Shown here piece by piece: positions 1 to 56,916 of a DNA stretch of 56,916 nt. Under the pieces are notes generated by a model. That model was given only the letters and a program-made list of their open reading frames with translations. It ran no database searches and was not told the origin of the DNA. The number at the start of each line of letters is the position of its first letter. Position 1 is the first letter of the stretch. The position numbers and the translations under genes were made by a program. The DNA is taken from contig JAOZPE010000019.1 in the NCBI GenBank assembly GCA_029932915.1, positions 1 through 56,916 of the forward strand. Reading direction: 5' to 3'. The stretch comes from Candidatus Krumholzibacteriia bacterium. Lineage in GTDB: Bacteria; Krumholzibacteriota; Krumholzibacteriia; JAJRXK01.

Positions 1-158
1 GAGACTTGCTCGGGAGGCGCCGCGACTGGCGTCGTCGCGTCGGGCGTCGCACCGGCGACACCCCCCGGAGCAAGCGTGCCTGCAAGCAGCCCGATGAGGA
101 CCACGAGCCGCATCAGATGCACGGACGTCAGGCTGGGTCGGGTCGATCGGTCAGGCAT
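1..158 (-). CDS. Secreted protein, N-terminal part only (runs off window start)
   Basis: Only the first ~52 residues are present; the rest lies beyond position 1. The ATG at 158 overlaps the stop codon of the upstream pgaC-like gene (stop at 153-151), so the two are translationally coupled. The reading begins MPDRSTRPSLTSVH, then a hydrophobic run rich in L, V and A (about residues 16-34) ending in GVAGA, which looks like a Sec signal peptide, followed by a Thr/Pro/Ala-rich stretch. There is no lipobox cysteine. Internal GTG (122) or ATG (113) starts would give a more compact signal peptide. The position after pgaC suggests an export or modification partner of the exopolysaccharide (a PgaA- or PgaB-like role is possible), but too little sequence is present to assign a family. 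Confidence 0.6.
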   Translation of the reverse strand, partial: MPDRSTRPSLTSVHLMRLVVLIGLLAGTLAPGGVAGATPDATTPVAAPPEQV

Positions 159-1413
159 CGCGGACCGGCGTCCACCGGGTGACGCCGCGCTCACCCCCCT
201 TCGCCAGCAGGGCGCGGGGAGTGGTCCAGGTGGTGACCACGGCCATCAACATCCAGTAGATGACCGGATACAGCACCGCCACGGCGAAATAGCGCCCGAT
301 CCGCGGATCGTAGCGCCGATCGAGAACGACCCCTGTGAGTAGTTGCAAGAGACATACCGTTCCGATCAACATGCCCCACCAATTCGGTACCGGTGAGGCC
401 CCTACCGGCGGGTATCCCACCATGTAGGAGAGCACCCAGAGCACGACCATCCAGGTGTAGGTGTAGGCCCATACGATGGACAGGGTGCTCTCGGTCAACA
501 CCGGCCACAGCCGCCGGTGCTTCCACTGCAGGACGGTGGGACCATGACGCCGCAGCACCTGGGCCAGACCCAAGGCCCAGCGGGTTCTCTGCTTCCACAG
601 TCCCTTCAGGGTGCGGGGCACCTGCATCCAGACGATGGCCCGGGGTTCGTAGCGCACGTCCCAGTGCCGCAACTGCAGCTTCCAGGTGAGGTCGATGTCT
701 TCGGTCGCCATCTCCGGACTGTACAGGCCGGCGTCGACGATGGCGTTGCGATGGAAGGCGCCGACCACACCGCTCATGGTGAGGATGCGTCCCCAGATAC
801 GCTGGGCCCGCCTCTGCAGGGAGATGATCGAGGTGAACTCGATGGCCTGCAGCTTGGCCAGGAAGGTCGTCGTGTTGGCCACCCGCGGGTTGCCGGTGAC
901 GCCTCCCACCCGGGGAGAACGGAAGTGGGGGACCACCGCCCGCAGCAGGCCGCGATCGGGGACCGCGTCGGCGTCCATGACCACCAGGATCTCTCCACGG
1001 GCCACGCGCACGGCATCGTTGAGGGCCATGGCCTTGCCCTCGTTGTGCAGCTTGCGCACCAGCCGTACGCGCCCTTCCCGAACCAGCGGCATCACCTTCT
1101 CGAGGGTGCCATCGGTGCTGCAGTCGTCGATGACCACCACCTCGAAGTCGGGGTAGTCGACGGCGAGCATTCCCTCCAGGCTGGCCCGGATGTGTTCTTC
1201 CTCGTTGTAGGCCGGCACGAGGAAACTCACCGAGGGGAACTCCTGGAGTTCGTAGAAGCTCTCGTCCACCTTGTGCTCGCGCCGCAGGAAATAGATGCTG
1301 CTGGTGAACACCCACATCAGGCTGGTCACGATGGGATACCAGGCGAAGAAGATGAGGGCGACCAGGTAGACCCAACTCGACTGGACGGCGACGAGGATGG
1401 AGAGGAGGTTCAT
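151..1413 (-). CDS. pgaC: PgaC-like processive family 2 glycosyltransferase
   Basis: 420 residues, an inner-membrane glycosyltransferase likely polymerising beta-1,6-GlcNAc (PNAG) from UDP-GlcNAc. An N-terminal membrane segment (about 12-40) contains the AWYPIVTSLMW-type stretch typical of PgaC, ending in the charged LRREHK. The GT2 domain follows: VPAYNEEEH (67-74), DDCSTDGT (96-103), the DxD-type MDADA (146-150), TED (238-240) and the processive-synthase motif QRTRW (275-279). Several C-terminal membrane segments form the exit channel. A longer in-frame extension exists upstream, but the ATG at 1413 overlaps the pgaD-like stop as ATGA and the family similarity starts there, so I chose it. 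PNAG versus another beta-glycan (hyaluronan- or cellulose-like) cannot be decided from sequence alone; PgaC is favoured by the N-terminal segment and the small membrane partner. Confidence 0.8.
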   Translation of the reverse strand: MNLLSILVAVQSSWVYLVALIFFAWYPIVTSLMWVFTSSIYFLRREHKVDESFYELQEFPSVSFLVPAYNEEEHIRASLEGMLAVDYPDFEVVVIDDCSTDGTLEKVMPLVREGRVRLVRKLHNEGKAMALNDAVRVARGEILVVMDADAVPDRGLLRAVVPHFRSPRVGGVTGNPRVANTTTFLAKLQAIEFTSIISLQRRAQRIWGRILTMSGVVGAFHRNAIVDAGLYSPEMATEDIDLTWKLQLRHWDVRYEPRAIVWMQVPRTLKGLWKQRTRWALGLAQVLRRHGPTVLQWKHRRLWPVLTESTLSIVWAYTYTWMVVLWVLSYMVGYPPVGASPVPNWWGMLIGTVCLLQLLTGVVLDRRYDPRIGRYFAVAVLYPVIYWMLMAVVTTWTTPRALLAKGGERGVTRWTPVRDA

Positions 1414-1799
1414 CGGCGGCCTCCCGGAGGCGGCGCGTCCATGGTCTCGTAGCGCTTGATGCCCTGCTCCTCGTCGATTCCGATCTCGATGTAGACGGCC
1501 TCGGTGAGGGGAGTCCCTCCGCTGTCGACGAGAGTACGGCCCAGGGTGTCGACCTTCCCGGGTGGGGTGACGGGACGCCGATCCTTGCGGCGGTTGCCGG
1601 CGCGGCGGGCGATGCGCTTGTTGTGACGGATCCACAACAGGGTGGTCAGGAACACGGCGGCCACCAGCACGAAGAGGATCACCAGAGCGGTGATCGTCTC
1701 CGGGTTGAGCCGCCGGTGACCCACCAGCCACCAGTAGTAGGCGAAGAGGATCCAGGCGAACGCTGCCAAGGTTCCCTGACCCAGTCTCCTGCGCTGCAT
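1410..1799 (-). CDS. Small two-TM membrane protein, PgaD-like
   Basis: 129 residues with two predicted membrane helices (about 10-27 and 36-57), a very basic loop after the second (RHNKRIARRAGNRRKDRR) and an acidic cytosolic tail. Size, topology and position directly before a PgaC-like synthase match PgaD, the accessory subunit that supports PNAG polymerisation and in Escherichia coli senses c-di-GMP together with PgaC. Sequence similarity to PgaD is weak by eye, so the call rests on topology and context. The start ATG at 1799 is preceded by GGGGGAAAGG, a good ribosome site; the longer in-frame extension upstream is low complexity and rejected. The stop overlaps the pgaC start by ATGA. Gene order here is D-like then C, the reverse of the enterobacterial pgaABCD operon. 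Confidence 0.55.
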   Translation of the reverse strand: MQRRRLGQGTLAAFAWILFAYYWWLVGHRRLNPETITALVILFVLVAAVFLTTLLWIRHNKRIARRAGNRRKDRRPVTPPGKVDTLGRTLVDSGGTPLTEAVYIEIGIDEEQGIKRYETMDAPPPGGRR

Positions 1800-2162
1800 C
1801 GCGCAATCCTTTCCCCCGGAAGAGGCGAGCGTTCGTGGGACGCCGTCCTCACTCCGGGGCCTGCTTCCGCTCCCGTGCCTTCCCGTCGTTCCCCGTAGGG
1901 GAAACGAAGGGATCGTCGTGCCCCGCCGCCGCGGACGGGAGACCGGCTTCCCTCCGTCGCGGCCGTTTCGGCGATGGCGAGGCACGGAAAGATGTGCAAC
2001 CCGGGGGCCAAGTGGAAGAACGCGGGTGGGGGGGCGCTTGACGCTGGCCCTCTGGGCTTCTAACCTCTAGCGGATCTTGAATTTGGAAGAATTCGGCGCG
2101 AAGGCCGTGAAAACGCGGCTGGCGGCACAACGAGGACCGATCGGGCCTTCTGGAGGAACATC
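1800..2162. other. Divergent intergenic region, pgaD-like (-) / M16 protease (+)
   Basis: 363 bp without a convincing gene. It holds a hairpin at 1887-1906 (CGTTCCCC, loop GTA, GGGGAAACG with one bulged A), which lies in the leader of the minus-strand genes and could be an operator or attenuator. On the plus strand it contains a sigma70-type promoter at 2038-2066 and a GGAGGA ribosome site before 2163. Short open frames here have no ribosome sites and no recognisable similarity. Confidence 0.6.
2038..2066 (+). promoter_or_regulatory. Promoter for M16-alaS-ABC operon
   Basis: TTGACG (2038-2043), a 17-bp spacer, then TAACCT (2061-2066). The -35 box matches consensus at 5 of 6 positions and the spacing is ideal; the -10 is weaker. 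A start near 2073 would give a leader of about 90 nt before the GTG at 2163. Confidence 0.55.
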
Positions 2163-4994
2163 GTGCAGATTTGTCATTTCATTCGCAAATCGCTGTCGCT
2201 GCTGGCGTTCTCCGTGGTCATCCTGTTGACCGCCGCCGGAGCGGCCCACAGCGGTGTCGTGGATGAGGACACCATGCCGGCCCAGCGGCTGGAGCTGCCC
2301 AACGGTCTCATCGTCGTGGTGCACGAGGACCACCGCAATCCCATCGCGGCCGTGGTCACCCACATCTCCAGCGGTTACCGCAACGAGGACCCCGGCGAGG
2401 CGGGCATCAGCCACCTGATGGAGCACATGATCCTGCGGGGCACCGTCGAGCATCCCGGCTTCGATGACATTCCCGCCCGGGTCCGCGAATTGGGCGGGAT
2501 GCTCAACGGCGCCACCGGCCTCGATCACAGCGAGACCTTCATGGTGGTTCCCTCCGACCGGGTGGAGGAGGCCCTGGGCCTGGCCCGGGAGATCTACACC
2601 GAGCCTCTCTTCGATGTGGAGGCCCTGGGTCGGGTGAAGTCGATCATCCGCGGGGAGATCGAACAGAAGCTGGAGGATCCGGTGAGCTACGCCCGCGACC
2701 TCCTCTTGCAGAAGGTGCTCTCCTCGGGAGGGGATGCGCCGGGCGACGAGGCGATGATCGAGTCGATCGAGTCGATCGGTGTCCAGCAGTTGAAGCGCTT
2801 CCATGAGGACCATTACCGGCCGGCCAACACCGTGTTGAGCGTGGCCGGTGACGTCGATGCCCAACGCATCTTCGATCGGGTCCGGGCGCTCTTCGGAGAG
2901 ATTCCCCGTGGTGAGATGCGCCGGCACGGCGGCCCCGACCTCGTCGAGCCCCAGGCCCTGCGCTTCGCGCGCCATCTCGATCGCTACGCGTCCAACGTGG
3001 TGCTGGTGGGCTTCCCGCTGCCTCCAGCGGCAAAGGGGGACCTGGCCGCCCTGCGGCTGGTGGGGGCCATCGTGGTCGACGGACAGGCCTCGCGTCTGCG
3101 CCTGCCCCTGATGGTCCAGCACTACTGGGTCCACCGCATGGACACGACGGTGGCGCCGTTCGACGGAATGGGTCTCTTCGAGTTGAGCATCGTCGCCGAC
3201 GACAAGTTCGAGGATCAGGCGCTGCGCGAGTTCTTCGTCCAGCTCGACCATATCCGCCGTTACGGCGTGCGCCCCATGGAACTGGAGAACGCGCGGGCCT
3301 TCCTGGCCACGCGCCGCCGTCATCTCCAACAGGACGTCCTGGCGACGGCGCGCCGGCAGGCGCGGATCGATCGTCTCGAGAAGAAGGACATCCTCTCGCA
3401 GGAGGCAGCCGAGGCACAGGTCACGCAGGCCGATCTGCAGCGGGTGATCGAGCGCTGGTTGGGCATTCCCCGCGCCACGGTCGTCGAGTTGCTGGATGGA
3501 CCGTCGATGAATGCCCGGCCCTTCTACGCCCGCATCGGGGCGAAGGAGATGCAGGGACACCTGGAAGGGGCCGTTCTCGCCGGAGCGGAGAAGAGCGGTT
3601 TGCCTCCGGCTCCGTCTCCTCCGCCGTCGTGGTACTCGCGTCTGGAACTGGCCGGATGGGCGCGGGTCATGGAGGAGACGACGGTGGGCGAAGGGGGAGT
3701 CGAGCGCTTCGAGTACCCCAACGGCGCGGTCCTGCTGGTGCGCGAGGTTCCCGGCGCGGCCACCGCCCAGATGCAGGTGTGGTTCCGCGGAGGACGCATC
3801 ACCGAACTGCCCAATTCCAGCGGTGGAACGGCCTTGATGCAGAGCCTGATGGTACGGCACACCTTCACCCGCCGGCCGGACGACATGGCCCGCGAACTGG
3901 ATGCCCTGGGTTCGGAGCTGAAGATCCTGCGTACGCTCGACGCCTTCGGCTTCTCGATGGAGACGCTGCCGGCCGACGCGCCGTATGCCTTCGATGTCCT
4001 CTACGACATCGTGGCCAATCCACAGTTCGAGAGCAGCGATCTGGCGTGGAAGATCAAATTGCAGATCCAGCGGCTTCACCAGGGCACGGGCAATCTCCAT
4101 CGCCTCAGCGGTGAGTTGTTGAGAGCCGCGGCCTGGGGGGATCATCCCTACGGTCTGCCCGATCAGGGTATCGAGAAGGTGCTCAGGGGATTCAACCCCT
4201 CGCGCATGGCCGACATGCACACGGAGCTGTGCAACCCGCGCAATGCGGTGATCGTGGTCACCGGAGCGGTGAACGCCGAGCTGTTCCACGAATTCCTCGA
4301 TCTCTACATGAAGCAGTGGACCGATATCAGCGATCTGTATCCCGCCGGCGCTGAGGCCTTCTTCAGAAGCGATCTCATCGATCCCCTGCCTCCGGTGGAG
4401 GACGGGTCGGTCAAGGAGGTGTACCGGAGCAGTCCGGTGGCCGCAGTCCAGGTCGGTGTGGCCGCAGGGGGGACGCGCGATCCCGACCGTCTCGAGCAGG
4501 ATCTGCTCGAAGCCTGGCTCAACGCCTCCGGCGGTCCCCTGCAGGAGGCGATGATGGCCGAGGATTCGGTCTACCGCGTGGCGGTAGGACATCAGGGAGG
4601 GGTTCTCGGCGGACTGCTCTGCGCCTACGCCGCCTGTCCGGCGGACGATCTGCCCGCGGTGGAGAAGAGGCTGGTGAACGCCCTCGGTGAAGCGGCGGTC
4701 CAACCCCCGTCGGAGGAACGCCTCACTTCGGTGGTCCGCCGCTGGTCCACGGGTTTCTTCCTGGAGAGGCAGAGTGGGGAGGAGCTGGCGCGCTTCCTGG
4801 CCGAACGGGAGATCGCAGGTCTTCCGCCCCAGACCCTCCACGAACACGTCCAGCAGATGGAGGCCTGCTCGGCCGAAGGGCTCGCCACCGTGGCCCGCAG
4901 GATCCTGCGGGACGAGCCGCACGCGATCGGAAGGGTCAACGGCGGACATGAGAACAAGGACGGCGGACATGAGAACAAGGACGGCGAACAGTGA
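2163..4994 (+). CDS. Secreted M16-family zinc metallopeptidase (two-domain)
   Basis: 943 residues. A signal peptide (about 1-30: basic IRKS, hydrophobic core, AAHSG) sends it to the periplasm. The M16 (pitrilysin/insulinase-type) catalytic domain carries the inverted zinc motif HLMEH (H84, E87, H88) and the expected third ligand E165 exactly 76 residues after H88. A second M16-like half follows from about residue 510 (RFEYPNGAVLLVREVPGA) and lacks the zinc motif, as in the usual active/inactive pairs. It probably degrades peptides or processes envelope proteins. The start is GTG at 2163 behind GGAGGA. The C-terminus ends in a perfect heptapeptide duplication (GGHENKD twice). The stop overlaps the alaS start as GTGA, so both are in one operon. 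Confidence 0.9.
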   Translation: MQICHFIRKSLSLLAFSVVILLTAAGAAHSGVVDEDTMPAQRLELPNGLIVVVHEDHRNPIAAVVTHISSGYRNEDPGEAGISHLMEHMILRGTVEHPGFDDIPARVRELGGMLNGATGLDHSETFMVVPSDRVEEALGLAREIYTEPLFDVEALGRVKSIIRGEIEQKLEDPVSYARDLLLQKVLSSGGDAPGDEAMIESIESIGVQQLKRFHEDHYRPANTVLSVAGDVDAQRIFDRVRALFGEIPRGEMRRHGGPDLVEPQALRFARHLDRYASNVVLVGFPLPPAAKGDLAALRLVGAIVVDGQASRLRLPLMVQHYWVHRMDTTVAPFDGMGLFELSIVADDKFEDQALREFFVQLDHIRRYGVRPMELENARAFLATRRRHLQQDVLATARRQARIDRLEKKDILSQEAAEAQVTQADLQRVIERWLGIPRATVVELLDGPSMNARPFYARIGAKEMQGHLEGAVLAGAEKSGLPPAPSPPPSWYSRLELAGWARVMEETTVGEGGVERFEYPNGAVLLVREVPGAATAQMQVWFRGGRITELPNSSGGTALMQSLMVRHTFTRRPDDMARELDALGSELKILRTLDAFGFSMETLPADAPYAFDVLYDIVANPQFESSDLAWKIKLQIQRLHQGTGNLHRLSGELLRAAAWGDHPYGLPDQGIEKVLRGFNPSRMADMHTELCNPRNAVIVVTGAVNAELFHEFLDLYMKQWTDISDLYPAGAEAFFRSDLIDPLPPVEDGSVKEVYRSSPVAAVQVGVAAGGTRDPDRLEQDLLEAWLNASGGPLQEAMMAEDSVYRVAVGHQGGVLGGLLCAYAACPADDLPAVEKRLVNALGEAAVQPPSEERLTSVVRRWSTGFFLERQSGEELARFLAEREIAGLPPQTLHEHVQQMEACSAEGLATVARRILRDEPHAIGRVNGGHENKDGGHENKDGEQ
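4941..4982 (+). repeat. Perfect 21-bp tandem duplication at the 3' end of the M16 gene
   Basis: Two identical 21-bp units (4941-4961 and 4962-4982) encode GGHENKD twice, just before the stop. Each unit ends in AAGGAC. The AAGGA of the second copy (4977-4981) sits 9 nt before the GTG start of alaS and is its only ribosome-site candidate, so the duplication may set alaS translation. Confidence 0.95.
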
Positions 4995-7759
4995 CCCGAC
5001 CCACCAGCAGCAACGAGATCCGCCGTGCCTTCCTCGATTTCTTCCGCCAGAAGGATCACACCTTCGTTCCCAGCAGCAGCCTCATTCCCGAGGATGATCC
5101 CACCCTCCTGTTCACCAATGCGGGGATGAACCAGTTCAAGCCGGTGTTGCTCGGCGCGGAGAAGCGTCCCTACGTGCGCGCGGTGAACAGCCAGAAGTGC
5201 ATGCGGGTGAGCGGCAAGCACAACGACCTGGAGGCAGTCGGCCGCGACGGCCGTCATCACACCTTCTTCGAGATGCTCGGGAACTGGTCGTTCGGCGACT
5301 ACTACAAGCGCGAGGCCATCGTCTGGGCCTGGGAATTCCTCACCGAACGGATGGGCCTGGACGCCGGGAAGATGCTGGTGAGCGTCTACAAGGACGACGA
5401 CGAGAGCTACGGGATCTGGAAGGACGAGGTCGGCATTCCCCCCGAGCGCATCCACCGTCTCGGCGACATCTCCAAGGGGGATGAGGAGAACTTCTGGAGC
5501 ATGGGCGAGACCGGTCCCTGTGGCCCGTGCACGGAGATCCACTACGACCAGGGCGAGGAAGTGGCCCGAGGCGACGATCGCCCCCTGGGCGAGAACGAGA
5601 GCGATCGCTACCTGGAGATCTGGAACCTCGTGTTCATCCAGTACGACCGCGACGAGAAGGGCGAGCTGAAGCCGCTTCCCCTGCGCAGCGTCGACACCGG
5701 CATGGGACTGGAGCGCCTGGTGGCCCTGGTGAACGGGGTCACCTCCAACTACGAGACCGATCTCTTCGCTCCGATCATCGAGTGGGTGGCCGAACGGTCG
5801 CAACGGAGCATCGACGACGAGGACGACCGGGTGAGCATGCAGGTGATCGCCGACCACGTGCGCGCGCTGACCTTCGCCGTCGCCGACGGAGGACGCCCGG
5901 GCAACGACGGCCGCGGTTACGTGCTGCGGCGCATCCTGCGGCGGGCGGCCCGGCACGGCCGGCGTCTGGGATTCACCGAGCCCTTCCTGTATCAGGCGGC
6001 CCAGCGGGTCATCGAGATGATGGGCGATCACTACCGCGAGCTCGTCGACGCCCGCGAGCACATCACCCGGGTCATCCGCACCGAGGAGGAGCGTTTCAAC
6101 CAGACCCTCGACCGCGGCCTGATCCTCTTCGAGGAAGCGGCGGCGCGCGCCAAGGAGCGCTTCGATCGTGAGGGCGGCCCAGGCGCTGCGGAAACGAGGC
6201 GTGGACAGGGCGCCACCGAGGATGCGACCAGTGCCTCCGCCGGCGGGGGAGACGATCGTCCCGCCATCTCCGGCGAGGATGCGTTCAAGCTGCACGACAC
6301 CTACGGCTTCCCCCTGGACCTGACGCAGGTCATGGCCGAGGAGAAGGGCATGACCGTCGACGTCGCGGGCTTCGAGAAGGCCATGGAGCAGCAACGGGCC
6401 CGGGCCCGCTCGGCCAGCCGCTTCGAGACCACCGAGCGGGGAGAGGCGTGGACATGGCTGGACGGCGAACCCGGAGCCGAACGCGCCGCGGCGCGTTTCG
6501 TGGGCTATGAGGTCCTCCAGACCGAGTGTCGTCTGTTGGGCTTCCGCCGCGTCGATGATGACACATGGGAAGTGGTGATCGATCCGACGCCCTTCTACGC
6601 CGAGAGCGGAGGTCAGGTGGGCGACACCGGAGTGATCGAGGGCGAGGGCCTGAAGCTGCAGGTGCTCGACACCCAGACCTCCTCGGCGGGCAACGTGTGT
6701 CGCGTGCGGGTGCTCGAGGGTGGCCTCGACCGGGGGGAATGGGCCGGGAAGGTCCTGCGGGCAAGGGTGGACGAGGAGCGGCGCCGGGCGATCATGCGCA
6801 ACCACACCGCCACCCATCTGTTGCACAGCGCTCTGCGGCGCCACCTGAGCGAGGAAGCCACCCAGGCCGGATCGCTGGTCTCACCCGAGCACCTTCGCTT
6901 CGACTTCCACCATGACGGGGCCCTGGGCCGCGAGTTGCTCGATGCCATCGAGCGCGAGGTGAACGAGCGGATCCTCCAGGACCTGCCGGTGGTCAAGCAC
7001 GTCGACGTGCCCATCGACGAGGCCCGCAAGATGGGAGCCATCGCCATCTTCGGCGAGAAGTACGGCGAGCGGGTGCGGGTGGTGCAGGTGGATGACTACT
7101 CGGTGGAGTTCTGCGGAGGAACCCACTGCGACCATACCGGCGAGATCCAGTTGGTGAAGGTCACCGGCGAGAGCGCGGTCGCGGCCGGAGTGAGGCGCAT
7201 CGAAGCCATCACCGGCGCCGCCGCGGTGGAGAGTTTCGCCCACGACCGCGACATCGTCCTGGCGCTCGGCGAGGAACTCTCCAGCCGGCCCGATGAACTT
7301 CTCGAACGGGTGCGGACCCTCCGCACCGAACTCAAGCAACTTCAGCACGAACTCGATCGCGCGCGGCGCGAACAGGCAGGCGGTCAGGCCGATGGCCTGC
7401 TGCAGCACGCGGTCGAGATCGATGGAATGCGCGTGATCGCGGCCCAGGTGGAGGTGTCCGGCCGTGAGGCATTGCTGGAGATGGGCGATCGTCTGCGCGA
7501 GAAGCTCGGAAGCGGGGCTGCGGTCCTGGCGGCCGAGCTCGACGGCAAGGTGGCGTTCATCGCGGTGGTCACCGACGATCTCATCGCCCAGAGGGGCCTG
7601 AAGGCCGGCGATCTGGTGAAGAAGGTCGCGGCCATCGCCGGCGGCGGCGGTGGTGGACGTCCCCATCTGGCCCAGGCCGGGGGCAAGGACCCGGCCAAGA
7701 TCCCCGAAGCGGTGGCCGCGGTGGCGGGCATCGTCGAGGAACTCGCCTCCCGGAACTAG
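4991..7759 (+). CDS. alaS: Alanyl-tRNA synthetase
   Basis: 922 residues, cytoplasmic; charges tRNA-Ala with alanine. The N-terminal aminoacylation domain shows the class II features FTNAGMNQFK and FFEMLGNWSFGDYYK and the motif-3 region TGMGLERL. The editing domain carries its zinc/catalytic motifs NHTATHLLH (N604-H612) and CGGTHC (about 708-713), so serine/glycine proofreading should be intact. The C-Ala domain has the Gly-rich run GGGGGGRPHLAQAGG near the end. A low-complexity insertion (about 394-420, Ala/Gly/Thr/Asp-rich) lies between the core and the DTYGFP segment and is longer than usual. The start is GTG, overlapping the protease stop by 4 nt, with AAGGA 9 nt upstream. It is in the same operon as the M16 protease and probably the ABC exporter. 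Confidence 0.98.
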   Translation: MTRPTSSNEIRRAFLDFFRQKDHTFVPSSSLIPEDDPTLLFTNAGMNQFKPVLLGAEKRPYVRAVNSQKCMRVSGKHNDLEAVGRDGRHHTFFEMLGNWSFGDYYKREAIVWAWEFLTERMGLDAGKMLVSVYKDDDESYGIWKDEVGIPPERIHRLGDISKGDEENFWSMGETGPCGPCTEIHYDQGEEVARGDDRPLGENESDRYLEIWNLVFIQYDRDEKGELKPLPLRSVDTGMGLERLVALVNGVTSNYETDLFAPIIEWVAERSQRSIDDEDDRVSMQVIADHVRALTFAVADGGRPGNDGRGYVLRRILRRAARHGRRLGFTEPFLYQAAQRVIEMMGDHYRELVDAREHITRVIRTEEERFNQTLDRGLILFEEAAARAKERFDREGGPGAAETRRGQGATEDATSASAGGGDDRPAISGEDAFKLHDTYGFPLDLTQVMAEEKGMTVDVAGFEKAMEQQRARARSASRFETTERGEAWTWLDGEPGAERAAARFVGYEVLQTECRLLGFRRVDDDTWEVVIDPTPFYAESGGQVGDTGVIEGEGLKLQVLDTQTSSAGNVCRVRVLEGGLDRGEWAGKVLRARVDEERRRAIMRNHTATHLLHSALRRHLSEEATQAGSLVSPEHLRFDFHHDGALGRELLDAIEREVNERILQDLPVVKHVDVPIDEARKMGAIAIFGEKYGERVRVVQVDDYSVEFCGGTHCDHTGEIQLVKVTGESAVAAGVRRIEAITGAAAVESFAHDRDIVLALGEELSSRPDELLERVRTLRTELKQLQHELDRARREQAGGQADGLLQHAVEIDGMRVIAAQVEVSGREALLEMGDRLREKLGSGAAVLAAELDGKVAFIAVVTDDLIAQRGLKAGDLVKKVAAIAGGGGGGRPHLAQAGGKDPAKIPEAVAAVAGIVEELASRN

Positions 7760-7783
7760 GGATACGCTCCCTGGAGGACTTTC

Positions 7784-8797
7784 ATGGACCCGATTCTGCA
7801 ACTGCGCGGTGTCCGGCGCAGCTTCGGGCGTATCCAGGCGGTCGACGGCGTCGATCTCGATGTGCCGCGGGGGTCGATCTACGGCATCCTCGGTCCCAAC
7901 GGCGCGGGCAAGACCACGACCATACGGATGATCCTGAACATCTACACGCCCGACGAGGGGGAGATCCTCTTCGACGGGCGCCGGCTCGACCGGCGCGCGA
8001 CCGACCGCATCGGCTACCTGCCCGAGGAACGGGGGCTCTACAAGCGCCTGAAGGTCGGCGAGCATCTCGAGTACATGGCCCGGCTGAAGGGAGTGCCGGC
8101 CGGTGAGGCCCGCCGGCGGGTGGGGCAATGGCTCGAACGTTTCGAACTCGCCGACCGTGCCATGGCCAAGACGAACGAGCTGTCCAAGGGGATGCAGCAG
8201 AAGGTGCAGTTCATCGGAGCGATCATCGCCGAGCCGGAAGTGGTGGTGCTCGACGAACCGTTCAGTGGACTCGATCCGATCAACGTGGAGCTCCTGCGGG
8301 AGATCATCGCCGAGATCCAGGACAGCGGCCGGACCGTCCTCTTCTCCACCCACGTGATGGAGCAGGCCGAGCAGATCTGCGACCACATCTTCCTGATCCA
8401 TCAAGGCCGCAAGGTCCTCGACGGAAGGCTCGATGAGATCGTCCAGGACTATCCCGTCGACAAGGTCCGTCTCGTCGGCGACTTCCAGGAGTCTGCGTTG
8501 CGCGCTCTTCCCCACGTCACCACGGTGCGGCGGGACGGCAACGAATGGAAGGTGTGGCTGGACGAGGAGGGCTCGCCCCAGCAGCTGCTCACCGAGTTGG
8601 TGAAGCTGGGCCGGGTCGATCTCTTCTCCGCTTCCCGTCCTCCCCTCAGTGAGATCTTCATCCGCGAGGTCAAGGGAAGCGGAGCCGCTTCTCCGCCGGC
8701 CGGGATGTCCGGCGGAGGGCCGGACGGTGCCGGTGGGGGACGGATGGAAACGACGGAATCCACTTCTTCCATCGGGCGAGAGGGAGGGATGCGATGA
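7784..8797 (+). CDS. ABC exporter ATP-binding protein (NatA/YhaQ-like)
   Basis: 337 residues. The nucleotide-binding domain has Walker A GPNGAGKT (37-44), signature LSKGMQQ (133-139), Walker B VVVLDEP (153-159) and switch His190. The Q-loop position reads GYLPEERGLY, where Glu replaces Gln, a variant seen in the NatA/YhaQ-type subfamily. A C-terminal ~100-residue extension ends in a Gly/Pro-rich tail. It should power the membrane partner encoded directly after it. The substrate is unknown; relatives export sodium, peptides or toxic compounds. The ribosome site CTGGAGGAC precedes the ATG, 24 bp after alaS, so read-through from that operon is likely. The stop overlaps the permease start as ATGA. 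Confidence 0.93.
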   Translation: MDPILQLRGVRRSFGRIQAVDGVDLDVPRGSIYGILGPNGAGKTTTIRMILNIYTPDEGEILFDGRRLDRRATDRIGYLPEERGLYKRLKVGEHLEYMARLKGVPAGEARRRVGQWLERFELADRAMAKTNELSKGMQQKVQFIGAIIAEPEVVVLDEPFSGLDPINVELLREIIAEIQDSGRTVLFSTHVMEQAEQICDHIFLIHQGRKVLDGRLDEIVQDYPVDKVRLVGDFQESALRALPHVTTVRRDGNEWKVWLDEEGSPQQLLTELVKLGRVDLFSASRPPLSEIFIREVKGSGAASPPAGMSGGGPDGAGGGRMETTESTSSIGREGGMR

Positions 8798-10062
8798 ACA
8801 AGCTGTGGCTGATCGTCCAACAGGAATACCGGGTGCGGGTGCGTTCGCGCTCGTTCATCATCTCCACCCTGCTCGCTCCGCTCTTCATCCTGGCCATCAC
8901 CGTCGGTCCGGCGCTCTTGGCCACGCGTTCGTCCTCCTCCGATCACGTGGTGATGGTGGTCGACGAGACCGGGCAGCCCGGACTCTTCGAGAAACTGCAG
9001 CACATCGTGGGCGACCCGGCGGCGGGCGGCTCGTCCGGCATCCACTTGCTGTTGTACGGCGGCGGGGGGCCCGTCGACTCGGTGCGGGTGCGTCTGGCGC
9101 CGGCGGTCGAGGACGGCCGGTACGACGGGTTGTTGGTGCTGGGTCCCGATTTCCTCGACTCGGGCAAGGCGGTCTTCTATGCCTCCGACCCGAGCGGTCT
9201 GATGTGGACCGACGCAATCGAATCGGCCCTGGACGAGTTGTTGCTTCGCCATCGCATGGCTCAACGCGGCGTTCCCGAGGAGGATCTGGCGGCGTTGATG
9301 GACAAGGTCCACTTCCGCACCGCGCCCATCACCGGTGAGGCCGAGCGGGAAGGGGCCATGGAATCGCGCCTGGTCATCGGAATGGTGCTGATCCTCCTGT
9401 TGTACATGATGATCCTCACCTATGGGGTGCAGTCGATGAATGCGGTCATCGAGGACAAGGCCTCCCGGGTGGTGGAGGTGATGCTGGCCAACGTCACGCC
9501 GACCATCCTCATGTCGGGCAAGATCGTCGCCGCTGCCCTGGTGGGGATCACACAGTTTGTCATCTGGGGGGTACTGGTGGTGGGCGTGTTGGGCCGTGGC
9601 CCGGCGATGTTGCCCGCCGAGGTCGATCTCTCCTTCCTCACCTTCGGGCTGTGGGCCTCGTTCACCATCTTCTTCATCCTGGGCTACCTGCTCTTCGCCT
9701 CGCTGTACGCGGCCATCGGATCGATGTGCAACAGCATGCAGGACGCCCAGCAGTTCCAGATGCCGGTGACCATCCTGGTGATCGTTCCCGTCCTGCTCCT
9801 GCAGGTGGTCATCCAGGATCCCAACGGAACCCTGGCGGTGGTGTTCTCCCTCATCCCGGTGTTCACCCCCATCATGATGTTCATCCGCATCGCCATGGGC
9901 AGTCCGCCGCTGTGGCAGGTGCTCGTGAGCATCGCCCTGCTGGCGGTGACGGTGGCGTTGATGGCGAAGCTCACCGGCAAGCTCTTCCGCCTGTCCATCC
10001 TCAGCTTCGGCAAGGCCCCGAGCTGGCGTCAGGTGCTGGAGATGTTGCGCTCGCCCGAGTAG
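8794..10062 (+). CDS. ABC-2 type permease (NatB/YhaP-like)
   Basis: 422 residues. An N-terminal cytosolic RVRVRSRS stretch is followed by one membrane helix (about 22-44), a large extracytoplasmic loop (about 45-190) and a cluster of five or six helices in the C-terminal half. This is the ABC-2 layout of NatB-type exporters. The segment YGVQSMNAVIEDKASRVVEV matches the conserved cytosolic coupling region (EEK..R..E) that docks on the ATPase. The ATGA overlap with the ATPase gene makes them a pair. Substrate unknown. A short GC-rich hairpin (10070-10083) follows the stop. Confidence 0.9.
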   Translation: MNKLWLIVQQEYRVRVRSRSFIISTLLAPLFILAITVGPALLATRSSSSDHVVMVVDETGQPGLFEKLQHIVGDPAAGGSSGIHLLLYGGGGPVDSVRVRLAPAVEDGRYDGLLVLGPDFLDSGKAVFYASDPSGLMWTDAIESALDELLLRHRMAQRGVPEEDLAALMDKVHFRTAPITGEAEREGAMESRLVIGMVLILLLYMMILTYGVQSMNAVIEDKASRVVEVMLANVTPTILMSGKIVAAALVGITQFVIWGVLVVGVLGRGPAMLPAEVDLSFLTFGLWASFTIFFILGYLLFASLYAAIGSMCNSMQDAQQFQMPVTILVIVPVLLLQVVIQDPNGTLAVVFSLIPVFTPIMMFIRIAMGSPPLWQVLVSIALLAVTVALMAKLTGKLFRLSILSFGKAPSWRQVLEMLRSPE

Positions 10063-10069
10063 CCTTCCG

Positions 10070-10083
10070 GCCCGCTGGCGGGC
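10070..10083 (+). terminator. Weak hairpin after ABC permease
   Basis: GCCCG, loop CTGG, CGGGC; no T-run follows. Possible end of the M16-alaS-ABC transcript. Confidence 0.3.
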
Positions 10084-10206
10084 GCTCCCCAGCTGCCGGG
10101 ACGGCCCCGTTTCGCGGCGATGCGCGCCATGGGACCGGCCGGCGGAGGGATCCTCTCCTTTCGCCGGCTGACGCTTTTTCCTACCATTTCCTCTCGTGTC
10201 TGGGGG

Positions 10207-10233
10207 GAGAGAGCGGGCCCGAGCGCCTCTCTC
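10207..10233 (+). other. Leader hairpin upstream of sat-cysC
   Basis: GAGAGAGCG (10207-10215) can pair with CGCCTCTCTC (10224-10233), with one bulged base and an 8-nt loop, about 45 nt upstream of the ATG. A -10-like TACCAT lies at 10182-10187, so the hairpin would be near the 5' end of the mRNA. It does not occlude the start codon. Its function is unknown; regulation of PAPS synthesis is a guess. Confidence 0.4.
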
Positions 10234-10278
10234 GAGCCGTCCTCGCCGTGTCCTTGCCTCGAATCAACGGATGACATC

Positions 10279-11985
10279 ATGCCTCTACAGAATTCCACCC
10301 GCAGCGATGGATCGCTCATGGTGGGCGGCGAGGAAGCCGCCGAACTGCTGCAACAGAGCCGCGATTGGCCCTCCCATCGGTGCAGCGAGGTCGAGCTGTG
10401 TGACCTGGGCCTGCTCATGAACGGGGCCTTCGCCCCGCTCACCGGTTTCCTCGACCGCGCCGACACCGAGGGTGTCATTCGCGAGATGCGCCTGCAGAAC
10501 GGCCATCTGTGGCCCATGCCCATCAATCTGGAACTGGGTGAGGAAGAGGCGATGGCCGCCGAGAAGGCCGGTCACCTGGTCCTGCGCGATGTGGAGGGAA
10601 CCGTCCTGGCGGTGGTCGAGGTCTCCGAGGTGTGGCCCTACGACAAGAAGACGATGGCCGAGGAGATGTTCGGTCACAGCGACGAGGCGCATCCCTTCGT
10701 GGCGAGGATGATGGCCAGCCGCGCCACCCATCTGGTGGGAGGGCGCGTCCGGGGGCTGCAGATGCCTCGCCAATACCTCTTCCCCGAACTGCACCACACA
10801 CCGGCCCAACTGCGCGCATTCTTCGCCGAGAAGGGCTGGGACAAGGTCGTCGCCTTCCAGACCCGCAATCCCATGCATCGCGCGCACTTCGAGATCACGC
10901 GCATGGCGGCCGAGAAGGTCGGTGCCAAGGTGCTCCTGCATCCGGTGGTGGGCGTGACCCGCCCCGGGGACGTGCCCGCGGTGATCCGCGTGCAGTGCTA
11001 CCAGGCCCTGCTGCCGCGCTACGGCGAGGACAACGCGGCGCTCTCGCTCCTGCCGCTGGCCATGCGCATGGCCGGGCCGCGCGAGGCCTTGTGGCATTCA
11101 CTCATCCGCCGCAACTACGGAGCCACCCACTTCATCATCGGACGCGATCACGCCGGTCCGGGCATGAACTCGCAGGGCAAACCCTTCCACGGCCCCTACG
11201 ACGCCCAGGAGCTGGTCGAGAAGTATTCCGATGAGATCGGCATCACCGTCATTCCCCTGCAGATGGTGGTCTACGATCCCCAGAAGGACGGCTACGTCAC
11301 CCAGGACGAGGCCAGCGAGGCGTCGAAGAACTACCAGCTCTCGGGAACCGAGCTGAGGCGCCGCCTGCGCGAAGGGGAGGAGATCCCCGAGTGGTTCACC
11401 TTCCCGGAGGTGTCACAGATCCTGCGCCGGGCCTATCCGCCGCGCAACCGCCAGGGTTTCACCGTGTTCTTCACCGGCCTGTCGGCCTCGGGGAAGTCGA
11501 CGGTGGCCCAGGCCCTGATGGCCAAGCTGCAGGTGGAGACCGGCCGGGACGTGACCCTGCTCGACGGTGACGTGGTGCGCACGAACCTCTCCTCGGAGCT
11601 GGGTTTCTCCAAGGAGCACCGCGACCTGAACATCCAGCGCATCGGCTACGTGGCCAGCGAGATCACCCGCCACGGCGGCATCGCCCTGTGCGCGCCGATC
11701 GCTCCGTACGACGAGGTTCGCAAGGAGGTGCGCCGGATGGTCTCCGACCGCGGCGGCTTCACCCTGGTGCACATCAGCACGCCCCTGGCCGAGTGTGAGC
11801 GGCGCGACCCCAAGGGCCTCTATGCGAAGGCCCGGGCCGGCGTGATCAAGGGCTTCACCGGCATCGACGATCCCTACGAAGCACCCGAGGACGCCGAGCT
11901 GAGCATCGACACCACCTCGATCGGACCGCACGAGGCGGCGCAGATGATCGTCGATCACCTGCGGGCCGAAGGATACCTCGACTGA
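10279..11985 (+). CDS. Bifunctional ATP sulfurylase / APS kinase (PAPS synthase)
   Basis: 568 residues. The N-terminal domain (about 1-390) is ATP sulfurylase: QTRNPMHRAH at 194-203 holds the HxxH nucleotide motif and GRDHAGPG begins at 288. It joins sulfate and ATP to APS. The C-terminal domain (about 395-568) is APS kinase with P-loop GLSASGKST (400-408), LLDGDVVRTNL, GFTGIDDPYEAPE and the PKGLYAKARAG substrate segment, giving PAPS. The active-site residues I can see are intact in both domains. The ATG at 10279 was chosen because family similarity starts soon after it; the in-frame upstream 53 residues are low complexity. No other sulfur-assimilation gene is nearby, and the gene faces a PAPS-type sulfotransferase across a 141-bp convergent gap, so sulfate donor supply for sulfation is a plausible role alongside cysteine synthesis. 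Confidence 0.95.
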   Translation: MPLQNSTRSDGSLMVGGEEAAELLQQSRDWPSHRCSEVELCDLGLLMNGAFAPLTGFLDRADTEGVIREMRLQNGHLWPMPINLELGEEEAMAAEKAGHLVLRDVEGTVLAVVEVSEVWPYDKKTMAEEMFGHSDEAHPFVARMMASRATHLVGGRVRGLQMPRQYLFPELHHTPAQLRAFFAEKGWDKVVAFQTRNPMHRAHFEITRMAAEKVGAKVLLHPVVGVTRPGDVPAVIRVQCYQALLPRYGEDNAALSLLPLAMRMAGPREALWHSLIRRNYGATHFIIGRDHAGPGMNSQGKPFHGPYDAQELVEKYSDEIGITVIPLQMVVYDPQKDGYVTQDEASEASKNYQLSGTELRRRLREGEEIPEWFTFPEVSQILRRAYPPRNRQGFTVFFTGLSASGKSTVAQALMAKLQVETGRDVTLLDGDVVRTNLSSELGFSKEHRDLNIQRIGYVASEITRHGGIALCAPIAPYDEVRKEVRRMVSDRGGFTLVHISTPLAECERRDPKGLYAKARAGVIKGFTGIDDPYEAPEDAELSIDTTSIGPHEAAQMIVDHLRAEGYLD

Positions 11986-12042
11986 GATCGAAGATGGGTA
12001 GCGGCATGGGAAGCCCCAGGCGAGCACCCCGGGTGGGCGGCC

Positions 12043-12057
12043 GCAGCGCGCCGCTGC
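12043..12057. terminator. Hairpin between convergent sat-cysC and sulfotransferase
   Basis: GCAGCG (12043-12048), loop CGC, CGCTGC (12052-12057), in the 141-bp gap between two convergent genes. Symmetric and GC-rich with no T-tract, so a bidirectional terminator is plausible but unproven. Confidence 0.4.
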
Positions 12058-12126
12058 CGTGGAAAGCCGTAGACGAGCGGCCCCATGCGAAGGTGGAGAC
12101 CGGCGGCCGTGTGACGGGTGCCGGCG

Positions 12127-12984
12127 CTAGGCCGTCTCCTCGATACGGTCGTAGCCGAGCTGACGCATCCACGGCCGCTCGCGCACCTGCCGGTAGAAGT
12201 CGAGCAGTTCCCCATCGGCGAGGAAACGATAGCGTCCCTGCGGCTTCACCAGGGCGGCGGCACGGTCGATGCCTTCGGCGGCCTCGATTCCCAGGAAAGC
12301 AGCGATCTCCTCGAGCTTCTCGCGGGGGGAGGCGAGCAGGTCCTCGTAGTTGAGGACGAACTCGTCGATCTCGTTCTCCCGGCGGTTCCAGGCGTGGAGA
12401 TCGAGGTAGCCCTCCCAGAGCTGGAAGGCCCGGATCAGGTGGAGACAGCGGGGTGAAGCGAAGCGGTTGAGATGCGGGTCGGTGAGGAAACGCCGGCGAT
12501 CCTTCCCGGTGAGTTCGTTGCGGGCACGCCGCCACAGGCTGGCTGCCACGTCCACGCCGTTGCGATGGACGGTGATCGCCCTGGCCCGGGGGAAGACCTC
12601 CTTCCACAGCGGCCAGGTGGCCGTCGTGCGGGGATCCTTCCAGCCCCACAGCAGAGGACCGTTGCCCGCGAAGGCCCGCAGACGCTTGCCCCCCACATAG
12701 CGCCGGAGGAAGGAGATGCTGTCCACGCGCGAACGCAGGGACTCGACCATGGTGCGGCGGCAATCGGGTTCCTCGAGCAGCCAGCGCATCGGCGTGGGCT
12801 GATCCCAGCTTCCGTGGGCCCGGGCCAGGAGCCAGTCGTTCGCGTCGATGATGAAGACCGATTCGTAGTGCTCCTCGAGATTGCGTCCCAGGTGCATTCC
12901 CATCTCACCGAGCATCTGGGCGAGCAGGGTGGTACCGGACCGGTGCATTCCCAGCAACAGCACCGGGTCGTTGCGTTGCAGCAT
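12127..12984 (-). CDS. PAPS-dependent sulfotransferase family protein
   Basis: 285 residues, no signal peptide. The N-terminal PAPS 5'-phosphosulfate loop is LLGMHRSGTTLL (G12-T19 core) and the 3'-phosphate site follows as RAITVHRNGVDVAAS (about 134-149). WGWKDPRT (113-120) is a shared landmark of the bacterial branch. It should transfer sulfate from PAPS to a hydroxyl or amine of a small molecule, glycan or lipid; the acceptor cannot be read from sequence. It is the last gene of a minus-strand operon, 11 bp after the DUF4833 gene, and converges on the PAPS synthase gene. Donor-making and donor-using enzymes are therefore genomic neighbours although not co-transcribed. Confidence 0.85.
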   Translation of the reverse strand: MLQRNDPVLLLGMHRSGTTLLAQMLGEMGMHLGRNLEEHYESVFIIDANDWLLARAHGSWDQPTPMRWLLEEPDCRRTMVESLRSRVDSISFLRRYVGGKRLRAFAGNGPLLWGWKDPRTTATWPLWKEVFPRARAITVHRNGVDVAASLWRRARNELTGKDRRRFLTDPHLNRFASPRCLHLIRAFQLWEGYLDLHAWNRRENEIDEFVLNYEDLLASPREKLEEIAAFLGIEAAEGIDRAAALVKPQGRYRFLADGELLDFYRQVRERPWMRQLGYDRIEETA

Positions 12985-12995
12985 GCCTTCTCCTA

Positions 12996-13547
12996 CTACT
13001 GGTGCGGAACGATGCGCTCCTTGACTTCGACCCCCGACTGAAGGTCACGCCCGTAGAGTTCGAGATATGCAACCTTGGGGACCTTCTTGTTGTCGGCCAG
13101 TTGCACGAACACACGGTCGAGCACCGCACTGACGCCGTCGATACGGGTGGTGGCGACCCACTGGCCGTCGATGCGGACGACCTTCAAGGTGCGGCGGATC
13201 TTGACCGTCATCCTCAGCAGGACCGATCCATCGTCGAGTTCGTGGGTCTGGAAACCGTAGGCCAGCTTGCGCTCCATGTAACTGAGCTTCTTACGCCGGC
13301 CGTCTTCGGCCTTGCGGATCCAGTAGCCGATGATGGGCTGGTCGGGATCGAGCGAGCCCTCGTCCTTCAGGACCGCATCGTATTGGATGATGTTGGCATT
13401 GAGGGAACGCTCGATGTGGAAGAGCGGCTGCGTATCTTCGTGCCATTCATCCGCACTCGCTCCAAGGGGGACAGTCATGGCGGCCACCACCAACAGGACA
13501 TGGAATCCCGTCGAGGGCGGTGCGTGTGGGCGTGGGACGGAGATCAT
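12996..13547 (-). CDS. DUF4833 domain protein, exported
   Basis: 183 residues with a signal peptide (hydrophobic FHVLLVVAAMTVPLGASA, cleavage probably near 32). The mature part matches my memory of DUF4833: IERSLNANIIQYDAV, then a PDQPIIGYWIRKAEDGRRKKL stretch and SYMERKLAYGF, ending in a beta-rich half with KIRRTLKVVRIDG. The biochemical function of the family is unknown. The start overlaps the upstream TPM gene stop as ATGA, and the sulfotransferase follows after 11 bp, so it belongs to the lemA operon. Its strongly basic surface could bind a polyanion, but that is speculation. Confidence 0.75.
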   Translation of the reverse strand: MISVPRPHAPPSTGFHVLLVVAAMTVPLGASADEWHEDTQPLFHIERSLNANIIQYDAVLKDEGSLDPDQPIIGYWIRKAEDGRRKKLSYMERKLAYGFQTHELDDGSVLLRMTVKIRRTLKVVRIDGQWVATTRIDGVSAVLDRVFVQLADNKKVPKVAYLELYGRDLQSGVEVKERIVPHQ

Positions 13548-14026
13548 CTCGGGCCTTTCCGTGGGCTGCCCAGGGAGATCTCATTGGGCAGCTCGTTCAC
13601 GTCTGCATCATCTCCAGCATAAGGGAAGACGTCGTGCAGTTGTCTGCCGATTTCCTCGATCGCAGCGATCATGCCACCTGCGAAGTCCCCGTCGCGGAAG
13701 TGTGAGGAAAGTTGCTCCGCAACGGCGTCCCAGAAGCCCTCATCGACCCTTTCGTGGATTCCCCGGTCTCCGAGCACGGCGAAGAGACGGTCGGCGGTGG
13801 CCAGATAGATGAGGACTCCGTTGCGCTCGGCCGTCTCGGTCATGCCCAGGTCTTCGAACACCTCGCGCCCGCGCAGATAGGGATCGCCGCCGGGACAGCG
13901 CTTCTCCAGGTGGACGCGGATCTCACCGCTCGTCTGTTTCTCGGCCGCCTCGATGGCGGCGACGATGGCCTTCGATTCCTCCTCGGTGAAGAATCTCGCC
14001 GGATCGTTGCTGCGTCGTGGGCTCAT
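13544..14026 (-). CDS. TPM-domain protein, soluble form
   Basis: 160 residues without signal or membrane segment. The TPM (DUF477) fold is recognisable from ARFFTEEESKAIVAAIEAAEKQTSGEIRVHLE, then ERNGVLIYLATADRLFAVLGDRGI and the helical EQLSSHFRDGDFAGGMIAAIEEIG. It corresponds to the second, cytosolic-looking TPM protein that often accompanies LemA and the membrane-bound TPM protein. The function is unclear; TPM domains have been linked to photosystem repair in plants and to envelope assembly in bacteria. It ends in an ATGA overlap with DUF4833. Confidence 0.8.
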   Translation of the reverse strand: MSPRRSNDPARFFTEEESKAIVAAIEAAEKQTSGEIRVHLEKRCPGGDPYLRGREVFEDLGMTETAERNGVLIYLATADRLFAVLGDRGIHERVDEGFWDAVAEQLSSHFRDGDFAGGMIAAIEEIGRQLHDVFPYAGDDADVNELPNEISLGSPRKGPR

Positions 14027-14092
14027 TTCGCCATGCTCCTGCGCCGGGGATCCACCCGATTGCGCTTGCGTTTCGGGTTCCGTCAGCTCTTG

Positions 14093-14992
14093 CTACCAGC
14101 TTCCACTGGCGCCGCCTCCGCCGAAGCCTCCACCGCCGCCGACGAAGCCGCCGCCGCTGAAGCCTCCACCACCACTTCCGCCGCCGAAGCCGCCCCCGTA
14201 GAAGATGAAGGGACCGCCGCGGCCACCCCGGCCACCGCGGGAGAAGATGCGCACCAGGAAGATCAACAGGAAGACCCACATCCACACCGGCATGTCGTTC
14301 TTCCGCTTGCGGTCGCCGAGGGCCCGGCCGCTGCCCTCGTACTCGCCGCGGCTGGCGGCCATGAGCGCGGTCACTCCGGCCTGGACCGCTCCGTAGTGGT
14401 CACCTTGCCGCAGACGGGGAACGATCTCCTCGGTGATGATGGTGTGGGAGATCAGATCGGTGATGGCACCTTCCAGTCCGTAGCCCACCTCGATGCGCAG
14501 CTTGTGTTCGCGGTCGTAGAAGGCCAACAGGATCCCGTTGTCGCGGTCCTTGCGGCCCATGCCCCACTGCTCGGCCACCTGGTGGGTGAAGGAGGTCACC
14601 TCCTCACCGCCCAGGGTGGGGAAGATGGCGACCACGAGCTGGTTGCTGGTCTCGCGCTCGAATTGCAGCAGGGCTTCCTCGAGCCGCCGCTTCTGTGCTG
14701 CGTTCAGCCAGCCGGCCCCATCGTGGACGTAGCGCGGCGGGGCCGGTGGGATCGCCACCTCCGTTCCCATCTCCGCCGTCGCCGCCATGGCCGCCGGTAC
14801 GGTCCCGCCGGTACCGGTCTGCGCCGCCGGCTCTTCGGCCGACCGGAGCGCGTTGGCTGGCGTCGCGGCCATGGCGAGACCGACCATCAGGCTCAGCACG
14901 GCCGCCACGGCGAGGGCCACCGCGGAGACGCGCGCGCGGCCCGGGCGTGACCGGAGGGGTGTGGAGTGGGTGGAGGGGGAGAGGAGGCCCAT
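14093..14992 (-). CDS. TPM-domain membrane protein with Gly-rich tail (YgcG-like)
   Basis: 299 residues. Signal peptide or anchor near 20-45 (VSAVALAVAAVLSLMVGLAMA), a Thr/Ala-rich linker, and a periplasmic TPM domain (about 85-215: YVHDGAGWLNAAQKRRLEEAL, then NGILLAFYDREHKLRIEVGYGLEG). One membrane helix (MPVWMWVFLLIFLVRIF, about 237-253) leads into a C-terminal run of Gly, Phe and Ser ending GGASGSW. This layout is diagnostic of the YgcG/TPM family. Its start is 1 nt from the lemA stop, so it is tightly co-transcribed. The cyclic pairing LemA plus TPM is common in bacteria and is thought to concern the envelope. Confidence 0.88.
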   Translation of the reverse strand: MGLLSPSTHSTPLRSRPGRARVSAVALAVAAVLSLMVGLAMAATPANALRSAEEPAAQTGTGGTVPAAMAATAEMGTEVAIPPAPPRYVHDGAGWLNAAQKRRLEEALLQFERETSNQLVVAIFPTLGGEEVTSFTHQVAEQWGMGRKDRDNGILLAFYDREHKLRIEVGYGLEGAITDLISHTIITEEIVPRLRQGDHYGAVQAGVTALMAASRGEYEGSGRALGDRKRKNDMPVWMWVFLLIFLVRIFSRGGRGGRGGPFIFYGGGFGGGSGGGGFSGGGFVGGGGGFGGGGASGSW

Positions 14993-14993
14993 C

Positions 14994-15587
14994 TCAGAAC
15001 TTCACCTGGGGAACCTTCTCTGCACCCTCTTCGGCCTCGAAGTACTGCTTCCTGGAGAAGCCGGTCATCTTGGCGATGAGGCTGGTCGGGAAGCGACGGA
15101 TCTTCGTGTTGAAGGCGCGGGCCGCCTCGTTGTAGTGCCGCCGTTCGACGGCGATGCGGTTCTCCGTTCCCTCCAGTTGACTCTGCAGGGCCAGGTAGTT
15201 CTTGTTGGCCTTGATGTCGGGATAGCGTTCGACGGTCACCAGCAGCCGCGACAGTGCGCTGCTCAACTGACCCTGTGCGGCCTGGAAACGCTGGAAGGCC
15301 TCCGGATCGTTCACCACGTCACTGCCGATGGTGGCCTGGACCTGCGTGGCCTTCGCCCGCGCCTCGATCACCGCGGTGAGGGTCTCCTTCTCGAAGTTCG
15401 CGGCGCCCTTGACCGTCTCCACCAGGTTGGGGATGAGATCGGCGCGCCGCTGGTAGACGTTCTCCACCTGGGCCCACGCGGTGTCCACCTTCTCTTCGAG
15501 GGTGACCATCGAGTTGTAGGTGGAGCACGCGGAGAAGCCCACGAGGATGACGAAGAGAACGAGAATGAGGGGAAGCGACTTCTTCAT
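14994..15587 (-). CDS. lemA: LemA family protein (probable lipoprotein)
   Basis: 197 residues. The N-terminus MKKSLPLILVLFVILVGFSAC carries a lipobox-like FSAC before the conserved STYNSMV; LemA proteins are membrane-anchored at this end. The core is the typical coiled LemA helical bundle: KVDTAWAQVENVYQRRADLI, PNLVETVKGAANFEKETL, then the closing IAKMTGFSRKQYFEAEEGAE and the family-typical C-terminus PQVKF. The role is unknown beyond envelope association. It is the first gene of the operon lemA-TPM-TPM-DUF4833-sulfotransferase, with AGGAG about 10 nt before the ATG. It is divergent from the lytic transglycosylase with only 57 bp between starts. Confidence 0.93.
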   Translation of the reverse strand: MKKSLPLILVLFVILVGFSACSTYNSMVTLEEKVDTAWAQVENVYQRRADLIPNLVETVKGAANFEKETLTAVIEARAKATQVQATIGSDVVNDPEAFQRFQAAQGQLSSALSRLLVTVERYPDIKANKNYLALQSQLEGTENRIAVERRHYNEAARAFNTKIRRFPTSLIAKMTGFSRKQYFEAEEGAEKVPQVKF

Positions 15588-15629
15588 GGCTGGACGGCTC
15601 CTGGAAATGAGAGGCTCGACCGTTCGATG

Positions 15630-15638
15630 TGGTATACT
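15630..15638 (+). promoter_or_regulatory. Extended -10 promoter directly at the lytic transglycosylase start
   Basis: TGG followed by TATACT (15633-15638), a TGn-extended -10 box. Only 6 nt separate it from the ATG at 15645, so transcription would begin at or next to the A of the start codon. No ribosome site is present. No good -35 box is seen at 16-18 bp. Confidence 0.6.
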
Positions 15639-15644
15639 TAGACC

Positions 15645-16796
15645 ATGAATTCAAGACTCGGCAAGATTCTTCTCGGTCTGGCGCTGGCTCTCCTCCTGGT
15701 TCTGCTCTTCGACCTGCACGAACCCCTTCTGCCCTGGGTGTTCTCCTCGTCGGCGACGCCGGTCGATCCCTCCTTGACCCCGTGGGGCACATGGGACGAT
15801 TCCCTCGTGCATCTGGAGAGTCGCCTGGAGGAAGTGCAACGGGAGAACGATCGCTTGCAGGAGCGTCTCGACCATCTGAGCGATCTGAGCGAGCGCCTGC
15901 AGCAGCGCCTGGACGAGGTGGCGGCACTGCCCCGTTTGCGTCCGCTGCAGGACTATCCCTTCCCCGATTCGGTCAGCCTGTGTGGAGAGGCGGTCTCCCT
16001 GGACGATCCGACCGCCCACGAGCGCTTCGAGAGCGAATTCAACCGCTTCCTGGTGAACCGTCACTGGCTGATCACCTGGATGCGGCGCAGCCGCGAGGTC
16101 TTCCCCTGGCTGGAGGCGAAGCTGGCGCAGGAGGGGATGCCCGACGATCTCAAGTACGTGGCGGTGATCGAGAGTTCACTCGATCCGCGGGCCACCAGTC
16201 CGAAGGGGGCCGCCGGCTGGTGGCAGTTCACCCGGGACACCGGACGCCGTTACGGCCTGCATCGCACCCGCAGCGTCGATGAGCGAAGGGATCTCCACGA
16301 GGCCACCGATGCCGCCCTGCGCTACATGAGGGAACTGTACGAGGAGTTCGGTTCCTGGGCCCTGGTGCTGGCCGCGTACAACTCCGGCGAACGGCGGGTG
16401 CGTCAGGCGATCGAGGATCAGGGGGAGAGCGACTTCCACGAGCTGTACCTGCCGCGGGAGACCGAGGCCTACTGGTACAAGGCGGCGGCGGCCAAGCTCT
16501 TCTTCGAACACCCGGGCGACTACGATCTGGAGATGCCGCCGGACGGATGGACCCCGGTGGTGTGCGACACCCTGCTGCTCTCGCTCGGCCGGGAGACACC
16601 GATCCGCGACATCCTCGAGGGCAGCGGTCTGAGCTACAAGGATTTCAAGCACTACAATCCGGCCTACCGGCGTCCGCAGCTTCCGGCGGGGAAGCACCGG
16701 CTGGCCCTGCCACGGCCCTGCGCCGCCCGCATCGCCGCGCGCTATCCCCGCGCCGGCAAGCTCACTCTTGCTGAGACCACACCGCCCGGGCCGTGA
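15645..16796 (+). CDS. Membrane-anchored lytic transglycosylase (SLT/MltD-like)
   Basis: 383 residues. An N-terminal membrane anchor (about 7-30) and a coiled coil (about 55-95, heptads of L and E/R) precede a goose-type lysozyme SLT domain. The catalytic Glu is E176 in VIESSLDPRATSPKGAAG, followed by WWQF and later VLAAYNSGERRV. It cleaves the glycan strands of peptidoglycan to 1,6-anhydro ends. A LysM-like or linker region follows, LLSLGRETPIRDILEGSGLS. The protein ends without further membrane segments. There is no ribosome site and a -10 box lies just upstream, suggesting a leaderless mRNA. The last 35 bp overlap, tail to tail, the gene for the HEAT-cyclophilin lipoprotein on the other strand. 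Confidence 0.9.
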   Translation: MNSRLGKILLGLALALLLVLLFDLHEPLLPWVFSSSATPVDPSLTPWGTWDDSLVHLESRLEEVQRENDRLQERLDHLSDLSERLQQRLDEVAALPRLRPLQDYPFPDSVSLCGEAVSLDDPTAHERFESEFNRFLVNRHWLITWMRRSREVFPWLEAKLAQEGMPDDLKYVAVIESSLDPRATSPKGAAGWWQFTRDTGRRYGLHRTRSVDERRDLHEATDAALRYMRELYEEFGSWALVLAAYNSGERRVRQAIEDQGESDFHELYLPRETEAYWYKAAAAKLFFEHPGDYDLEMPPDGWTPVVCDTLLLSLGRETPIRDILEGSGLSYKDFKHYNPAYRRPQLPAGKHRLALPRPCAARIAARYPRAGKLTLAETTPPGP

Positions 16797-18780
16797 AGGT
16801 ATCGCCCACCTGGATCGAGTCGACCACTTCCATTCCCTCGACCACCTGGCCGAAGAGGGTGTAGCGCGCGTTCAGGTGGGGTTGGGGTGAATGGGTGATG
16901 AAGAGCTGGCAGCTTCCGGTGTCCTTGCCGTTGGTGGCCACGCCCACCGCGCCGCGCCGGTACCGCAGGGGACTCCACTCACTGCGCAGCAGGTAGCCGG
17001 CATCTCCCCAACCCGAGCCCAGCGGATCGCCCCCCTGGATGACGAAGTTGGGGACCACCCGGTGGAAGTCGAGCCCGTCGAAGAAACCGGCGTCGGCCAG
17101 GCGGGCGAAGCTCTCGCAGGTCTGCGGGGCGATGTCGAAGTACAGGTCGATGACGATGCGTCCCCGTGAGGTGTCCAGGATCAGTTCACGGGCATCGCTG
17201 CTGGCCACCACCGGCGGTTGCTTCGGCGAGCGCTGGACGGGGCGGGTGTCCAGCAGGATGGAGCGGACGGTGGGCAGGTGCGCGGCGTCCGCCTCCGGGA
17301 GGATCAGCTCCAGGGCATTGCGCGCCGCCACGCGGAGCCGTCGGTCATCGGTGGCCAGGGCCTTCTCCAGGAGCGGACGGGCTGCCTCCGCCCGCAACCG
17401 TCCCAGGGCGACCAGGATGGCCTCCATCACGTCGACGTTGCCCGCCGCCTCCCATCCGCGCCAGCTCTTCATGAGCGGGCCGATCGCGTCCGCGCTGCCC
17501 AGCTTGCCCAAGCCGTCGGCGGCGGTGGCCGCGACCACCGGATCGCTGTCCTCCAGCGCGTCGTGCAGCAGGTGGAGGGCTCCGGCTCCACCCAATTCGA
17601 CCAGTCCCTGGACGGCGAAGGGACGCAACTGGACGTCCTCGCGCGAAGCCAGGGCGACGCGCAGCCGGTCCAGCGCGCCGGGTGCATGGACCTTCCCCAG
17701 CAACTGGAGACAGGTACCCCGCACGAAGGCCGATGGATCGTTCAAGCCCTCCAGCAGTTGGGGGGCTGCCTCGCTGCCCCGGGTGGCGGCCAGGGCGGAG
17801 CAGGCCGCCCGGCGTACCATGGTGCACGAGTCGGCGCAGGCGGTGATGAGCGCTTCGACGGGCTCGACCGGGGCCAAGGCCTCCAGCGCTTCGAGAACCG
17901 CGGTTCGCACCTGGAAGTTCTCATCCTCGAGGAGTTCGAGCAGATCCCCCTGGGCCTGGCGGGCCTCCAGCTGCCCCAGGCTGCGCGCGGCATTCACCCG
18001 CACCGTCCATTCCCCTTCGCGCAGGCGCTCGCGCAGCGCATCGATCCCGAGCCTTCCCGCCTCTCCTCCCATCCGTCCCAGGCCGCGCGCGGCGAAGGCC
18101 CGGACGGTGGGATCCGAATGGCCGAGCATCTCGATGAGCCGCCGGGCCGCCCTCTCATCGGGCACCTTCTCCAGGGCGTAGGCCGCCCGCCACGCCACGC
18201 TCGGCTCGGCGTCCCGGCTGGCTTCGATGATGCGGTCGACCATGGTGGAGTCGGCCAGCAGGGCCAGGGCCTCCAGGGTCTGCTCGCGGACGAAGGGATG
18301 GGGGTGGTGCAGGGCCCGGACGATCTCCTCGGCGGTGCCCGGTTGGCCCACACGGCCCAGGGCGAGGATGATCTCGCCGAGCACCTCGGGTGAGCCCCTC
18401 CGGCCGGGGGTTCCCGTCGAACTCAGTTCCCTCTCCGCGCCGGCCAGCAGCTCGACCGCCGAGGCCGAGGTGGGGATGAGTCCCAGGGCGAAGGCGGCCT
18501 CGCGGCGCACCTCGGGGCGCCGGTCGCGCCGGAGCCGCTCGCCCAGGCGGGCGACCGCCTCGGGCCGGCCGATGCGTCCCAGGGCCAGGGCCGCCGCCTT
18601 GCGGACCCGGTACGGCCCACTCTCGAGAAGGACGTAGAGACTGTCGCCGGGGATGACGCGGGCGTCCTCCCAGCGGTGGATGTCCGCCAGGCGGGCGGGA
18701 AGGTCGGTCCGGCTGCAGGAAGACACGCTCGCGGCGACCATGGCGGCCACGAGCAGGAAGAGGACGCGGCGAGTCGGCAT
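16762..18780 (-). CDS. HEAT-repeat lipoprotein with C-terminal cyclophilin PPIase
   Basis: 672 residues. The signal peptide ends in SVSSC, a lipobox, so it is probably a membrane-anchored periplasmic protein. Residues ~50-500 are a continuous series of HEAT-type helical repeats (recurring VRRAAA.ALG, VRAFAARGLG, VRVNAARSLG, FVRGTCLQLLG). Residues ~515-672 are a cyclophilin: GRIVIDLYFDIAP, DFHRVVPNFVIQGGDP, GSCQLFITHSPQPHLN, YTLFGQVVEGMEVVDSI. Cyclophilins isomerise prolyl bonds; the HEAT scaffold should hold a partner or unfolded client. The ATG at 18780 has AAGGAGGA 5 nt upstream and a good promoter. I know cyclophilins fused to other modules, but a HEAT array this long ahead of one is unusual. 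Confidence 0.9.
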   Translation of the reverse strand: MPTRRVLFLLVAAMVAASVSSCSRTDLPARLADIHRWEDARVIPGDSLYVLLESGPYRVRKAAALALGRIGRPEAVARLGERLRRDRRPEVRREAAFALGLIPTSASAVELLAGAERELSSTGTPGRRGSPEVLGEIILALGRVGQPGTAEEIVRALHHPHPFVREQTLEALALLADSTMVDRIIEASRDAEPSVAWRAAYALEKVPDERAARRLIEMLGHSDPTVRAFAARGLGRMGGEAGRLGIDALRERLREGEWTVRVNAARSLGQLEARQAQGDLLELLEDENFQVRTAVLEALEALAPVEPVEALITACADSCTMVRRAACSALAATRGSEAAPQLLEGLNDPSAFVRGTCLQLLGKVHAPGALDRLRVALASREDVQLRPFAVQGLVELGGAGALHLLHDALEDSDPVVAATAADGLGKLGSADAIGPLMKSWRGWEAAGNVDVMEAILVALGRLRAEAARPLLEKALATDDRRLRVAARNALELILPEADAAHLPTVRSILLDTRPVQRSPKQPPVVASSDARELILDTSRGRIVIDLYFDIAPQTCESFARLADAGFFDGLDFHRVVPNFVIQGGDPLGSGWGDAGYLLRSEWSPLRYRRGAVGVATNGKDTGSCQLFITHSPQPHLNARYTLFGQVVEGMEVVDSIQVGDTFTARAVWSQQE

Positions 18781-18828
18781 CGGGATCCTCCTTCGATCCG
18801 GTGACGGCCGGATCCGGGCGACGCGGCG

Positions 18829-18857
18829 AGAGTAGGGGGCAGGTGGAGCTGGATCAA
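18829..18857 (-). promoter_or_regulatory. Promoter for HEAT-cyclophilin gene
   Basis: Read on the minus strand: TTGATC (18857-18852), 17 bp, TACTCT (18834-18829). Predicted start near 18822 gives a leader of about 40 nt with a strong ribosome site. Confidence 0.65.
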
Positions 18858-18928
18858 GCCTTCAGCGGGAAGGCCCGTGGCGGCGCGCAGGGGGTGCGGG
18901 CCGGCCGGCTGGGCCCGGGAAGACCCGC

Positions 18929-18957
18929 TTGGAGCGCCATGGAGGCGGTGGTAGCCT
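18929..18957 (+). promoter_or_regulatory. Promoter at truA start
   Basis: TTGGAG (18929-18934), 17 bp, TAGCCT (18952-18957) preceded by TGG (extended -10). The ATG at 18966 is 8 nt downstream, where transcription should begin. Confidence 0.6.
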
Positions 18958-18965
18958 CCCGGTCC

Positions 18966-19799
18966 ATGGACGAGGCCCTTCATCACCATTCCTCTTCCGG
19001 CGAAGGCACTTCTTCTCCGGGCGAAGGCGCGTCTTCCCACGCCGGCGGCGCGGTGGTGCGCCTCGATCTGGCCTATGACGGTCACGGTTTCCACGGCTGG
19101 CAGGTGCAGCCGGACCGGCGGACGGTCCAGGGCGAACTCGTTCGCTGTCTGAAGCGCCTGATCCCCCTGGAGGGCCTGCCCCCCGGGGCGGGCCGGACCG
19201 ACCGCGGCGTGCATGCCCGCGGCCAGGTGGCCAGCTTTCCCCTGAGCGATCCCGCTCTCTTCGAGCGCATCGAGCGGGCCCTGCCCCGCATGGTGCCGGC
19301 GGACATGGCGATCCGGCGCTGCCGTCTGGTCCCACCGGGTTTCCACGCCCGGCACAGCGCGCGCGGGCGGCGCTACCGCTACTCGATCATCCGCGAGCGC
19401 AATCCCTTCCTGCGCCATACGCATCTGCTGGTGACCGCTCCCCTGGACGTGCCGGCCATGGAGGAGGCCGCCCGGGCGTTGCTGGGCGAGCACGACTTCA
19501 GCAGCTTCTGCAAGGCCTCCTCGCGGGAGGAGGGCAAGACCCGCTGCCGGGTCGACCGGGTGCAGTGGCTGAGCGATGGACCCGAACTGGTCCTGGAGAT
19601 CCGCGCCGACCGCTTCCTGCACTCGATGGTGCGGGTGATCGTGGGCACCCTGCTGGAGATCGGCCGCGGCCGCAGGCCACCCGAGGCGATTCGCTCTATA
19701 CTGGAGGCCCGCTCGCGGCAGGCGGCCGGCCGTACCGCCCCCGCGCACGGTCTCTGCCTGGAAGAGGTCGACTACGGCGACTTCGATCGAGGAGACTGA
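18966..19799 (+). CDS. truA: tRNA pseudouridine(38-40) synthase
   Basis: 277 residues from the ATG at 18966. Converts uridines 38-40 of tRNA anticodon stems to pseudouridine. The family core starts at VVRLDLAYDGHGFHGWQ; the catalytic Asp lies in GRTDRGVHARGQ. Later landmarks are FHARHSARGRRYRYSI, FSSFCKASS and FLHSMVRVIVGTLLEIGRGR. The first ~29 residues (His/Ser/Gly-rich) are not part of the conserved fold, so an internal start such as the GTG near 19052 is possible. The 18966 start coincides with the expected transcription start of a 17-bp-spaced promoter, which would make a leaderless mRNA. Followed after 27 bp by the transaldolase-like gene. Confidence 0.93.
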   Translation: MDEALHHHSSSGEGTSSPGEGASSHAGGAVVRLDLAYDGHGFHGWQVQPDRRTVQGELVRCLKRLIPLEGLPPGAGRTDRGVHARGQVASFPLSDPALFERIERALPRMVPADMAIRRCRLVPPGFHARHSARGRRYRYSIIRERNPFLRHTHLLVTAPLDVPAMEEAARALLGEHDFSSFCKASSREEGKTRCRVDRVQWLSDGPELVLEIRADRFLHSMVRVIVGTLLEIGRGRRPPEAIRSILEARSRQAAGRTAPAHGLCLEEVDYGDFDRGD

Positions 19800-19826
19800 A
19801 CGGTGTACCGAGGAGGAAGGACCCCC

Positions 19827-20471
19827 ATGCAGATCTATCTGGATTCGGCCGATCCCGCCGAGCTGGAAGAGGCGTTGAAGATGCGGGTGGTCGACGGGGT
19901 GGTGACCAATCCCACCCTGCTGGCCCGTATCGGGGGCGATCCACAGCCCATCCTGAGGGAGTTGGCCGAGATGGTCTCCGGACCGGTCTTCGCCTCGGTC
20001 ACTTCACTGGAGGGACAGGGGATGGTGGCCGAGGCCCATGCCCTCGCCCAGATCCACGAGCGCATCGTGGTGAAGATCCCGTGCATGCCCGCGGGGGTGA
20101 CCGCCATGGCCGAACTCGCCGAGAAACGCATCGCCGTGGACGCCACCCTGTGCTTCAGCCTGCCCCAGGCCCTGCTCGCCGCGAAGGTCGGGGCGCACTT
20201 CGTCTCGCCCATGGTGGGACGTCTGGACGAAGTGGGGCAGGACGGGCTGACCCTGGTGGGGAACATCCTCACCGCCTACGACCAGTACCAGTTCAAGACC
20301 CGCGTCCTGGTGGACAGTTGCCGGACGCAGACCCATGTGGCCGAGGCGGCACGGATGGGCGCCGATGGAGTGGTGGTCTCCTTGCAGTTGCTGCGCGATC
20401 TGGCCTCGCATCCGCTGAGTGCCAAGGGACAGTGGGAGTTCGCCGAGAGCTGGCGCAAGGGCCAGAACTAG
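19827..20471 (+). CDS. Transaldolase / fructose-6-phosphate aldolase-like protein (TalC type)
   Basis: 214 residues, the size of the small TalC/FSA class of transaldolases (class I aldolase barrel). The start MQIYLDSADPAEL and VVTNPTLLA are hallmark segments; the Schiff-base lysine is in IVVKIPCMP. CFSLPQALLAAKVGAHFVSPMVGRLD fits the phosphate-binding half. It acts in the non-oxidative pentose phosphate pathway or as a fructose-6-phosphate aldolase; the short length alone does not separate them. Ribosome site GAGGAGGAAGG lies 6 nt before the ATG. Probably co-transcribed with truA; a TATACT (19697-19702) inside truA could also serve it. Confidence 0.9.
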   Translation: MQIYLDSADPAELEEALKMRVVDGVVTNPTLLARIGGDPQPILRELAEMVSGPVFASVTSLEGQGMVAEAHALAQIHERIVVKIPCMPAGVTAMAELAEKRIAVDATLCFSLPQALLAAKVGAHFVSPMVGRLDEVGQDGLTLVGNILTAYDQYQFKTRVLVDSCRTQTHVAEAARMGADGVVVSLQLLRDLASHPLSAKGQWEFAESWRKGQN

Positions 20472-20764
20472 GCGGCGTCTGCGGGCCGGGTGAGAGGGTC
20501 CACGCCGTCGCCGGCCGGGTGCGGAGATCGATGCTGGCCGGTGCGGAGTTCGACGCCGGTGCCGAGTGGGCATCCACCGGCAGGTGGAGCAGGAACCTTT
20601 CGCCCGGGCCGTGGTAGAAAGATCGGACGTGCGGCGGCCTTCGACCGCCTGGAGAGAAGCGGAGCATCCAGGCAGTGCCAGGCGCTCTCGCCCGCGGAAA
20701 CGAGCGAGGGCGCGACTGCGATGGGGCACCGTGCGGTTCGGCCGCCGCTCCGCCAGGGAGTGAC
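20472..20764 (+). other. Upstream region of the HtrA-type protease gene
   Basis: 293 bp. It contains a TGG-preceded -10-like TAGAAA at 20615-20620 with no good -35 box, and a small GGCGG/CCGCC hairpin (about 20633-20650). No convincing gene or RNA is seen. Confidence 0.4.
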
Positions 20765-22030
20765 ATGAGCCACGATCGAAGCCTTCCCTACCTGGTGGGT
20801 GGACTGCTGGGAGCCACCGTCGGTCTGATCGCGTTGGTGGTACTGCTCGTCCGTGCCTTCTCGCCGGTATTCTCCTCTCCGCAGGAGGGCAGGGTCGAGC
20901 CCGCGGCCCACCTCATCGGAGTCAGCGCCAGCAGTGGCGGGGCCTTCCCGGTCGCAGTGGAGGATTCCATCTCCGCCGGACGGGGCAACGCCATCGTCCA
21001 GGCCTCGCGCCGGGCCAGCCCGGCGGTGGTGGGCATCACCGTCATCTACGACCGCTTCTCTCGGGTCCCCGCCAACCCGCTTCAACAGTTCTTCTCCGGG
21101 CGCGGCTTCCGGCAGGGAGGCGTGATCCGCCAGCCCTACCAGAAGCTCGGCAGCGGGGTCATCATCGATCCGCGCGGCTACATCGTGACCAACAACCACG
21201 TGCTGGGCGATTCCAAGGACGCCCGCATCTTCCTCACCCTGGGCGACGGACGTCAGTACCGGGCCGAGGTGGTGGGCCGGGCTCCCAGCTTCGACCTGGC
21301 CCTGCTGCGCTTCAGCGAAGCGGTGGAGGACCTGCCGGTGGCGGTGCTGGGCGACAGCGACCGGCTCGAACCCGGCCAGTGGGCGATCGCCATCGGCGCG
21401 CCCTACCGCTACCTGCTGGACGATCCGGCTTTGACCATCACCGTGGGGGTGATCAGCGCGCTGCACCGCGATCTCGAGCCGGGCCAGGGAAGTGCGGTCA
21501 ACTACCTGGACATGATCCAGACCGACGCGGCGATCACCCAGGGCAACAGCGGCGGGGCATTGGTGAACAGCCGGGGCGAGGTCATCGGCATCAATACCTT
21601 CATCATCAGAAGCCGTGGTGGAGGAAATCTCGGCGCCGGTTTCGCCGTGCCCATCAACCGGGTGCGCTGGGTGATGGACGAGATCCTCCAGTACGGTGAG
21701 TTGCGCCCCCGCTTCGCCGGCTTCCATGGCGCGGTGCTCGACCGGCGGCTGCGCTACCTGCTGCAGTTGGACGATTCGATGACCGGTCTGTTCGTCGGAG
21801 AGGTGTGGGCCGGTTCCCCGGCCGAGAAGGCGGGTCTGGAGCCCGGCGACGTCATCCGGGCCATCGACGGGCGGCCGATCCTGCGCAAGATCGATTTCAA
21901 CCGCACCATCCTGGAAGCACGGGTGGGAAGCCGGTTGCATCTGAGCGTCCAGCGGGGAGACGAGATCTTCGACACCGACCTGACCCTCGCCGAACGTCCC
22001 CGGCCCAAGCCCTCGTCCCAGGGTCCCTAG
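20765..22030 (+). CDS. HtrA/DegQ-type serine protease with one PDZ domain
   Basis: 421 residues. An N-terminal membrane anchor (about 9-31) places the protease in the periplasm. The trypsin-like domain has the full catalytic triad: H145 (TNNHVLG), D177 (SFDLALL) and S262 (TQGNSGGAL). One PDZ domain (about 310-405; SPAEKAGLEPGDVIRAIDGRP) follows. It degrades or refolds damaged envelope proteins; a single PDZ and an uncleaved anchor resemble DegS, but the loop sequence cannot decide that. The ATG at 20765 has AGGGAG 4 nt upstream. The sequence between the anchor and the protease is Ser/Ala/Gly-rich. A terminator-like hairpin follows (22072-22089). Confidence 0.93.
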   Translation: MSHDRSLPYLVGGLLGATVGLIALVVLLVRAFSPVFSSPQEGRVEPAAHLIGVSASSGGAFPVAVEDSISAGRGNAIVQASRRASPAVVGITVIYDRFSRVPANPLQQFFSGRGFRQGGVIRQPYQKLGSGVIIDPRGYIVTNNHVLGDSKDARIFLTLGDGRQYRAEVVGRAPSFDLALLRFSEAVEDLPVAVLGDSDRLEPGQWAIAIGAPYRYLLDDPALTITVGVISALHRDLEPGQGSAVNYLDMIQTDAAITQGNSGGALVNSRGEVIGINTFIIRSRGGGNLGAGFAVPINRVRWVMDEILQYGELRPRFAGFHGAVLDRRLRYLLQLDDSMTGLFVGEVWAGSPAEKAGLEPGDVIRAIDGRPILRKIDFNRTILEARVGSRLHLSVQRGDEIFDTDLTLAERPRPKPSSQGP

Positions 22031-22071
22031 CTTCCACGCACGATCCCTGGTCGCTGGGGCCTTCCCGGTTC

Positions 22072-22089
22072 GGCTGAGGATCCTCGGCC
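22072..22089 (+). terminator. Hairpin after HtrA gene
   Basis: GGCTGAG (22072-22078), loop GATC, CTCGGCC (22083-22089); seven pairs including one G-T wobble. No T-tract. Confidence 0.4.
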
Positions 22090-22210
22090 TCGTTGACGGT
22101 TCGCGCTATCGCCGACGGCTCCCTTCCTGGTTCGAGGGGCACCAGGCCGGTGGTTTTCCCCGGGAATTTTCTCGTGGAAGCCGCCTCGCTGTGGATGCCG
22201 GACGGGGGCG

Positions 22211-22216
22211 TATGCT
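22211..22216 (+). promoter_or_regulatory. -10 box of the purine operon
   Basis: TATGCT (22211-22216), 15 nt before the ATG at 22232. A start near 22223 would leave a leader of only ~9 nt with no ribosome site. No matching -35 box was found. Confidence 0.45.
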
Positions 22217-22231
22217 ACCGTGCCGCCCGTC

Positions 22232-23530
22232 ATGATCGAACGCTACCGCACCGCCGAGATGGACCGCATCTGGTCGGATCAGAGACGCCTGGAGATCTGG
22301 CGGGACATCGAGGTCGAGGTCTGCCAGGCGCAGGCCGAATTGGGCGTGATTCCGGCCGAGGCGGCCCGTGAGATCGCCGAGCGGGCCGACTTCGAGCTCG
22401 ACCGGGTGCTCGAGATCGAGGAGACGGTCCAGCACGACGTCATCGCCTTTCTGACCAACATGGCCGAGCACATCGGCCCCGCCTCACGCTTCGTGCACCT
22501 GGGGATGACCAGCAGCGACCTGCTGGACACCACCCTGGCCCTGCAGTGCCGCCAGGCCGGGCAGGTCCTGCTCGGCGAGCTCGATGGCCTGCGCGAGGTG
22601 CTCGTGAAGCGGGCGAAGGAGCATCGCCGGACGGTGATGATGGGCCGCAGCCACGGCATCCACGCCGAGCCCACCACCTTCGGCCTGAAACTGCTGGTAT
22701 GGGTGGACGAACTGAGGCGGGCGCGCCGGCGCCTGGAGCAGGCCGTTGAGACCATCTCGGTGGGACAGATCTCCGGGCCGGTGGGGACCTTCGCCCACAT
22801 CGCGCCGGAGGTCGAGGAGAAGGTCTGCGCCCGCCTGGGGCTGCGGCCCGCTCCGGTGAGCACCCAGGTGATCCAGCGCGACCGCCACGGCGAGTACATG
22901 GCGGCGATGGCGGTGACCGCATCGTCGCTGGAGAAGTTCGCGGTCGAGCTGCGCCATCTCCAGCGCACCGAGGTGCACGAGGTCGAGGAGCCCTTCGGCA
23001 AGGGCCAGAAGGGCAGCTCGGCCATGCCCCACAAGAAGAACCCCATCGTGTGCGAGCGCATCGCGGGCATGGCCCGCCTGCTGCGGGGCAACCTCGTGGC
23101 CGCCCTGGAGAACATCGCCCTGTGGCACGAGCGGGACATCTCCCACTCGTCGGTCGAGAGGGTCATCCTTCCCGACTCGACGACCATCCTGCACTACATG
23201 CTGAAGAAGATGCGCTGGGTCATCGAGGGCCTTCGCGTGTTCCCCGAGCGCATGCGCGAGAACATGGACCGCGAGCGCGGTCTCTACCACAGCGGTGCGC
23301 TGCTGCTGGCCCTGGCCCGCGCCGGCGTGAGCCGCGAGGACGCCTACGTGATCGCCCAGGAGAACGCGCTGCGGGCCTGGGAAGGAGAGGGCGACTTCGA
23401 GAGCCTCGTGCGCGCCGATCCACGGGTGAAGCAACACCTGTCGGCCGACGAACTCGACGCCGTCTTCGACCTGCAGCGACACCTGGAGCACGTCGATCGG
23501 ATCTTCGATCGGGTGCTCGACGAGGAGTAG
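22232..23530 (+). CDS. purB: Adenylosuccinate lyase
   Basis: 432 residues. Acts twice in purine synthesis: SAICAR to AICAR plus fumarate, and adenylosuccinate to AMP. The fumarase-superfamily signature [11 protein letters not shown] is at 261-271; [17 protein letters not shown] and [15 protein letters not shown] give the active-site His and substrate loops. I chose ATG 22232 ([10 protein letters not shown]) because family members start this way; the GTG at 22220 would place the start 4 nt after the -10 box. First gene of the purB-purL-purQ-purS-like-purF operon; purL begins 3 nt after its stop. Confidence 0.96.
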
Positions 23531-23533
23531 TCC

Positions 23534-25972
23534 GTGGCCATCGCCGTCAGCTCGATGGACGACCGCACACTCGAGGAGACCCTGCGGTCGATGGGCATCA
23601 CCCTGACCTTGCACGAGGCCCGGCGTGTGGCCGAGCTGCTCGGACGCGATCCCACCGAGACCGAACTCACCTTGTTCGACACCATGTGGAGCGAGCACTG
23701 CTCGTACAAGAGCTCGCGGCCGGCGCTCAAGCGCCATCTGCCGACCGAGGCCTCCAACGTGGTGCTGGGCCCGTCCGAGGACGCCGGGGTCATCCATTTC
23801 ACCGAAGTGGACGGGGTGCGCTGGGCCCTGGCCATCGCCCATGAGAGCCACAACCACCCCTCGCAGGTGATGCCGCTGGAAGGCGCGGCGACGGGCATCG
23901 GCGGGGTCGTGCGCGACGTGTACTGCATGGGCGCCGACGTCATCGCCACCCTCGATCCGCTTCGTTTCGGCGATCCCCATGGGGAGAACGGAGAGCGCAG
24001 CCGGGAGATCGCCCGCGAGGTGGTCGAAGGGATCGCGGTCTATGGCAACGCGCTGGGGGTTCCCAACCTGGGCGGCGATGTGGTCTTCGATGGCTGCTAC
24101 GACGACAACTGCCTGGTGAACGTGGTCGCGATCGGCCTGGTCCGCGAAGACCGCATCACCCGCAGCCGTGTTCCCGAGGCCGCCCGCACCGAACCCTACG
24201 ACTTCCTGCTGGTGGGCAAGCCCACCGACTGGAGCGGCATGGGAGGCGCCGCCTTCGCCTCGGCCGATCTCGATGCCGAAGCCCTCAAGGAGAACCTGGG
24301 CAGCGTGCAGGTGCCCGATCCCTTCCTCAAGCGCATGCTCGTGCTGGCCAACCAGGCCATGCTCGAGGTGGCCTGGAGGGAGAAGGCGGCCATCGGCTTC
24401 AAGGACCTCGGCGCCGGGGGCATCGCCTGCGTCTCCTCCGAGCTGGCCGACGCCGGCGGCTTCGGTATCGAGCTCGACCTGGACGAGGCCAGCCTGGCCG
24501 AGGGCGATCTGCCCGCGCCGGTGGCCGCGTGCAGCGAGACCCAGGAGCGCTTCGGCATCGCCTGCCCGGCCCGTCTGACCCCACAGATCCTGCGCATCTA
24601 CAACGAGGTGTACGAACTGGGCTCGATGTACGAGGGCGCCGGAGCGCGGAAGGTGGGCCGGGTGGTTCCGCCCAAGGAGGACGAGGAACCCCGCTACCTC
24701 CTGCGCCGGGGCGCGCAGGTGCTGGTCGACGCTCCCATCTCCACCATCACCGAGGGCATCTCCTATGAGAGGGAGGCCCGGCCGGCGGTGGTGCACTTCT
24801 CCGAGCGGGCGCTTCCGGCGCAGGGCCGAGACTTCGCGGCCGACCTTCTCGATCTGCTCGCCAGCGAACACCTGTGCAGCCGCCGGCCCCTGTTCCAGCA
24901 CTACGACAGCGAGGTGAAGGCCGACACCGTGTTGCGCCCGGGTGAGGCCGACGCCGGCGTGGTCACCCCGGTCGAGGGAAGCTGGGCCGGCATGGCGGCC
25001 ACGGTCGATGGCAACCATCGCCTGTGCCGTATCGACCCCTACCTGGGAGCGGCCCATGCGGTGGTCGAGGCCGCGCGCAACGTGGCCTGCGTCGGCGCCA
25101 GTCCCGCCGCGATCACCGACTGCCTGAACTACGGCAACCCCGAAGTGCCGGAGGTCTTCCACGCCTTCGTCGAAGGGGTCCGCGGCATCGGCGACGCCTG
25201 CCGTGGACTGGGCCGTATCGAGGCCCCCGACGAGGCCCTTCCCGTGGTCAGCGGCAACGTGAGCTTCTACAACCAGAACGCCCGGGGGAAGGCCATCGCC
25301 CCGTCGCCCATCATCTGCTGTTTGGGGGTCACTCCCGATGCGAGCACCTGCCGCAGTCTCAGCCTGAAGGAGGAGGGGAACCTCCTGTACCGCCTCGGTG
25401 CCTTCCATGGCGAACTGGGGGGCAGCCTCTGGGCGGAGTGGGTCGATCCACAGTGGGTGGGGCCGCTGCCCCCTCTGGACTACGCGGCGATCCGCAGGGA
25501 ACTGGCGCTGGTGGTCGCCCTGGTGCGCGAGCGGAAGGTGCAGGCGGTGCACGACGTCTCCGAGGGCGGCAACCTGGTGGCCCTGGCCGAGATGGCCCTG
25601 GGGCGGGAGAGCCGCGGCCGGTGGGGACTGCGCGTGGACTTCTCGCCGCTGTGGAAGGAAGACGCTGACGCGCCGTCCGCCGCAGGAGCCACCGATGGCG
25701 GCACCGGCGGTGGGAAGCGGGCTCTGAGCCCCGAGGCGGTGGCCTGGGGGGAGGACGGTGGCTTCTGGCTGGAGGTGCGCCCCACCGACGCGGCCGAACT
25801 GGAGAGACGAGCAGAGGAGGCCGGCGTGTGGTGCGCCCGCCTGGGCGAGGTCAGCTCCGGGCGGAAGATGGTGGTGGAGGGCTTGCCCACTCCGGTCGAG
25901 ATCGATCTGGACGGACTGGCCGCCCGGCGCGAGCGCGGGATCTTCGAGTTGTTGCGGAGGGACGTGTCATGA
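23534..25972 (+). CDS. purL: Phosphoribosylformylglycinamidine synthase, large subunit (small-type PurL)
   Basis: 812 residues, the size of the short PurL form that works with separate PurS and PurQ. Converts FGAR to FGAM using ammonia passed from PurQ. Landmarks: WSEHCSYKSSRPALK with the catalytic His near the start, HESHNHPSQ, GGAATGIGGVVRDV-type Gly loop, and KDLGAGGIACVSSEL. The repeated AIR-synthase fold is visible in both halves. Starts with GTG 3 nt after purB, with GAGGAG upstream, and ends in an ATGA overlap with purQ. A short Ala/Gly/Thr-rich insertion lies at about residue 715-735. Confidence 0.96.
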   Translation: MAIAVSSMDDRTLEETLRSMGITLTLHEARRVAELLGRDPTETELTLFDTMWSEHCSYKSSRPALKRHLPTEASNVVLGPSEDAGVIHFTEVDGVRWALAIAHESHNHPSQVMPLEGAATGIGGVVRDVYCMGADVIATLDPLRFGDPHGENGERSREIAREVVEGIAVYGNALGVPNLGGDVVFDGCYDDNCLVNVVAIGLVREDRITRSRVPEAARTEPYDFLLVGKPTDWSGMGGAAFASADLDAEALKENLGSVQVPDPFLKRMLVLANQAMLEVAWREKAAIGFKDLGAGGIACVSSELADAGGFGIELDLDEASLAEGDLPAPVAACSETQERFGIACPARLTPQILRIYNEVYELGSMYEGAGARKVGRVVPPKEDEEPRYLLRRGAQVLVDAPISTITEGISYEREARPAVVHFSERALPAQGRDFAADLLDLLASEHLCSRRPLFQHYDSEVKADTVLRPGEADAGVVTPVEGSWAGMAATVDGNHRLCRIDPYLGAAHAVVEAARNVACVGASPAAITDCLNYGNPEVPEVFHAFVEGVRGIGDACRGLGRIEAPDEALPVVSGNVSFYNQNARGKAIAPSPIICCLGVTPDASTCRSLSLKEEGNLLYRLGAFHGELGGSLWAEWVDPQWVGPLPPLDYAAIRRELALVVALVRERKVQAVHDVSEGGNLVALAEMALGRESRGRWGLRVDFSPLWKEDADAPSAAGATDGGTGGGKRALSPEAVAWGEDGGFWLEVRPTDAAELERRAEEAGVWCARLGEVSSGRKMVVEGLPTPVEIDLDGLAARRERGIFELLRRDVS

Positions 25973-26790
25973 GCCGCGCGCGGATCGCCGTCCTGCAGTT
26001 CCCCGGCCTCAACTGCGAGCGGGAGACCCTCCGTGAACTGCAGCGTTCGGGGGTGGATGCCTCCATCGTGCGCTGGAACGAGGGGCCGTCCCGGATCCGC
26101 GACTTCGCGGGCTTCGTCATCCCCGGAGGTTTCTCCTACCAGGACCGGGTTCGGGCCGGAGCGATCGCGGCCAAGTCGTCCGTCCTGGACACCGTCGTGC
26201 GGGAGGTCGAGGGGGGCAAACCCATCCTGGGCATCTGCAACGGAGCGCAGATCCTCGTGGAGGCGGGCCTGGTGCCGGGCGAGGAACCCGGCCGGGTCGA
26301 TGTGTGCCTGGCCCGCAACCGCATCGAAGGGTGGAGCGGCTACCACTCTCGCTGGGTCTTCGTGAAGGCCCACGGCGACGGCAATTTCTTCACCGGCGAT
26401 CTCACCGAGCCCTTGCCCCTCGTGGTGGCCCACGCCGAGGGACGCTTCGTCAGCCGCGACCGCGAGGCATGGGAACGGCTGCGCCGGAAGGGACGCTTCG
26501 TCCTGCGCTACTGCGACAGCGAGGGCCGCGATCCCCGGGGATTCCCCGACAATCCCAACGGATCGCCCGATGACGTGGCGGGGATGTCGGGCCTGGACGG
26601 TCAGGTCCTGGCCTTCATGCCCCATCCCGAACGGGCCGCCCATCTGTGGCAGGTGCCCGAGGATCTGCCCGGTGTGTGGGGCGAGCGCCGCCGCCGGGCG
26701 GCGGGCGATCGGAGCGCGCTGATGGGGGATGGGCCGGGCCGCGTCCTCCTGCGCGCGTTCGCGCGCCTGAACCGGGGGGGATCGACGTGA
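25969..26790 (+). CDS. purQ: Phosphoribosylformylglycinamidine synthase, glutaminase subunit
   Basis: 273 residues. Class I glutamine amidotransferase: nucleophile C90 in GICNGAQIL, with the His/Glu of the triad in FMPHPERA near 215. It hydrolyses glutamine and passes ammonia to PurL. The start MSRARIAVLQFPGLNCERE is the usual PurQ front (VxxFPGxNCE). At 273 residues it is longer than the ~225-residue Bacillus form, resembling those with an extra C-terminal stretch. Overlaps purL by ATGA and the next gene by GTGA, so all three are translationally linked. Confidence 0.95.
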   Translation: MSRARIAVLQFPGLNCERETLRELQRSGVDASIVRWNEGPSRIRDFAGFVIPGGFSYQDRVRAGAIAAKSSVLDTVVREVEGGKPILGICNGAQILVEAGLVPGEEPGRVDVCLARNRIEGWSGYHSRWVFVKAHGDGNFFTGDLTEPLPLVVAHAEGRFVSRDREAWERLRRKGRFVLRYCDSEGRDPRGFPDNPNGSPDDVAGMSGLDGQVLAFMPHPERAAHLWQVPEDLPGVWGERRRRAAGDRSALMGDGPGRVLLRAFARLNRGGST

Positions 26791-27515
26791 GTGCCTACGT
26801 CTTCGCCCTCTGTCATCGCACGGTCGACCTGGTGGCGGCGACGGCGGCTTCCACCCTGCGGGATGCCCTCGGTCTGGGAGAGGATCTGATCGCCCTGAGG
26901 CGAGACGACCTCCACGTGCTGGAGGACTGTCGGGGAGAGCCCGCGGCCTGGGCCGCGGCGAGTGCAGCCCATGCCGCCTGGTTCAATCCGAACACCCACC
27001 GGCACGCCTTCTTCTCCGCGGCCGAGGGAGCGGTGGACGCCGCTGCGGACTTCGCCGCCTCGGGCCGCGTGGTCGACGAGGAGGGAATCGACTGGCCCAG
27101 GCCGTGGCTGGGCCGCATCCTCCACAGCGACCGCGCCGATCTGCTGGAGGCTCGCTCCGCGGCTTCGGCAGGGGGTGGGGGAGCGGTGGACGCCGCGTCC
27201 ACTGCCGGCGACCTGTCGGCCTGGCTGGCTCTGCCGGCGGCCGGGGGGGCCTTCGCGGTCAGTCTGGCCGCCTTCGACGCCGAGGATCCGGTGTACACTC
27301 TCCACGGAGAGGATTGGCCGGCGCCGGGCGCCCGGGTCCTCTCCCTGCAGTTGTGGACCCTGGCCCTGCGCGCGGCCGATGCCGGGCAGGCCCGCCGCAT
27401 GGCCGTCGAGGTGGCCCTGACCCGTACGCGACGGCGCGGACTGTTGATCCATCCGCAGGTGCAGGCCTGGGCCCTTGCGGCCCCGATCACCCCTCTTTCC
27501 CGGGAGTCCAGGTGA
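26787..27515 (+). CDS. Unrecognised protein with a probable PurS-like N-terminal domain
   Basis: 242 residues. I do not recognise the full protein. Its first ~80 residues follow the PurS pattern: a beta strand SAYVFAL, then VDLVAATAASTLRDALGLG in place of PurS VLDPQGxAVxxALxxLG, an LIALRRDDLHVLE strand in place of VRxGKYxEL, and WFNPNTHRHAFF where PurS ends NPVIEDY. The remaining ~160 residues are Ala-rich with a central low-complexity linker. It lies between purQ and purF and overlaps both by GTGA. No canonical purS is seen in the window, although the short PurL needs one. Role as PurS is an inference from pattern and position. Confidence 0.6.
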   Translation: MSAYVFALCHRTVDLVAATAASTLRDALGLGEDLIALRRDDLHVLEDCRGEPAAWAAASAAHAAWFNPNTHRHAFFSAAEGAVDAAADFAASGRVVDEEGIDWPRPWLGRILHSDRADLLEARSAASAGGGGAVDAASTAGDLSAWLALPAAGGAFAVSLAAFDAEDPVYTLHGEDWPAPGARVLSLQLWTLALRAADAGQARRMAVEVALTRTRRRGLLIHPQVQAWALAAPITPLSRESR

Positions 27516-28939
27516 AGCCCATCGATTCGGAACGTCTGCACGAGGAGTGCGGGGTGATGGCGGTGGTCAACCACCCCGAGGCACCGCGTCTGACCACCCT
27601 GGGTCTGGCCGCCCTGCAGCACCGCGGTCAGGAATCGGCAGGCCTGGCCGTCGCCGACGGCCACGTCGTGCACTCGCACCGGGCCATGGGCTATGTCAGC
27701 GATGCCCTGACCGACGAGGTCGTTCGGGGGCTGAAGGGTCATCTGGCCATCGGCCACGTGCGCTATTCCACCACCGGCTCGTCCAACCTGCGCAACGCCC
27801 AGCCCATCCATGTCACCTACAAGCGGGGCAGCCTGGCCATCGCCCACAACGGCAACCTCGTGAACGCCCAGACCCTGCGAAGGGAGATGGAGAACGAGGG
27901 CTCGATCTTCAACACCACCAACGACAGCGAGGTCATCCTGCACCTGGTGGCCCGCTCCCGGCAGGAGACCATCGACCGCGCCCTGGCCGAGGCCCTCCGT
28001 CAGGTCGAGGGGGCCTTCTCCCTGCTGGTCATCAATCCCGACACGGTGATGGTGGCCCGCGATCCGCGGGGCTTCCGCCCTCTGTGCCTGGGCAAGCTCG
28101 ATGGGGCCTGGGTAGCGGCCAGCGAAACCTGCGCCCTGGACATGATCGGGGCCCGCTACGAGCGGCAGGTCGATCCCGGGGAGATGGTGGTCCTCCACGC
28201 CGACGGCCGCATGGACAGCTACCGGTGGGCCGACGAGCAACCGGCGAGCATGTGCATCTTCGAGTACGTCTACTTCTCCCGGCCCGACAGCACCATCTAC
28301 GGCCGCAGCGTCGACCAGGTGCGGCGGCGCATGGGGGAGGCCCTCGGCCGGGAGGCCCCGGCCGATGCCGACGTGGTCATCGGCGTGCCCGACTCGTCCA
28401 ATACCGCCTCGCTGGGCTACAGCCGGGTCACCGGCATCCGCTGGGAGCTGGGACTCATCCGCAACCACTACGTGGGGAGGACCTTCATCCGGCCCAGCCA
28501 GGAGGTGCGCGACTTCTCCGTGCGCAAGAAGTACAACCCGGTGCGCCACGTGCTGCAGGGCAAGCGCGTGGTGGTCGTCGACGACTCGATCGTCCGGGGG
28601 ACGACCATGCGCAAGCTGGTGAAGATCATCCGCCAGGCGGGGGCGACTGAAGTCCACTTGCGGATTTCTTCGCCGCCGATCACCCATTCCTGCTACTACG
28701 GCATCGACACCCCCATCCGCCGGGAACTCATCGCCTCCTCCCATACGGTCCCGGAGATCGCGGCCTACCTGCAGGTGGACAGCCTGGCCTACCTCAGCAT
28801 CGAGGGCCTGATGTCCTCGGTCCAGGCCACGGAGGGCTTCTGCCGGGCCTGTTTCACCGGGGAATACCCCATCGCTCCCTCCGGGGTGGGCAAGGACGTC
28901 TTCGAGAGCGAAACGGCTCCCCAGACCCCCTCCTCCTAG
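27512..28939 (+). CDS. purF: Amidophosphoribosyltransferase
   Basis: 475 residues. Makes 5-phosphoribosylamine from PRPP and glutamine, the first committed purine step. The N-terminal Ntn-hydrolase domain begins after a 12-residue propeptide with C13 as nucleophile (LHEECGV). The PRPP site is VVVVDDSIVRGTT. Cysteines for a [4Fe-4S] cluster of the Bacillus-type enzyme are present: ASMCIFEYVYF, THSCYYGID and FCRACFTGEYP, so the enzyme is probably oxygen-sensitive. Last gene of the purine operon; starts with GTG overlapping the previous stop. A 46-bp tandem repeat follows the stop. Confidence 0.97.
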   Translation: MKPIDSERLHEECGVMAVVNHPEAPRLTTLGLAALQHRGQESAGLAVADGHVVHSHRAMGYVSDALTDEVVRGLKGHLAIGHVRYSTTGSSNLRNAQPIHVTYKRGSLAIAHNGNLVNAQTLRREMENEGSIFNTTNDSEVILHLVARSRQETIDRALAEALRQVEGAFSLLVINPDTVMVARDPRGFRPLCLGKLDGAWVAASETCALDMIGARYERQVDPGEMVVLHADGRMDSYRWADEQPASMCIFEYVYFSRPDSTIYGRSVDQVRRRMGEALGREAPADADVVIGVPDSSNTASLGYSRVTGIRWELGLIRNHYVGRTFIRPSQEVRDFSVRKKYNPVRHVLQGKRVVVVDDSIVRGTTMRKLVKIIRQAGATEVHLRISSPPITHSCYYGIDTPIRRELIASSHTVPEIAAYLQVDSLAYLSIEGLMSSVQATEGFCRACFTGEYPIAPSGVGKDVFESETAPQTPSS

Positions 28940-29054
28940 TTTCCCACCGGTCTTCGGCGTGCTTCTCCGCCGGTCCTCAGCCTGGTTTCCCGCCGGTCTT
29001 CGGCGCGCTTCTCCACCGATCTCCGGCCTGGTATGCCACCGGTCTCCGGCCTGG
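28940..29054. repeat. 46-bp tandem repeat downstream of purF
   Basis: Two and a half copies of a 46-bp unit made of two half-units. Half-units run 28940-28961, 28962-28985, 28986-29007, 29008-29031 and 29032-29054. Each reads roughly TTCYCCRCCGGTCTYCGGC and holds a short CCG...CGG inverted repeat (strongest in the third, CGCCG, loop GTCTT, CGGCG). The first two pairs are ~85-90% identical. The array starts one base after the purF stop. The function could be transcription termination, mRNA stabilisation, or a mobile palindromic element remnant. Confidence 0.85.
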
Positions 29055-29540
29055 TTCCCCGGTGGCCTCTCTCGGCCCCGGGAACGCCGAACTGGCCCAG
29101 AGGGGCCCGACGGTGTATCTTCAAGACGTCGACCGGCCTTCGCGGCCGAGGCGCTGTTCCCGCGATCCGGCCTCGCTCCTGAGGGTGTCGAGTCTTTCTG
29201 CAGCCGATCGGGGGGAAATGGCCCCGGCGCTTGCTACTGGGTTCAGGGAAGAAGGGATTTCTTCGAAGCCGTCTCCAAGGACCGGTTGACCACACGAAGG
29301 CGTCGGGTGCACAGTACGGCCGACCTCGTGTTCCAGACGAATGAAGCCTTCCTGCGAGAGGACGGGAGGGTGGGGGCCCCGGGCGGAGACATGAGCCCGA
29401 CCGGAAGCGGCCCGTCGATCCTCGAGCCGATCGACCGGGTGGACAAGCAGCACTGAACCTGGTCTGGGCGCCCGCCGGAGGAATACGCCAAGCGTTCCGG
29501 CGGATGCGGCCCGACCCCGAAGCTGGAAGCCCCGTCGGTC
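29055..29540 (+). other. Long non-coding stretch with possible structured RNA
   Basis: About 490 bp between the purF repeat and the next gene. A weak -10-like TATCTT is at 29116-29121. A CGGCC, TTCGC, GGCCG hairpin lies at 29134-29148. A larger imperfect hairpin is at 29461-29516. An open frame runs 28959-29456 but begins inside the repeat, has no ribosome site and resembles nothing I know. I find no match by eye to RNase P RNA, 6S RNA, SRP RNA, tmRNA, TPP, cobalamin or glycine riboswitch cores. Confidence 0.5.
29461..29516 (+). ncRNA. Strong imperfect hairpin, possible leader or small RNA element
   Basis: Outer stem GGTC-T-GGGC (29461-29469) pairs with GCCCGACC (29509-29516), leaving one bulged T. 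Inner stem CCGCCGGAG (29472-29480) pairs with TTCCGGCGG (29495-29503) and a 14-nt loop. It lies 25-80 nt upstream of the next coding start. No T-tract follows, so it is not a standard terminator. Confidence 0.4.
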
Positions 29541-31835
29541 ATGGTGGGCGGCGAGAGGGCGCGTGAGCGCAGCCCCGCCGCTGAGACAACTACGAAACGG
29601 GACTCGTCCGTGACCAACGACCACCAGCAGGTGGCGACAAGGGCGGCGAGCGACCCCGAGCTGGACCGGTACCATGTGCTGCTCGACGAGGAGATCCTGC
29701 CTCGTCTCGAGCGCCCCGGACGCTATGTCGGACCCCTGGAGGTCCGCGGGATCGCCCCTGACGGCGCGCCGACGCGCCTGGCCCTGCTCTGGCCTTCGAT
29801 GCCGGAGAGCCACCACGTACCACGAGAGCTGGCGCCCTGGAAGGCGGCGCTGGAAACGTCCTTGCACCAAACGGTGGAATGTGCGTTCACGCCTCCGCCC
29901 GACTGCGCAGCAGCCTTGGCGGAGAAGGGCCTCTGTCTGTTCACCCGTCCCGGCTGGTTCCCCCTCTCCCGATTCTCCACGCTCGCCGTCTGGATGGAGC
30001 ATCCTGCCCAGATCCTGGGTCTGTTGAGCATCCTGCGGGCCGGGGGCATTCCCTGGCGGCGGGAGGACCGACCGCAGGGTCCCCGTCTCGTGGCGGCCGG
30101 ACCGGCGACGCAGGTCCTGGCCGCGGTGCTGCCGGCCTGGGTGGACGCGATCGACGAGGGCCTCGAAGCGGAGGACTTCGCCCGTTTCGTTCGGGACGCC
30201 TCCACCGCTGGGGGGAACGAGGCCCTTGCGTCGGCTTCCCCCTTCCTCGACTCCCCATCTTCGGCCCGGGGGAACCCGTCGGCGGAGCTGCGCAACGCGC
30301 AGCCCACCGAGGAGAGGGTGCGGCCGATCGTGGCCGCCCATCGCCGGCCGCCCTGGGAGCAGGTCCAGGAGCGCTTCGGGGGCGCCCGTTGGACCCGCCT
30401 GAAGGTGTGGGCTGCATCGGAGGCCCTGCGCGGACGCCTGGGGCTCATTCCCACCGGAGAGCTGATCGACGCGCTGAACCGGGCCCTGGCCCATGAGTCG
30501 CGGGTGCTGGAAGTGGATCTGGCCGTGGGTCTGCCGGGGGAGACACCGGCGGACCGGGCGGCGATCGCCCGTCTGGGCCGCCAATTGGTGAAGATGGCGC
30601 CCCGGGGCGAACGACAGCTCCGTTTCCGGCTGCATGCCTGCCTGGAAGGGGAGCGGAGTCGCCGGGAGTGGCTGGAACAGGCCCGGCGTGACCTCGCTGC
30701 ATCCCGGCTCAAGGTGAACGTGTCCTCGGTGGCGGAGGAGAACCTGGACCGGGCGCTGGTCTCGGCGGGACGGGAGGACGCGGCGGTGATCGAGGAGCTG
30801 TGGGAGGCCGGAGCCTTCCATGGGGACAGCGATGCCGCATTCCTGACGGAGCGGTGGGCCTCCCTTGCCGACGGACATTCCATCTTCACCCCGAAGACCG
30901 AGGCCGAGGCCGATGCGGAGGCATCGATCGAGGCCGGTTCGGGATCGGTGGAAGCGGCGGCGACCGGCCTGGAGAAGGTCCAGCCCATCCCGGCCACCCT
31001 CGATGCCAACGGACATCCCCTGCCCGCTCCGGGCGCTGCGACGCCACGGGCGGGACGCAGGGATCGTTGGCAGCGTTGGGAGGCCCTGGTCCGCCGCGAA
31101 CATCCCCTGCGGGTGGCCTACGAGAAACGGGGCCGCGCGCGCCACCTCTCCCACCAGGAGACCCTGGAGATCCTCGTGGAAGCCTGCCGCCGCGGCGGCG
31201 TGTCCCTGGCCACGAGCGGAGTGGTTTCTCCCCGGCCGAAGCTGAGCTTCGGCTCTCCTCTACCTGCGGGTATCGAGGGTCGAGACGAATTCGTCGACCT
31301 GAGCCTGACCCACAAGCCCGCGGGTGTCGCCTACGCACTGAACGAGCATCTGCCGGAAGGCCTGCGCGTGCGTTGGGCGGAATATCTTCCTCCTGGCGAT
31401 CGAGCGGTCCACGCTCCCGTCGCAAGAGCGCGTTTCTCGGCCCGGTTGCGGCCCGAGCAGCTCGCGCAGGCGCGCGAACGGGTGGAGCGTTTCTCATCCG
31501 CTTCGAGCTGGGAGATCCACCGGATCAAGTCGGATGCCGACCTGGTCCTCGATTTGAAAGCTCAGGTCACGAACGTCCATCTCGTGGAGGGGGACGACGG
31601 CGGCGCCGAATTGAGATTCGACCTGGATACCGTCGACTCCACGCCTCGAGCACGGCCCTACGAGGTGCTTGCCGCGCTGACCGGCGTCGATGCCCCTGAC
31701 GTTCGAACCATTTTCCTGTGCCGTGTCTCGCTGTTCAGCCGCGGAGGCGACCCCATGGGGAGTTGGAAGACTCCCCGGGAGATCCTGGAACTCGCCCAGC
31801 GCAAGTCGAGGCAGGCAATGAAGCGTTTCGCTTAG
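29541..31835 (+). CDS. Radical-SAM (TIGR03960)/DUF2344 family protein lacking the cluster motif
   Basis: 764 residues (GTG 29610 is an alternative start). The front EEILPRLERPGRYVGPLE matches the start of the TIGR03960 B12-binding radical-SAM proteins. Remnants of the barrel remain: AVGLPGETPADRAAI, SSVAEENLDRALVSAGR and EELWEAGAFHGDSDAAF. But the CxxxCxxC iron-sulfur motif is absent; the few cysteines (EC at ~113, DC at ~119, etc.) are isolated. The C-terminal DUF2344 domain (from about residue 520: HPLRVAYEKRGRARHLSHQE) looks intact and ends with LFSRGGDPMGSWKTPREI. DUF2344 proteins commonly sit before RNase G, as here (12 bp gap). Function unknown; catalysis by a radical mechanism is unlikely. 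Confidence 0.8.
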   Translation: MVGGERARERSPAAETTTKRDSSVTNDHQQVATRAASDPELDRYHVLLDEEILPRLERPGRYVGPLEVRGIAPDGAPTRLALLWPSMPESHHVPRELAPWKAALETSLHQTVECAFTPPPDCAAALAEKGLCLFTRPGWFPLSRFSTLAVWMEHPAQILGLLSILRAGGIPWRREDRPQGPRLVAAGPATQVLAAVLPAWVDAIDEGLEAEDFARFVRDASTAGGNEALASASPFLDSPSSARGNPSAELRNAQPTEERVRPIVAAHRRPPWEQVQERFGGARWTRLKVWAASEALRGRLGLIPTGELIDALNRALAHESRVLEVDLAVGLPGETPADRAAIARLGRQLVKMAPRGERQLRFRLHACLEGERSRREWLEQARRDLAASRLKVNVSSVAEENLDRALVSAGREDAAVIEELWEAGAFHGDSDAAFLTERWASLADGHSIFTPKTEAEADAEASIEAGSGSVEAAATGLEKVQPIPATLDANGHPLPAPGAATPRAGRRDRWQRWEALVRREHPLRVAYEKRGRARHLSHQETLEILVEACRRGGVSLATSGVVSPRPKLSFGSPLPAGIEGRDEFVDLSLTHKPAGVAYALNEHLPEGLRVRWAEYLPPGDRAVHAPVARARFSARLRPEQLAQARERVERFSSASSWEIHRIKSDADLVLDLKAQVTNVHLVEGDDGGAELRFDLDTVDSTPRARPYEVLAALTGVDAPDVRTIFLCRVSLFSRGGDPMGSWKTPREILELAQRKSRQAMKRFA

Positions 31836-31847
31836 GTAACATCGATC

Positions 31848-34556
31848 ATGAAGAAAGAAATCGTCGTCAATTCAACTCCCAACGAGATCCGGATCGGCAT
31901 CGTCGAAGACGGTGAGCTGGTCGAACTGCTCGGAGACAGCGCGGACTCGACCCGGATGGTGGGCAATGTCTACCTGGGGAAGGTCACCGCCGTCCGGCCG
32001 GGTCTGCAGGCCGCCTTCGTCGACATCGGTTACGAGAAGGCCGGCTTCCTCCACGTGAGCGATCTCGTGCACGAGGAACCCGAGGAGACCAAGTCCGACA
32101 ACGGCGGCGAGCGCCGCCGGGGCCGCAGCCGTGAGGGGATGCGTCCCATCGAGCGGATGATCCGCGAGGGCGATCAGCTCCTCGTGCAGGTGGTCAAGGA
32201 GGCCCTGGGAACCAAGGGGCCGCGCCTGACCGCCGACATCAGCCTTCCCGGGCGCTTCCTCGTGCTGATGCCCAAGGGCAAGCACGTCGGCGTGAGCCGC
32301 AAGATCGGCGACCGCCAGGAGCGGGCCCGCTTGAAGGCGATGCTCACCTCGGTTCGCCCGGACAAGGGCGCGTTCATCATCCGCACGGCCGGCGAGGGCA
32401 TCGACGAGAAGATGCTGCGCAAGGACGTGGAGTATCTCACCTCGACCCTGCAGAAGATCGAGGAGCGCGCGAAGGAAGTGACCGCTCCGGCCATCGTCCA
32501 CGAGGACGTCGGTCTCATCGTGGGTCTCATCCGCGATGTCCTGACCGAGGACGTCGACGCGGTCCACATCGACAACGAGGTCGACTACCGCCGCCTGGTC
32601 GAATACGTGAAGACCTTCTCGCCCAAGCTGCTCAACCGCATCAAGCTGTACCGCGGCGACGTCTCGCTGTTCGACAAGTTCGACATCGAGAGCGAGCTCA
32701 AGCGAAGCCTCGAGCGGAAGGTGTGGATGAAGAAGGGTGGCTACATCGTCATCGACCAGACCGAGGCGCTGGTGGCCATCGACGTCAACACCGGGCGGTT
32801 CACCGGAAAGAGGAACCAGGAAGAGACCATCTTCAAGACCAACATGATGGCGGCACGGGAGGTTCCCCGGCAACTGCGCCTGCGCAACATCGGCGGGATC
32901 GTGGTCATCGACTTCATCGACATGGAGAACGAGGCCAACAAGAGGAAGGTGCTCAACGAGCTGCGTACCTACCTCAAACGCGACCGCGCCCGGACCAAGA
33001 CCTTCACCATCAGCGATCTGGGCCTGGTGGAGATGAGCCGTCAACGGGTGCGCGAGAGCCTGCAGTCGCGGCTGAGCGACACCTGTCCCTTCTGCAAGGG
33101 CAGCGGCTACATCCTCTCGCTCGACACCCTGGCCAACCGGGTCGAGCGCCTGTTGGCCAAGTGCGGGCTGACGACGCGGGAGACCGCCATCCAGGTGCAG
33201 GCCAATCCCAGTCTGGCCGTCCACCTGCTGACCGATCGGGGCGCGGCCATCGAGAAGATCGCGCGCGATTTCAACATGAAGATCGACATCCTCGACGACG
33301 CCCGTATCCATCGCGAGGACTTCCGCATCGTCTCCCTGCGCAGCCGCAAGGATCTGACCAGCCAACTGGAGAGCGCGTCGTGGAAGGGGGCGGTCACCCG
33401 CCGCTCGAGCGCCGCGGCCCAGGCCGGAGGGTCGGATTCGAGGGAGAGCAGCGACAGACGCGGACGGGGCGGGCGATCGCGCAACGCCGAGGCGGGCCGC
33501 GGAGGCCGGGATGAAGGCCGCCGGGAGAGCCCGTCGCGGAGTGGGCGGCGGGAGGAGAGCCGCTCGGCTTCCGATACGAGGCGTTCACAGGGCGGTCGTC
33601 GTTCGACGGCGCGCGAGGAAAGCCCCGAACGCGAGGGACGTCCGGTCAGCGGTGGACGGGAGGGCCGGACCGCCGAGTCTTCCGGCGGGCGGCGTTCCTC
33701 CACTTCGCGCGGCCGGCGCTCCGACAGTCGCCCGACGCGCAGCGGGGCGGCACCGGATACGGCTTCGGCACCACCGCGATCCCAATCGTCCGCCGCCGGC
33801 GGCGACGATGCAACGAAGGCCTCGGAGGACCGTTCCCCTGCTCCCGTCGGGACGGGCGAGGAGGGCTCCCGGAGCACTTCGAGCACCCGCCGCCGCCGTG
33901 GCCGCCGCGGCCGTCGCGGGCGCGGTCGGGGACGCAGCAAGAGCAGTGAAGAGGCCGCGGTCGCTGGAGGGAGCGAGAGCTCCGGGTCGCGTGCGGAGGC
34001 GACAGGGGCCCAGGCGACAGGGGCAGGGGAGAAGGAAGACGCCTCGCCGACCGCAGCCGCGGGGATGCAGAAGGATCAGGGTTCTTCCCGGGCTCCCTCG
34101 GGCCCGGCCACGGATACCGCGGAGTCCGGGGGACCTGCTGCCGATCCCGGTCGTGCCGATGAAGTCCCGACGTCCTCGGAGCGGAGCAGCCGCACGAGGC
34201 GGCGTCGGGTTCCTTCCTCGCGCGGGCGTTCGCGGCCGACGGGTCGTTCCGAGGCGCCGGAGCGTCCCGAGTCGGCCGATCGTCCCGAAGCACCGGAGCG
34301 TCCCCGATCGACGCCCCGTCCCGAGTCGACCGATCGTCCCGAAGCGCCGGAGCGTCCGGGACCCGTGAGCCAGCCTTCGCCGCCTCCGGTGGATCCCACT
34401 CCAGCCCGGCCGGAGCCTTCCGGTGCAGGGTCCGGGGAAGCGGATCGGCCGCCGAGCGCTTCCAGGGCGGTCGAGTCGACGACCGGCCCGGCCGCTTCGA
34501 GTGAGGAGAAGCCGCGCCGGCGGGGTCGGCGACCGCGGCGGGTCGTGCGGCGCTGA
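31848..34556 (+). CDS. rng: Ribonuclease G/E family protein with long disordered tail
   Basis: 902 residues, roughly twice the length of RNase G. N-terminal S1 RNA-binding domain (about 36-125) with an Arg/Glu insertion, then the catalytic core: metal-binding D312 in IDVNTGRFTGKRNQEET and D355 in VVIDFIDM, and the zinc-link CPFCKGSGY (C413, C416). It processes rRNA and starts mRNA decay. From about residue 510 to the end lies a disordered tail rich in Arg, Ser, Gly, Pro and Glu with RGRRGRRGRGRGR-type RNA-binding patches and 12-residue RPEAPERP repeats. By analogy with RNase E this tail could scaffold a degradosome. The weak ribosome site suggests coupling to the upstream gene. Confidence 0.95.
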   Translation: MKKEIVVNSTPNEIRIGIVEDGELVELLGDSADSTRMVGNVYLGKVTAVRPGLQAAFVDIGYEKAGFLHVSDLVHEEPEETKSDNGGERRRGRSREGMRPIERMIREGDQLLVQVVKEALGTKGPRLTADISLPGRFLVLMPKGKHVGVSRKIGDRQERARLKAMLTSVRPDKGAFIIRTAGEGIDEKMLRKDVEYLTSTLQKIEERAKEVTAPAIVHEDVGLIVGLIRDVLTEDVDAVHIDNEVDYRRLVEYVKTFSPKLLNRIKLYRGDVSLFDKFDIESELKRSLERKVWMKKGGYIVIDQTEALVAIDVNTGRFTGKRNQEETIFKTNMMAAREVPRQLRLRNIGGIVVIDFIDMENEANKRKVLNELRTYLKRDRARTKTFTISDLGLVEMSRQRVRESLQSRLSDTCPFCKGSGYILSLDTLANRVERLLAKCGLTTRETAIQVQANPSLAVHLLTDRGAAIEKIARDFNMKIDILDDARIHREDFRIVSLRSRKDLTSQLESASWKGAVTRRSSAAAQAGGSDSRESSDRRGRGGRSRNAEAGRGGRDEGRRESPSRSGRREESRSASDTRRSQGGRRSTAREESPEREGRPVSGGREGRTAESSGGRRSSTSRGRRSDSRPTRSGAAPDTASAPPRSQSSAAGGDDATKASEDRSPAPVGTGEEGSRSTSSTRRRRGRRGRRGRGRGRSKSSEEAAVAGGSESSGSRAEATGAQATGAGEKEDASPTAAAGMQKDQGSSRAPSGPATDTAESGGPAADPGRADEVPTSSERSSRTRRRRVPSSRGRSRPTGRSEAPERPESADRPEAPERPRSTPRPESTDRPEAPERPGPVSQPSPPPVDPTPARPEPSGAGSGEADRPPSASRAVESTTGPAASSEEKPRRRGRRPRRVVRR
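34245..34361 (+). repeat. 36-bp in-frame repeats in the RNase G tail
   Basis: About three imperfect copies encode RSEAPERPESAD, RPEAPERPRSTP, (RPESTD), RPEAPERPGPVS. Copies are similar enough to expand or contract by slippage. Not a CRISPR array: in frame, no spacers. Confidence 0.85.
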
Positions 34557-34635
34557 AGCAGCGGCCGCTGGCCGAGCGGTTTCGGTGGCGCGGATCTTCG
34601 TGCCCGATGGAATGGAGATGGGGTGGAGACCCGCT

Positions 34636-35316
34636 CTACGCGGGGCGCGCTGAAGGGCGCGATGGTGCTTCCACACCGAAGAGGGGAAGTTGCCCGGGCT
34701 CCTCGTCCGCTTCGGAGGGGACCGGCGCATGCACCGCCGCCGGGATGAAGGACAGCAAGGCCGCTCCTTCGGGGAAGCCTTCGCCGAGCATGCCCACGCT
34801 CTCGAGGGCCTGCAGATAGGCTTCGGCCTCCTTGTGCCGCTCGTCGCGACCGACGAGCGCGGCGAATCGCGGACCATGGTTGGGGACGACCAGGTGGGCG
34901 AGTTCATGGAGGAGCAGATGCCGCAGGACCCATGAGGGATGACCCCTCAGGCGCTCACTGATGCGGATCGAACCCTTTCCCGTCTGCAGATCGGTGGTGC
35001 AGGAACCCCAGCGGCGCTGCTGGCGTCGGCTGAAGCGGACGGTGAACGGGGGCAGGTCGAGATCGGCCAGATGAGTGCGGGCCACCTCCCGGGCCAGATC
35101 CTCCAGGCGTCGCTCGTCGAAGACCCGCTCACGGGAGAGGGCCCTCCACAGCCGCGCTCTCAGCTCCGGCAGGATCCGGTCGAGTTCGGCGTTGCCGATC
35201 CGCAGGGGGACCCGGGCCCGCAGGCGTCCCTTCTCCAGGCGCAGCTCGACGGTGCGCCGCCGTCGCCGCACGATCTCGATGTGCGGGGGAAGCAGGTCAT
35301 CGCCGGCTGGCTTCAC
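34636..35316 (-). CDS. YgjP-like M48/WLM-fold metallopeptidase (DUF45)
   Basis: 226 residues. Carries RWGSC (102-106) and the zinc motif HELAH (137-141) with third ligand H147 (PNHGPRF), the pattern of the YgjP/DUF45 family. Some members are reported as nucleotide pyrophosphatases; others look like gluzincin peptidases. The C-terminus has a 50-residue extension (from GEGFPEGAALLSF). I chose the GTG at 35316, which has AGGAG 7 nt upstream and lies inside the end of the rhomboid gene (20 bp overlap); the longer frame would overlap it by 143 bp. Convergent with rng across an 79-bp gap. Confidence 0.85.
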   Translation of the reverse strand: MKPAGDDLLPPHIEIVRRRRRTVELRLEKGRLRARVPLRIGNAELDRILPELRARLWRALSRERVFDERRLEDLAREVARTHLADLDLPPFTVRFSRRQQRRWGSCTTDLQTGKGSIRISERLRGHPSWVLRHLLLHELAHLVVPNHGPRFAALVGRDERHKEAEAYLQALESVGMLGEGFPEGAALLSFIPAAVHAPVPSEADEEPGQLPLFGVEAPSRPSARPA

Positions 35317-36112
35317 GCAGGATCTCCTGTTCCCGTTCGGTGAGACTGTCGATGCCATGGCGGGAGATCTTCTCGAGGATCTCGTCGATGGGAGGGTCGC
35401 CCGGCCGGGGTCCGCCGCCGCGCCCACTCCAGCCTTCACTCCACCAGCGCGAGCGGGCGCCTCTCACCCGCTGGACCACCCGGTCGAGACGGGGGTTGTA
35501 GCGCAGGTAGAGCCAGCCGAAGAGCATGCCTCCCAGATGGGCGAAGTGGGCCACCGGCGAGCCGGGCTGACCCAGGGCACCGAAGAGGTCGAGAAGGACG
35601 AGCCCCACGATGAGGTACTTCATGCGCAGGCCGATCAAGCCCCACAGATAGACGATCTGGTTGGGGTACATCATGGCGTAGGCCAGCAGCAGACCCATGA
35701 TCGCCGCGCTGGCTCCGATGATGGGGATGTGCGAACCCCAGTTGACCAGCGCCTGCACCAGTCCTCCTCCGATGCCGCAGACCATGTAGTAGCGCAGGAA
35801 GAGATCGCTGCCCCAGATGGCCTCGATCGCGGTCCCGAACATCCAGAGCATGAACATGTTGAAGAGGATGTGCAGGAAGCCGCCGTGCAGGAACATGTAG
35901 GTGACCAGGGTATAGATCCTCAGCGGCCACAACTCGGCGGGAATGAGCGCGAAGTGGCTCGTCGTGTTCCATCCGGCCAACAGTTCGAGCAGGAAGATCC
36001 CGATGTTCAGCCCCAGCAGGAGACGGACCATCGGCGAGGCCACCATGCCGGGTCCGATGCGAAAGGGGGAGGGGCGTCGGTAGCTGCCGTAAGGGGAATA
36101 GGGCATGTCCAC
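35297..36112 (-). CDS. Rhomboid-family intramembrane serine protease
   Basis: 271 residues with six membrane helices between about 30 and 205. The catalytic dyad is S135 in IIGASAAIMG and H192 in HFAHLGGMLFGW. The HGGFLHILFNMFMLW segment (76-90) holds the conserved HxxxN-type loop. It cleaves membrane protein segments; the substrate is unknown. The cytosolic C-terminus is Gly/Pro-rich and ends DSLTEREQEILREASRR. Starts GTG 36112 or ATG 36106; neither has a clear ribosome site. Overlaps ygjP by 20 bp, so the two are co-expressed. Confidence 0.93.
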   Translation of the reverse strand: MDMPYSPYGSYRRPSPFRIGPGMVASPMVRLLLGLNIGIFLLELLAGWNTTSHFALIPAELWPLRIYTLVTYMFLHGGFLHILFNMFMLWMFGTAIEAIWGSDLFLRYYMVCGIGGGLVQALVNWGSHIPIIGASAAIMGLLLAYAMMYPNQIVYLWGLIGLRMKYLIVGLVLLDLFGALGQPGSPVAHFAHLGGMLFGWLYLRYNPRLDRVVQRVRGARSRWWSEGWSGRGGGPRPGDPPIDEILEKISRHGIDSLTEREQEILREASRR

Positions 36113-36298
36113 GATGGGGTTGGAGGAAGAGTCGCACGGCTGCGGCCGGCCTGCGGACCCCCTGGCCCGGGTTCCGGCGCCGTCGAGTCGGCGGGCACAC
36201 CGTGAATCCCCAGGTGCACGATGGCCGGCCCGGCGGTAGCATCCGTCGACAAGCTAGCACAGATGGAGACCGACGACCCGGTCGAAGTGGAGGGAATC
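36113..36298. promoter_or_regulatory. Divergent region rhomboid (-) / LOG family (+)
   Basis: Contains a -10-like TAGCAT at 36237-36242 for the plus strand (no good -35), and a GGAGGG ribosome site at ~36288 before the GTG at 36299. An ATG at 36263 is an alternative, longer LOG start. Confidence 0.4.
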
Positions 36299-36844
36299 GT
36301 GACGACGAAACGAACGAGGAGAGTGGTGGTCTTCGGGAGCTCCCGCTGCCCCGAAGGTGGAGACGATCACCGGCGGGCGGTCGAGGTGGGAACCATCCTG
36401 GGCCGGCATGGTCTCGAGGTGGTCACCGGCGGCTACCAGGGAAGCATGGGGGCGGTCTCCCGCGGGGCCAAGGAGGCCGGAGGCCGGGTGGTGGGGATCA
36501 CGACGGCGATCTTCGCCGATCGGGTGCCCAATCCCTGGCTGGACGAGAGGATCGACGAGCCGGACTATCCCACCCGCATGGCCCGTCTCCTGCGGGAGGG
36601 CGATGCCTACCTGGCCCTGCCCGGAGGCCTGGGCACCCTCTCCGAATGGCTCGCAGCCTGGTGTCTGGCGAGCATCGGACAACTCGGGGGCCCCCTGTGG
36701 GCCTTCGCCGATCCCTGGCGGCCGATCCACGAACGCGTGGTCGCTCTTCCCGAAGTAGGGCCCGAACGAGCGGCCGGGGTGGAGTGGGTGGAGGGCCCCG
36801 AAGATTTTCACTGGAAGCTGGAACGCTGGTTGTCGGGGAAGTAG
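36299..36844 (+). CDS. LOG family protein (cytokinin-activating/nucleotide phosphoribohydrolase-like)
   Basis: 181 residues. Rossmann-like fold with VVVFGSSRCPE at the start, VVTGGYQGSMGAVSRGAKEAGG and the catalytic PGGLGTLSE motif (PGGxGTxxE). LOG proteins hydrolyse nucleoside monophosphates, releasing the base and ribose 5-phosphate; many bacterial ones have a housekeeping role with no cytokinin link. Start GTG 36299 with GGAGGG 6 nt upstream. The archaeal-type GAPDH gene follows after 67 bp. Confidence 0.88.
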   Translation: MTTKRTRRVVVFGSSRCPEGGDDHRRAVEVGTILGRHGLEVVTGGYQGSMGAVSRGAKEAGGRVVGITTAIFADRVPNPWLDERIDEPDYPTRMARLLREGDAYLALPGGLGTLSEWLAAWCLASIGQLGGPLWAFADPWRPIHERVVALPEVGPERAAGVEWVEGPEDFHWKLERWLSGK

Positions 36845-36911
36845 ACTTCCTCGAATCCGGCGCGGCGCGTTCCGCCCCTCCTTCTCAGTCATTTCGCGGA
36901 GGATCAATTGC

Positions 36912-37976
36912 ATGAAGAGCAGCAAGAACGTCCTGGTCATCGGAACGGGAACCATCGGCGAGCCGCTGATCGGTCTGCTCACTTCCATCAAGGATGAATT
37001 GGGTATCAATGAGGTGCGTTTCCACAAGCGCACGCCTCTGTTGACGGACCGCTCGAAGGTCAAGGATCTGGTCCGGCGCGGCGCGGTCTTCGTGGCCGAT
37101 GCCGACCGCCACGCCGACTTCCGCGAAATCGGTCTGAATCCCGCCCATGAGACGGCCGATGCCATGGAAGATGCCGACGTCATCATCGACTGCACGCCCG
37201 CGGGCAACGAGATGAAGGAGAAGTTCTACAACCAGTACGTGGACAACACGAAGCTCTTCATCGCCCAGGGAAGCGAGTTCGGTTTCGGGAAGATGTACGC
37301 GCGTGGGGTGAACGACGCCGCTCTCGATCCCAACGAGGACAAGTTCGTCCAGGTGGTCTCGTGCAACACCCACAACCTCTCGGTCATCGTCGACACCCTG
37401 GGTCTGGCCGACGGCAAGGACAACCTCGAAGAGGGACGCTTCGTGTGCATCCGCCGCGCCAATGACCTGAGCCAGGACAGCAAGTTCATCCCTTCGCCGG
37501 AGGTGGGGAAGCACAAGGATGGAAGGTTCGGCACCCACCACGCCCGCGATGCCTGGCACCTGTTCCAGACCCTTGGTCTCGACCTGAATCTCTTCTCCTC
37601 GGCGATGAAGCTGAACACGCAGTACATGCACGTCATCCACTTCAGCCTGAAGCTGAAGAGGGAGACCACGATCGAGAAGATCGTCGGGCACATCGAGTCG
37701 AACGACCGCATCGCGGTCACGCACAAGCACACCGCGAACTCGGTGTTCTCCTTCGGACGCGACCACGGCTTCTTCGGGCGCATCCTCAATCAGACCGTCA
37801 TTCCCACCGATACGCTGTCCCTGCGGGACGGGCACGAGCTCACCGGCTTCTGCTTCACCCCGCAGGACGGCAACTCGATCCTCTCGTCGGTGGCGGCGAC
37901 GGCCTGGGCGCTCGATCCCGAGAACTACGAGAAGCGGATCCAGCCGCTCCAGCGCTTCTTCTTCGACGAGGTGTAG
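36912..37976 (+). CDS. Archaeal-type (type II) glyceraldehyde-3-phosphate dehydrogenase homologue
   Basis: 354 residues, cytoplasmic. Nucleotide fold GTGTIGEP (11-18). Catalytic Cys C151 in VVSCNTHNL aligns with the VVSCNTTGL of archaeal GAPDH; H209/H210 in GTHHARD align with SHHGPD. Further agreement: NTQYMHVIHFSLKL versus the archaeal TLMHMH strand, and SFGRDHGFFGRI versus EYGRDLGRLRY. So it belongs to the archaeal type II family rather than bacterial GapA. It should oxidise glyceraldehyde 3-phosphate with NAD(P), or act on a related aldehyde. Good ribosome site GGAGG. A strong hairpin terminator follows (38008-38043). Confidence 0.8.
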   Translation: MKSSKNVLVIGTGTIGEPLIGLLTSIKDELGINEVRFHKRTPLLTDRSKVKDLVRRGAVFVADADRHADFREIGLNPAHETADAMEDADVIIDCTPAGNEMKEKFYNQYVDNTKLFIAQGSEFGFGKMYARGVNDAALDPNEDKFVQVVSCNTHNLSVIVDTLGLADGKDNLEEGRFVCIRRANDLSQDSKFIPSPEVGKHKDGRFGTHHARDAWHLFQTLGLDLNLFSSAMKLNTQYMHVIHFSLKLKRETTIEKIVGHIESNDRIAVTHKHTANSVFSFGRDHGFFGRILNQTVIPTDTLSLRDGHELTGFCFTPQDGNSILSSVAATAWALDPENYEKRIQPLQRFFFDEV

Positions 37977-38007
37977 ACGGGCGGGGAACTCTTCCAGGTG
38001 TTCAACG

Positions 38008-38043
38008 AAGGACGCCGGAGCACGCGATGTGTCCGGCGTCCTT
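38008..38043. terminator. Bidirectional terminator between GAPDH and TPR genes
   Basis: AAGGACGCCGGA (38008-38019) pairs perfectly with TCCGGCGTCCTT (38032-38043), with a 12-nt loop. The plus strand continues TTTGG; convergent genes on both sides fit two-way use. Confidence 0.75.
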
Positions 38044-38067
38044 TGGTATGTGGATGTCGGCAGGGGT

Positions 38068-39579
38068 CTATCGCCGGGCCTGGAGCCGGGCGAGGAGCTC
38101 CCTGGCCTCGATCACGCCGGGGTGGTCCTCGTCCGCCATGGCCATCACCTTCAGATACACCTTCAGGTGTCCGATGGCTTCCTCGTCGTGTCCCAGGCGG
38201 GCATGGGCCTTGGCCGCGAGCAGGTTCAGGTAGGGAAAGGTGGGGATGACAGCGAGGATCTTGTTCGCCTGCTCCAGCGCCGCGGCGTCGTTCCCCCCGT
38301 CGTAGTCGATCTGGGAGAGGTCGTAGCGCAGGAAGGCCTTGCGATGGCACGGGAAGGGCGCCTGATCGATGGCCCCGGCGATCTCCTCCGCAACGGGCTG
38401 CCACGCGAGCCCTTGGGCCAGGAGCAGCTTGGCCTCGAGGATCCGGCCCACGATCTCGCCGAGCTTGAGGCTGGAAGGACCCAGCTCGTCGCCCCATTTC
38501 TCCAGGAACTCCCTCCAGTAGCCGGCCGTCCGCTCCAGGGAAACGGCGGCCTCGTCCACCCGATGCAGCTCGAGCAGGGCGAAGCTCCGGTAGACCTGGA
38601 TGTTCAGGCAATTGCCCAGCGAAGAGGGATCGTCCGAGGGGTGCCGGTCCGCTTCGCGATCGGAGATCTCCAACACCTTCTCCGGTTGCATGGCCAGGTG
38701 CTCCACGTGCATCCGCTCGGGGAGGATGAAGCGCGTACTGATCCCCAGCTCGGTCATCGCGTTCTCGGCCTGGGAGAGGGTGTAGCGGGCGCGTTCGATC
38801 TGTCCGGTGATGGCCAGGGCAGTGGCCAGATGCACCGCCGATTGATAGAAGGACGGGCGGATCTCCAGGGCCTTCACGTATTCCTGGATCGCCTTGTCGT
38901 ATTGGCCGGCCGCCTGATAGGCCTCGCCCAGCGAATCGTGGGGATTGGGCTGATCGTCGGCGTAGTAGGCGTAGCGCTGCAGATTCGCGATGGCGGTGGG
39001 GAAGTCGTCCTTGTCCAGATAGAGATAACCCAACTGGTTGTGGCACATCACCCGGTTGGGGTCCAGGGCCAGTGACTTCTCGTAGAGGAGGATGGCCTGG
39101 TCGCGATCGCCCGAACTCCATGCCCTCCGGGCTCGAAGCAGGACCACCCGCACGTCATCGGGATACTTGCGGGCCATCTCCTCCAGGACGGTCTTCGATT
39201 CCTCGTGTTTTCCGAGGGACAGATCGTAGGAATAGTCGATCAACAGACGCTCGATCTCGGTCACCTCGTCCCGCAGATGGTACGCCCGTTCGATCGCTTC
39301 CTTGGCTCCCTCCTCGTCGCCGATGCTGCGCCGGGCGGTGGACAGTTCCTTCCAGGCCATGGCGAAGGTGCTGTCCAGCGCCACCGCCTGCTCGAAGGAC
39401 TGGACGGCCTCGCCCCAGAACAGTTTGTCGGTGTTCTCCATTCCCTTCTCGTACCACTGGAAGGCCTCACGGGAGGTGGTGGTGACGGGCAGGGGTTTCT
39501 CGCGCAGCCACATCGCCCATACCGCCACCGCGGCCACTGCCAGCACCAGGACGATCAAGGGCAGGGGGTGTCTCTTCAT
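38068..39579 (-). CDS. Membrane-anchored TPR protein
   Basis: 503 residues. N-terminal membrane anchor (about 5-25, LPLIVLVLAVAAVAVWAMW), then tandem TPR repeats through most of the protein (AVQSFEQAVALDSTFAMAW, AILLYEKSLALDPNRVMCH, AIQEYVKALEIRPSFYQSA and others). TPR proteins of this form hold periplasmic or membrane complexes together; the partner is unknown. ATG 39579 lies 6 nt inside a GTG at 39585; GGAAGGAA precedes both and fits ATG better. It follows the SpoIIE phosphatase gene by 77 bp on the same strand and may be its operon partner. Confidence 0.8.
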   Translation of the reverse strand: MKRHPLPLIVLVLAVAAVAVWAMWLREKPLPVTTTSREAFQWYEKGMENTDKLFWGEAVQSFEQAVALDSTFAMAWKELSTARRSIGDEEGAKEAIERAYHLRDEVTEIERLLIDYSYDLSLGKHEESKTVLEEMARKYPDDVRVVLLRARRAWSSGDRDQAILLYEKSLALDPNRVMCHNQLGYLYLDKDDFPTAIANLQRYAYYADDQPNPHDSLGEAYQAAGQYDKAIQEYVKALEIRPSFYQSAVHLATALAITGQIERARYTLSQAENAMTELGISTRFILPERMHVEHLAMQPEKVLEISDREADRHPSDDPSSLGNCLNIQVYRSFALLELHRVDEAAVSLERTAGYWREFLEKWGDELGPSSLKLGEIVGRILEAKLLLAQGLAWQPVAEEIAGAIDQAPFPCHRKAFLRYDLSQIDYDGGNDAAALEQANKILAVIPTFPYLNLLAAKAHARLGHDEEAIGHLKVYLKVMAMADEDHPGVIEARELLARLQARR

Positions 39580-39656
39580 GCTCACGGTTCCTTCCCCCCG
39601 AGTTCATCGGTGGGGCGACAAGGAGAATTGAGGCCCACAGGGTCCATGGCCTGAAT

Positions 39657-42224
39657 CTACGTGTGCGGCCGACCTCCGGTTGCATCGGTGGTCTCGTCGC
39701 CGAGAACCCGGAGAACGACGATGGTCAGGTCGTCGCCGGCGTTGCGTTCGGCCGAACCGCGATTGGGTCCCACATGGGCGAAGACGGCGTCCTTCAACGC
39801 GTGGGTGAGTTCTTCCGCCGGCCGGTCGTGGTGGCGGCACACGATCTCCTGCAAGCCCTCGATGCCGAATTGCCTGTCCTGGGGATCCTCGGCCTCGGTC
39901 ACCCCATCGGTGTACAACACGAGGACGTCACCGGCCTCGAGGGTGACAGTCGTCTCGGGGTAGTCCATTCCGTCGAAGGCTCCCAGCGGTGTCGCTCCAT
40001 CCTCCAGCCAGACGCACGAACCGTCGGCGCGGCTCAGCAGGGGTGGATTGTGCCCCGCACTCGAGTAGATCAGCCGTCGCTGCCGGGGTTCGAGTGCGGC
40101 CAGGAAGAGGGTGGCGAAGCGGTCGCTGTCGGTGCTGGCGTACAGGGTCGTGTTCACCGCGCGCAGGATCGCCGAGGGACTGCTGTGATTGCCGGCCAGT
40201 GCGCGCAGGGAGGCCTGGAGGTTGCTGGCCAAGAGCGACGCGCCCATACCCTTGCCCGAGACGTCGCTGATCACCACCCCGATGCGTCCCTCGTCCATGG
40301 GAACGAAGTCGTAGTAGTCGCCGCTGATCTGGCGAGAGGGAAGGTTCAACGCGGCGATCTCGTAGGATTCGATGCGGGGCACCTCGCGGGGGAGGAGTCG
40401 TTGCTGGATGGAGCGGGCCAGGGCGAGTTCCTCTTCGAGCTGACGGCGCTCGATGGCCTCGTCGTAGAGCCGGGTGTTCTCCAATTGCACGCCCAGTTGT
40501 CCGGCCACGATGGTCAGCAGTTCGAGTTCGGCTCCCTCGTAGGCGACTTCGCTCCGCTTGGGCCCCAGGCACAGCGCGGCCACCAGCCGGTCACCGGCCA
40601 GGGCGGGGACGACGACCTCGAATCCGGCGGCGAGGAGCTTCCCCATGTCCGCCGAGAGGAGGGCACGCTGCCGGGCGCCTTCCTCGCCGCTCTCCGGCCG
40701 CAGAGGGGCGTTGAGCTGGGAGTGCAGGGCCTCGAGCAGGAGGGCGGAGCGGCGATCGGCCAGGTACGCGGAGAGCTTGGTCAGGGAACCGCCTCCCAGG
40801 GGTTCGGGGAGGTGGAGGACCTCGGCCTCGCAGGTGAGGATGGCGAAGCGCTGGGGATGCAGCAGGGCGGTCACCCGGCTGGTGACCAGATCGAAGAGGG
40901 CATCGCGCTCGATGGTGCGGGGGATGGCCAGGGCGAGTTCCTGAAGGGCCACCTGCATGTCGTGCTTCTCGCGGAAGAAGCTGCGCTCGAGGAAGCTCTG
41001 GATCCGGTCGCGGGCGGGCGCGAAGACCGCGGCCAGCAACAGGGTGGCCACGATGGCGACGAGCTGGCTGGTCTGTCCGGACGCCTTCAACAGGATGTTC
41101 CCCACCACGATGACGATGAGCACGTAGGCTCCCACCAGCAGCCCGGTGAGCACCGCGTAGATGAGCGAGCGCCGGATGATGACCTCGACGTCCATCAGCC
41201 GGTAGCGCGCGATCGAATAGCCGAAGGAGACGGGCACCAGCACCAGGGGAACGGCTCCGAGCAGGGCGAAGTCGTTGCGGCCGAGCATGACCTCGAAGGC
41301 CAGGGTGAAGACCAGATAGGGCAGGACGCCCGTGACCGTCCCCAGGGTGAGGAACTTGACCTTCTGACGCAGTGTGGTGTCGGTGGTGTGGATGTAGGTG
41401 GCCAGGAGGCTGATCAGGCCCGCGGTGAAGTACAGGCCGAGCACCATCTGCTGCAGGCCCGAGAAGCTCGCCGGATGCGAGCCGTAGAACTGATCGTGGG
41501 TGAAGAGCAGATAGTAGACCAGGGGAAGGAGATACAGACTCGGCAGCAGCCACTTGTGTCGAAAGACCACCGAACGCGGCTCGGGGAAGATGAGGAAGAA
41601 ATGGAGGAAGAGGGGCGGGACCAGCAGGGACGAGAGGGCGGCCATGTTCCGGGAGAAGACCTGGCTCCAGTAGTACTCGACGCTGCGTCCGCTCGAAGAG
41701 AAGAAGTAGAGCAGGAAGACCACGCCCAGCAGGTAGAAGACCCGGGCCGGCGCCTGCCAGGGATTCTTCCAGAAGACGTACAGGCCCACCAGGAAGTAGA
41801 TGAGGCCCAGTCCGCAGTAGATGAAGTAGATGGTGACGTTGGTGGTGCGGGTGCTGGCGAGCCTCAGATCGGCCTCGAAGATCTCCCCGTTGCGGTTGAC
41901 CATGTAGGGGACCACGTCGCCCACCTGGTGCGAGCGCAGGATGAGCGCGGCCTGCCGAGGGGAGGAGATGGGCTTGCGGTCGATGCCCTCGATGACATCA
42001 CCGGTCTCCAGGGGAGTGGGCTCTCCCTCGCTGGTGGCCAGGTCGGCCGGGCCGTTGGGAACGATGCCTCCGATCTCGATCTGGTCCTTGCCCAGTTTCC
42101 ACTCGGCTCCATCGGTGGGTTTGCGCTGGAGGGCGTCCCAGGCGCAGAACAGCGCCGCCAGAAGAGCGAGCGTTCCCAGCAGAAGATAACCCGCGGGCGG
42201 GCGATGGACCGTCGAAGCAGACAT
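39657..42224 (-). CDS. PDZ/multi-TM/GAF SpoIIE-type PP2C protein phosphatase
   Basis: 855 residues. One membrane segment (about 15-32), a periplasmic PDZ-like domain (about 45-120: ETGDVIEGIDRKP), then a block of seven or so helices (130-420), a GAF domain (about 450-605) and a PP2C/SpoIIE domain (about 620-850) with ISGDYYDFVPMDEG, VISDVSGKGMGASL, YSSAGHNPPLL, LYTDGVTEAEDP and AGDDLTIVVL. The metal-binding Asp residues (GDYYD, SDVSG, TDGV, DD) are intact. It probably dephosphorylates an anti-sigma-antagonist in response to an envelope signal. Starts ATG 42224; longer frames are low complexity. No partner kinase or STAS gene is in the window. Confidence 0.88.
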   Translation of the reverse strand: MSASTVHRPPAGYLLLGTLALLAALFCAWDALQRKPTDGAEWKLGKDQIEIGGIVPNGPADLATSEGEPTPLETGDVIEGIDRKPISSPRQAALILRSHQVGDVVPYMVNRNGEIFEADLRLASTRTTNVTIYFIYCGLGLIYFLVGLYVFWKNPWQAPARVFYLLGVVFLLYFFSSSGRSVEYYWSQVFSRNMAALSSLLVPPLFLHFFLIFPEPRSVVFRHKWLLPSLYLLPLVYYLLFTHDQFYGSHPASFSGLQQMVLGLYFTAGLISLLATYIHTTDTTLRQKVKFLTLGTVTGVLPYLVFTLAFEVMLGRNDFALLGAVPLVLVPVSFGYSIARYRLMDVEVIIRRSLIYAVLTGLLVGAYVLIVIVVGNILLKASGQTSQLVAIVATLLLAAVFAPARDRIQSFLERSFFREKHDMQVALQELALAIPRTIERDALFDLVTSRVTALLHPQRFAILTCEAEVLHLPEPLGGGSLTKLSAYLADRRSALLLEALHSQLNAPLRPESGEEGARQRALLSADMGKLLAAGFEVVVPALAGDRLVAALCLGPKRSEVAYEGAELELLTIVAGQLGVQLENTRLYDEAIERRQLEEELALARSIQQRLLPREVPRIESYEIAALNLPSRQISGDYYDFVPMDEGRIGVVISDVSGKGMGASLLASNLQASLRALAGNHSSPSAILRAVNTTLYASTDSDRFATLFLAALEPRQRRLIYSSAGHNPPLLSRADGSCVWLEDGATPLGAFDGMDYPETTVTLEAGDVLVLYTDGVTEAEDPQDRQFGIEGLQEIVCRHHDRPAEELTHALKDAVFAHVGPNRGSAERNAGDDLTIVVLRVLGDETTDATGGRPHT

Positions 42225-42444
42225 ACCTGTCACGTGTCGATGTTGGGGGCGCCGGCGGTGGGATGGCCCTCTCGGGAACATCCTACTCTTTCCTGTGCTT
42301 TCCCTCACCTCCTATGTTGGACGCGCCAGAGGGGGCTCGAGTTGCCGGCGGGTGCTCTCTTGCCTAAGATCCATCGATCCCGGGGGCATCGTTCCCCGGG
42401 TCCATGGCCGGAACCGGCCCCGTCTCCAACCGAGGAATGTGTTC
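42225..42444. promoter_or_regulatory. Divergent region SpoIIE phosphatase (-) / inositol monophosphatase (+)
   Basis: Minus strand: -10-like TAGGAT at 42285-42280. Plus strand: -10-like TATGTT at 42313-42318. Neither has a convincing -35 box. CGAGGAA before 42445 is the plus-strand ribosome site. Confidence 0.4.
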
Positions 42445-43287
42445 GTGAGCGACGAGATCACCCCCAGCGGGCTCCGTTCCTTCATCAGTGGGATCCTGCG
42501 GGATGTGAGGCCGCAGATCGTCGAGCGCTTCGGTACCACCGGTCCGCTCACCTTCAAATACGGCCAGGAGGCGATCACCGAGGTCGATCGTCTCATCGAA
42601 GACCGTCTGGTGGAGGCCATCCTCGGCCGTTTCGGTGACCATCGTATCATGGGTGAGGAAGCCGGCGTCCGCGGCAATCCCGCCTCTCCGTGGACCTGGC
42701 AGATCGATCCCATCGACGGGACGCTCAACTACTCGGTGGGCATCCCGGTGTTCTCCACCTCGGTCGCGGTCCTGCACCACGGCGTCCTCCAGGCCGGTGG
42801 AGTGCTCGATTCCCTGCGGGACGAGCTCTTCAGCGCAGCGAGGGGCGAGGGCGCCTGGCTGAGCCGGAGACCCTACGGCGCGGATGACTACGTGGAGGAA
42901 CGCATCGGGGTCAGCGAGAGGAAGACCTTCGCCGAGGCGGTGGTGAGCACGCAGTTCGGTCGCCGTTCGGTCTTCGTCGACCATCCCGACCTGCTGCAGA
43001 AGATGTTGCGCACGCCGCTGAAGACCCGGCGTCTGGGCAGCATCGCCATCGAGCTGGCCTGGCTGGCCGCCGGGCGCATCGATCTGCTCCTGGCGGGAAA
43101 GCGCACTCCCATCCACGAGTACGACATCGCCGCCGGCGTGATCCTGGTGGAGGAGGCCGGAGGAAGGGTCACCGACGGACGGGGGAAGGTGGTGGTCGAA
43201 GGCGGTCGGGAACTCATCGTGTCCAACGGTCATATGCATCGGGAAGTCGTCGATCTCCTGCGCCCCTGGCTGGGCGAGGCGAGCTGA
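42445..43287 (+). CDS. Inositol monophosphatase family protein
   Basis: 280 residues. Motifs of the Mg-dependent FIG superfamily: metal site GEEAG (~71-75), IDPIDGTLNY (~89-98) and EYDIAAGVILVEEAGG (~228-243). It removes phosphate from inositol 1-phosphate or similar sugar phosphates (3'-phosphoadenosine 5'-phosphate hydrolysis, CysQ-like, is also possible in this superfamily). Start GTG 42445 with CGAGGAA 7 nt upstream; the longer frame from 42295 is rejected. Followed after 16 bp by the GT39 gene. Confidence 0.9.
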   Translation: MSDEITPSGLRSFISGILRDVRPQIVERFGTTGPLTFKYGQEAITEVDRLIEDRLVEAILGRFGDHRIMGEEAGVRGNPASPWTWQIDPIDGTLNYSVGIPVFSTSVAVLHHGVLQAGGVLDSLRDELFSAARGEGAWLSRRPYGADDYVEERIGVSERKTFAEAVVSTQFGRRSVFVDHPDLLQKMLRTPLKTRRLGSIAIELAWLAAGRIDLLLAGKRTPIHEYDIAAGVILVEEAGGRVTDGRGKVVVEGGRELIVSNGHMHREVVDLLRPWLGEAS

Positions 43288-43303
43288 TTCGGGGGGCGAC
43301 CCC

Positions 43304-45208
43304 GTGAAACACCTCAGCCCTCGCAGCTACCCCTGGATCGTCCTCGCCGTCGCGGTGGCGATCCGGGTCTGGACCCTCCTGGATGCCCTCCGGGCGCCGT
43401 TCTGGAAGGTGCCCCTGGTCGACGAACTGGCCTACCTGCAGACCGCCGCGCGCATCCTCCAGCACCAGCCCCCTCCCCTGGGGGCCTACTATACCGCCCC
43501 GGGCTACGCCTGGATCCTCGGCGCCGTGCTCGCCCTGGGCCTGGATCCACAGATCGTCAAGTTCACCCAACTGCTCGTGGGCATTGCGAGCGCCTGGATG
43601 GTGTACCGCCTCACCGCGCGCTGGTTCTCCCCCCGCGAGGGCCTGGTGGCCGGCCTGCTGTGGGCGCTCTATCCCTCGGCCCTGTTCCATGAGCTCCTCC
43701 TGCTCAAACCCACCTTCACCGTGGCCCTCGTCGTGGGCGCGTTGCTGCTGATGAGCTCCGTGCCCCGGGACGGCCTCGGTGGGAAGGAGCGGTGGTCGAG
43801 GACGGTCGGCGCGGGTCTGCTCCTGGGACTGGCCACCCTGCTGCGCGGGGAGACCCTCCTGGTCGGTCTGATCCTGGCCGGGGTGCTGGCGAGGACACTG
43901 AGGCGGCGTCGCCTGGCCTGGACCGTGGCCCTGGGTCTGTTGGCCGGTCAGGCCGCCGTGGTGGCCGTTCCCACCGCCCTGAACCTGGCGCGTGGGGCAG
44001 GGCCGGTGGTCGTGGCCTACTCGGGCGGCGTCAACTTCTACATCGGCAATCACCCGGGCGCGGACGGCGGCTATCTGCCCTTGATCCCCGACCGCAGCGA
44101 TGCCCGGGTCGAGGAGCGCGATGCGGTCGAGCTGGCCCGCCGCCGGATGGGCCGGCCCCTGGATGCCGCCGCCGTCTCCCGCTTCTGGAGCGAGGAGGGC
44201 CTGCGCTTCTGGAGGGAGCACCCGGGCGACGCCGTGGCTCTGACCGTCCGCAAGCTGGCCCTGCTGTGGTCGCCCCAGGAGATCGCCGACGTCCTCTCGC
44301 GCCGGCTGGCCTCGCGATGGGTGCGCTCGTTGCGCAACCCGGTGATCGGAGGCGGCCTGGTCCTTCCGTTGGCCCTGGTGGGCCTGGTCCTGAGCTGGCG
44401 CCGCCGGCAGGCCTGGCTGGCCCGCGGCTACCTCCTGGCCAGCGAAGCGGCACTCGTCCCCTTCTTCCTCTTCGAACGCTTTCGGCTGCCCATGATCGCC
44501 GGGGCCGTGGTCCCCCTGGCCGCGCACGCCGTGGTTCGCGCCTGGGACGCCGCCCGATCGCGACAGTGGAAGGGGCTGGTGACCGCTGTCCTGGCCACGG
44601 CTGTGGTGGGGGCGGCCCTGTCCATCGTGCATCTCGATCGCGAAGATGTGGTGCTGCGGGTGAACGTGGGCAGCATGCTGCTGGAGGCGGGGAGATACGA
44701 GGAGGCCCTGGAGGAGTTCGAGGCGGTGAGGCGGCAGGAGCCGTCCGCCTGGCGCGTGGAGATGAACATCGCCGCGACCTTGGCGGCCATGGGTTGTGAC
44801 GGGGAAGCCGTACAGACCCTGCGTTCCGTCCTGGAGAAACTCTACGCCGAGGGAAGGGCGACCGGCCATCCGGTGGTGGCGGAGATCGTGCAGTGCCACG
44901 AACTGGCCGGCGATCTCCTGGTGAGGATGCGGCATCTGGAGGATGCCCGGCGTCAGTACGACGCGGCCCTGCGCTGGAAGCCGGGCGACGAGCGCCTTCT
45001 GCGCAAGCGCCGATCGATCGATCCGGGATCGATGGGTGAGGCTGGTCAAGGCGGCCCGGATCGGATAGGATCCCGCGTCGACGAAATCCGGAGGAGGGAA
45101 GATGGGATCGACCAACAGGAAGAGCGGCCGGAGGGCCGGACGGCGCGGGAAGAAGGCCGCGGCCCCGAAGCGTCGTCGCACGGTGACGAGCATGGCCCGA
45201 CAGGCTGA
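43304..45208 (+). CDS. GT39/ArnT-like membrane glycosyltransferase with TPR-like tail
   Basis: 634 residues. Multi-pass membrane protein with the DE-type motif VDELAY in the first extracytoplasmic loop (about 39-44), typical of the PMT/ArnT (GT39, GT83) superfamily using polyprenyl-phosphate sugars. About ten helices to residue ~440, then a soluble part with TPR-like repeats (GRYEEALEEFEAV, LEDARRQYDAALRWKPGD). The substrate is unknown. The last ~35 residues overlap the start of the methyltransferase gene by 107 bp in another frame, so the true end of one of the two is doubtful. Confidence 0.8.
   Translation: MKHLSPRSYPWIVLAVAVAIRVWTLLDALRAPFWKVPLVDELAYLQTAARILQHQPPPLGAYYTAPGYAWILGAVLALGLDPQIVKFTQLLVGIASAWMVYRLTARWFSPREGLVAGLLWALYPSALFHELLLLKPTFTVALVVGALLLMSSVPRDGLGGKERWSRTVGAGLLLGLATLLRGETLLVGLILAGVLARTLRRRRLAWTVALGLLAGQAAVVAVPTALNLARGAGPVVVAYSGGVNFYIGNHPGADGGYLPLIPDRSDARVEERDAVELARRRMGRPLDAAAVSRFWSEEGLRFWREHPGDAVALTVRKLALLWSPQEIADVLSRRLASRWVRSLRNPVIGGGLVLPLALVGLVLSWRRRQAWLARGYLLASEAALVPFFLFERFRLPMIAGAVVPLAAHAVVRAWDAARSRQWKGLVTAVLATAVVGAALSIVHLDREDVVLRVNVGSMLLEAGRYEEALEEFEAVRRQEPSAWRVEMNIAATLAAMGCDGEAVQTLRSVLEKLYAEGRATGHPVVAEIVQCHELAGDLLVRMRHLEDARRQYDAALRWKPGDERLLRKRRSIDPGSMGEAGQGGPDRIGSRVDEIRRREDGIDQQEERPEGRTAREEGRGPEASSHGDEHGPTG
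45043..45071 (+). promoter_or_regulatory. Promoter for the methyltransferase gene, inside the GT39 gene
   Basis: TGGTCA (45043-45048), 17 bp, TAGGAT (45066-45071). Start near 45078 gives a ~24-nt leader with GGAGGAGGG before the ATG at 45102. Confidence 0.55.
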
Positions 45209-45980
45209 CCGGCATGAACTCTACGAACGAGCGGTCCAGGATCCGGTGCACGACGTCCAGTTCCTGCAGGAGGTGTACCGTCGGGTACGCCGGCGTCTTC
45301 CCCATCGCCTTCGCGAGGATTTCTGCGGTACGGCGGCGGTGTGCGCCCAGTGGGTGAAGGCGGGCAAGGGGAATTCGGCCGAGGGATTCGACCTCGACGG
45401 TGAAACCCTCGAGTGGGGACGCCGCCGGCATCTCGATCCCCTGGGCGAGGCCGCGCGGCGGGTGATCCTGCACGCCAAGGATGTGCGCGAGCCGGGTCTG
45501 CATCGTGCCGACGTCACCTGTGCCCACAACTTCTCCTACCAGGTCTTCCACACCCGAGCCGAGATGATCGAGTACCTGGAGTCGGTGTACCGCAACCTGG
45601 AGGACGACGGAGTCTTCGTCATGGACATGTACGGAGGGTGGGAGGCGAACGAGGAGATGGAGGAGGAGCGTTATATCGAAGGCTCCGACGTTCGCTACGT
45701 GTGGGAACAGGTTTCGTATGCGCCGGTCACCGGGCGCCAGGACTGCGCCATCCACTTCCGTTTCCCCGACGGCAGCGAACTGCATGACGCCTTCGTCTAC
45801 CATTGGCGCCACTGGACGATGCCGGAGATGCGCGAGCTTCTCTCGGAGGTGGGATTCACCAGGGTGGATGCGTGGTTCGAGGAGATCGACGAGGACGGTG
45901 ACGGGAACGGTACCTTCTCTCCCACCGACACGGGCATCAACTGTGAGGGCTGGCTGGCCTATCTGGTGGCCTACAAGTAG
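45102..45980 (+). CDS. Class I SAM-dependent methyltransferase
   Basis: 292 residues. The SAM-binding region is REDFCGTAAVCAQWVKAG (71-88), with DFCGTA in place of the usual GxGxG, then SAEGFDLDGETL and VTCAHNFSYQVFHTRAEM. The substrate is unknown. The first ~30 residues are strongly basic (RKSGRRAGRRGKKAAAPKRRR), suggesting contact with nucleic acid or membrane phosphate; an internal ATG at 45192 (MARQADRHELYERAVQDP) would omit this. The upstream ATG has the excellent ribosome site GGAGGAGGG, so I keep it. The gene begins 107 bp inside the GT39 frame. Confidence 0.8.
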   Translation: MGSTNRKSGRRAGRRGKKAAAPKRRRTVTSMARQADRHELYERAVQDPVHDVQFLQEVYRRVRRRLPHRLREDFCGTAAVCAQWVKAGKGNSAEGFDLDGETLEWGRRRHLDPLGEAARRVILHAKDVREPGLHRADVTCAHNFSYQVFHTRAEMIEYLESVYRNLEDDGVFVMDMYGGWEANEEMEEERYIEGSDVRYVWEQVSYAPVTGRQDCAIHFRFPDGSELHDAFVYHWRHWTMPEMRELLSEVGFTRVDAWFEEIDEDGDGNGTFSPTDTGINCEGWLAYLVAYK

Positions 45981-46144
45981 GTTCACCCGTTTCCAGCGGC
46001 GAATCCTCCTCCTTCTTCGGGCATGGGCCAGGCCGGAGCGCAGGCTTTTTCGTTTCCTCCGGGGCGTCTCAGGCGCTACATTCTCCGGGCGTGTCGCAAG
46101 GTCACGTCTTCGACTCACCGAACGATTCCACAGGAGCAATCGAG

Positions 46145-48061
46145 ATGATGAACTTCCCTCGTCTTCGCCTGGGCTTGAGCCTCTTCCTGCTCATGGCGTT
46201 TGTCATGTCCGCCGGTTCGGCGCTGGCGATTCCCGACACCGACCAACGTGATCAGATTCCCGACCAGTACAAATGGAACGTGAAGGATATCTATCCGGAT
46301 TTCGACGCGTGGCAGAAGGACTACGATCGTCTGGGAGTGATGATCGATGAGTTTGCCGCGCTGAAGGGGACGCTCGCCCAGGGCGCCGATCAACTTCTCA
46401 AGGCCTACAAGATGCGCGACGACCTGGGCCAGCTTGCCTACAAGGTGCATTCCTACGTGAGCCTGCAGCACGATCAGGACATGCGGGACACCGCGATCGA
46501 CGCGAAGCGCCAGGAAGTGCAGGCGCTGTTCGCCAAGTGGAGCCAGGCCACGTCGTGGTTCAGCCCCGAACTGCTCTCCATTCCGCTGGAGACGGTGCGG
46601 CAGTGGATGGACGCCAACGAGGATCTGGCGGTCTATCGCTTCGCCATCGAAGACCTGTACCGGCAGCAGAAGCACGTGCTCGATGAGCAGGGCGAGTCGA
46701 TTCTCGCCAAGTACAGCCGCTTCAACAGCAGTCCCCGCGACATCTACTCGATGCTCACCACCGCCGATGTGCAGTGGCCCACGGTCACCCTCAGCAATGG
46801 GGAAGAGTTGGAAGTGACCGCCGGTCAGTACTACGCGCGGATGGAGAGCGAGCGCAACCGGGCGGATCGCGAGCTGATCTGGCGTGCATTCCTGGAGACC
46901 TTCAACCAGAACATCAATACCTACGCCGCCATCTACAACGCGCTGTGCCAGCGTGACTGGGCCGAGGCGCAGGCCCGCGGTTACGAGAGCACGCTGGAGG
47001 CCGCTCTCGACGGGAACAACATTCCCACCTCGGTGGTGGAGAACCTCATCGAGGTGGCCAAGAAGGGTTCGGGTCCCCTTCAGCGCTACTACGCACTGCG
47101 GGCCAAACTGCTGGGCGAGGAGAAGGTGGCCATCTACGACGGCTACGTCTCGCTGGTGCCCAACGAGAAGAAGTATCCGTACGACGAAGCCAAGAAGATG
47201 GTCCTCGAATCGGTGAAGGTCTTCGGTGACGACTACTACAACACCATGAAGAAGGGCTTCGAGAGCCGGTGGATCGACGTGTACGAGAACGCGGGCAAGC
47301 GCAGCGGTGCCTACAGCTCGGGCGTGTACGGGGTGCATCCGTACATGCTGCTGAACTATACCGACGGGCTCAGCGACGTCTTCACCCTGGCCCACGAGTT
47401 CGGCCACACCATGCACACCGTGCTGTCCAACGAGCACCAGCCCTTCGTGTACAGCGACTACACCATCTTCGTGGCCGAGGTGGCCTCCACCCTGAACGAG
47501 GGGTTGCTGCTCGACTACTGGCTGGCCCACACCGACGATCCGGCCGAGCGGATCAACCTGCTGCAACATGCGATCGACCAGATCGCCCTGACCTTCTACC
47601 GGCAGACCTGCTTCGCCGACTGGGAGCTGCAGGTGCACCGGATGGCCGAGCGGGGCGAGCCCATCACCAGCGAGGTCCTCAATTCCCTGTACCTGGATCT
47701 GCTGCGGCAGTACTACGGGCCCGACACCGACATCCCCGAACTGTACGGGGCCACCTGGGCGCGCATTCCGCACTTCTACAACTACCCGTACTACGTCTAC
47801 CAGTACGCCACCTGCTTCGCCTCATCGGCCCAGTTGCTCAAGGAGATCCGCAGCGACGATCCGAAGGTGAGCCAGGATGCGGTTCAGCGGCACCTGAAGC
47901 TCCTCTCCTCGGGCAGCAGTGACTATCCCATGGAAGAGCTGAAGGCCGCTGGGGTGGATCTGTCGAAGAAGGCGACCTTCCAGGCGGTGATCGACCGCAT
48001 GGACATGCTGGTGACCGAGCTGGAGGCGGAGATCGCCAAGCTCGACACCGACAAGAAGTAG
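46145..48061 (+). CDS. pepF: Exported oligoendopeptidase F (M3 family)
   Basis: 638 residues with a signal peptide (MMNFPRLRLGLSLFLLMAFVMSAGSALA), so it is periplasmic or secreted, unlike the cytosolic enzyme of lactic acid bacteria. The zinc motif HEFGH is at 417-421 (AHEFGHTMH) and the third ligand is in the downstream EVASTLNEG. It hydrolyses short peptides, here presumably for nutrition or turnover. ATG 46145 or 46148 follows AGGAG; the longer frame from 46091 is rejected. A weak -10-like TACATT is at 46077-46082. An 11-bp perfect inverted repeat follows the stop (48101-48130). Confidence 0.93.
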   Translation: MMNFPRLRLGLSLFLLMAFVMSAGSALAIPDTDQRDQIPDQYKWNVKDIYPDFDAWQKDYDRLGVMIDEFAALKGTLAQGADQLLKAYKMRDDLGQLAYKVHSYVSLQHDQDMRDTAIDAKRQEVQALFAKWSQATSWFSPELLSIPLETVRQWMDANEDLAVYRFAIEDLYRQQKHVLDEQGESILAKYSRFNSSPRDIYSMLTTADVQWPTVTLSNGEELEVTAGQYYARMESERNRADRELIWRAFLETFNQNINTYAAIYNALCQRDWAEAQARGYESTLEAALDGNNIPTSVVENLIEVAKKGSGPLQRYYALRAKLLGEEKVAIYDGYVSLVPNEKKYPYDEAKKMVLESVKVFGDDYYNTMKKGFESRWIDVYENAGKRSGAYSSGVYGVHPYMLLNYTDGLSDVFTLAHEFGHTMHTVLSNEHQPFVYSDYTIFVAEVASTLNEGLLLDYWLAHTDDPAERINLLQHAIDQIALTFYRQTCFADWELQVHRMAERGEPITSEVLNSLYLDLLRQYYGPDTDIPELYGATWARIPHFYNYPYYVYQYATCFASSAQLLKEIRSDDPKVSQDAVQRHLKLLSSGSSDYPMEELKAAGVDLSKKATFQAVIDRMDMLVTELEAEIAKLDTDKK

Positions 48062-48100
48062 GGTCGCCGCTCTGACTCCGAGTCGGCAGGGACGATCGTG

Positions 48101-48130
48101 GATGGGGGCCGCCGGAAGACGGCCCCCATC
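48101..48130 (+). terminator. Terminator-like hairpin after pepF
   Basis: GATGGGGGCCG (48101-48111) pairs perfectly with CGGCCCCCATC (48120-48130), loop CCGGAAGA, no T-tract. Confidence 0.65.
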
Positions 48131-48282
48131 GCATTCCTCCCGGGAGCGTTCTCCCATCGACTCGCGCATTTTCCGCGCAGGATCTTCCGCGGCCAGGCAT
48201 TCAGGTAGGGGACGGGATGGTCTTCGAATGCTCCGGAGGCCCGGAGCCCCTCCCGCGGCCTCGCAACTCTGTGGAGACAAGG

Positions 48283-48978
48283 ATGATCACAAGAATCGCA
48301 TGGATCGTCGTCGGTCTTCTCCTGCTGCCGCTGTCCTCGGTGGCGGCGGATGGAGATGACCCCGTCACCCGACGTGTCGGATACCTGCAGGAGGAACTCT
48401 CCCTCGATCAGGACCAGGCCGATCGCATCGCGGCGGTCCTGGAGAAGCTCTCGTCCATGGGGGGCGATGGGACCGCCACGAGGGGATCGGGCGGCGGCCA
48501 CCGGGGGCAGGGGAAGGCCTCGGGCGGCCGGGGCGCCGACAGCCAGGTCGACAGCCGGATGCAGCAGGCCCACCTGTCACTCGTGCAGGTCCTCGACGAC
48601 GAGCAGGCGGGACGTTACGACGAGCTCATGGAGCGGGAACGGGAGTGGTGGCTCGATCCGCAGCTCCTGCGGATGGACGCGCTGCTTGCTCTGAGTCCGG
48701 ACCAGTGCCGTCAGCTCTTTCCCATCCTGCGCCGTTCGCGGATTCGTCTGCGCGGCTTGCGTGAAGCCGCGATGAACGGTGATCGGGATGCCCAGAGGAA
48801 GATGCGGAAGGAGCTGGAGGAGACCAACGAGGTGGTCATGGAATTCCTCGACGACACTCAGCGTGAGATCTGGAAGAAGCACCTGGACGAGCAGAAGAAG
48901 CTCATGGAAGCGGGAAGGGGCATGGGCGGCCGTGCTGGCGGCCGTGGTGGTGGCATGGGGGGAGGCCCCCGCTACTGA
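48283..48978 (+). CDS. Exported helical protein, Spy/CpxP-like (LTxxQ-type)
   Basis: 231 residues. Signal peptide (MITRIAWIVVGLLLLPLSSVAA), then a helical mature part broken by a Gly/Ala/Ser linker (about 62-95) and ending in a Gly/Arg run. Two segments resemble the LTxxQ signature of periplasmic Spy/CpxP proteins, LSLDQDQADRI and LALSPDQCRQL, each followed by an amphipathic helix. Such proteins act as periplasmic chaperones or metal sensors. Start ATG 48283 with GTGGAGACAAGG upstream. The match is by pattern only. Confidence 0.55.
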   Translation: MITRIAWIVVGLLLLPLSSVAADGDDPVTRRVGYLQEELSLDQDQADRIAAVLEKLSSMGGDGTATRGSGGGHRGQGKASGGRGADSQVDSRMQQAHLSLVQVLDDEQAGRYDELMEREREWWLDPQLLRMDALLALSPDQCRQLFPILRRSRIRLRGLREAAMNGDRDAQRKMRKELEETNEVVMEFLDDTQREIWKKHLDEQKKLMEAGRGMGGRAGGRGGGMGGGPRY

Positions 48979-49049
48979 GACCTGGGGGGCTTCACCACGG
49001 GAAGAGGATCGCGGGCCGAGTCCATCGCGGACCTGTTCCCCGGCGGTTC

Positions 49050-50480
49050 TCACCGCCGGGCTTCCATCTCCTTCTCCTCGGACCAGGTCGACAACATCGC
49101 CCGGATCAGACCCTTGGGGAAGACCCCGCCTTCCTCGAGGGCTTCCTCGTAGTGTCGCACTGCCTGGGCCACCTCGCCGAAGTCGTGCGGCACCTTGGCG
49201 CCTCCGCCCTCACCCTGGAGCCGGGCGGCGTCGGTCGAAGCGAGGATCTCATCGAGATTGTCCAGGGTACGGCCGTGCAGCATCGCCTGGGCCACGCCGG
49301 CCAAGAGCAGGTACGGCTGGACCGAACCATCGGGCAAGCGGAATTCGATGGTCGGTGGGGTCACCGCCCGGCCCTCCTGGTCGGTGACCTGGATGGGCAG
49401 CCGCACCAGGGCGTGACGGTTGTACCGCCCCCAGGTGATCGAGCTGGGGGCCTCCTTCCCCTGGCTCAGCCGGACGAAGGAGTCGGCGCTGCGGTTGCCG
49501 AAGGCCATGAGGGCGCCACCCATCGTCGTCAGGCCGCCGATGAGCCAGCGGGCCTCCAGGCTGAGTTCTCCGTTCTCGCCGATCGCGCCCAGGTGCGTGC
49601 GGTCGCGGTAGGGGGACAGATGGAAGTGCATGCCGCTGCCGGCGTGGCCGGCGCGCAGGATCGGATCGAAGGAGCAGGGCATGCCGTGGATGTGGGCCAG
49701 ATTGCGCAGCACCCACTGGGTGATCACGACGGCCTCGGCCGCGTCGGGAAGGGGCCGCAGCGACAGTTCGATCTCATGCTGTTCCCAGATGCAGTCGTCA
49801 TCCTCCTGGGCCTCGATGTAACCCACCTCGCTGTGGCCGTACTTCACGTGGACGCCGATCTCGGTGAGGATGGCCATGGCTTCCCTTCGCAGGGTCTGCC
49901 CGAAGACGAAGGGAGCGGTGGCATGGTAGCCCCGGTCGTCCCGCCCGTAGACGTCGCTCTCGCCGCGGTGCTTGCCCAGGAAGTATTCCACCTCGCCGTG
50001 GGCGAGCAGTTCGACACCGGTTTCCTTCTTCAGGCGCTCGAAGGCACGCCGGACGATGGTGTCGGGCGACTGGGGAAGGGGCTGCCCATCGCGTCCTTGA
50101 TGCTCGCAGAGGAAGGCCAGGGTGGGATAGGGACTGAAGGGATCGAAGAAGGCGCTGGAGATACGTGGGCGCAGGACGATGTCACTGGCACCGGGCTGGA
50201 TGCCCATGTCGGGGAAGAGGGAGGAACCATCGGCTCGCTCGCCGGCGGTGAGCACGTCGCGCAGGTGTTCCTGGCTGCGGGGCGTGAAGTCGAGGGTCTT
50301 CAGACTTCCATCGGAGCCCACGTGCATGAGCGCGATCGTTCTCACTCCCTGTTCCTGGACCAGTCGGACCATGTCCGGAACCGACCACTGGCTGCGCGGT
50401 TTCTCCAACAGGCGACGGACGCGGCCGGCCGGAATGGGGGTGAGCTCTTCGTCGATCCAGGGGGGAGGTGTGGTGTCCAT
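49050..50480 (-). CDS. Glutamine synthetase family protein (GSI-like)
   Basis: 476 residues. N-terminal beta-grasp segment, then the catalytic barrel. Metal and substrate residues are mostly present: EVEYF (Glu pair), EQHEIELSL, GSGMHFHLS, RLSQGKEAP (Arg/Glu), GRYNRHALVRLP (both Arg) and IEFRLPDGS (Glu/Arg). But the Asn of the usual NGSGMH is Ala (GHAGSGMH), a residue that contacts glutamate. The NLYDLP adenylylation loop is absent. It could be a true glutamine synthetase or a gamma-glutamyl-amine ligase. Start ATG 50480; the longer frame is low complexity. Oriented away from the membrane-protein gene. Confidence 0.82.
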   Translation of the reverse strand: MDTTPPPWIDEELTPIPAGRVRRLLEKPRSQWSVPDMVRLVQEQGVRTIALMHVGSDGSLKTLDFTPRSQEHLRDVLTAGERADGSSLFPDMGIQPGASDIVLRPRISSAFFDPFSPYPTLAFLCEHQGRDGQPLPQSPDTIVRRAFERLKKETGVELLAHGEVEYFLGKHRGESDVYGRDDRGYHATAPFVFGQTLRREAMAILTEIGVHVKYGHSEVGYIEAQEDDDCIWEQHEIELSLRPLPDAAEAVVITQWVLRNLAHIHGMPCSFDPILRAGHAGSGMHFHLSPYRDRTHLGAIGENGELSLEARWLIGGLTTMGGALMAFGNRSADSFVRLSQGKEAPSSITWGRYNRHALVRLPIQVTDQEGRAVTPPTIEFRLPDGSVQPYLLLAGVAQAMLHGRTLDNLDEILASTDAARLQGEGGGAKVPHDFGEVAQAVRHYEEALEEGGVFPKGLIRAMLSTWSEEKEMEARR

Positions 50481-50710
50481 GGGGTCTGCCTTCGGCCGGT
50501 GCAAGAGAGGCGGCGTTGCCGCGGTGGTCTTCTTCCTTCCCCCCGGGTCGGCCCCGGCAAGGGGACACGGATCGAGGTGGGTCGGGACCACAAGGTGGGA
50601 TCTCGAGGGCGGATTGTCCAGTGGGGCCACTTTGCCCCTGGACGCCGCGGGCCTGTCTGACGACCATGTGCAGAGTCCTTTTCCCCGAATTCCCCGAAGG
50701 AGGCCTCTCC

Positions 50711-51619
50711 GTGGTGGCCCAGGGAGTCTCGGCGCCTTCCCGGCGCCTCTTGAGCGCGACGCTGTGGATCGTCGCCTTCGTGCTGATGGTGCTCACCGGG
50801 GGCTATCAGCGCCGTACCGGTCCGACCTACCCCTATCGAGGCGAAGTGGAGCTGGCGGGAGGAACCTACGCCTTCGAGCTCGTCCGCAAGGGAGATTCGC
50901 GTGAGGGGGCTCGGCTGGAACTCCCCGACCCCGGTGAGGGCTACCAAGGGGAGGTCTGGTGGCGGCGCTACCCCACCGGGGAAGCCTTCCAGGCCCTGCC
51001 CCTGCACCGCGAGAACCGCGACGGCCGGGCCGTTCTGTGGGCTCAGCTGCCTGCTCAGCCGGCGGCGGGCAAGCTCGAGTACTATGTGCGGCTGAGCGGG
51101 GAAGCCGGAGAGCTGCTTCTGCCCGGGGGAAGCGCCGATGCGCCCCAGACGGTGGTCCTCCGCTGCAAGAACCACGTTCCGCTGGGTCTGTTGTTGCCGC
51201 ACATCCTGGTGATGTTCCTCTCGATGATGATCGGGCTGCGGACGGCCCTGGGGGCCCTGTTCCTGCCCCGGGGGCTTCGGGCCCTCACCGCGTGGACGAC
51301 GGCGGGCTTGACCCTGGGGGGGATGATCCTGGGTCCGCTGGTGCAGAAGGCGGCCTTCGGGGCCCTGTGGACGGGTTGGCCCCGCGGGTACGACCTCACC
51401 GACAACAAGACCCTGATCATGTGGCTGGTGTGGCTGGTCGCTTTGGGTGTCGTGCTGAGGTGGCCGGACAAGCTGCGCCGGCAGCGGACGGCGGTGATCG
51501 TCGCCTCGCTGGTGATGCTCACCGTGTATCTGATTCCCCACAGTCTGCGGGGCAGCGAACTCGATTATGAGCAGCTCGATCGGGGGGTGGAGGCCAGCCG
51601 GGCCATCGAGACCGGGTGA
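50711..51619 (+). CDS. Conserved membrane protein of unknown function
   Basis: 302 residues. One N-terminal helix (about 14-31), a periplasmic beta-sandwich-like domain (35-155; YPYRGEVELAGGTYAFELVRK, WWRRYPTGEAF), then four C-terminal helices (160-290) with LPHILVMFLSMMIGLRTAL, GLTLGGMILGPLVQKAAFG and the conserved WTGWPRGYDLTDNKTLIMW. I recall similar proteins from Bacteroidota-type genomes but no function. Start GTG 50711 with GAAGGAGG 7 nt upstream; the longer frame from 50468 is rejected. Downstream lies the 3' end of tRNA-Leu on the other strand. Confidence 0.75.
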   Translation: MVAQGVSAPSRRLLSATLWIVAFVLMVLTGGYQRRTGPTYPYRGEVELAGGTYAFELVRKGDSREGARLELPDPGEGYQGEVWWRRYPTGEAFQALPLHRENRDGRAVLWAQLPAQPAAGKLEYYVRLSGEAGELLLPGGSADAPQTVVLRCKNHVPLGLLLPHILVMFLSMMIGLRTALGALFLPRGLRALTAWTTAGLTLGGMILGPLVQKAAFGALWTGWPRGYDLTDNKTLIMWLVWLVALGVVLRWPDKLRRQRTAVIVASLVMLTVYLIPHSLRGSELDYEQLDRGVEASRAIETG

Positions 51620-51632
51620 CGAGGGAAGCGGC

Positions 51633-51719
51633 TGGTGCCCGGAGGGAGACTCGAACTCCCACGAGGTTACCCCCACTACGACCTGAACGTAGCGCGTCTG
51701 CCAATTCCGCCATCCGGGC
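51633..51719 (-). tRNA. tRNA-Leu (anticodon CAG)
   Basis: Minus strand. Acceptor GCCCGGA (from 51719) pairs TCCGGGC, then A and encoded CCA (51635-51633). The D-arm is GCGGAATTGGCAGACGC, the anticodon stem-loop CTACG TTCAGGT CGTAG gives CAG, and the long variable arm expected for tRNA-Leu is present, followed by GGGAG TTCGAGT CTCCC. Encoded CCA and a complete cloverleaf make it functional. Confidence 0.97.
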
Positions 51720-51731
51720 ACCGGTAGCAGG

Positions 51732-51751
51732 GGGAGAATGGAGATTCTCCC
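51732..51751 (-). other. Hairpin in the tRNA-Leu leader
   Basis: GGGAGAAT, loop GGAG, ATTCTCCC (an 8-bp perfect stem) between promoter and tRNA. A third copy of GGGAGAAT overlaps the promoter -10 (51761-51768). Confidence 0.6.
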
Positions 51752-51763
51752 GGCAGGGGAGGG

Positions 51764-51792
51764 AGAATAGTCAGGGCCCAGGCGGGTGTCAA
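51764..51792 (-). promoter_or_regulatory. Consensus promoter for tRNA-Leu
   Basis: Minus strand: TTGACA (51792-51787), 17 bp, TATTCT (51769-51764). The -35 box is perfect and the -10 matches 5 of 6. Start near 51757. Confidence 0.85.
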
Positions 51793-51813
51793 GCGATGGC
51801 GCCGAGAGGGCCG

Positions 51814-51842
51814 TTGCCCCCATGGCCCGGGTCTGCTAGCTT
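51814..51842 (+). promoter_or_regulatory. Promoter for smpB
   Basis: TTGCCC (51814-51819), 17 bp, TAGCTT (51837-51842) with TGC before it (extended -10). It lies back to back with the tRNA-Leu promoter, their -35 boxes 21 bp apart. Confidence 0.65.
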
Positions 51843-51868
51843 GATGCACCGCCACGGGAGAGATCGGC

Positions 51869-52369
51869 ATGGCCCGCAGAAAACGTCCCGCCAAGAGCGA
51901 GGGTGATGTCAAGCTCATCGCCCGTAACCGCAAGGCACGTCACAACTTCGAGCTCCTGGAGCGTTTCGAGGCCGGCCTGGTCCTCCTCGGGAGCGAAGTG
52001 AAGAGCCTGCGGGCGGGCCGCTGCAACCTCGGTGACGCCTACGCGGATATCCGCGACGGCGAGATCTGGCTGCGGAATCTGCACATTTCTCCCTATGAAC
52101 AGGCGGGGCGGATGAATCATGATCCCCTGCGTCCCCGCAAGCTGCTGATGCACCGCCGGGAGATCCGGCGTCTTGCGTCGAAGGTGGCCGAGAAGGGGCT
52201 CACCTTGATCCCGGTGAGCCTGTACTTCAAGAAGGGGAAGGTGAAGTGCGAGCTGGCCCTGGCCAAGGGCAAGAAGGTCTACGACAAGCGGGCGGCGGCG
52301 GCCGACGAGGACGTGAAGAAGAAGATGCGCCAGGCCATGCGAGGCGGCCTGCGCCGGCGGGACGATTAG
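51869..52369 (+). CDS. smpB: SsrA-binding protein
   Basis: 166 residues. Binds tmRNA and brings it to stalled ribosomes for trans-translation. OB-fold core: IARNRKARHNFELLERFEAGLVLLGSEVKSLR, LGDAYADIRDGEIWLRNLHISPYE, and LMHRREIRRLASKVAEKGLTL. The C-terminal tail is Lys/Arg-rich as required. Start ATG 51869 with GGGAGAG upstream. The tmRNA gene itself is not in the window. Followed after 14 bp by the amidase gene. Confidence 0.98.
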   Translation: MARRKRPAKSEGDVKLIARNRKARHNFELLERFEAGLVLLGSEVKSLRAGRCNLGDAYADIRDGEIWLRNLHISPYEQAGRMNHDPLRPRKLLMHRREIRRLASKVAEKGLTLIPVSLYFKKGKVKCELALAKGKKVYDKRAAAADEDVKKKMRQAMRGGLRRRDD

Positions 52370-52383
52370 GAGATACGACGGGT

Positions 52384-53979
52384 ATGCGACGATCGGCCAC
52401 AGGCAGGGGGAGATGGGAGGGGTGGAGACTTCTTCCTTCGAGCCTGGCGCGGCTCGGCTTGGGCCTGGCCGTGGCAGCGGCGTGTCTGGCCGGTGCGATG
52501 GCCCCCGTGTCCGCCGCCCCGGAGCCGCGCTACGAGGCGCGTTCGGCGAGCATCCTGCCCGGCGACGGCCGTCCCTCGATGACCTTCACCTTCAAGCGGC
52601 TCTCTCCGCCCAATCAGGAGTGGTACATCGCCGGCAGCGACCTGGCCGACGCCCTGCAGGTGGGCCGTTTCTGGCGCAGTGACGTGCGCAAGCTCGTGCT
52701 GCGGGTGGGCGATCAGCGGATCACCTTCACCGTGGGCGCGCGTTCGGTGGTCACGGCGGAGAAGACCATCCTCCTGCACATGCCGGTCGTTCTTCACCAG
52801 GGAGAGCCGTGGATTCCCCTGGAGTTCCTCACCTCGATCCTGCCCCAGCTCACCCAGAAGGAAGTGAAGTGGAACCCCGATTCCTTCGTTCTGCGCCTGG
52901 GTACGCGCCAGACCAACGTGGCCGGCCTGAGCTTCCAGCAGGAGGAACTGTCCACCGAACTCCAGGTGCATCTGAATGTCCCGCTGGCCTTCCGGGTCGA
53001 CGACAGCCAGCCCCGGCAACTGGTGCTGAAACTCTACGGTGCCCGCATCGATCCCTCGGCCCTGACGGTCGGCCGTCCGCATGGCCTGATCGAGAGCATC
53101 GAGGCCATCCAGCGAAGCGACCATGCCCTGCTCGTGGTCCACTTGAGCGAACTGGTGAGCCGCTACCAATCGCTCAGTCGCGACGAGGGGCGGACCGTCG
53201 TGCTCAAGGTCTTCCAGGAACCCATCACCACCATTCCCGAGCCGGTGCCCCGCGGCCCGAAGATCGTCCAGACCCTGCCCTCGACCGAGGTGGGACGGAA
53301 GGTGAAGGTGCGGCGGGTCATCATCGATCCCGGGCACGGCGGAGCCGACGACGGCAAGAAGGGCATCGGCGGCCTGCTGGAGAAGGACGTCACCCTGGCC
53401 ATCGCGCGCGATCTGAAACGCCTGCTGGACGGCCACGACGGAATCGAGGTGCTCCTGACCCGTGACAGCGATGTGACCATGGGGCTGATCGAACGCACCG
53501 AGTTCGCCAACCAACAGAGGGGCGATCTGTTCATCTCCATCCACTGCAACGGCTGGTACGCGCAGGACGCCCACGGGGTGGAGACCTACTTCCTCTCGCC
53601 GGCCAAGAGCCAGTGGGATTCGGAGGTGGCCAAGGCCGAGAACCTCACCACCGGTGTGGCCGAGGACGTCGATTTCATCGTGTGGGACCTGGTGCAGAAT
53701 CTCTACATCCAGGAGAGCGCGACCCTGGCCGAGGCGGTCCAGGAGCGCCTCTCCAGCGATCTGGGTTTGACCAATCGGGGCGTGAAACAGGCTGGCTTCC
53801 GCGTGCTGGTCGGCGCGTACATGCCGGCCATCCTGGTGGAGACCGCCTTCCTGTCCAATCCGGAGGAGGCCAGGCTGCTGGGCACCGAAAGCTTCCACCA
53901 CAAGGTGGCCCAGGCCCTGGCGGCGGCCATCCTCGATTTCCGCGACCGGATGGAAGCGGTACGGGAGGAGACGCCGTGA
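52384..53979 (+). CDS. N-acetylmuramoyl-L-alanine amidase (Amidase_3) with AMIN-like domain
   Basis: 531 residues. Signal peptide (about 20-44, LARLGLGLAVAAACLAGAMA), a copper-amine-oxidase-like/AMIN region (about 50-300) and the zinc amidase domain (about 315-525). Zn ligands and catalytic Glu are present: IIDPGHGGADDG, LLEKDVTLAIA, FISIHCNG and ILVETAFLSN. It cleaves peptidoglycan peptides from glycans at division. It overlaps the next gene by GTGA. Start ATG 52384 follows AGGAG at 12 nt. The N-terminal domain should target it to septal peptidoglycan. Confidence 0.93.
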   Translation: MRRSATGRGRWEGWRLLPSSLARLGLGLAVAAACLAGAMAPVSAAPEPRYEARSASILPGDGRPSMTFTFKRLSPPNQEWYIAGSDLADALQVGRFWRSDVRKLVLRVGDQRITFTVGARSVVTAEKTILLHMPVVLHQGEPWIPLEFLTSILPQLTQKEVKWNPDSFVLRLGTRQTNVAGLSFQQEELSTELQVHLNVPLAFRVDDSQPRQLVLKLYGARIDPSALTVGRPHGLIESIEAIQRSDHALLVVHLSELVSRYQSLSRDEGRTVVLKVFQEPITTIPEPVPRGPKIVQTLPSTEVGRKVKVRRVIIDPGHGGADDGKKGIGGLLEKDVTLAIARDLKRLLDGHDGIEVLLTRDSDVTMGLIERTEFANQQRGDLFISIHCNGWYAQDAHGVETYFLSPAKSQWDSEVAKAENLTTGVAEDVDFIVWDLVQNLYIQESATLAEAVQERLSSDLGLTNRGVKQAGFRVLVGAYMPAILVETAFLSNPEEARLLGTESFHHKVAQALAAAILDFRDRMEAVREETP

Positions 53980-54533
53980 AGATCCCTCGAGGACTCGTCT
54001 TCACCGTCTTCGTGGTGATGATCGCCCTGGCGGCGCTCTTCGTGTGGAAGACCTTCCTGCGGCATCCCGTTTCCGAGGAAGCGCAGGACATGGAGGAGCT
54101 CGAGGAACAGGGGACGCGCAGCGTGACCCTCTTCTTCGGCGATCGCAATGCGCAGGGCTTCGTGGCCGAGCGGCGGAGCATCGTCGCTTCCCTGCACCGT
54201 GACGACGAGGTACAGGCGGTGGTCGAGGAGCTCCTGCGCGGCCCGAACAGCCGGCGCGCGGTGCGCACCTGGCCCAAGGGGACGCGCCTGCGCGGCGCCT
54301 TCTACGACGAAGACCTGCACCTGGTGTACCTCGATTTCAACAGCGCGCTGGTCTCCGGTGACACCGGGGGCAGCGCGATGGAGACCATGACCCTGGGCGC
54401 CTTGCTGCGCACCATCGCGATCGATTTTCCGGAGGTGGCGGCGGTGCAGATCCTCGTCGACGGCCTCGAGGTGGAGACCCTGCAGGGTCACATCGACTGC
54501 ACGAAACCCTTTCGCCCCCGCGACTGGCTCTGA
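53976..54533 (+). CDS. GerMN domain protein, membrane-anchored
   Basis: 185 residues. One membrane anchor (about 7-25), acidic linker, then a GerMN domain (about 45-180: VTLFFGDRNAQGFVAERRSI, TRLRGAFYDEDLHLVYLDFN, TLGALLRTIAIDFPEVAAVQILVDG). GerM family proteins in Bacillus affect spore cortex and peptidoglycan; here the domain sits next to an amidase and before murI-rph-rdgB, a gene order also seen in firmicutes (racE/murI, gerM, rph, ysnA), so a cell-wall role is likely. Start GTG overlaps the amidase stop. Confidence 0.85.
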   Translation: MKIPRGLVFTVFVVMIALAALFVWKTFLRHPVSEEAQDMEELEEQGTRSVTLFFGDRNAQGFVAERRSIVASLHRDDEVQAVVEELLRGPNSRRAVRTWPKGTRLRGAFYDEDLHLVYLDFNSALVSGDTGGSAMETMTLGALLRTIAIDFPEVAAVQILVDGLEVETLQGHIDCTKPFRPRDWL

Positions 54534-54546
54534 CGTTCAACCCGGT

Positions 54547-54561
54547 GCGGCTTGAGGCCGC
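54547..54561 (+). other. Small hairpin between gerMN gene and murI
   Basis: GCGGC, loop TTGAG, GCCGC, 12 nt before the murI ATG. No ribosome site is visible there, so the hairpin may affect translation of murI. Confidence 0.35.
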
Positions 54562-54572
54562 CCTCATCATCC

Positions 54573-55403
54573 ATGGATTCTCGACCCATCGGCGTATTCG
54601 ACAGCGGCATCGGCGGGCTCACCGTCCTCAAGGCGCTGCGCGAACGTCTGCCCGACGAGACCTTTCTCTACCTGGGGGACACGGCGCGCGTGCCCTACGG
54701 AACCAAGGGAGTGGCCACCATCCGCCGTTTCGCCCTGCAGGCGGCTCGCTATCTGGAATCGCGTGGGGTCAAGCGTCTGGTGGTGGCCTGCAACACGGCC
54801 AGCTCGCACGCGATCGATCTGCTGCGGCGGGAATGTTCGGTGCCGGTGGAGGGAGTCGTCGAGCCCGGGGTGCAAGCGGCCTTGGAGGCCACGCGCGGTC
54901 ACGTCGGGGTGATCGGAACACCGGCGACCATCGCCAGTGATCGCTACGGTGAGTTGTTGCGCCAGGTCCGCGATGATCTGCGCATCGAGAATCAGCACTG
55001 TCCTCTCTTCGTGCCCCTGGCCGAGGAGGGATGGACCGACGACGCCATCGCGCTGAGTGTGGCCGAGCGCTACCTGGCCGGACTGCGCCGCCTCGGGGTG
55101 GACACGCTCATCCTCGGTTGCACCCATTATCCCCTGCTCAAGGGCGTCATCTCCCAGGTGATGGGAGACGAGGTGGTCCTGGTCGACTCGGCCCTGGTGT
55201 TGGCCGAGGCGGTGGCACGTGATCTCGACGAGGATGACGCCCACAGCCCCGGGCCCGGTCAAGTCAAGCTCATCGTCAGTGACATGCCCCAACGCTTCGG
55301 CGAGATCAGCCGCCGCTTCCTGGACATGGATGTGGGTGAGGTCGAAGTGGTCGATCTCGAACTGCAGGCCGGTTCCACTCCGGCGGGAAAGGAAAACCCA
55401 TGA
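54573..55403 (+). CDS. murI: Glutamate racemase
   Basis: 276 residues. Supplies D-glutamate for peptidoglycan. Aspartate/glutamate racemase fold with [10 protein letters not shown] and the two catalytic cysteines in VACNTASS and LGCTHYPLL. Phosphate/substrate loop [12 protein letters not shown] is also present. Start ATG 54573 ([12 protein letters not shown]) chosen over TTG 54552. Ends in ATGA overlap with rph. Confidence 0.97.
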
Positions 55404-56143
55404 GTCGACCCAAGGACCGTAAGCCTCATGCGCTGCGCCCGGTGAGGATCACCCCCAACTACCAGCGGCACGCCGAGGGCTCGGCGCTGGTGGAGATGGG
55501 GGAGACCAAGGTGCTGTGCGCCGCCTCGATCGCACCGGGGATCCCCCGCTGGCGACGCGAGAGCGGCCTCGGTTGGGTGACGGCCGAATACGGCATGTTG
55601 CCGCGCGCGACCAACGAGCGCACCGACCGCGAACGCGGAAAGGTGAGCGGCCGCACCAGCGAGATCCAGCGGCTCATCGGTCGCAGTCTGCGCTCGGTGA
55701 CCGACATGAGCGTGCTCGGAGAGTTCACCATCACCGTCGACTGCGACGTGATCGAGGCCGACGGCGGCACCCGGACGGCCAGCATCACCGGTGGCAGCGT
55801 GGCCCTGTGGATCGCCCTGGAGAAGATGCGGCGCAAGCTGCGCCTGAGCCAGCATCCGATGTTCGATCACGTCGGAGCGGTCAGCGTGGGGATCGTCGGA
55901 GGAGAGATCCTTCTCGATCTCGAATACGAGGAGGATTCCATCGCCGAGGTCGACATGAACGTGGTGATGACCGGCAAGGGCAGGTTCGTGGAGATCCAGG
56001 GCACGGCCGAGGGTGAGAGGGCGGCCTTCGACGACGCCCAGCTTCAGGCCATGTTGAACCTGGCGCGCGGCGGCATCCAATTGCTGCACGGCCTGCAGGT
56101 GCAGGCGTGTGAGATCGCGGCGAAGAGCCTGGACGAGAGATGA
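55400..56143 (+). CDS. rph: Ribonuclease PH
   Basis: 247 residues. 3'-end phosphorolytic exoribonuclease for tRNA maturation. Motifs: [48 protein letters not shown], and [20 protein letters not shown] with the active-site Asp. Full length for the family. Start ATG 55400 overlaps the murI stop. rdgB follows 7 bp after its stop. Confidence 0.98.
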
Positions 56144-56150
56144 TGGCTTG

Positions 56151-56813
56151 ATGCATCCCGGCCGCACTCTCGTATTGGCCACCCGCAACCGGGACAAGGT
56201 GGCCGAGATGAGCCGGCTCTTCGCCGATCTGCCCATCGACGAGTTGCTGTGCGCGCTGGATTTCCCCGAGCTGCAGGAAGTAGTGGAGGATGGCGGCACC
56301 CTGGCCGAGAACGCCTTCCTGAAGGCGCGCTCGGTGGCCCACGCGACTGGCCGGATGTCCATTGCTGACGACACCGGCCGGTTCGTGGACGCCCTGGAAG
56401 GGGCCCCGGGGATCTACGCCGCCCGCTACGCGGGCGAGGGCTGCAGCTACGAGGACAACTGCCGCAAGCTGTTGCGCGAGTTGGAGAATGTCCCCCCGCC
56501 GCGCACGGCGCGGTTCATGACCGCCATGGTCTTCGTCGACCCGGCGGGCAGGGCCGGCAACGATGGGAGCGCGGTCGAGCACCAGGTGGAAGGCGTGCTC
56601 GAGGGAGAGATCCTCCAGGAGATGCGCGGAGGAGGCGGTTTCGGTTACGATCCGCTATTCTTGGTGATCGGCCAGGGACGTACCCTGGCCGAGATGGCCA
56701 TCGAAGAGAAGAACCGCATTTCCCATCGCGCCCGCGCGGCGGCGGCGATGCACTCCTTCCTGAAGGAGTATCTGGCGGGAGAGCGCAGCTCGGGGCGAAG
56801 CGGTTCCTCCTGA
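56151..56813 (+). CDS. rdgB: Non-canonical purine NTP pyrophosphatase (RdgB/HAM1)
   Basis: 220 residues. Hydrolyses XTP, ITP and dITP to keep them out of DNA and RNA. Motifs LATRNRDKVAEM, IADDTGRFVDALEGAPGIYAARYAG and GFGYDPLFLV identify the family. A C-terminal tail of Ser/Gly/Arg is not conserved. I chose ATG 56151; the longer frame from 56109 overlaps rph. Nucleotide quality control next to rph is a recurring gene pair. Confidence 0.96.
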   Translation: MHPGRTLVLATRNRDKVAEMSRLFADLPIDELLCALDFPELQEVVEDGGTLAENAFLKARSVAHATGRMSIADDTGRFVDALEGAPGIYAARYAGEGCSYEDNCRKLLRELENVPPPRTARFMTAMVFVDPAGRAGNDGSAVEHQVEGVLEGEILQEMRGGGGFGYDPLFLVIGQGRTLAEMAIEEKNRISHRARAAAAMHSFLKEYLAGERSSGRSGSS

Positions 56814-56843
56814 GTCGATGATGGTCTTCCGTGAAGAAGGGGT

Positions 56844-56916
56844 CGGGGCGTAGCGCAGCCTGGTAGCGCACCTGCTTTGGGAGCAGGGGGTCGCTGGTTC
56901 GAATCCAGTCGCCCCG
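56844..56916 (+). tRNA. tRNA-Pro (anticodon TGG), lacks the last bases at window end
   Basis: Acceptor CGGGGCG (56844-56850) pairs CGCCCCG at the window edge. Anticodon stem-loop CCTGC TTTGGGA GCAGG gives TGG. D-arm GCGCAGCCTGGTAGCGC and T-arm CTGGTTCGAATCCAG are normal. The discriminator base and CCA lie outside the window. Confidence 0.95.

Follow-up and report, generated by a model that had tools for sequence, protein, structure and literature searches.

A conserved LemA–TPM–TPM trio and a lineage-specific DUF4833–sulfotransferase insert as probably separate modules in a Krumholzibacteriia bacterium

Introduction

What is a sulfotransferase gene doing at the end of a row of LemA and TPM genes, and can it reveal what LemA and TPM proteins do? 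The question arises from one window (the whole analysed stretch of DNA, 56,916 nucleotides) of a Candidatus Krumholzibacteriia bacterium (GenBank assembly GCA_029932915.1, contig JAOZPE010000019.1). For this locus the original prediction proposed a five-gene operon and took the sulfotransferase as a handle on LemA/TPM function. We compared the locus with 80 Krumholzibacteriota genomes, among which its family is represented by four, and with DUF4833 loci elsewhere. The comparison points to two modules that probably have separate functions and share, at most, a common transcript.

Organisation of the locus

The genes of the locus and its surroundings are listed below.

8794..10062, plus strand: ABC-2 permease, border of the variable slot by synteny (Pfam PF12698, E 3.1e-49)
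10120..11985, plus strand: Sat-CysC, bifunctional ATP sulfurylase/APS kinase (NCBIfam PRK05537)
12127..12984, minus strand: predicted cytosolic PAPS-dependent sulfotransferase, 285 aa (PF13469, E 1.4e-18; PF00685, E 4.6e-11)
12996..13547, minus strand: DUF4833 protein, 183 aa (Pfam PF16117, E 3.3e-32)
13544..14026, minus strand: TPM2, BA42-like stand-alone soluble TPM protein, 160 aa (Pfam PF04536, E 1.3e-25)
14093..14992, minus strand: TPM1, BA41-like secreted/membrane TPM protein, 299 aa (Pfam PF04536, E 3.4e-36)
14994..15587, minus strand: LemA family protein, 197 aa (Pfam PF04011, E 1.7e-60; PDB 2etd, E 2.6e-46)
15645..16796, plus strand: lytic transglycosylase-like (SLT) protein, divergent from lemA (Pfam PF01464, E 7.5e-25)
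16762..18780, minus strand: HEAT-repeat/cyclophilin protein (Pfam)

Coordinates and Pfam matches bear out the proposed gene set. All five minus-strand genes score above their own Pfam cut-offs in the profile search and, from lemA to the sulfotransferase gene, are spaced by 1 nt, 66 nt, a 4-nt ATGA overlap (-4) and 11 nt. Because the genes on both sides lie on the opposite strand (Sat-CysC ends at 11985 and the transglycosylase gene starts at 15645), a transcription unit here would hold at most five genes. A shuffle-based scan of positions 11800–15900 found no promoter-like site and, between the five genes, no terminator above chance. The one stem it picked up, weak and terminator-like, falls within TPM1; shuffled sequences would yield 1.8. 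A single transcript is favoured by the ATGA overlap, by the gap of 11 nt and by the absence of a terminator, and a five-gene operon is plausible from the DNA alone. GC content across 10000–15600 (about 62–70%) matches the neighbourhood and thus leaves no compositional trace of recent transfer.

Close spacing in a single direction, the absence of a terminator above chance and the opposite-strand borders also speak for a functional operon, in which the sulfotransferase and DUF4833 would act in a LemA/TPM pathway, for example by sulfating an envelope component that LemA/TPM assembles. Co-transcription can imply common function, which counts against a reading as two modules.

The LemA–TPM–TPM trio

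LemA matches PF04011 over the entire profile (1–149 of 149; 203.6 bits, cut-off 26.2) and resembles Thermotoga maritima LemA (PDB 2etd) along its whole length. Its N-terminus carries a hydrophobic segment and a possible lipobox cysteine (GFSAC). An identity as MamQ was rejected at 129.6 of the 250 bits of the NCBIfam equivalog (for background on MamQ and LemA, see parts of PMC3905215 and PMC4902198). Both TPM proteins exceed the 22.1-bit cut-off of PF04536, TPM1 with 124.4 and TPM2 with 90.2 bits. As had been predicted, one is of the secreted and one of the soluble form: TPM1 matches 7tbr (E 7.8e-29) and Bizionia argentinensis BA41 (5anp, E 1.1e-27), and TPM2 matches BA42 of the same organism (4oa3 and 2lt2, E 8e-34). 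TPM1 has a second hydrophobic segment and a glycine-rich tail ending in GGGGASGSW, and its likeness to BA41 includes this GGGGASGxW tail; the TPM2 tail, DDADVNELPNEIS, likewise lies within the match to BA42 (ELPN-IS). The C-terminal tails of both proteins are conserved out to Bizionia BA41 and BA42. Psb32/TLP18.3-type proteins have the TPM domain in common with the window genes, but a Psb32 identity was rejected at 39.3 bits against an NCBIfam equivalog cut-off of 160.

LemA and TPM recur together, in line with the original prediction. In 20 of the 22 phylum genomes with TPM, a hand count puts LemA no more than 1.5 kb from a TPM gene (the LemA match in one, G027, is weak), and outside the phylum LemA stands beside TPM in 13 of 13 such genomes. 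The full trio, adjacent and on one strand, was found across genera in 13 of the 80 phylum genomes. A HEAT-repeat/cyclophilin gene adjoins LemA in six loci and is thus a conserved neighbour of the trio in the phylum, a lytic transglycosylase gene, a neighbour conserved within the family, stands beside the trio twice (in the window and in a same-family genome, G008), and an HtrA-type protease is encoded in the same gene cluster as the trio. Such neighbours suggest a role in assembling envelope proteins or controlling their quality. In passages of PMC11237479 and PMC12419801, TPM proteins are argued to be assembly factors for membrane complexes, and part of PMC8267372 reports that deletion of cj1484c, which encodes a TPM-domain product in Campylobacter jejuni, lowers cbb3 oxidase activity. 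In an sppA mutant of Flavobacterium columnare, LemA and TPM-domain genes are both listed as up-regulated.

The same locus in related genomes

Two genomes of the same family retain the equivalent locus, and the insert (DUF4833 and sulfotransferase) is absent from both. G008 has HEAT-cyclophilin, SLT, LemA, TPM and TPM followed directly by ABC-2, ABC and AlaS genes; here the ABC-2 permease comes immediately after TPM2, and DUF4833, the sulfotransferase and Sat-CysC are all missing. In G009, SLT, ABC-2, ABC and AlaS are kept; a fasciclin gene occupies the slot, and LemA and TPM are missing. DUF4833, the sulfotransferase and Sat-CysC are likewise absent from the DNA fetched around the other 12 of 12 phylum trios, although the DNA behind TPM2 is short in some (roughly 5 nt in L021 and 360 nt in L013). 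The whole five-gene set was seen once in 80 phylum genomes. Judged by gene order, DUF4833 and the sulfotransferase were added to the locus locally; the difference from G008 may reflect gain here or loss there. The predicted five-gene unit holds as tight, co-directional packing; its extension of LemA/TPM function to DUF4833 and the sulfotransferase is not supported.

Sulfotransferase and PAPS supply

The sulfotransferase matches PF13469 (Sulfotransfer_3) from residue 7 with 68.4 bits (cut-off 27) and is the sole match to this family in its own genome. Near its N-terminus lies the loop GMHRSGTT, which we take to be the PAPS loop. A phmmer search returned nothing at E 0.01. The protein falls far below the NoeE-type cut-off (20.6 of 500 bits, NCBIfam equivalog), so an identity as the NoeE nodulation sulfotransferase was rejected. 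Its closest relative in the phylum, and the only close one, is 45% identical, conserves GMHRSGTT and a KDPRTT stretch, and belongs to G009, whose genome contains no LemA and no TPM. There it sits on a contig other than that of the slot locus and adjoins a flavin oxidoreductase gene, without DUF4833. Given this relative and the G008 locus, which lacks the enzyme, the sulfotransferase no longer serves as a handle on LemA/TPM.

The likelier partner is PAPS supply. The gene is convergent, tail to tail, with Sat-CysC, which reaches the PRK05537 equivalog (811.9 bits, cut-off 669) and is the only APS kinase match in the genome; its start is uncertain (10120 by longest ORF, 10318 by codon score). The two genes resemble known pairings of Sulfotransfer_3 enzymes with Sat-CysC PAPS synthases, both exceeding the curated family cut-offs. 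A profile search found no PF01507 protein in the same genome. This is no contrast with the relatives, because the PF01507 matches in G008 and G009, considered as CysH, were rejected as CysD adjoining CysN-C; none of the four family genomes has a CysH-type match. Behind the Sat-CysC gene of genome G002, a CysQ-like gene scored below both the CysQ and the HisN cut-offs and was discarded as support for a sulfation role.

The DUF4833 protein

DUF4833 covers the full PF16117 profile (1–138 of 138; 112 bits, cut-off 23.1) and has a probable signal peptide, judged by eye. AlphaFold2 predicts an all-beta domain (mean pLDDT 85). Foldseek against the PDB gave no clear match (best E-value 0.05, TM-scores below 0.3), and VIA reached a Z of 3.2 at most; we claim no fold family, and a missing match is not by itself proof that the fold is new. 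No PDB sequence matched a profile built from five DUF4833 members, and we found no paper on the family in the open-access literature.

The original prediction held that DUF4833 found mostly without LemA/TPM in other genomes would speak against it, and this is the pattern we found. Neither LemA, TPM nor a matching sulfotransferase (sought with a single-sequence profile) occurs near DUF4833 at any of 33 loci elsewhere, as seen in named genomes and fetched flanks; many of these contigs are short, and L031, L055 and L062 stop at or near the gene. LemA is nevertheless present somewhere in 27 of the 32 genomes carrying these loci. Among 114 scanned DUF4833 neighbours, the most widespread Pfam family is common to at most five. 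DUF4833 is thus modelled as a secreted all-beta protein that usually appears to stand alone in genomes.

These distributions bear on two further readings of the packing. With no conserved LemA–TPM–TPM–DUF4833–sulfotransferase operon in the flanks fetched at the 12 other trios or the 33 DUF4833 loci, extra genes missing from G008 and a sulfotransferase relative in the LemA/TPM-free G009, the functional five-gene operon is unlikely. The insert could instead be a two-gene unit whose secreted member, DUF4833, accepts or handles a sulfated product. The 11-nt gap, and a sulfotransferase ribosome-binding region that overlaps the end of DUF4833, would fit such a unit; the pairing recurs at none of the other DUF4833 loci by the same single-sequence profile, however, and the G009 enzyme has no DUF4833 beside it, making this reading quite unlikely too.

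Discussion

We consider it probable that the locus joins, head to tail, two separate modules: an envelope assembly or quality-control trio, LemA–TPM1–TPM2, and a lineage-specific sulfation insert, DUF4833 and the sulfotransferase. LemA and TPM1 would be embedded in the cytoplasmic membrane or attached to it, on its outward side, with TPM2 in the cytosol, and the trio would most likely aid assembly or quality control of membrane protein complexes. By the chemistry of their families, Sat-CysC would convert sulfate and ATP to PAPS, from which the sulfotransferase would pass sulfate to some acceptor. The five genes may be co-transcribed by read-through from a lemA promoter, a matter of shared expression and not of a pathway.

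A genus-specific recruitment of Sat-CysC, the sulfotransferase and secreted DUF4833 by LemA–TPM–TPM, yielding a co-controlled sulfated envelope product handled by LemA/TPM, is very unlikely, although with four family genomes a young, genus-confined functional link would escape detection; if true, it would tie sulfation to LemA/TPM in this lineage only. That TPM2 locally pairs with the sulfotransferase as its enzymatic helper, for example hydrolysing the by-product PAP, is barely credible: TPM2 is BA42-like and titles report phosphatase activity of BA42-type and ATPase/ADPase activity of BA41-type TPM domains, but the literature is split on such activities, passages of PMC11237479 and PMC12419801 doubt the phosphatase role, and 12 trios have TPM2 without a sulfotransferase.

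On the two-module reading, the sulfotransferase was a misleading clue to LemA/TPM function and is now removed. Better handles on what these proteins do would be the conserved neighbours of the trio and the tails of its TPM proteins.

The five-gene run is composite

The window corresponds to contig 43 of a draft genome (2.92 Mb, 98% complete). The five-gene operon of the original prediction, lemA–TPM–TPM–DUF4833–sulfotransferase, was confirmed as a gene run: all five genes lie on the minus strand and exceed their Pfam cut-offs, and the gaps from lemA to the sulfotransferase (ST) gene are, in order, 1, 66, −4 and 11 nt.

Features of the run and its flanks
end 11985, plus strand, bifunctional ATP sulfurylase/APS kinase gene (Sat-CysC), flanking the ST side
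12127-12984, minus strand, ST gene, above Pfam cut-off
12996-13547, minus strand, DUF4833 gene, above Pfam cut-off
13544-14026, minus strand, soluble TPM gene (TPM2), above Pfam cut-off
14093-14992, minus strand, secreted TPM gene (TPM1), above Pfam cut-off
14994-15587, minus strand, lemA, above Pfam cut-off
start 15645, plus strand, lytic transglycosylase-like gene, flanking the lemA side

A terminator scan of the run returned nothing above chance. One transcript across the five genes is possible, which alone would not link their functions. The run is real but composite, combining a known trio with a lineage-specific sulfation insert that includes DUF4833. On the lemA flank, an extended −10-like element identified by eye, TGGTATACT (within 15630-15645), ends just 5′ of the transglycosylase ATG, and the mRNA of this gene may therefore be leaderless.

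LemA, TPM1 and TPM2 form an established unit

The LemA–TPM–TPM trio is an established unit. The window proteins matched the LemA structure of T. maritima (E 2.6e-46), BA41 (TPM1; E 1.1e-27) and BA42 (TPM2; E 8e-34). LemA was found in 67 and TPM in 22 of 80 phylum genomes. In 20 of these 22, no more than 1.5 kb separates LemA from a TPM gene, by a hand count from the LemA and TPM tables that takes in one weak LemA match (G027). In the two exceptions, G070 and G073, the TPM gene is located at a contig end. The complete trio occurs in 13 of the 80 genomes. Of 32 DUF4833-carrying genomes, of which 29 belong to other groups, 13 encode TPM; LemA adjoins it in all 13.

The C-terminal tail of TPM1 is conserved as GGGG-A(S/T/R)Gx-W (14093-14150; loci L011-L026) and that of TPM2 is acidic, NEL(P/S)(D/N) (13544-13600; L011-L026); these tails also match Bizionia BA41 and BA42, respectively. 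The LemA N-terminus contains a lipobox-like cysteine context, GFSAC in the window (15520-15587) and GFSGC in the same-family genome G008 (L011), which is absent from the other LemA N-termini among the 13 compared, some with uncertain starts.

DUF4833 and ST are a local addition

The presence of DUF4833 and ST behind the trio is local. The G008 locus (HEAT-cyclophilin, transglycosylase, LemA, TPM, TPM, ABC-2 permease, ABC ATPase, AlaS) has the window's gene order minus DUF4833, ST and Sat-CysC. In G009, also of the same family, the slot between transglycosylase and ABC-2 permease holds a fasciclin-domain gene (L085:931-2037), and LemA/TPM are missing there. None of the 12 other trios had a DUF4833, ST or Sat-CysC match within the fetched surrounding DNA, which is very short behind TPM2 in two loci (L021 and L013). 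DUF4833 itself occurs in 4 of the 80 genomes, at five places; the contigs of the four places outside the window gave no LemA match.

One scan of the named-genome collection yielded 33 DUF4833 loci, four of them phylum places already in the 80-genome count. By record name, their hosts belong to Krumholzibacteriia, Gamma- and Deltaproteobacteria, Myxococcales, Terriglobia, Nitrospiraceae, Elusimicrobiota/Endomicrobia and Bacteroidota. Searches with profiles for LemA, for each TPM type and for ST (the last built from a single sequence) gave no match at any of the 33 loci (E 1e-3; flanks of 0-10 kb on each side, several contigs being short). LemA is present somewhere in 27 of the 32 genomes concerned (L039 and L040 share one genome). 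The proposal that the sulfotransferase offers a handle on LemA/TPM thus fails its own comparative test, a search of DUF4833 neighbourhoods for lemA/TPM.

Of 114 DUF4833 neighbour proteins (up to two on each side), at most five shared any one Pfam family, single-occurrence families being unlisted. Given these results, DUF4833 appears to be a secreted protein that stands alone. Its predicted model is all-beta and confident (mean pLDDT 85), and gave no usable match in the PDB. At two Endomicrobium loci (L043:5578-5964 and L047:10444-10917), a related small protein with a DUF2914 match directly follows DUF4833.

Sulfotransferase and PAPS supply

ST carries an N-terminal GMHRSGTT loop, which we take to be PAPS-binding, and no signal peptide was recognised by eye. 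ST matches (E 1e-3) occur in 9 of the 80 genomes; the only close full-length relative besides the window's own is in G009 (45% identity), at another site near flavin oxidoreductase and biopterin-hydroxylase-like genes, and neither LemA nor TPM matches were found in that genome. In the window's draft genome, Sat-CysC is the only APS kinase, ST is the only match to PF13469, the one sulfotransferase family considered, and no PF01507 protein was found; ST would therefore be the most obvious user of the PAPS made next door. G008 and G009 have CysD plus CysN-C instead.

A possible role for the trio

A HEAT-repeat/cyclophilin gene adjoins the trio in six phylum loci (16762-18780 in the window; L018, L021, L024, L025 and L011), one with only the cyclophilin part on its contig and one with the second TPM cut off. 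Four of the six have this gene immediately upstream and reading the same way as the trio, with gaps of 19, 21, 21 and about 51 nt, and its product could be a partner for LemA/TPM. An HtrA-type trypsin/PDZ protease gene (20765-22030 in the window) is syntenic with the trio in several phylum genomes, and genes that we take from their sequences to be TruA and transaldolase-like recur in this cluster. All these neighbours are associations.

PMC11237479 and PMC12419801 make a case for TPM in assembly and question a phosphatase role, and PMC8267372 describes lower cbb3 oxidase activity in C. jejuni upon deletion of cj1484c, whose product has a TPM domain. Judging from topology by eye, LemA and TPM1 would be placed at the membrane and TPM2 in the cytosol. 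Together with these papers and the neighbouring genes, this topology leads us to favour a function in which the trio would assemble or check membrane protein complexes.

Follow-up and report, generated by a model that had tools for sequence, protein, structure and literature searches.

A TIGR03960/DUF2344 protein without its radical-SAM centre, encoded upstream of RNase G in a family of Krumholzibacteriota

The DNA stretch analysed here (the window, 56,916 nucleotides of a Candidatus Krumholzibacteriia genome) encodes, just upstream of the ribonuclease E/G gene (rng), a protein that an earlier note, made from the sequence alone, had described as a radical-SAM family member without its iron-sulfur motif. 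The question raised by this locus is whether this protein, hereafter X, has indeed lost its radical centre and what the remainder might be kept for. X is a variant of the known, uncharacterised TIGR03960/DUF2344 family. In the literature searched no functional study of TIGR03960/DUF2344 was found, and searches on TIGR03960, TIGR03936, PF10105 and radical-SAM pseudoenzymes gave nothing relevant except for one mention of DUF2344, which is listed among the Pfam pseudouridine synthase families in a published discussion (PMC7955657).

The absence of CxxxCxxC claimed in the earlier note was confirmed: a six-frame search of positions 28900-31900 did not find the motif, and the six cysteines of X (114, 122, 132, 367, 549 and 727) form no CxxC, so that there is no frameshift hiding the motif in X. 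With its 98 contigs the window genome is still a draft, which could favour a frameshift or an assembly error as the origin of the missing motif; however, this explanation was dismissed and its chance is in our opinion negligible, since no frame contains the motif and three other genomes of the same family show the same anatomy. The length of the open reading frame is in itself weak evidence for a gene, as this is a high-GC genome and a 712-codon antisense frame is also present. The likely start is the GTG indicated in Table 1, because the homology among orthologues begins there (VTNDH, MNNDH or VIEDH) and residues 1-35 were modelled with pLDDT <50.

The N-terminal region matched TIGR03960 only at residues 50-205 and weakly (27.8 bits vs a cut-off of 462.3). 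Radical_SAM_N2 (PF19864) was detected in X (6.8e-8, score 32.5, gathering cut-off 29) and scored 20.5, 19.4 and none in its three orthologues, and 16 of the 40 family-conserved positions of the N-terminal domain are retained in X. Neither X nor its orthologues showed a Pfam match to Radical_SAM (PF04055). An alignment with intact TIGR03960-DUF2344 proteins, as the earlier note had proposed, revealed that X lacks the first half of the barrel together with the cluster loop, a deletion of roughly half of the radical-SAM barrel. The second half, from FAPEAGS onward and including the GLPTET region, persists in altered form: residues 284-422 can be aligned to this half of the intact barrel (GLPGETPADR vs GLPTETNEDL) and were modelled as strand-helix units, in agreement with the barrel remnant previously noticed. 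The scores for DUF2344 (PF10105, 8.7e-25, score 88.1 vs a cut-off of 23.8) and TIGR03936 (111.3 vs a cut-off of 71.9) were above threshold, and the whole protein was modelled with a pLDDT of 82 and a pTM of 0.82.

Table 1. Coordinates of X, its parts and its neighbours within the window; residue numbers refer to X
Feature	Position	Strand	Description
purQ	25828..26790 (start approximate)	+	Further upstream neighbour, conserved at the locus
purF	27518..28939 (start approximate)	+	Upstream neighbour, conserved at the locus
X	29541..31835	+	rSAM-less TIGR03960/DUF2344 protein, 764 codons; probable start GTG 29610
X, N-terminal domain (residues 40-210)	29658..30170	+	Radical_SAM_N2 / B12-binding-like, diverged
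X, junction (residues 225-283)	30213..30389	+	First barrel half with CxxxCxxC missing (alignment and six-frame search)
X, second radical-SAM barrel half (residues 284-422)	30390..30806	+	Altered; includes GLPGETPADR
X, DUF2344 / TIGR03936 (residues 523-734)	31107..31742	+	Predicted TruA-type fold; signature positions G561 and H563 replaced
rng, ribonuclease E/G	31848..34556	+	PF10150 1.7e-103; 12 bases downstream of X

The Krumholzibacteriota family of the window genome (f1) was represented by four genomes of three genera, all of which encode a rSAM-less X upstream of rng, with no stop codons and no CxxxCxxC; no X of this type was found in the remaining 76 Krumholzibacteriota genomes analysed. 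The four proteins share 33-37% identity (30-41% over every domain), vs 63-70% for the intact paralogue described below and 60-77% for RNase G. Conservation clearly exceeds expectation at codon positions 1 and 2 but not at position 3, which is saturated; as the protein-level alignment helps this test, the pattern supports selection on X without proving it. The invariant residues lie mostly in DUF2344 and at structural positions. This fast divergence could imply that X is a decaying gene under weak constraint whose reading frame has not yet been lost, the more so as conserved positions have disappeared in every domain and the gene is wholly gone from the locus in family f2. However, the frame is open in the four genomes with identity extending over every domain, codon positions 1 and 2 are conserved while position 3 is saturated, the predicted fold is confident, and the parallel cases presented below are under purifying constraint as judged from their dN/dS; decay is therefore unlikely in our view. 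Relatives of X were also sought in genome contigs, where a single protein query retrieved none and an alignment query retrieved two, both Candidatus Krumholzibacteriota records that match orthologous contigs of f1, and in viral contigs, where none was found; the plasmid search gave one weak match, to DUF2344 only, in an 11.85-Mb Nonomuraea record.

The gene order purQ-purF-X-rng is common to the families of the phylum wherever the flanks were readable, and what occupies the place of X differs among them. In f3, f5 and f7 it is an intact rSAM-DUF2344 fusion; in f6, a lone DUF2344 protein of 259-281 aa (with the exception of genome G022, in which it is not near rng); and in f1, the rSAM-less protein. 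Both f2 genomes read are without X and have only some 650-720 bases between purF and rng, and no DUF2344 gene adjoins rng in those f4 genomes that were read. X thus stands where other families have their rng-linked TIGR03960-DUF2344 radical-SAM protein, to which it is related. The families f1, f2, f4 and f6 possess in addition an unlinked TIGR03960 protein (type A), which in f6 is without DUF2344. In the window genome the type A TIGR03960-DUF2344 paralogue is intact, carries the motif CTEGCRFC and is located on another contig (C42), unlinked to X; every f1 genome has both genes. In f1, then, X has lost the first barrel half with the cluster-binding loop, and the radical centre remains in the unlinked intact copy. 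The claim that the radical chemistry was lost and DUF2344 retained is accordingly supported for the protein, given its four orthologues, the conserved gene order and two independent losses elsewhere, but not for the cell, which keeps an intact paralogue.

In a tree, the closest grouping of type A is with a protein of another phylum and not with the f5 type (100/99), which implies that it was acquired or is an old paralogue. The f1 DUF2344 domains scored highest against the rng-linked profiles (f5 and outside the phylum). As the deep position of the f1 clade was not resolved in the DUF2344 tree, the history of the locus relies on gene order and profile scores; in its simplest form, the radical function would have passed to type A, and the gene first present at the locus would then have been lost, cut to DUF2344 or kept without the radical centre. 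The possibility that X is a recent duplicate of the intact paralogue was dismissed, as the DUF2344 scores favour the rng-linked type and the gene order marks the original place.

It is worth mentioning that in f6 the two parts of the fusion are encoded separately (L106 and L107 of G012, and other f6 genomes): the rSAM protein (about 600 aa, CPNxCRFC) is unlinked, and the DUF2344 protein (259-281 aa) mostly adjoins rng. The window genome also encodes a third TIGR03960-like protein of 611 aa (L002:1429-3264, contig C87 of G000), which has the motif CGRGCRFC, lacks DUF2344 and lies between TPR-type proteins; other families of the phylum encode proteins like it, about 500-600 aa long.

About 60 rSAM-DUF2344 fusions from outside the phylum were read for the cluster motif, and nearly all have motifs of the CxxxC type. 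Two groups were exceptions. In G088 and its order-mates G387 and G388 the motif region has drifted. In G375 and G389 the sequence is AGHNCRVC, with the first cysteine replaced by alanine, and in the accompanying G390 the motif region is gone; G392, a sister of these three, is intact (CGHACRFC). These four genomes form a series of stepwise decay, from the intact motif to the Cys-to-Ala replacement to the missing motif; hence the stepwise loss that the earlier note had suggested looking for in relatives was found in other lineages, but not in f1 itself. None of the six exceptions has a TIGR03960 match over the cut-off. Well-supported branches of the tree force two separate losses outside the phylum, and there are three independent losses in all, f1 included. 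The rSAM-less protein of G088/G387 showed a dN/dS of 0.13 (0.077 for RNase G) and the motif-altered protein of G375/G389 a dN/dS of 0.22, and the former barrel is under about the same constraint as the rest of the protein. The idea that loss is always paired with an intact second copy was dismissed by G088, G387, G375 and G390. In G088, G387, G388 and G375 the rSAM-less gene does not adjoin rng, and the rng of the lineages of G088 and G375 is located far away or on a different contig; the link to RNase G is therefore not general.

Some other arrangements were also noticed. G392 (L280, L283 and L298) has, besides its intact fusion, a 321-aa DUF2344 frame just upstream of a second rng; this draft has 4% contamination and the second rng locus may be foreign. 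In L269 (G177) and L268 (G315) two TIGR03960-type proteins are adjacent, one with and one without DUF2344.

Regarding DUF2344 itself, the best matches of the X model in the PDB were TruA and Pus1 (E 3e-8). When this domain was modelled alone (pLDDT 93.7), TruA/Pus1 were again retrieved (1dj0, E 2e-8, TM about 0.5), the DUF2344 profile had a single match in the PDB, TruA 1vs3 (E 0.001), and hhalign of this profile with ten TruA sequences gave an E of 7.2e-5 and a probability of 63%. In this distant alignment, none of 54 DUF2344 sequences, intact members included, has an aspartate at the catalytic position of TruA (D60 in E. coli); the aligned residue is P, A, S, R, T or K, and P575 in X. These data suggest that DUF2344 is TruA-like and, as far as a distant alignment can indicate, probably not a pseudouridine synthase, whether in X or in the intact proteins; RNA binding would be likelier than pseudouridylation, given the missing aspartate. 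The earlier note had called DUF2344 perhaps RNA-related on account of its RNase G neighbour; the TruA fold of the models now adds to the neighbourhood, RNA binding remaining a predicted property.

The same note had called the domain intact. In X it retains 8 of the 9 strongly conserved positions (6-8 among the f1 copies), but a signature, [YF][ST]xG[FY][HN]P, which was defined from the 50 DUF2344 sequences other than the four f1 copies, is lost in all four. Its glycine is present in 50 of those 50 sequences, among them G088, G375 and the lone f6 domains, and is replaced by V, I, V and R in the f1 copies. Thus f1, where an intact paralogue is present, has lost both the radical centre and the DUF2344 signature, whereas G088 and G375, with no intact paralogue, have lost the radical centre only. 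This distribution suggests, without proving it, that the signature serves the ancestral function of DUF2344, from which the f1 protein may have moved further away.

Taking these observations together, we tentatively propose, with confidence falling just short of even, that X is a radical-SAM pseudoenzyme retained as a non-catalytic, putatively RNA-binding protein linked to RNase G. The TIGR03960-DUF2344 family would have two separable functions: a radical-SAM reaction, carried out by the N-terminal B12-binding-like domain and the barrel, and docking by DUF2344, a TruA-like fold without the catalytic aspartate that probably binds structured RNA handled together with RNase E/G, such as rRNA or tRNA precursors. 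X would now serve only for docking or as a scaffold, associated with RNA or the ribosome without any catalysis and, in view of the 12-base gap, probably expressed together with RNase G. This proposal draws on the orthologues in the four f1 genomes, the shared purQ-purF-X-rng order, the intact paralogue on C42 and the rng-linked DUF2344 scores, as well as on the independent losses without an intact copy, with their low dN/dS, on the TruA fold found by model and by profile, and on the conservation of codon positions 1 and 2. Against it, a second DUF2344 copy is not obviously needed, since the intact paralogue has one, and the RNase G link fails in the lineages mentioned above. The fast evolution of the f1 proteins and their lost signature further imply that the docking site of f1 may differ or be decaying.

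TruA enzymes are dimers, and X could instead serve the intact paralogue as a structural or regulatory partner, in a heteromer of active and inactive rSAM-DUF2344 chains. Both proteins occur in every f1 genome, and the separate rSAM and DUF2344 chains of f6 imply that the parts can work in trans. We nevertheless regard such a heteromer as improbable, because G088, G387, G375 and G390 have the rSAM-less protein without any intact partner, and in f1 the genes of the two proteins are on separate contigs and differ greatly in evolutionary rate. Even less probable, in our estimation, is that X gained a new catalytic activity using the old N-terminal domain and half-barrel: both are retained and were modelled with good confidence, but we recognised no group of potentially catalytic residues that had become newly conserved, a weak test with four sequences only.

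Compared with the TIGR03960-TIGR03936/DUF2344 fusions of f3, f5 and f7, the pseudoenzyme proposed here has the same place between purF and rng, DUF2344 and a diverged N-terminal domain, and differs in the absence of CxxxCxxC and the first barrel half and in its subthreshold TIGR03960 score. It resembles the stand-alone DUF2344 (TIGR03936) of f6 in adjoining rng with no radical centre in the same chain; however, the f6 protein is DUF2344 alone with the signature glycine, and X adds the N-terminal domain and the half-barrel and has lost the signature. To the TruA and Pus1 pseudouridine synthases it is related by predicted fold and profile, but sequence identity is low and DUF2344 has no aspartate at the D60 position. 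MgmA, the methyl-coenzyme M reductase glutamine methylase (9ccb), is the solved structure nearest by sequence to the intact paralogue (E 4.4e-5) and also a fold match for X (E 4e-4); it differs in having a complete radical-SAM domain, according to its description, and no link to DUF2344.

The TIGR03960/DUF2344 family is widespread, with DUF2344 present also in Synechococcus elongatus and Thermotoga maritima, and these natural variants, in which only the radical centre is lost, uncouple one half of the protein from the other, the remainder being worth keeping even where no intact copy exists. A TruA-like DUF2344 without the catalytic aspartate offers a concrete, testable idea of the role of that half, and the purF-X-rng locus, with its intact, reduced and empty versions, a ready comparison set. 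More broadly, though more doubtfully, the conserved second function of the family might be to dock on RNA through a TruA fold without catalytic activity, a function that could be kept on its own, with the radical centre repeatedly discarded across bacteria to give a recurrent class of radical-SAM pseudoenzymes in RNA maturation.

Finally, the roughly 600 bases that separate purF from X (28940-29540) contain no Pfam-supported gene; no promoter-like site was found upstream of X, which says little in this phylum, and Rfam detected in the window only a tRNA, at its end. The C-terminal tail of the window's RNase G spans about 390 residues (33400-34556) and is rich in Arg, Ser, Gly and Pro, and the RNases G of its f1 relatives are also long-tailed (frames of 891-1031 codons, vs about 520 in most other families).
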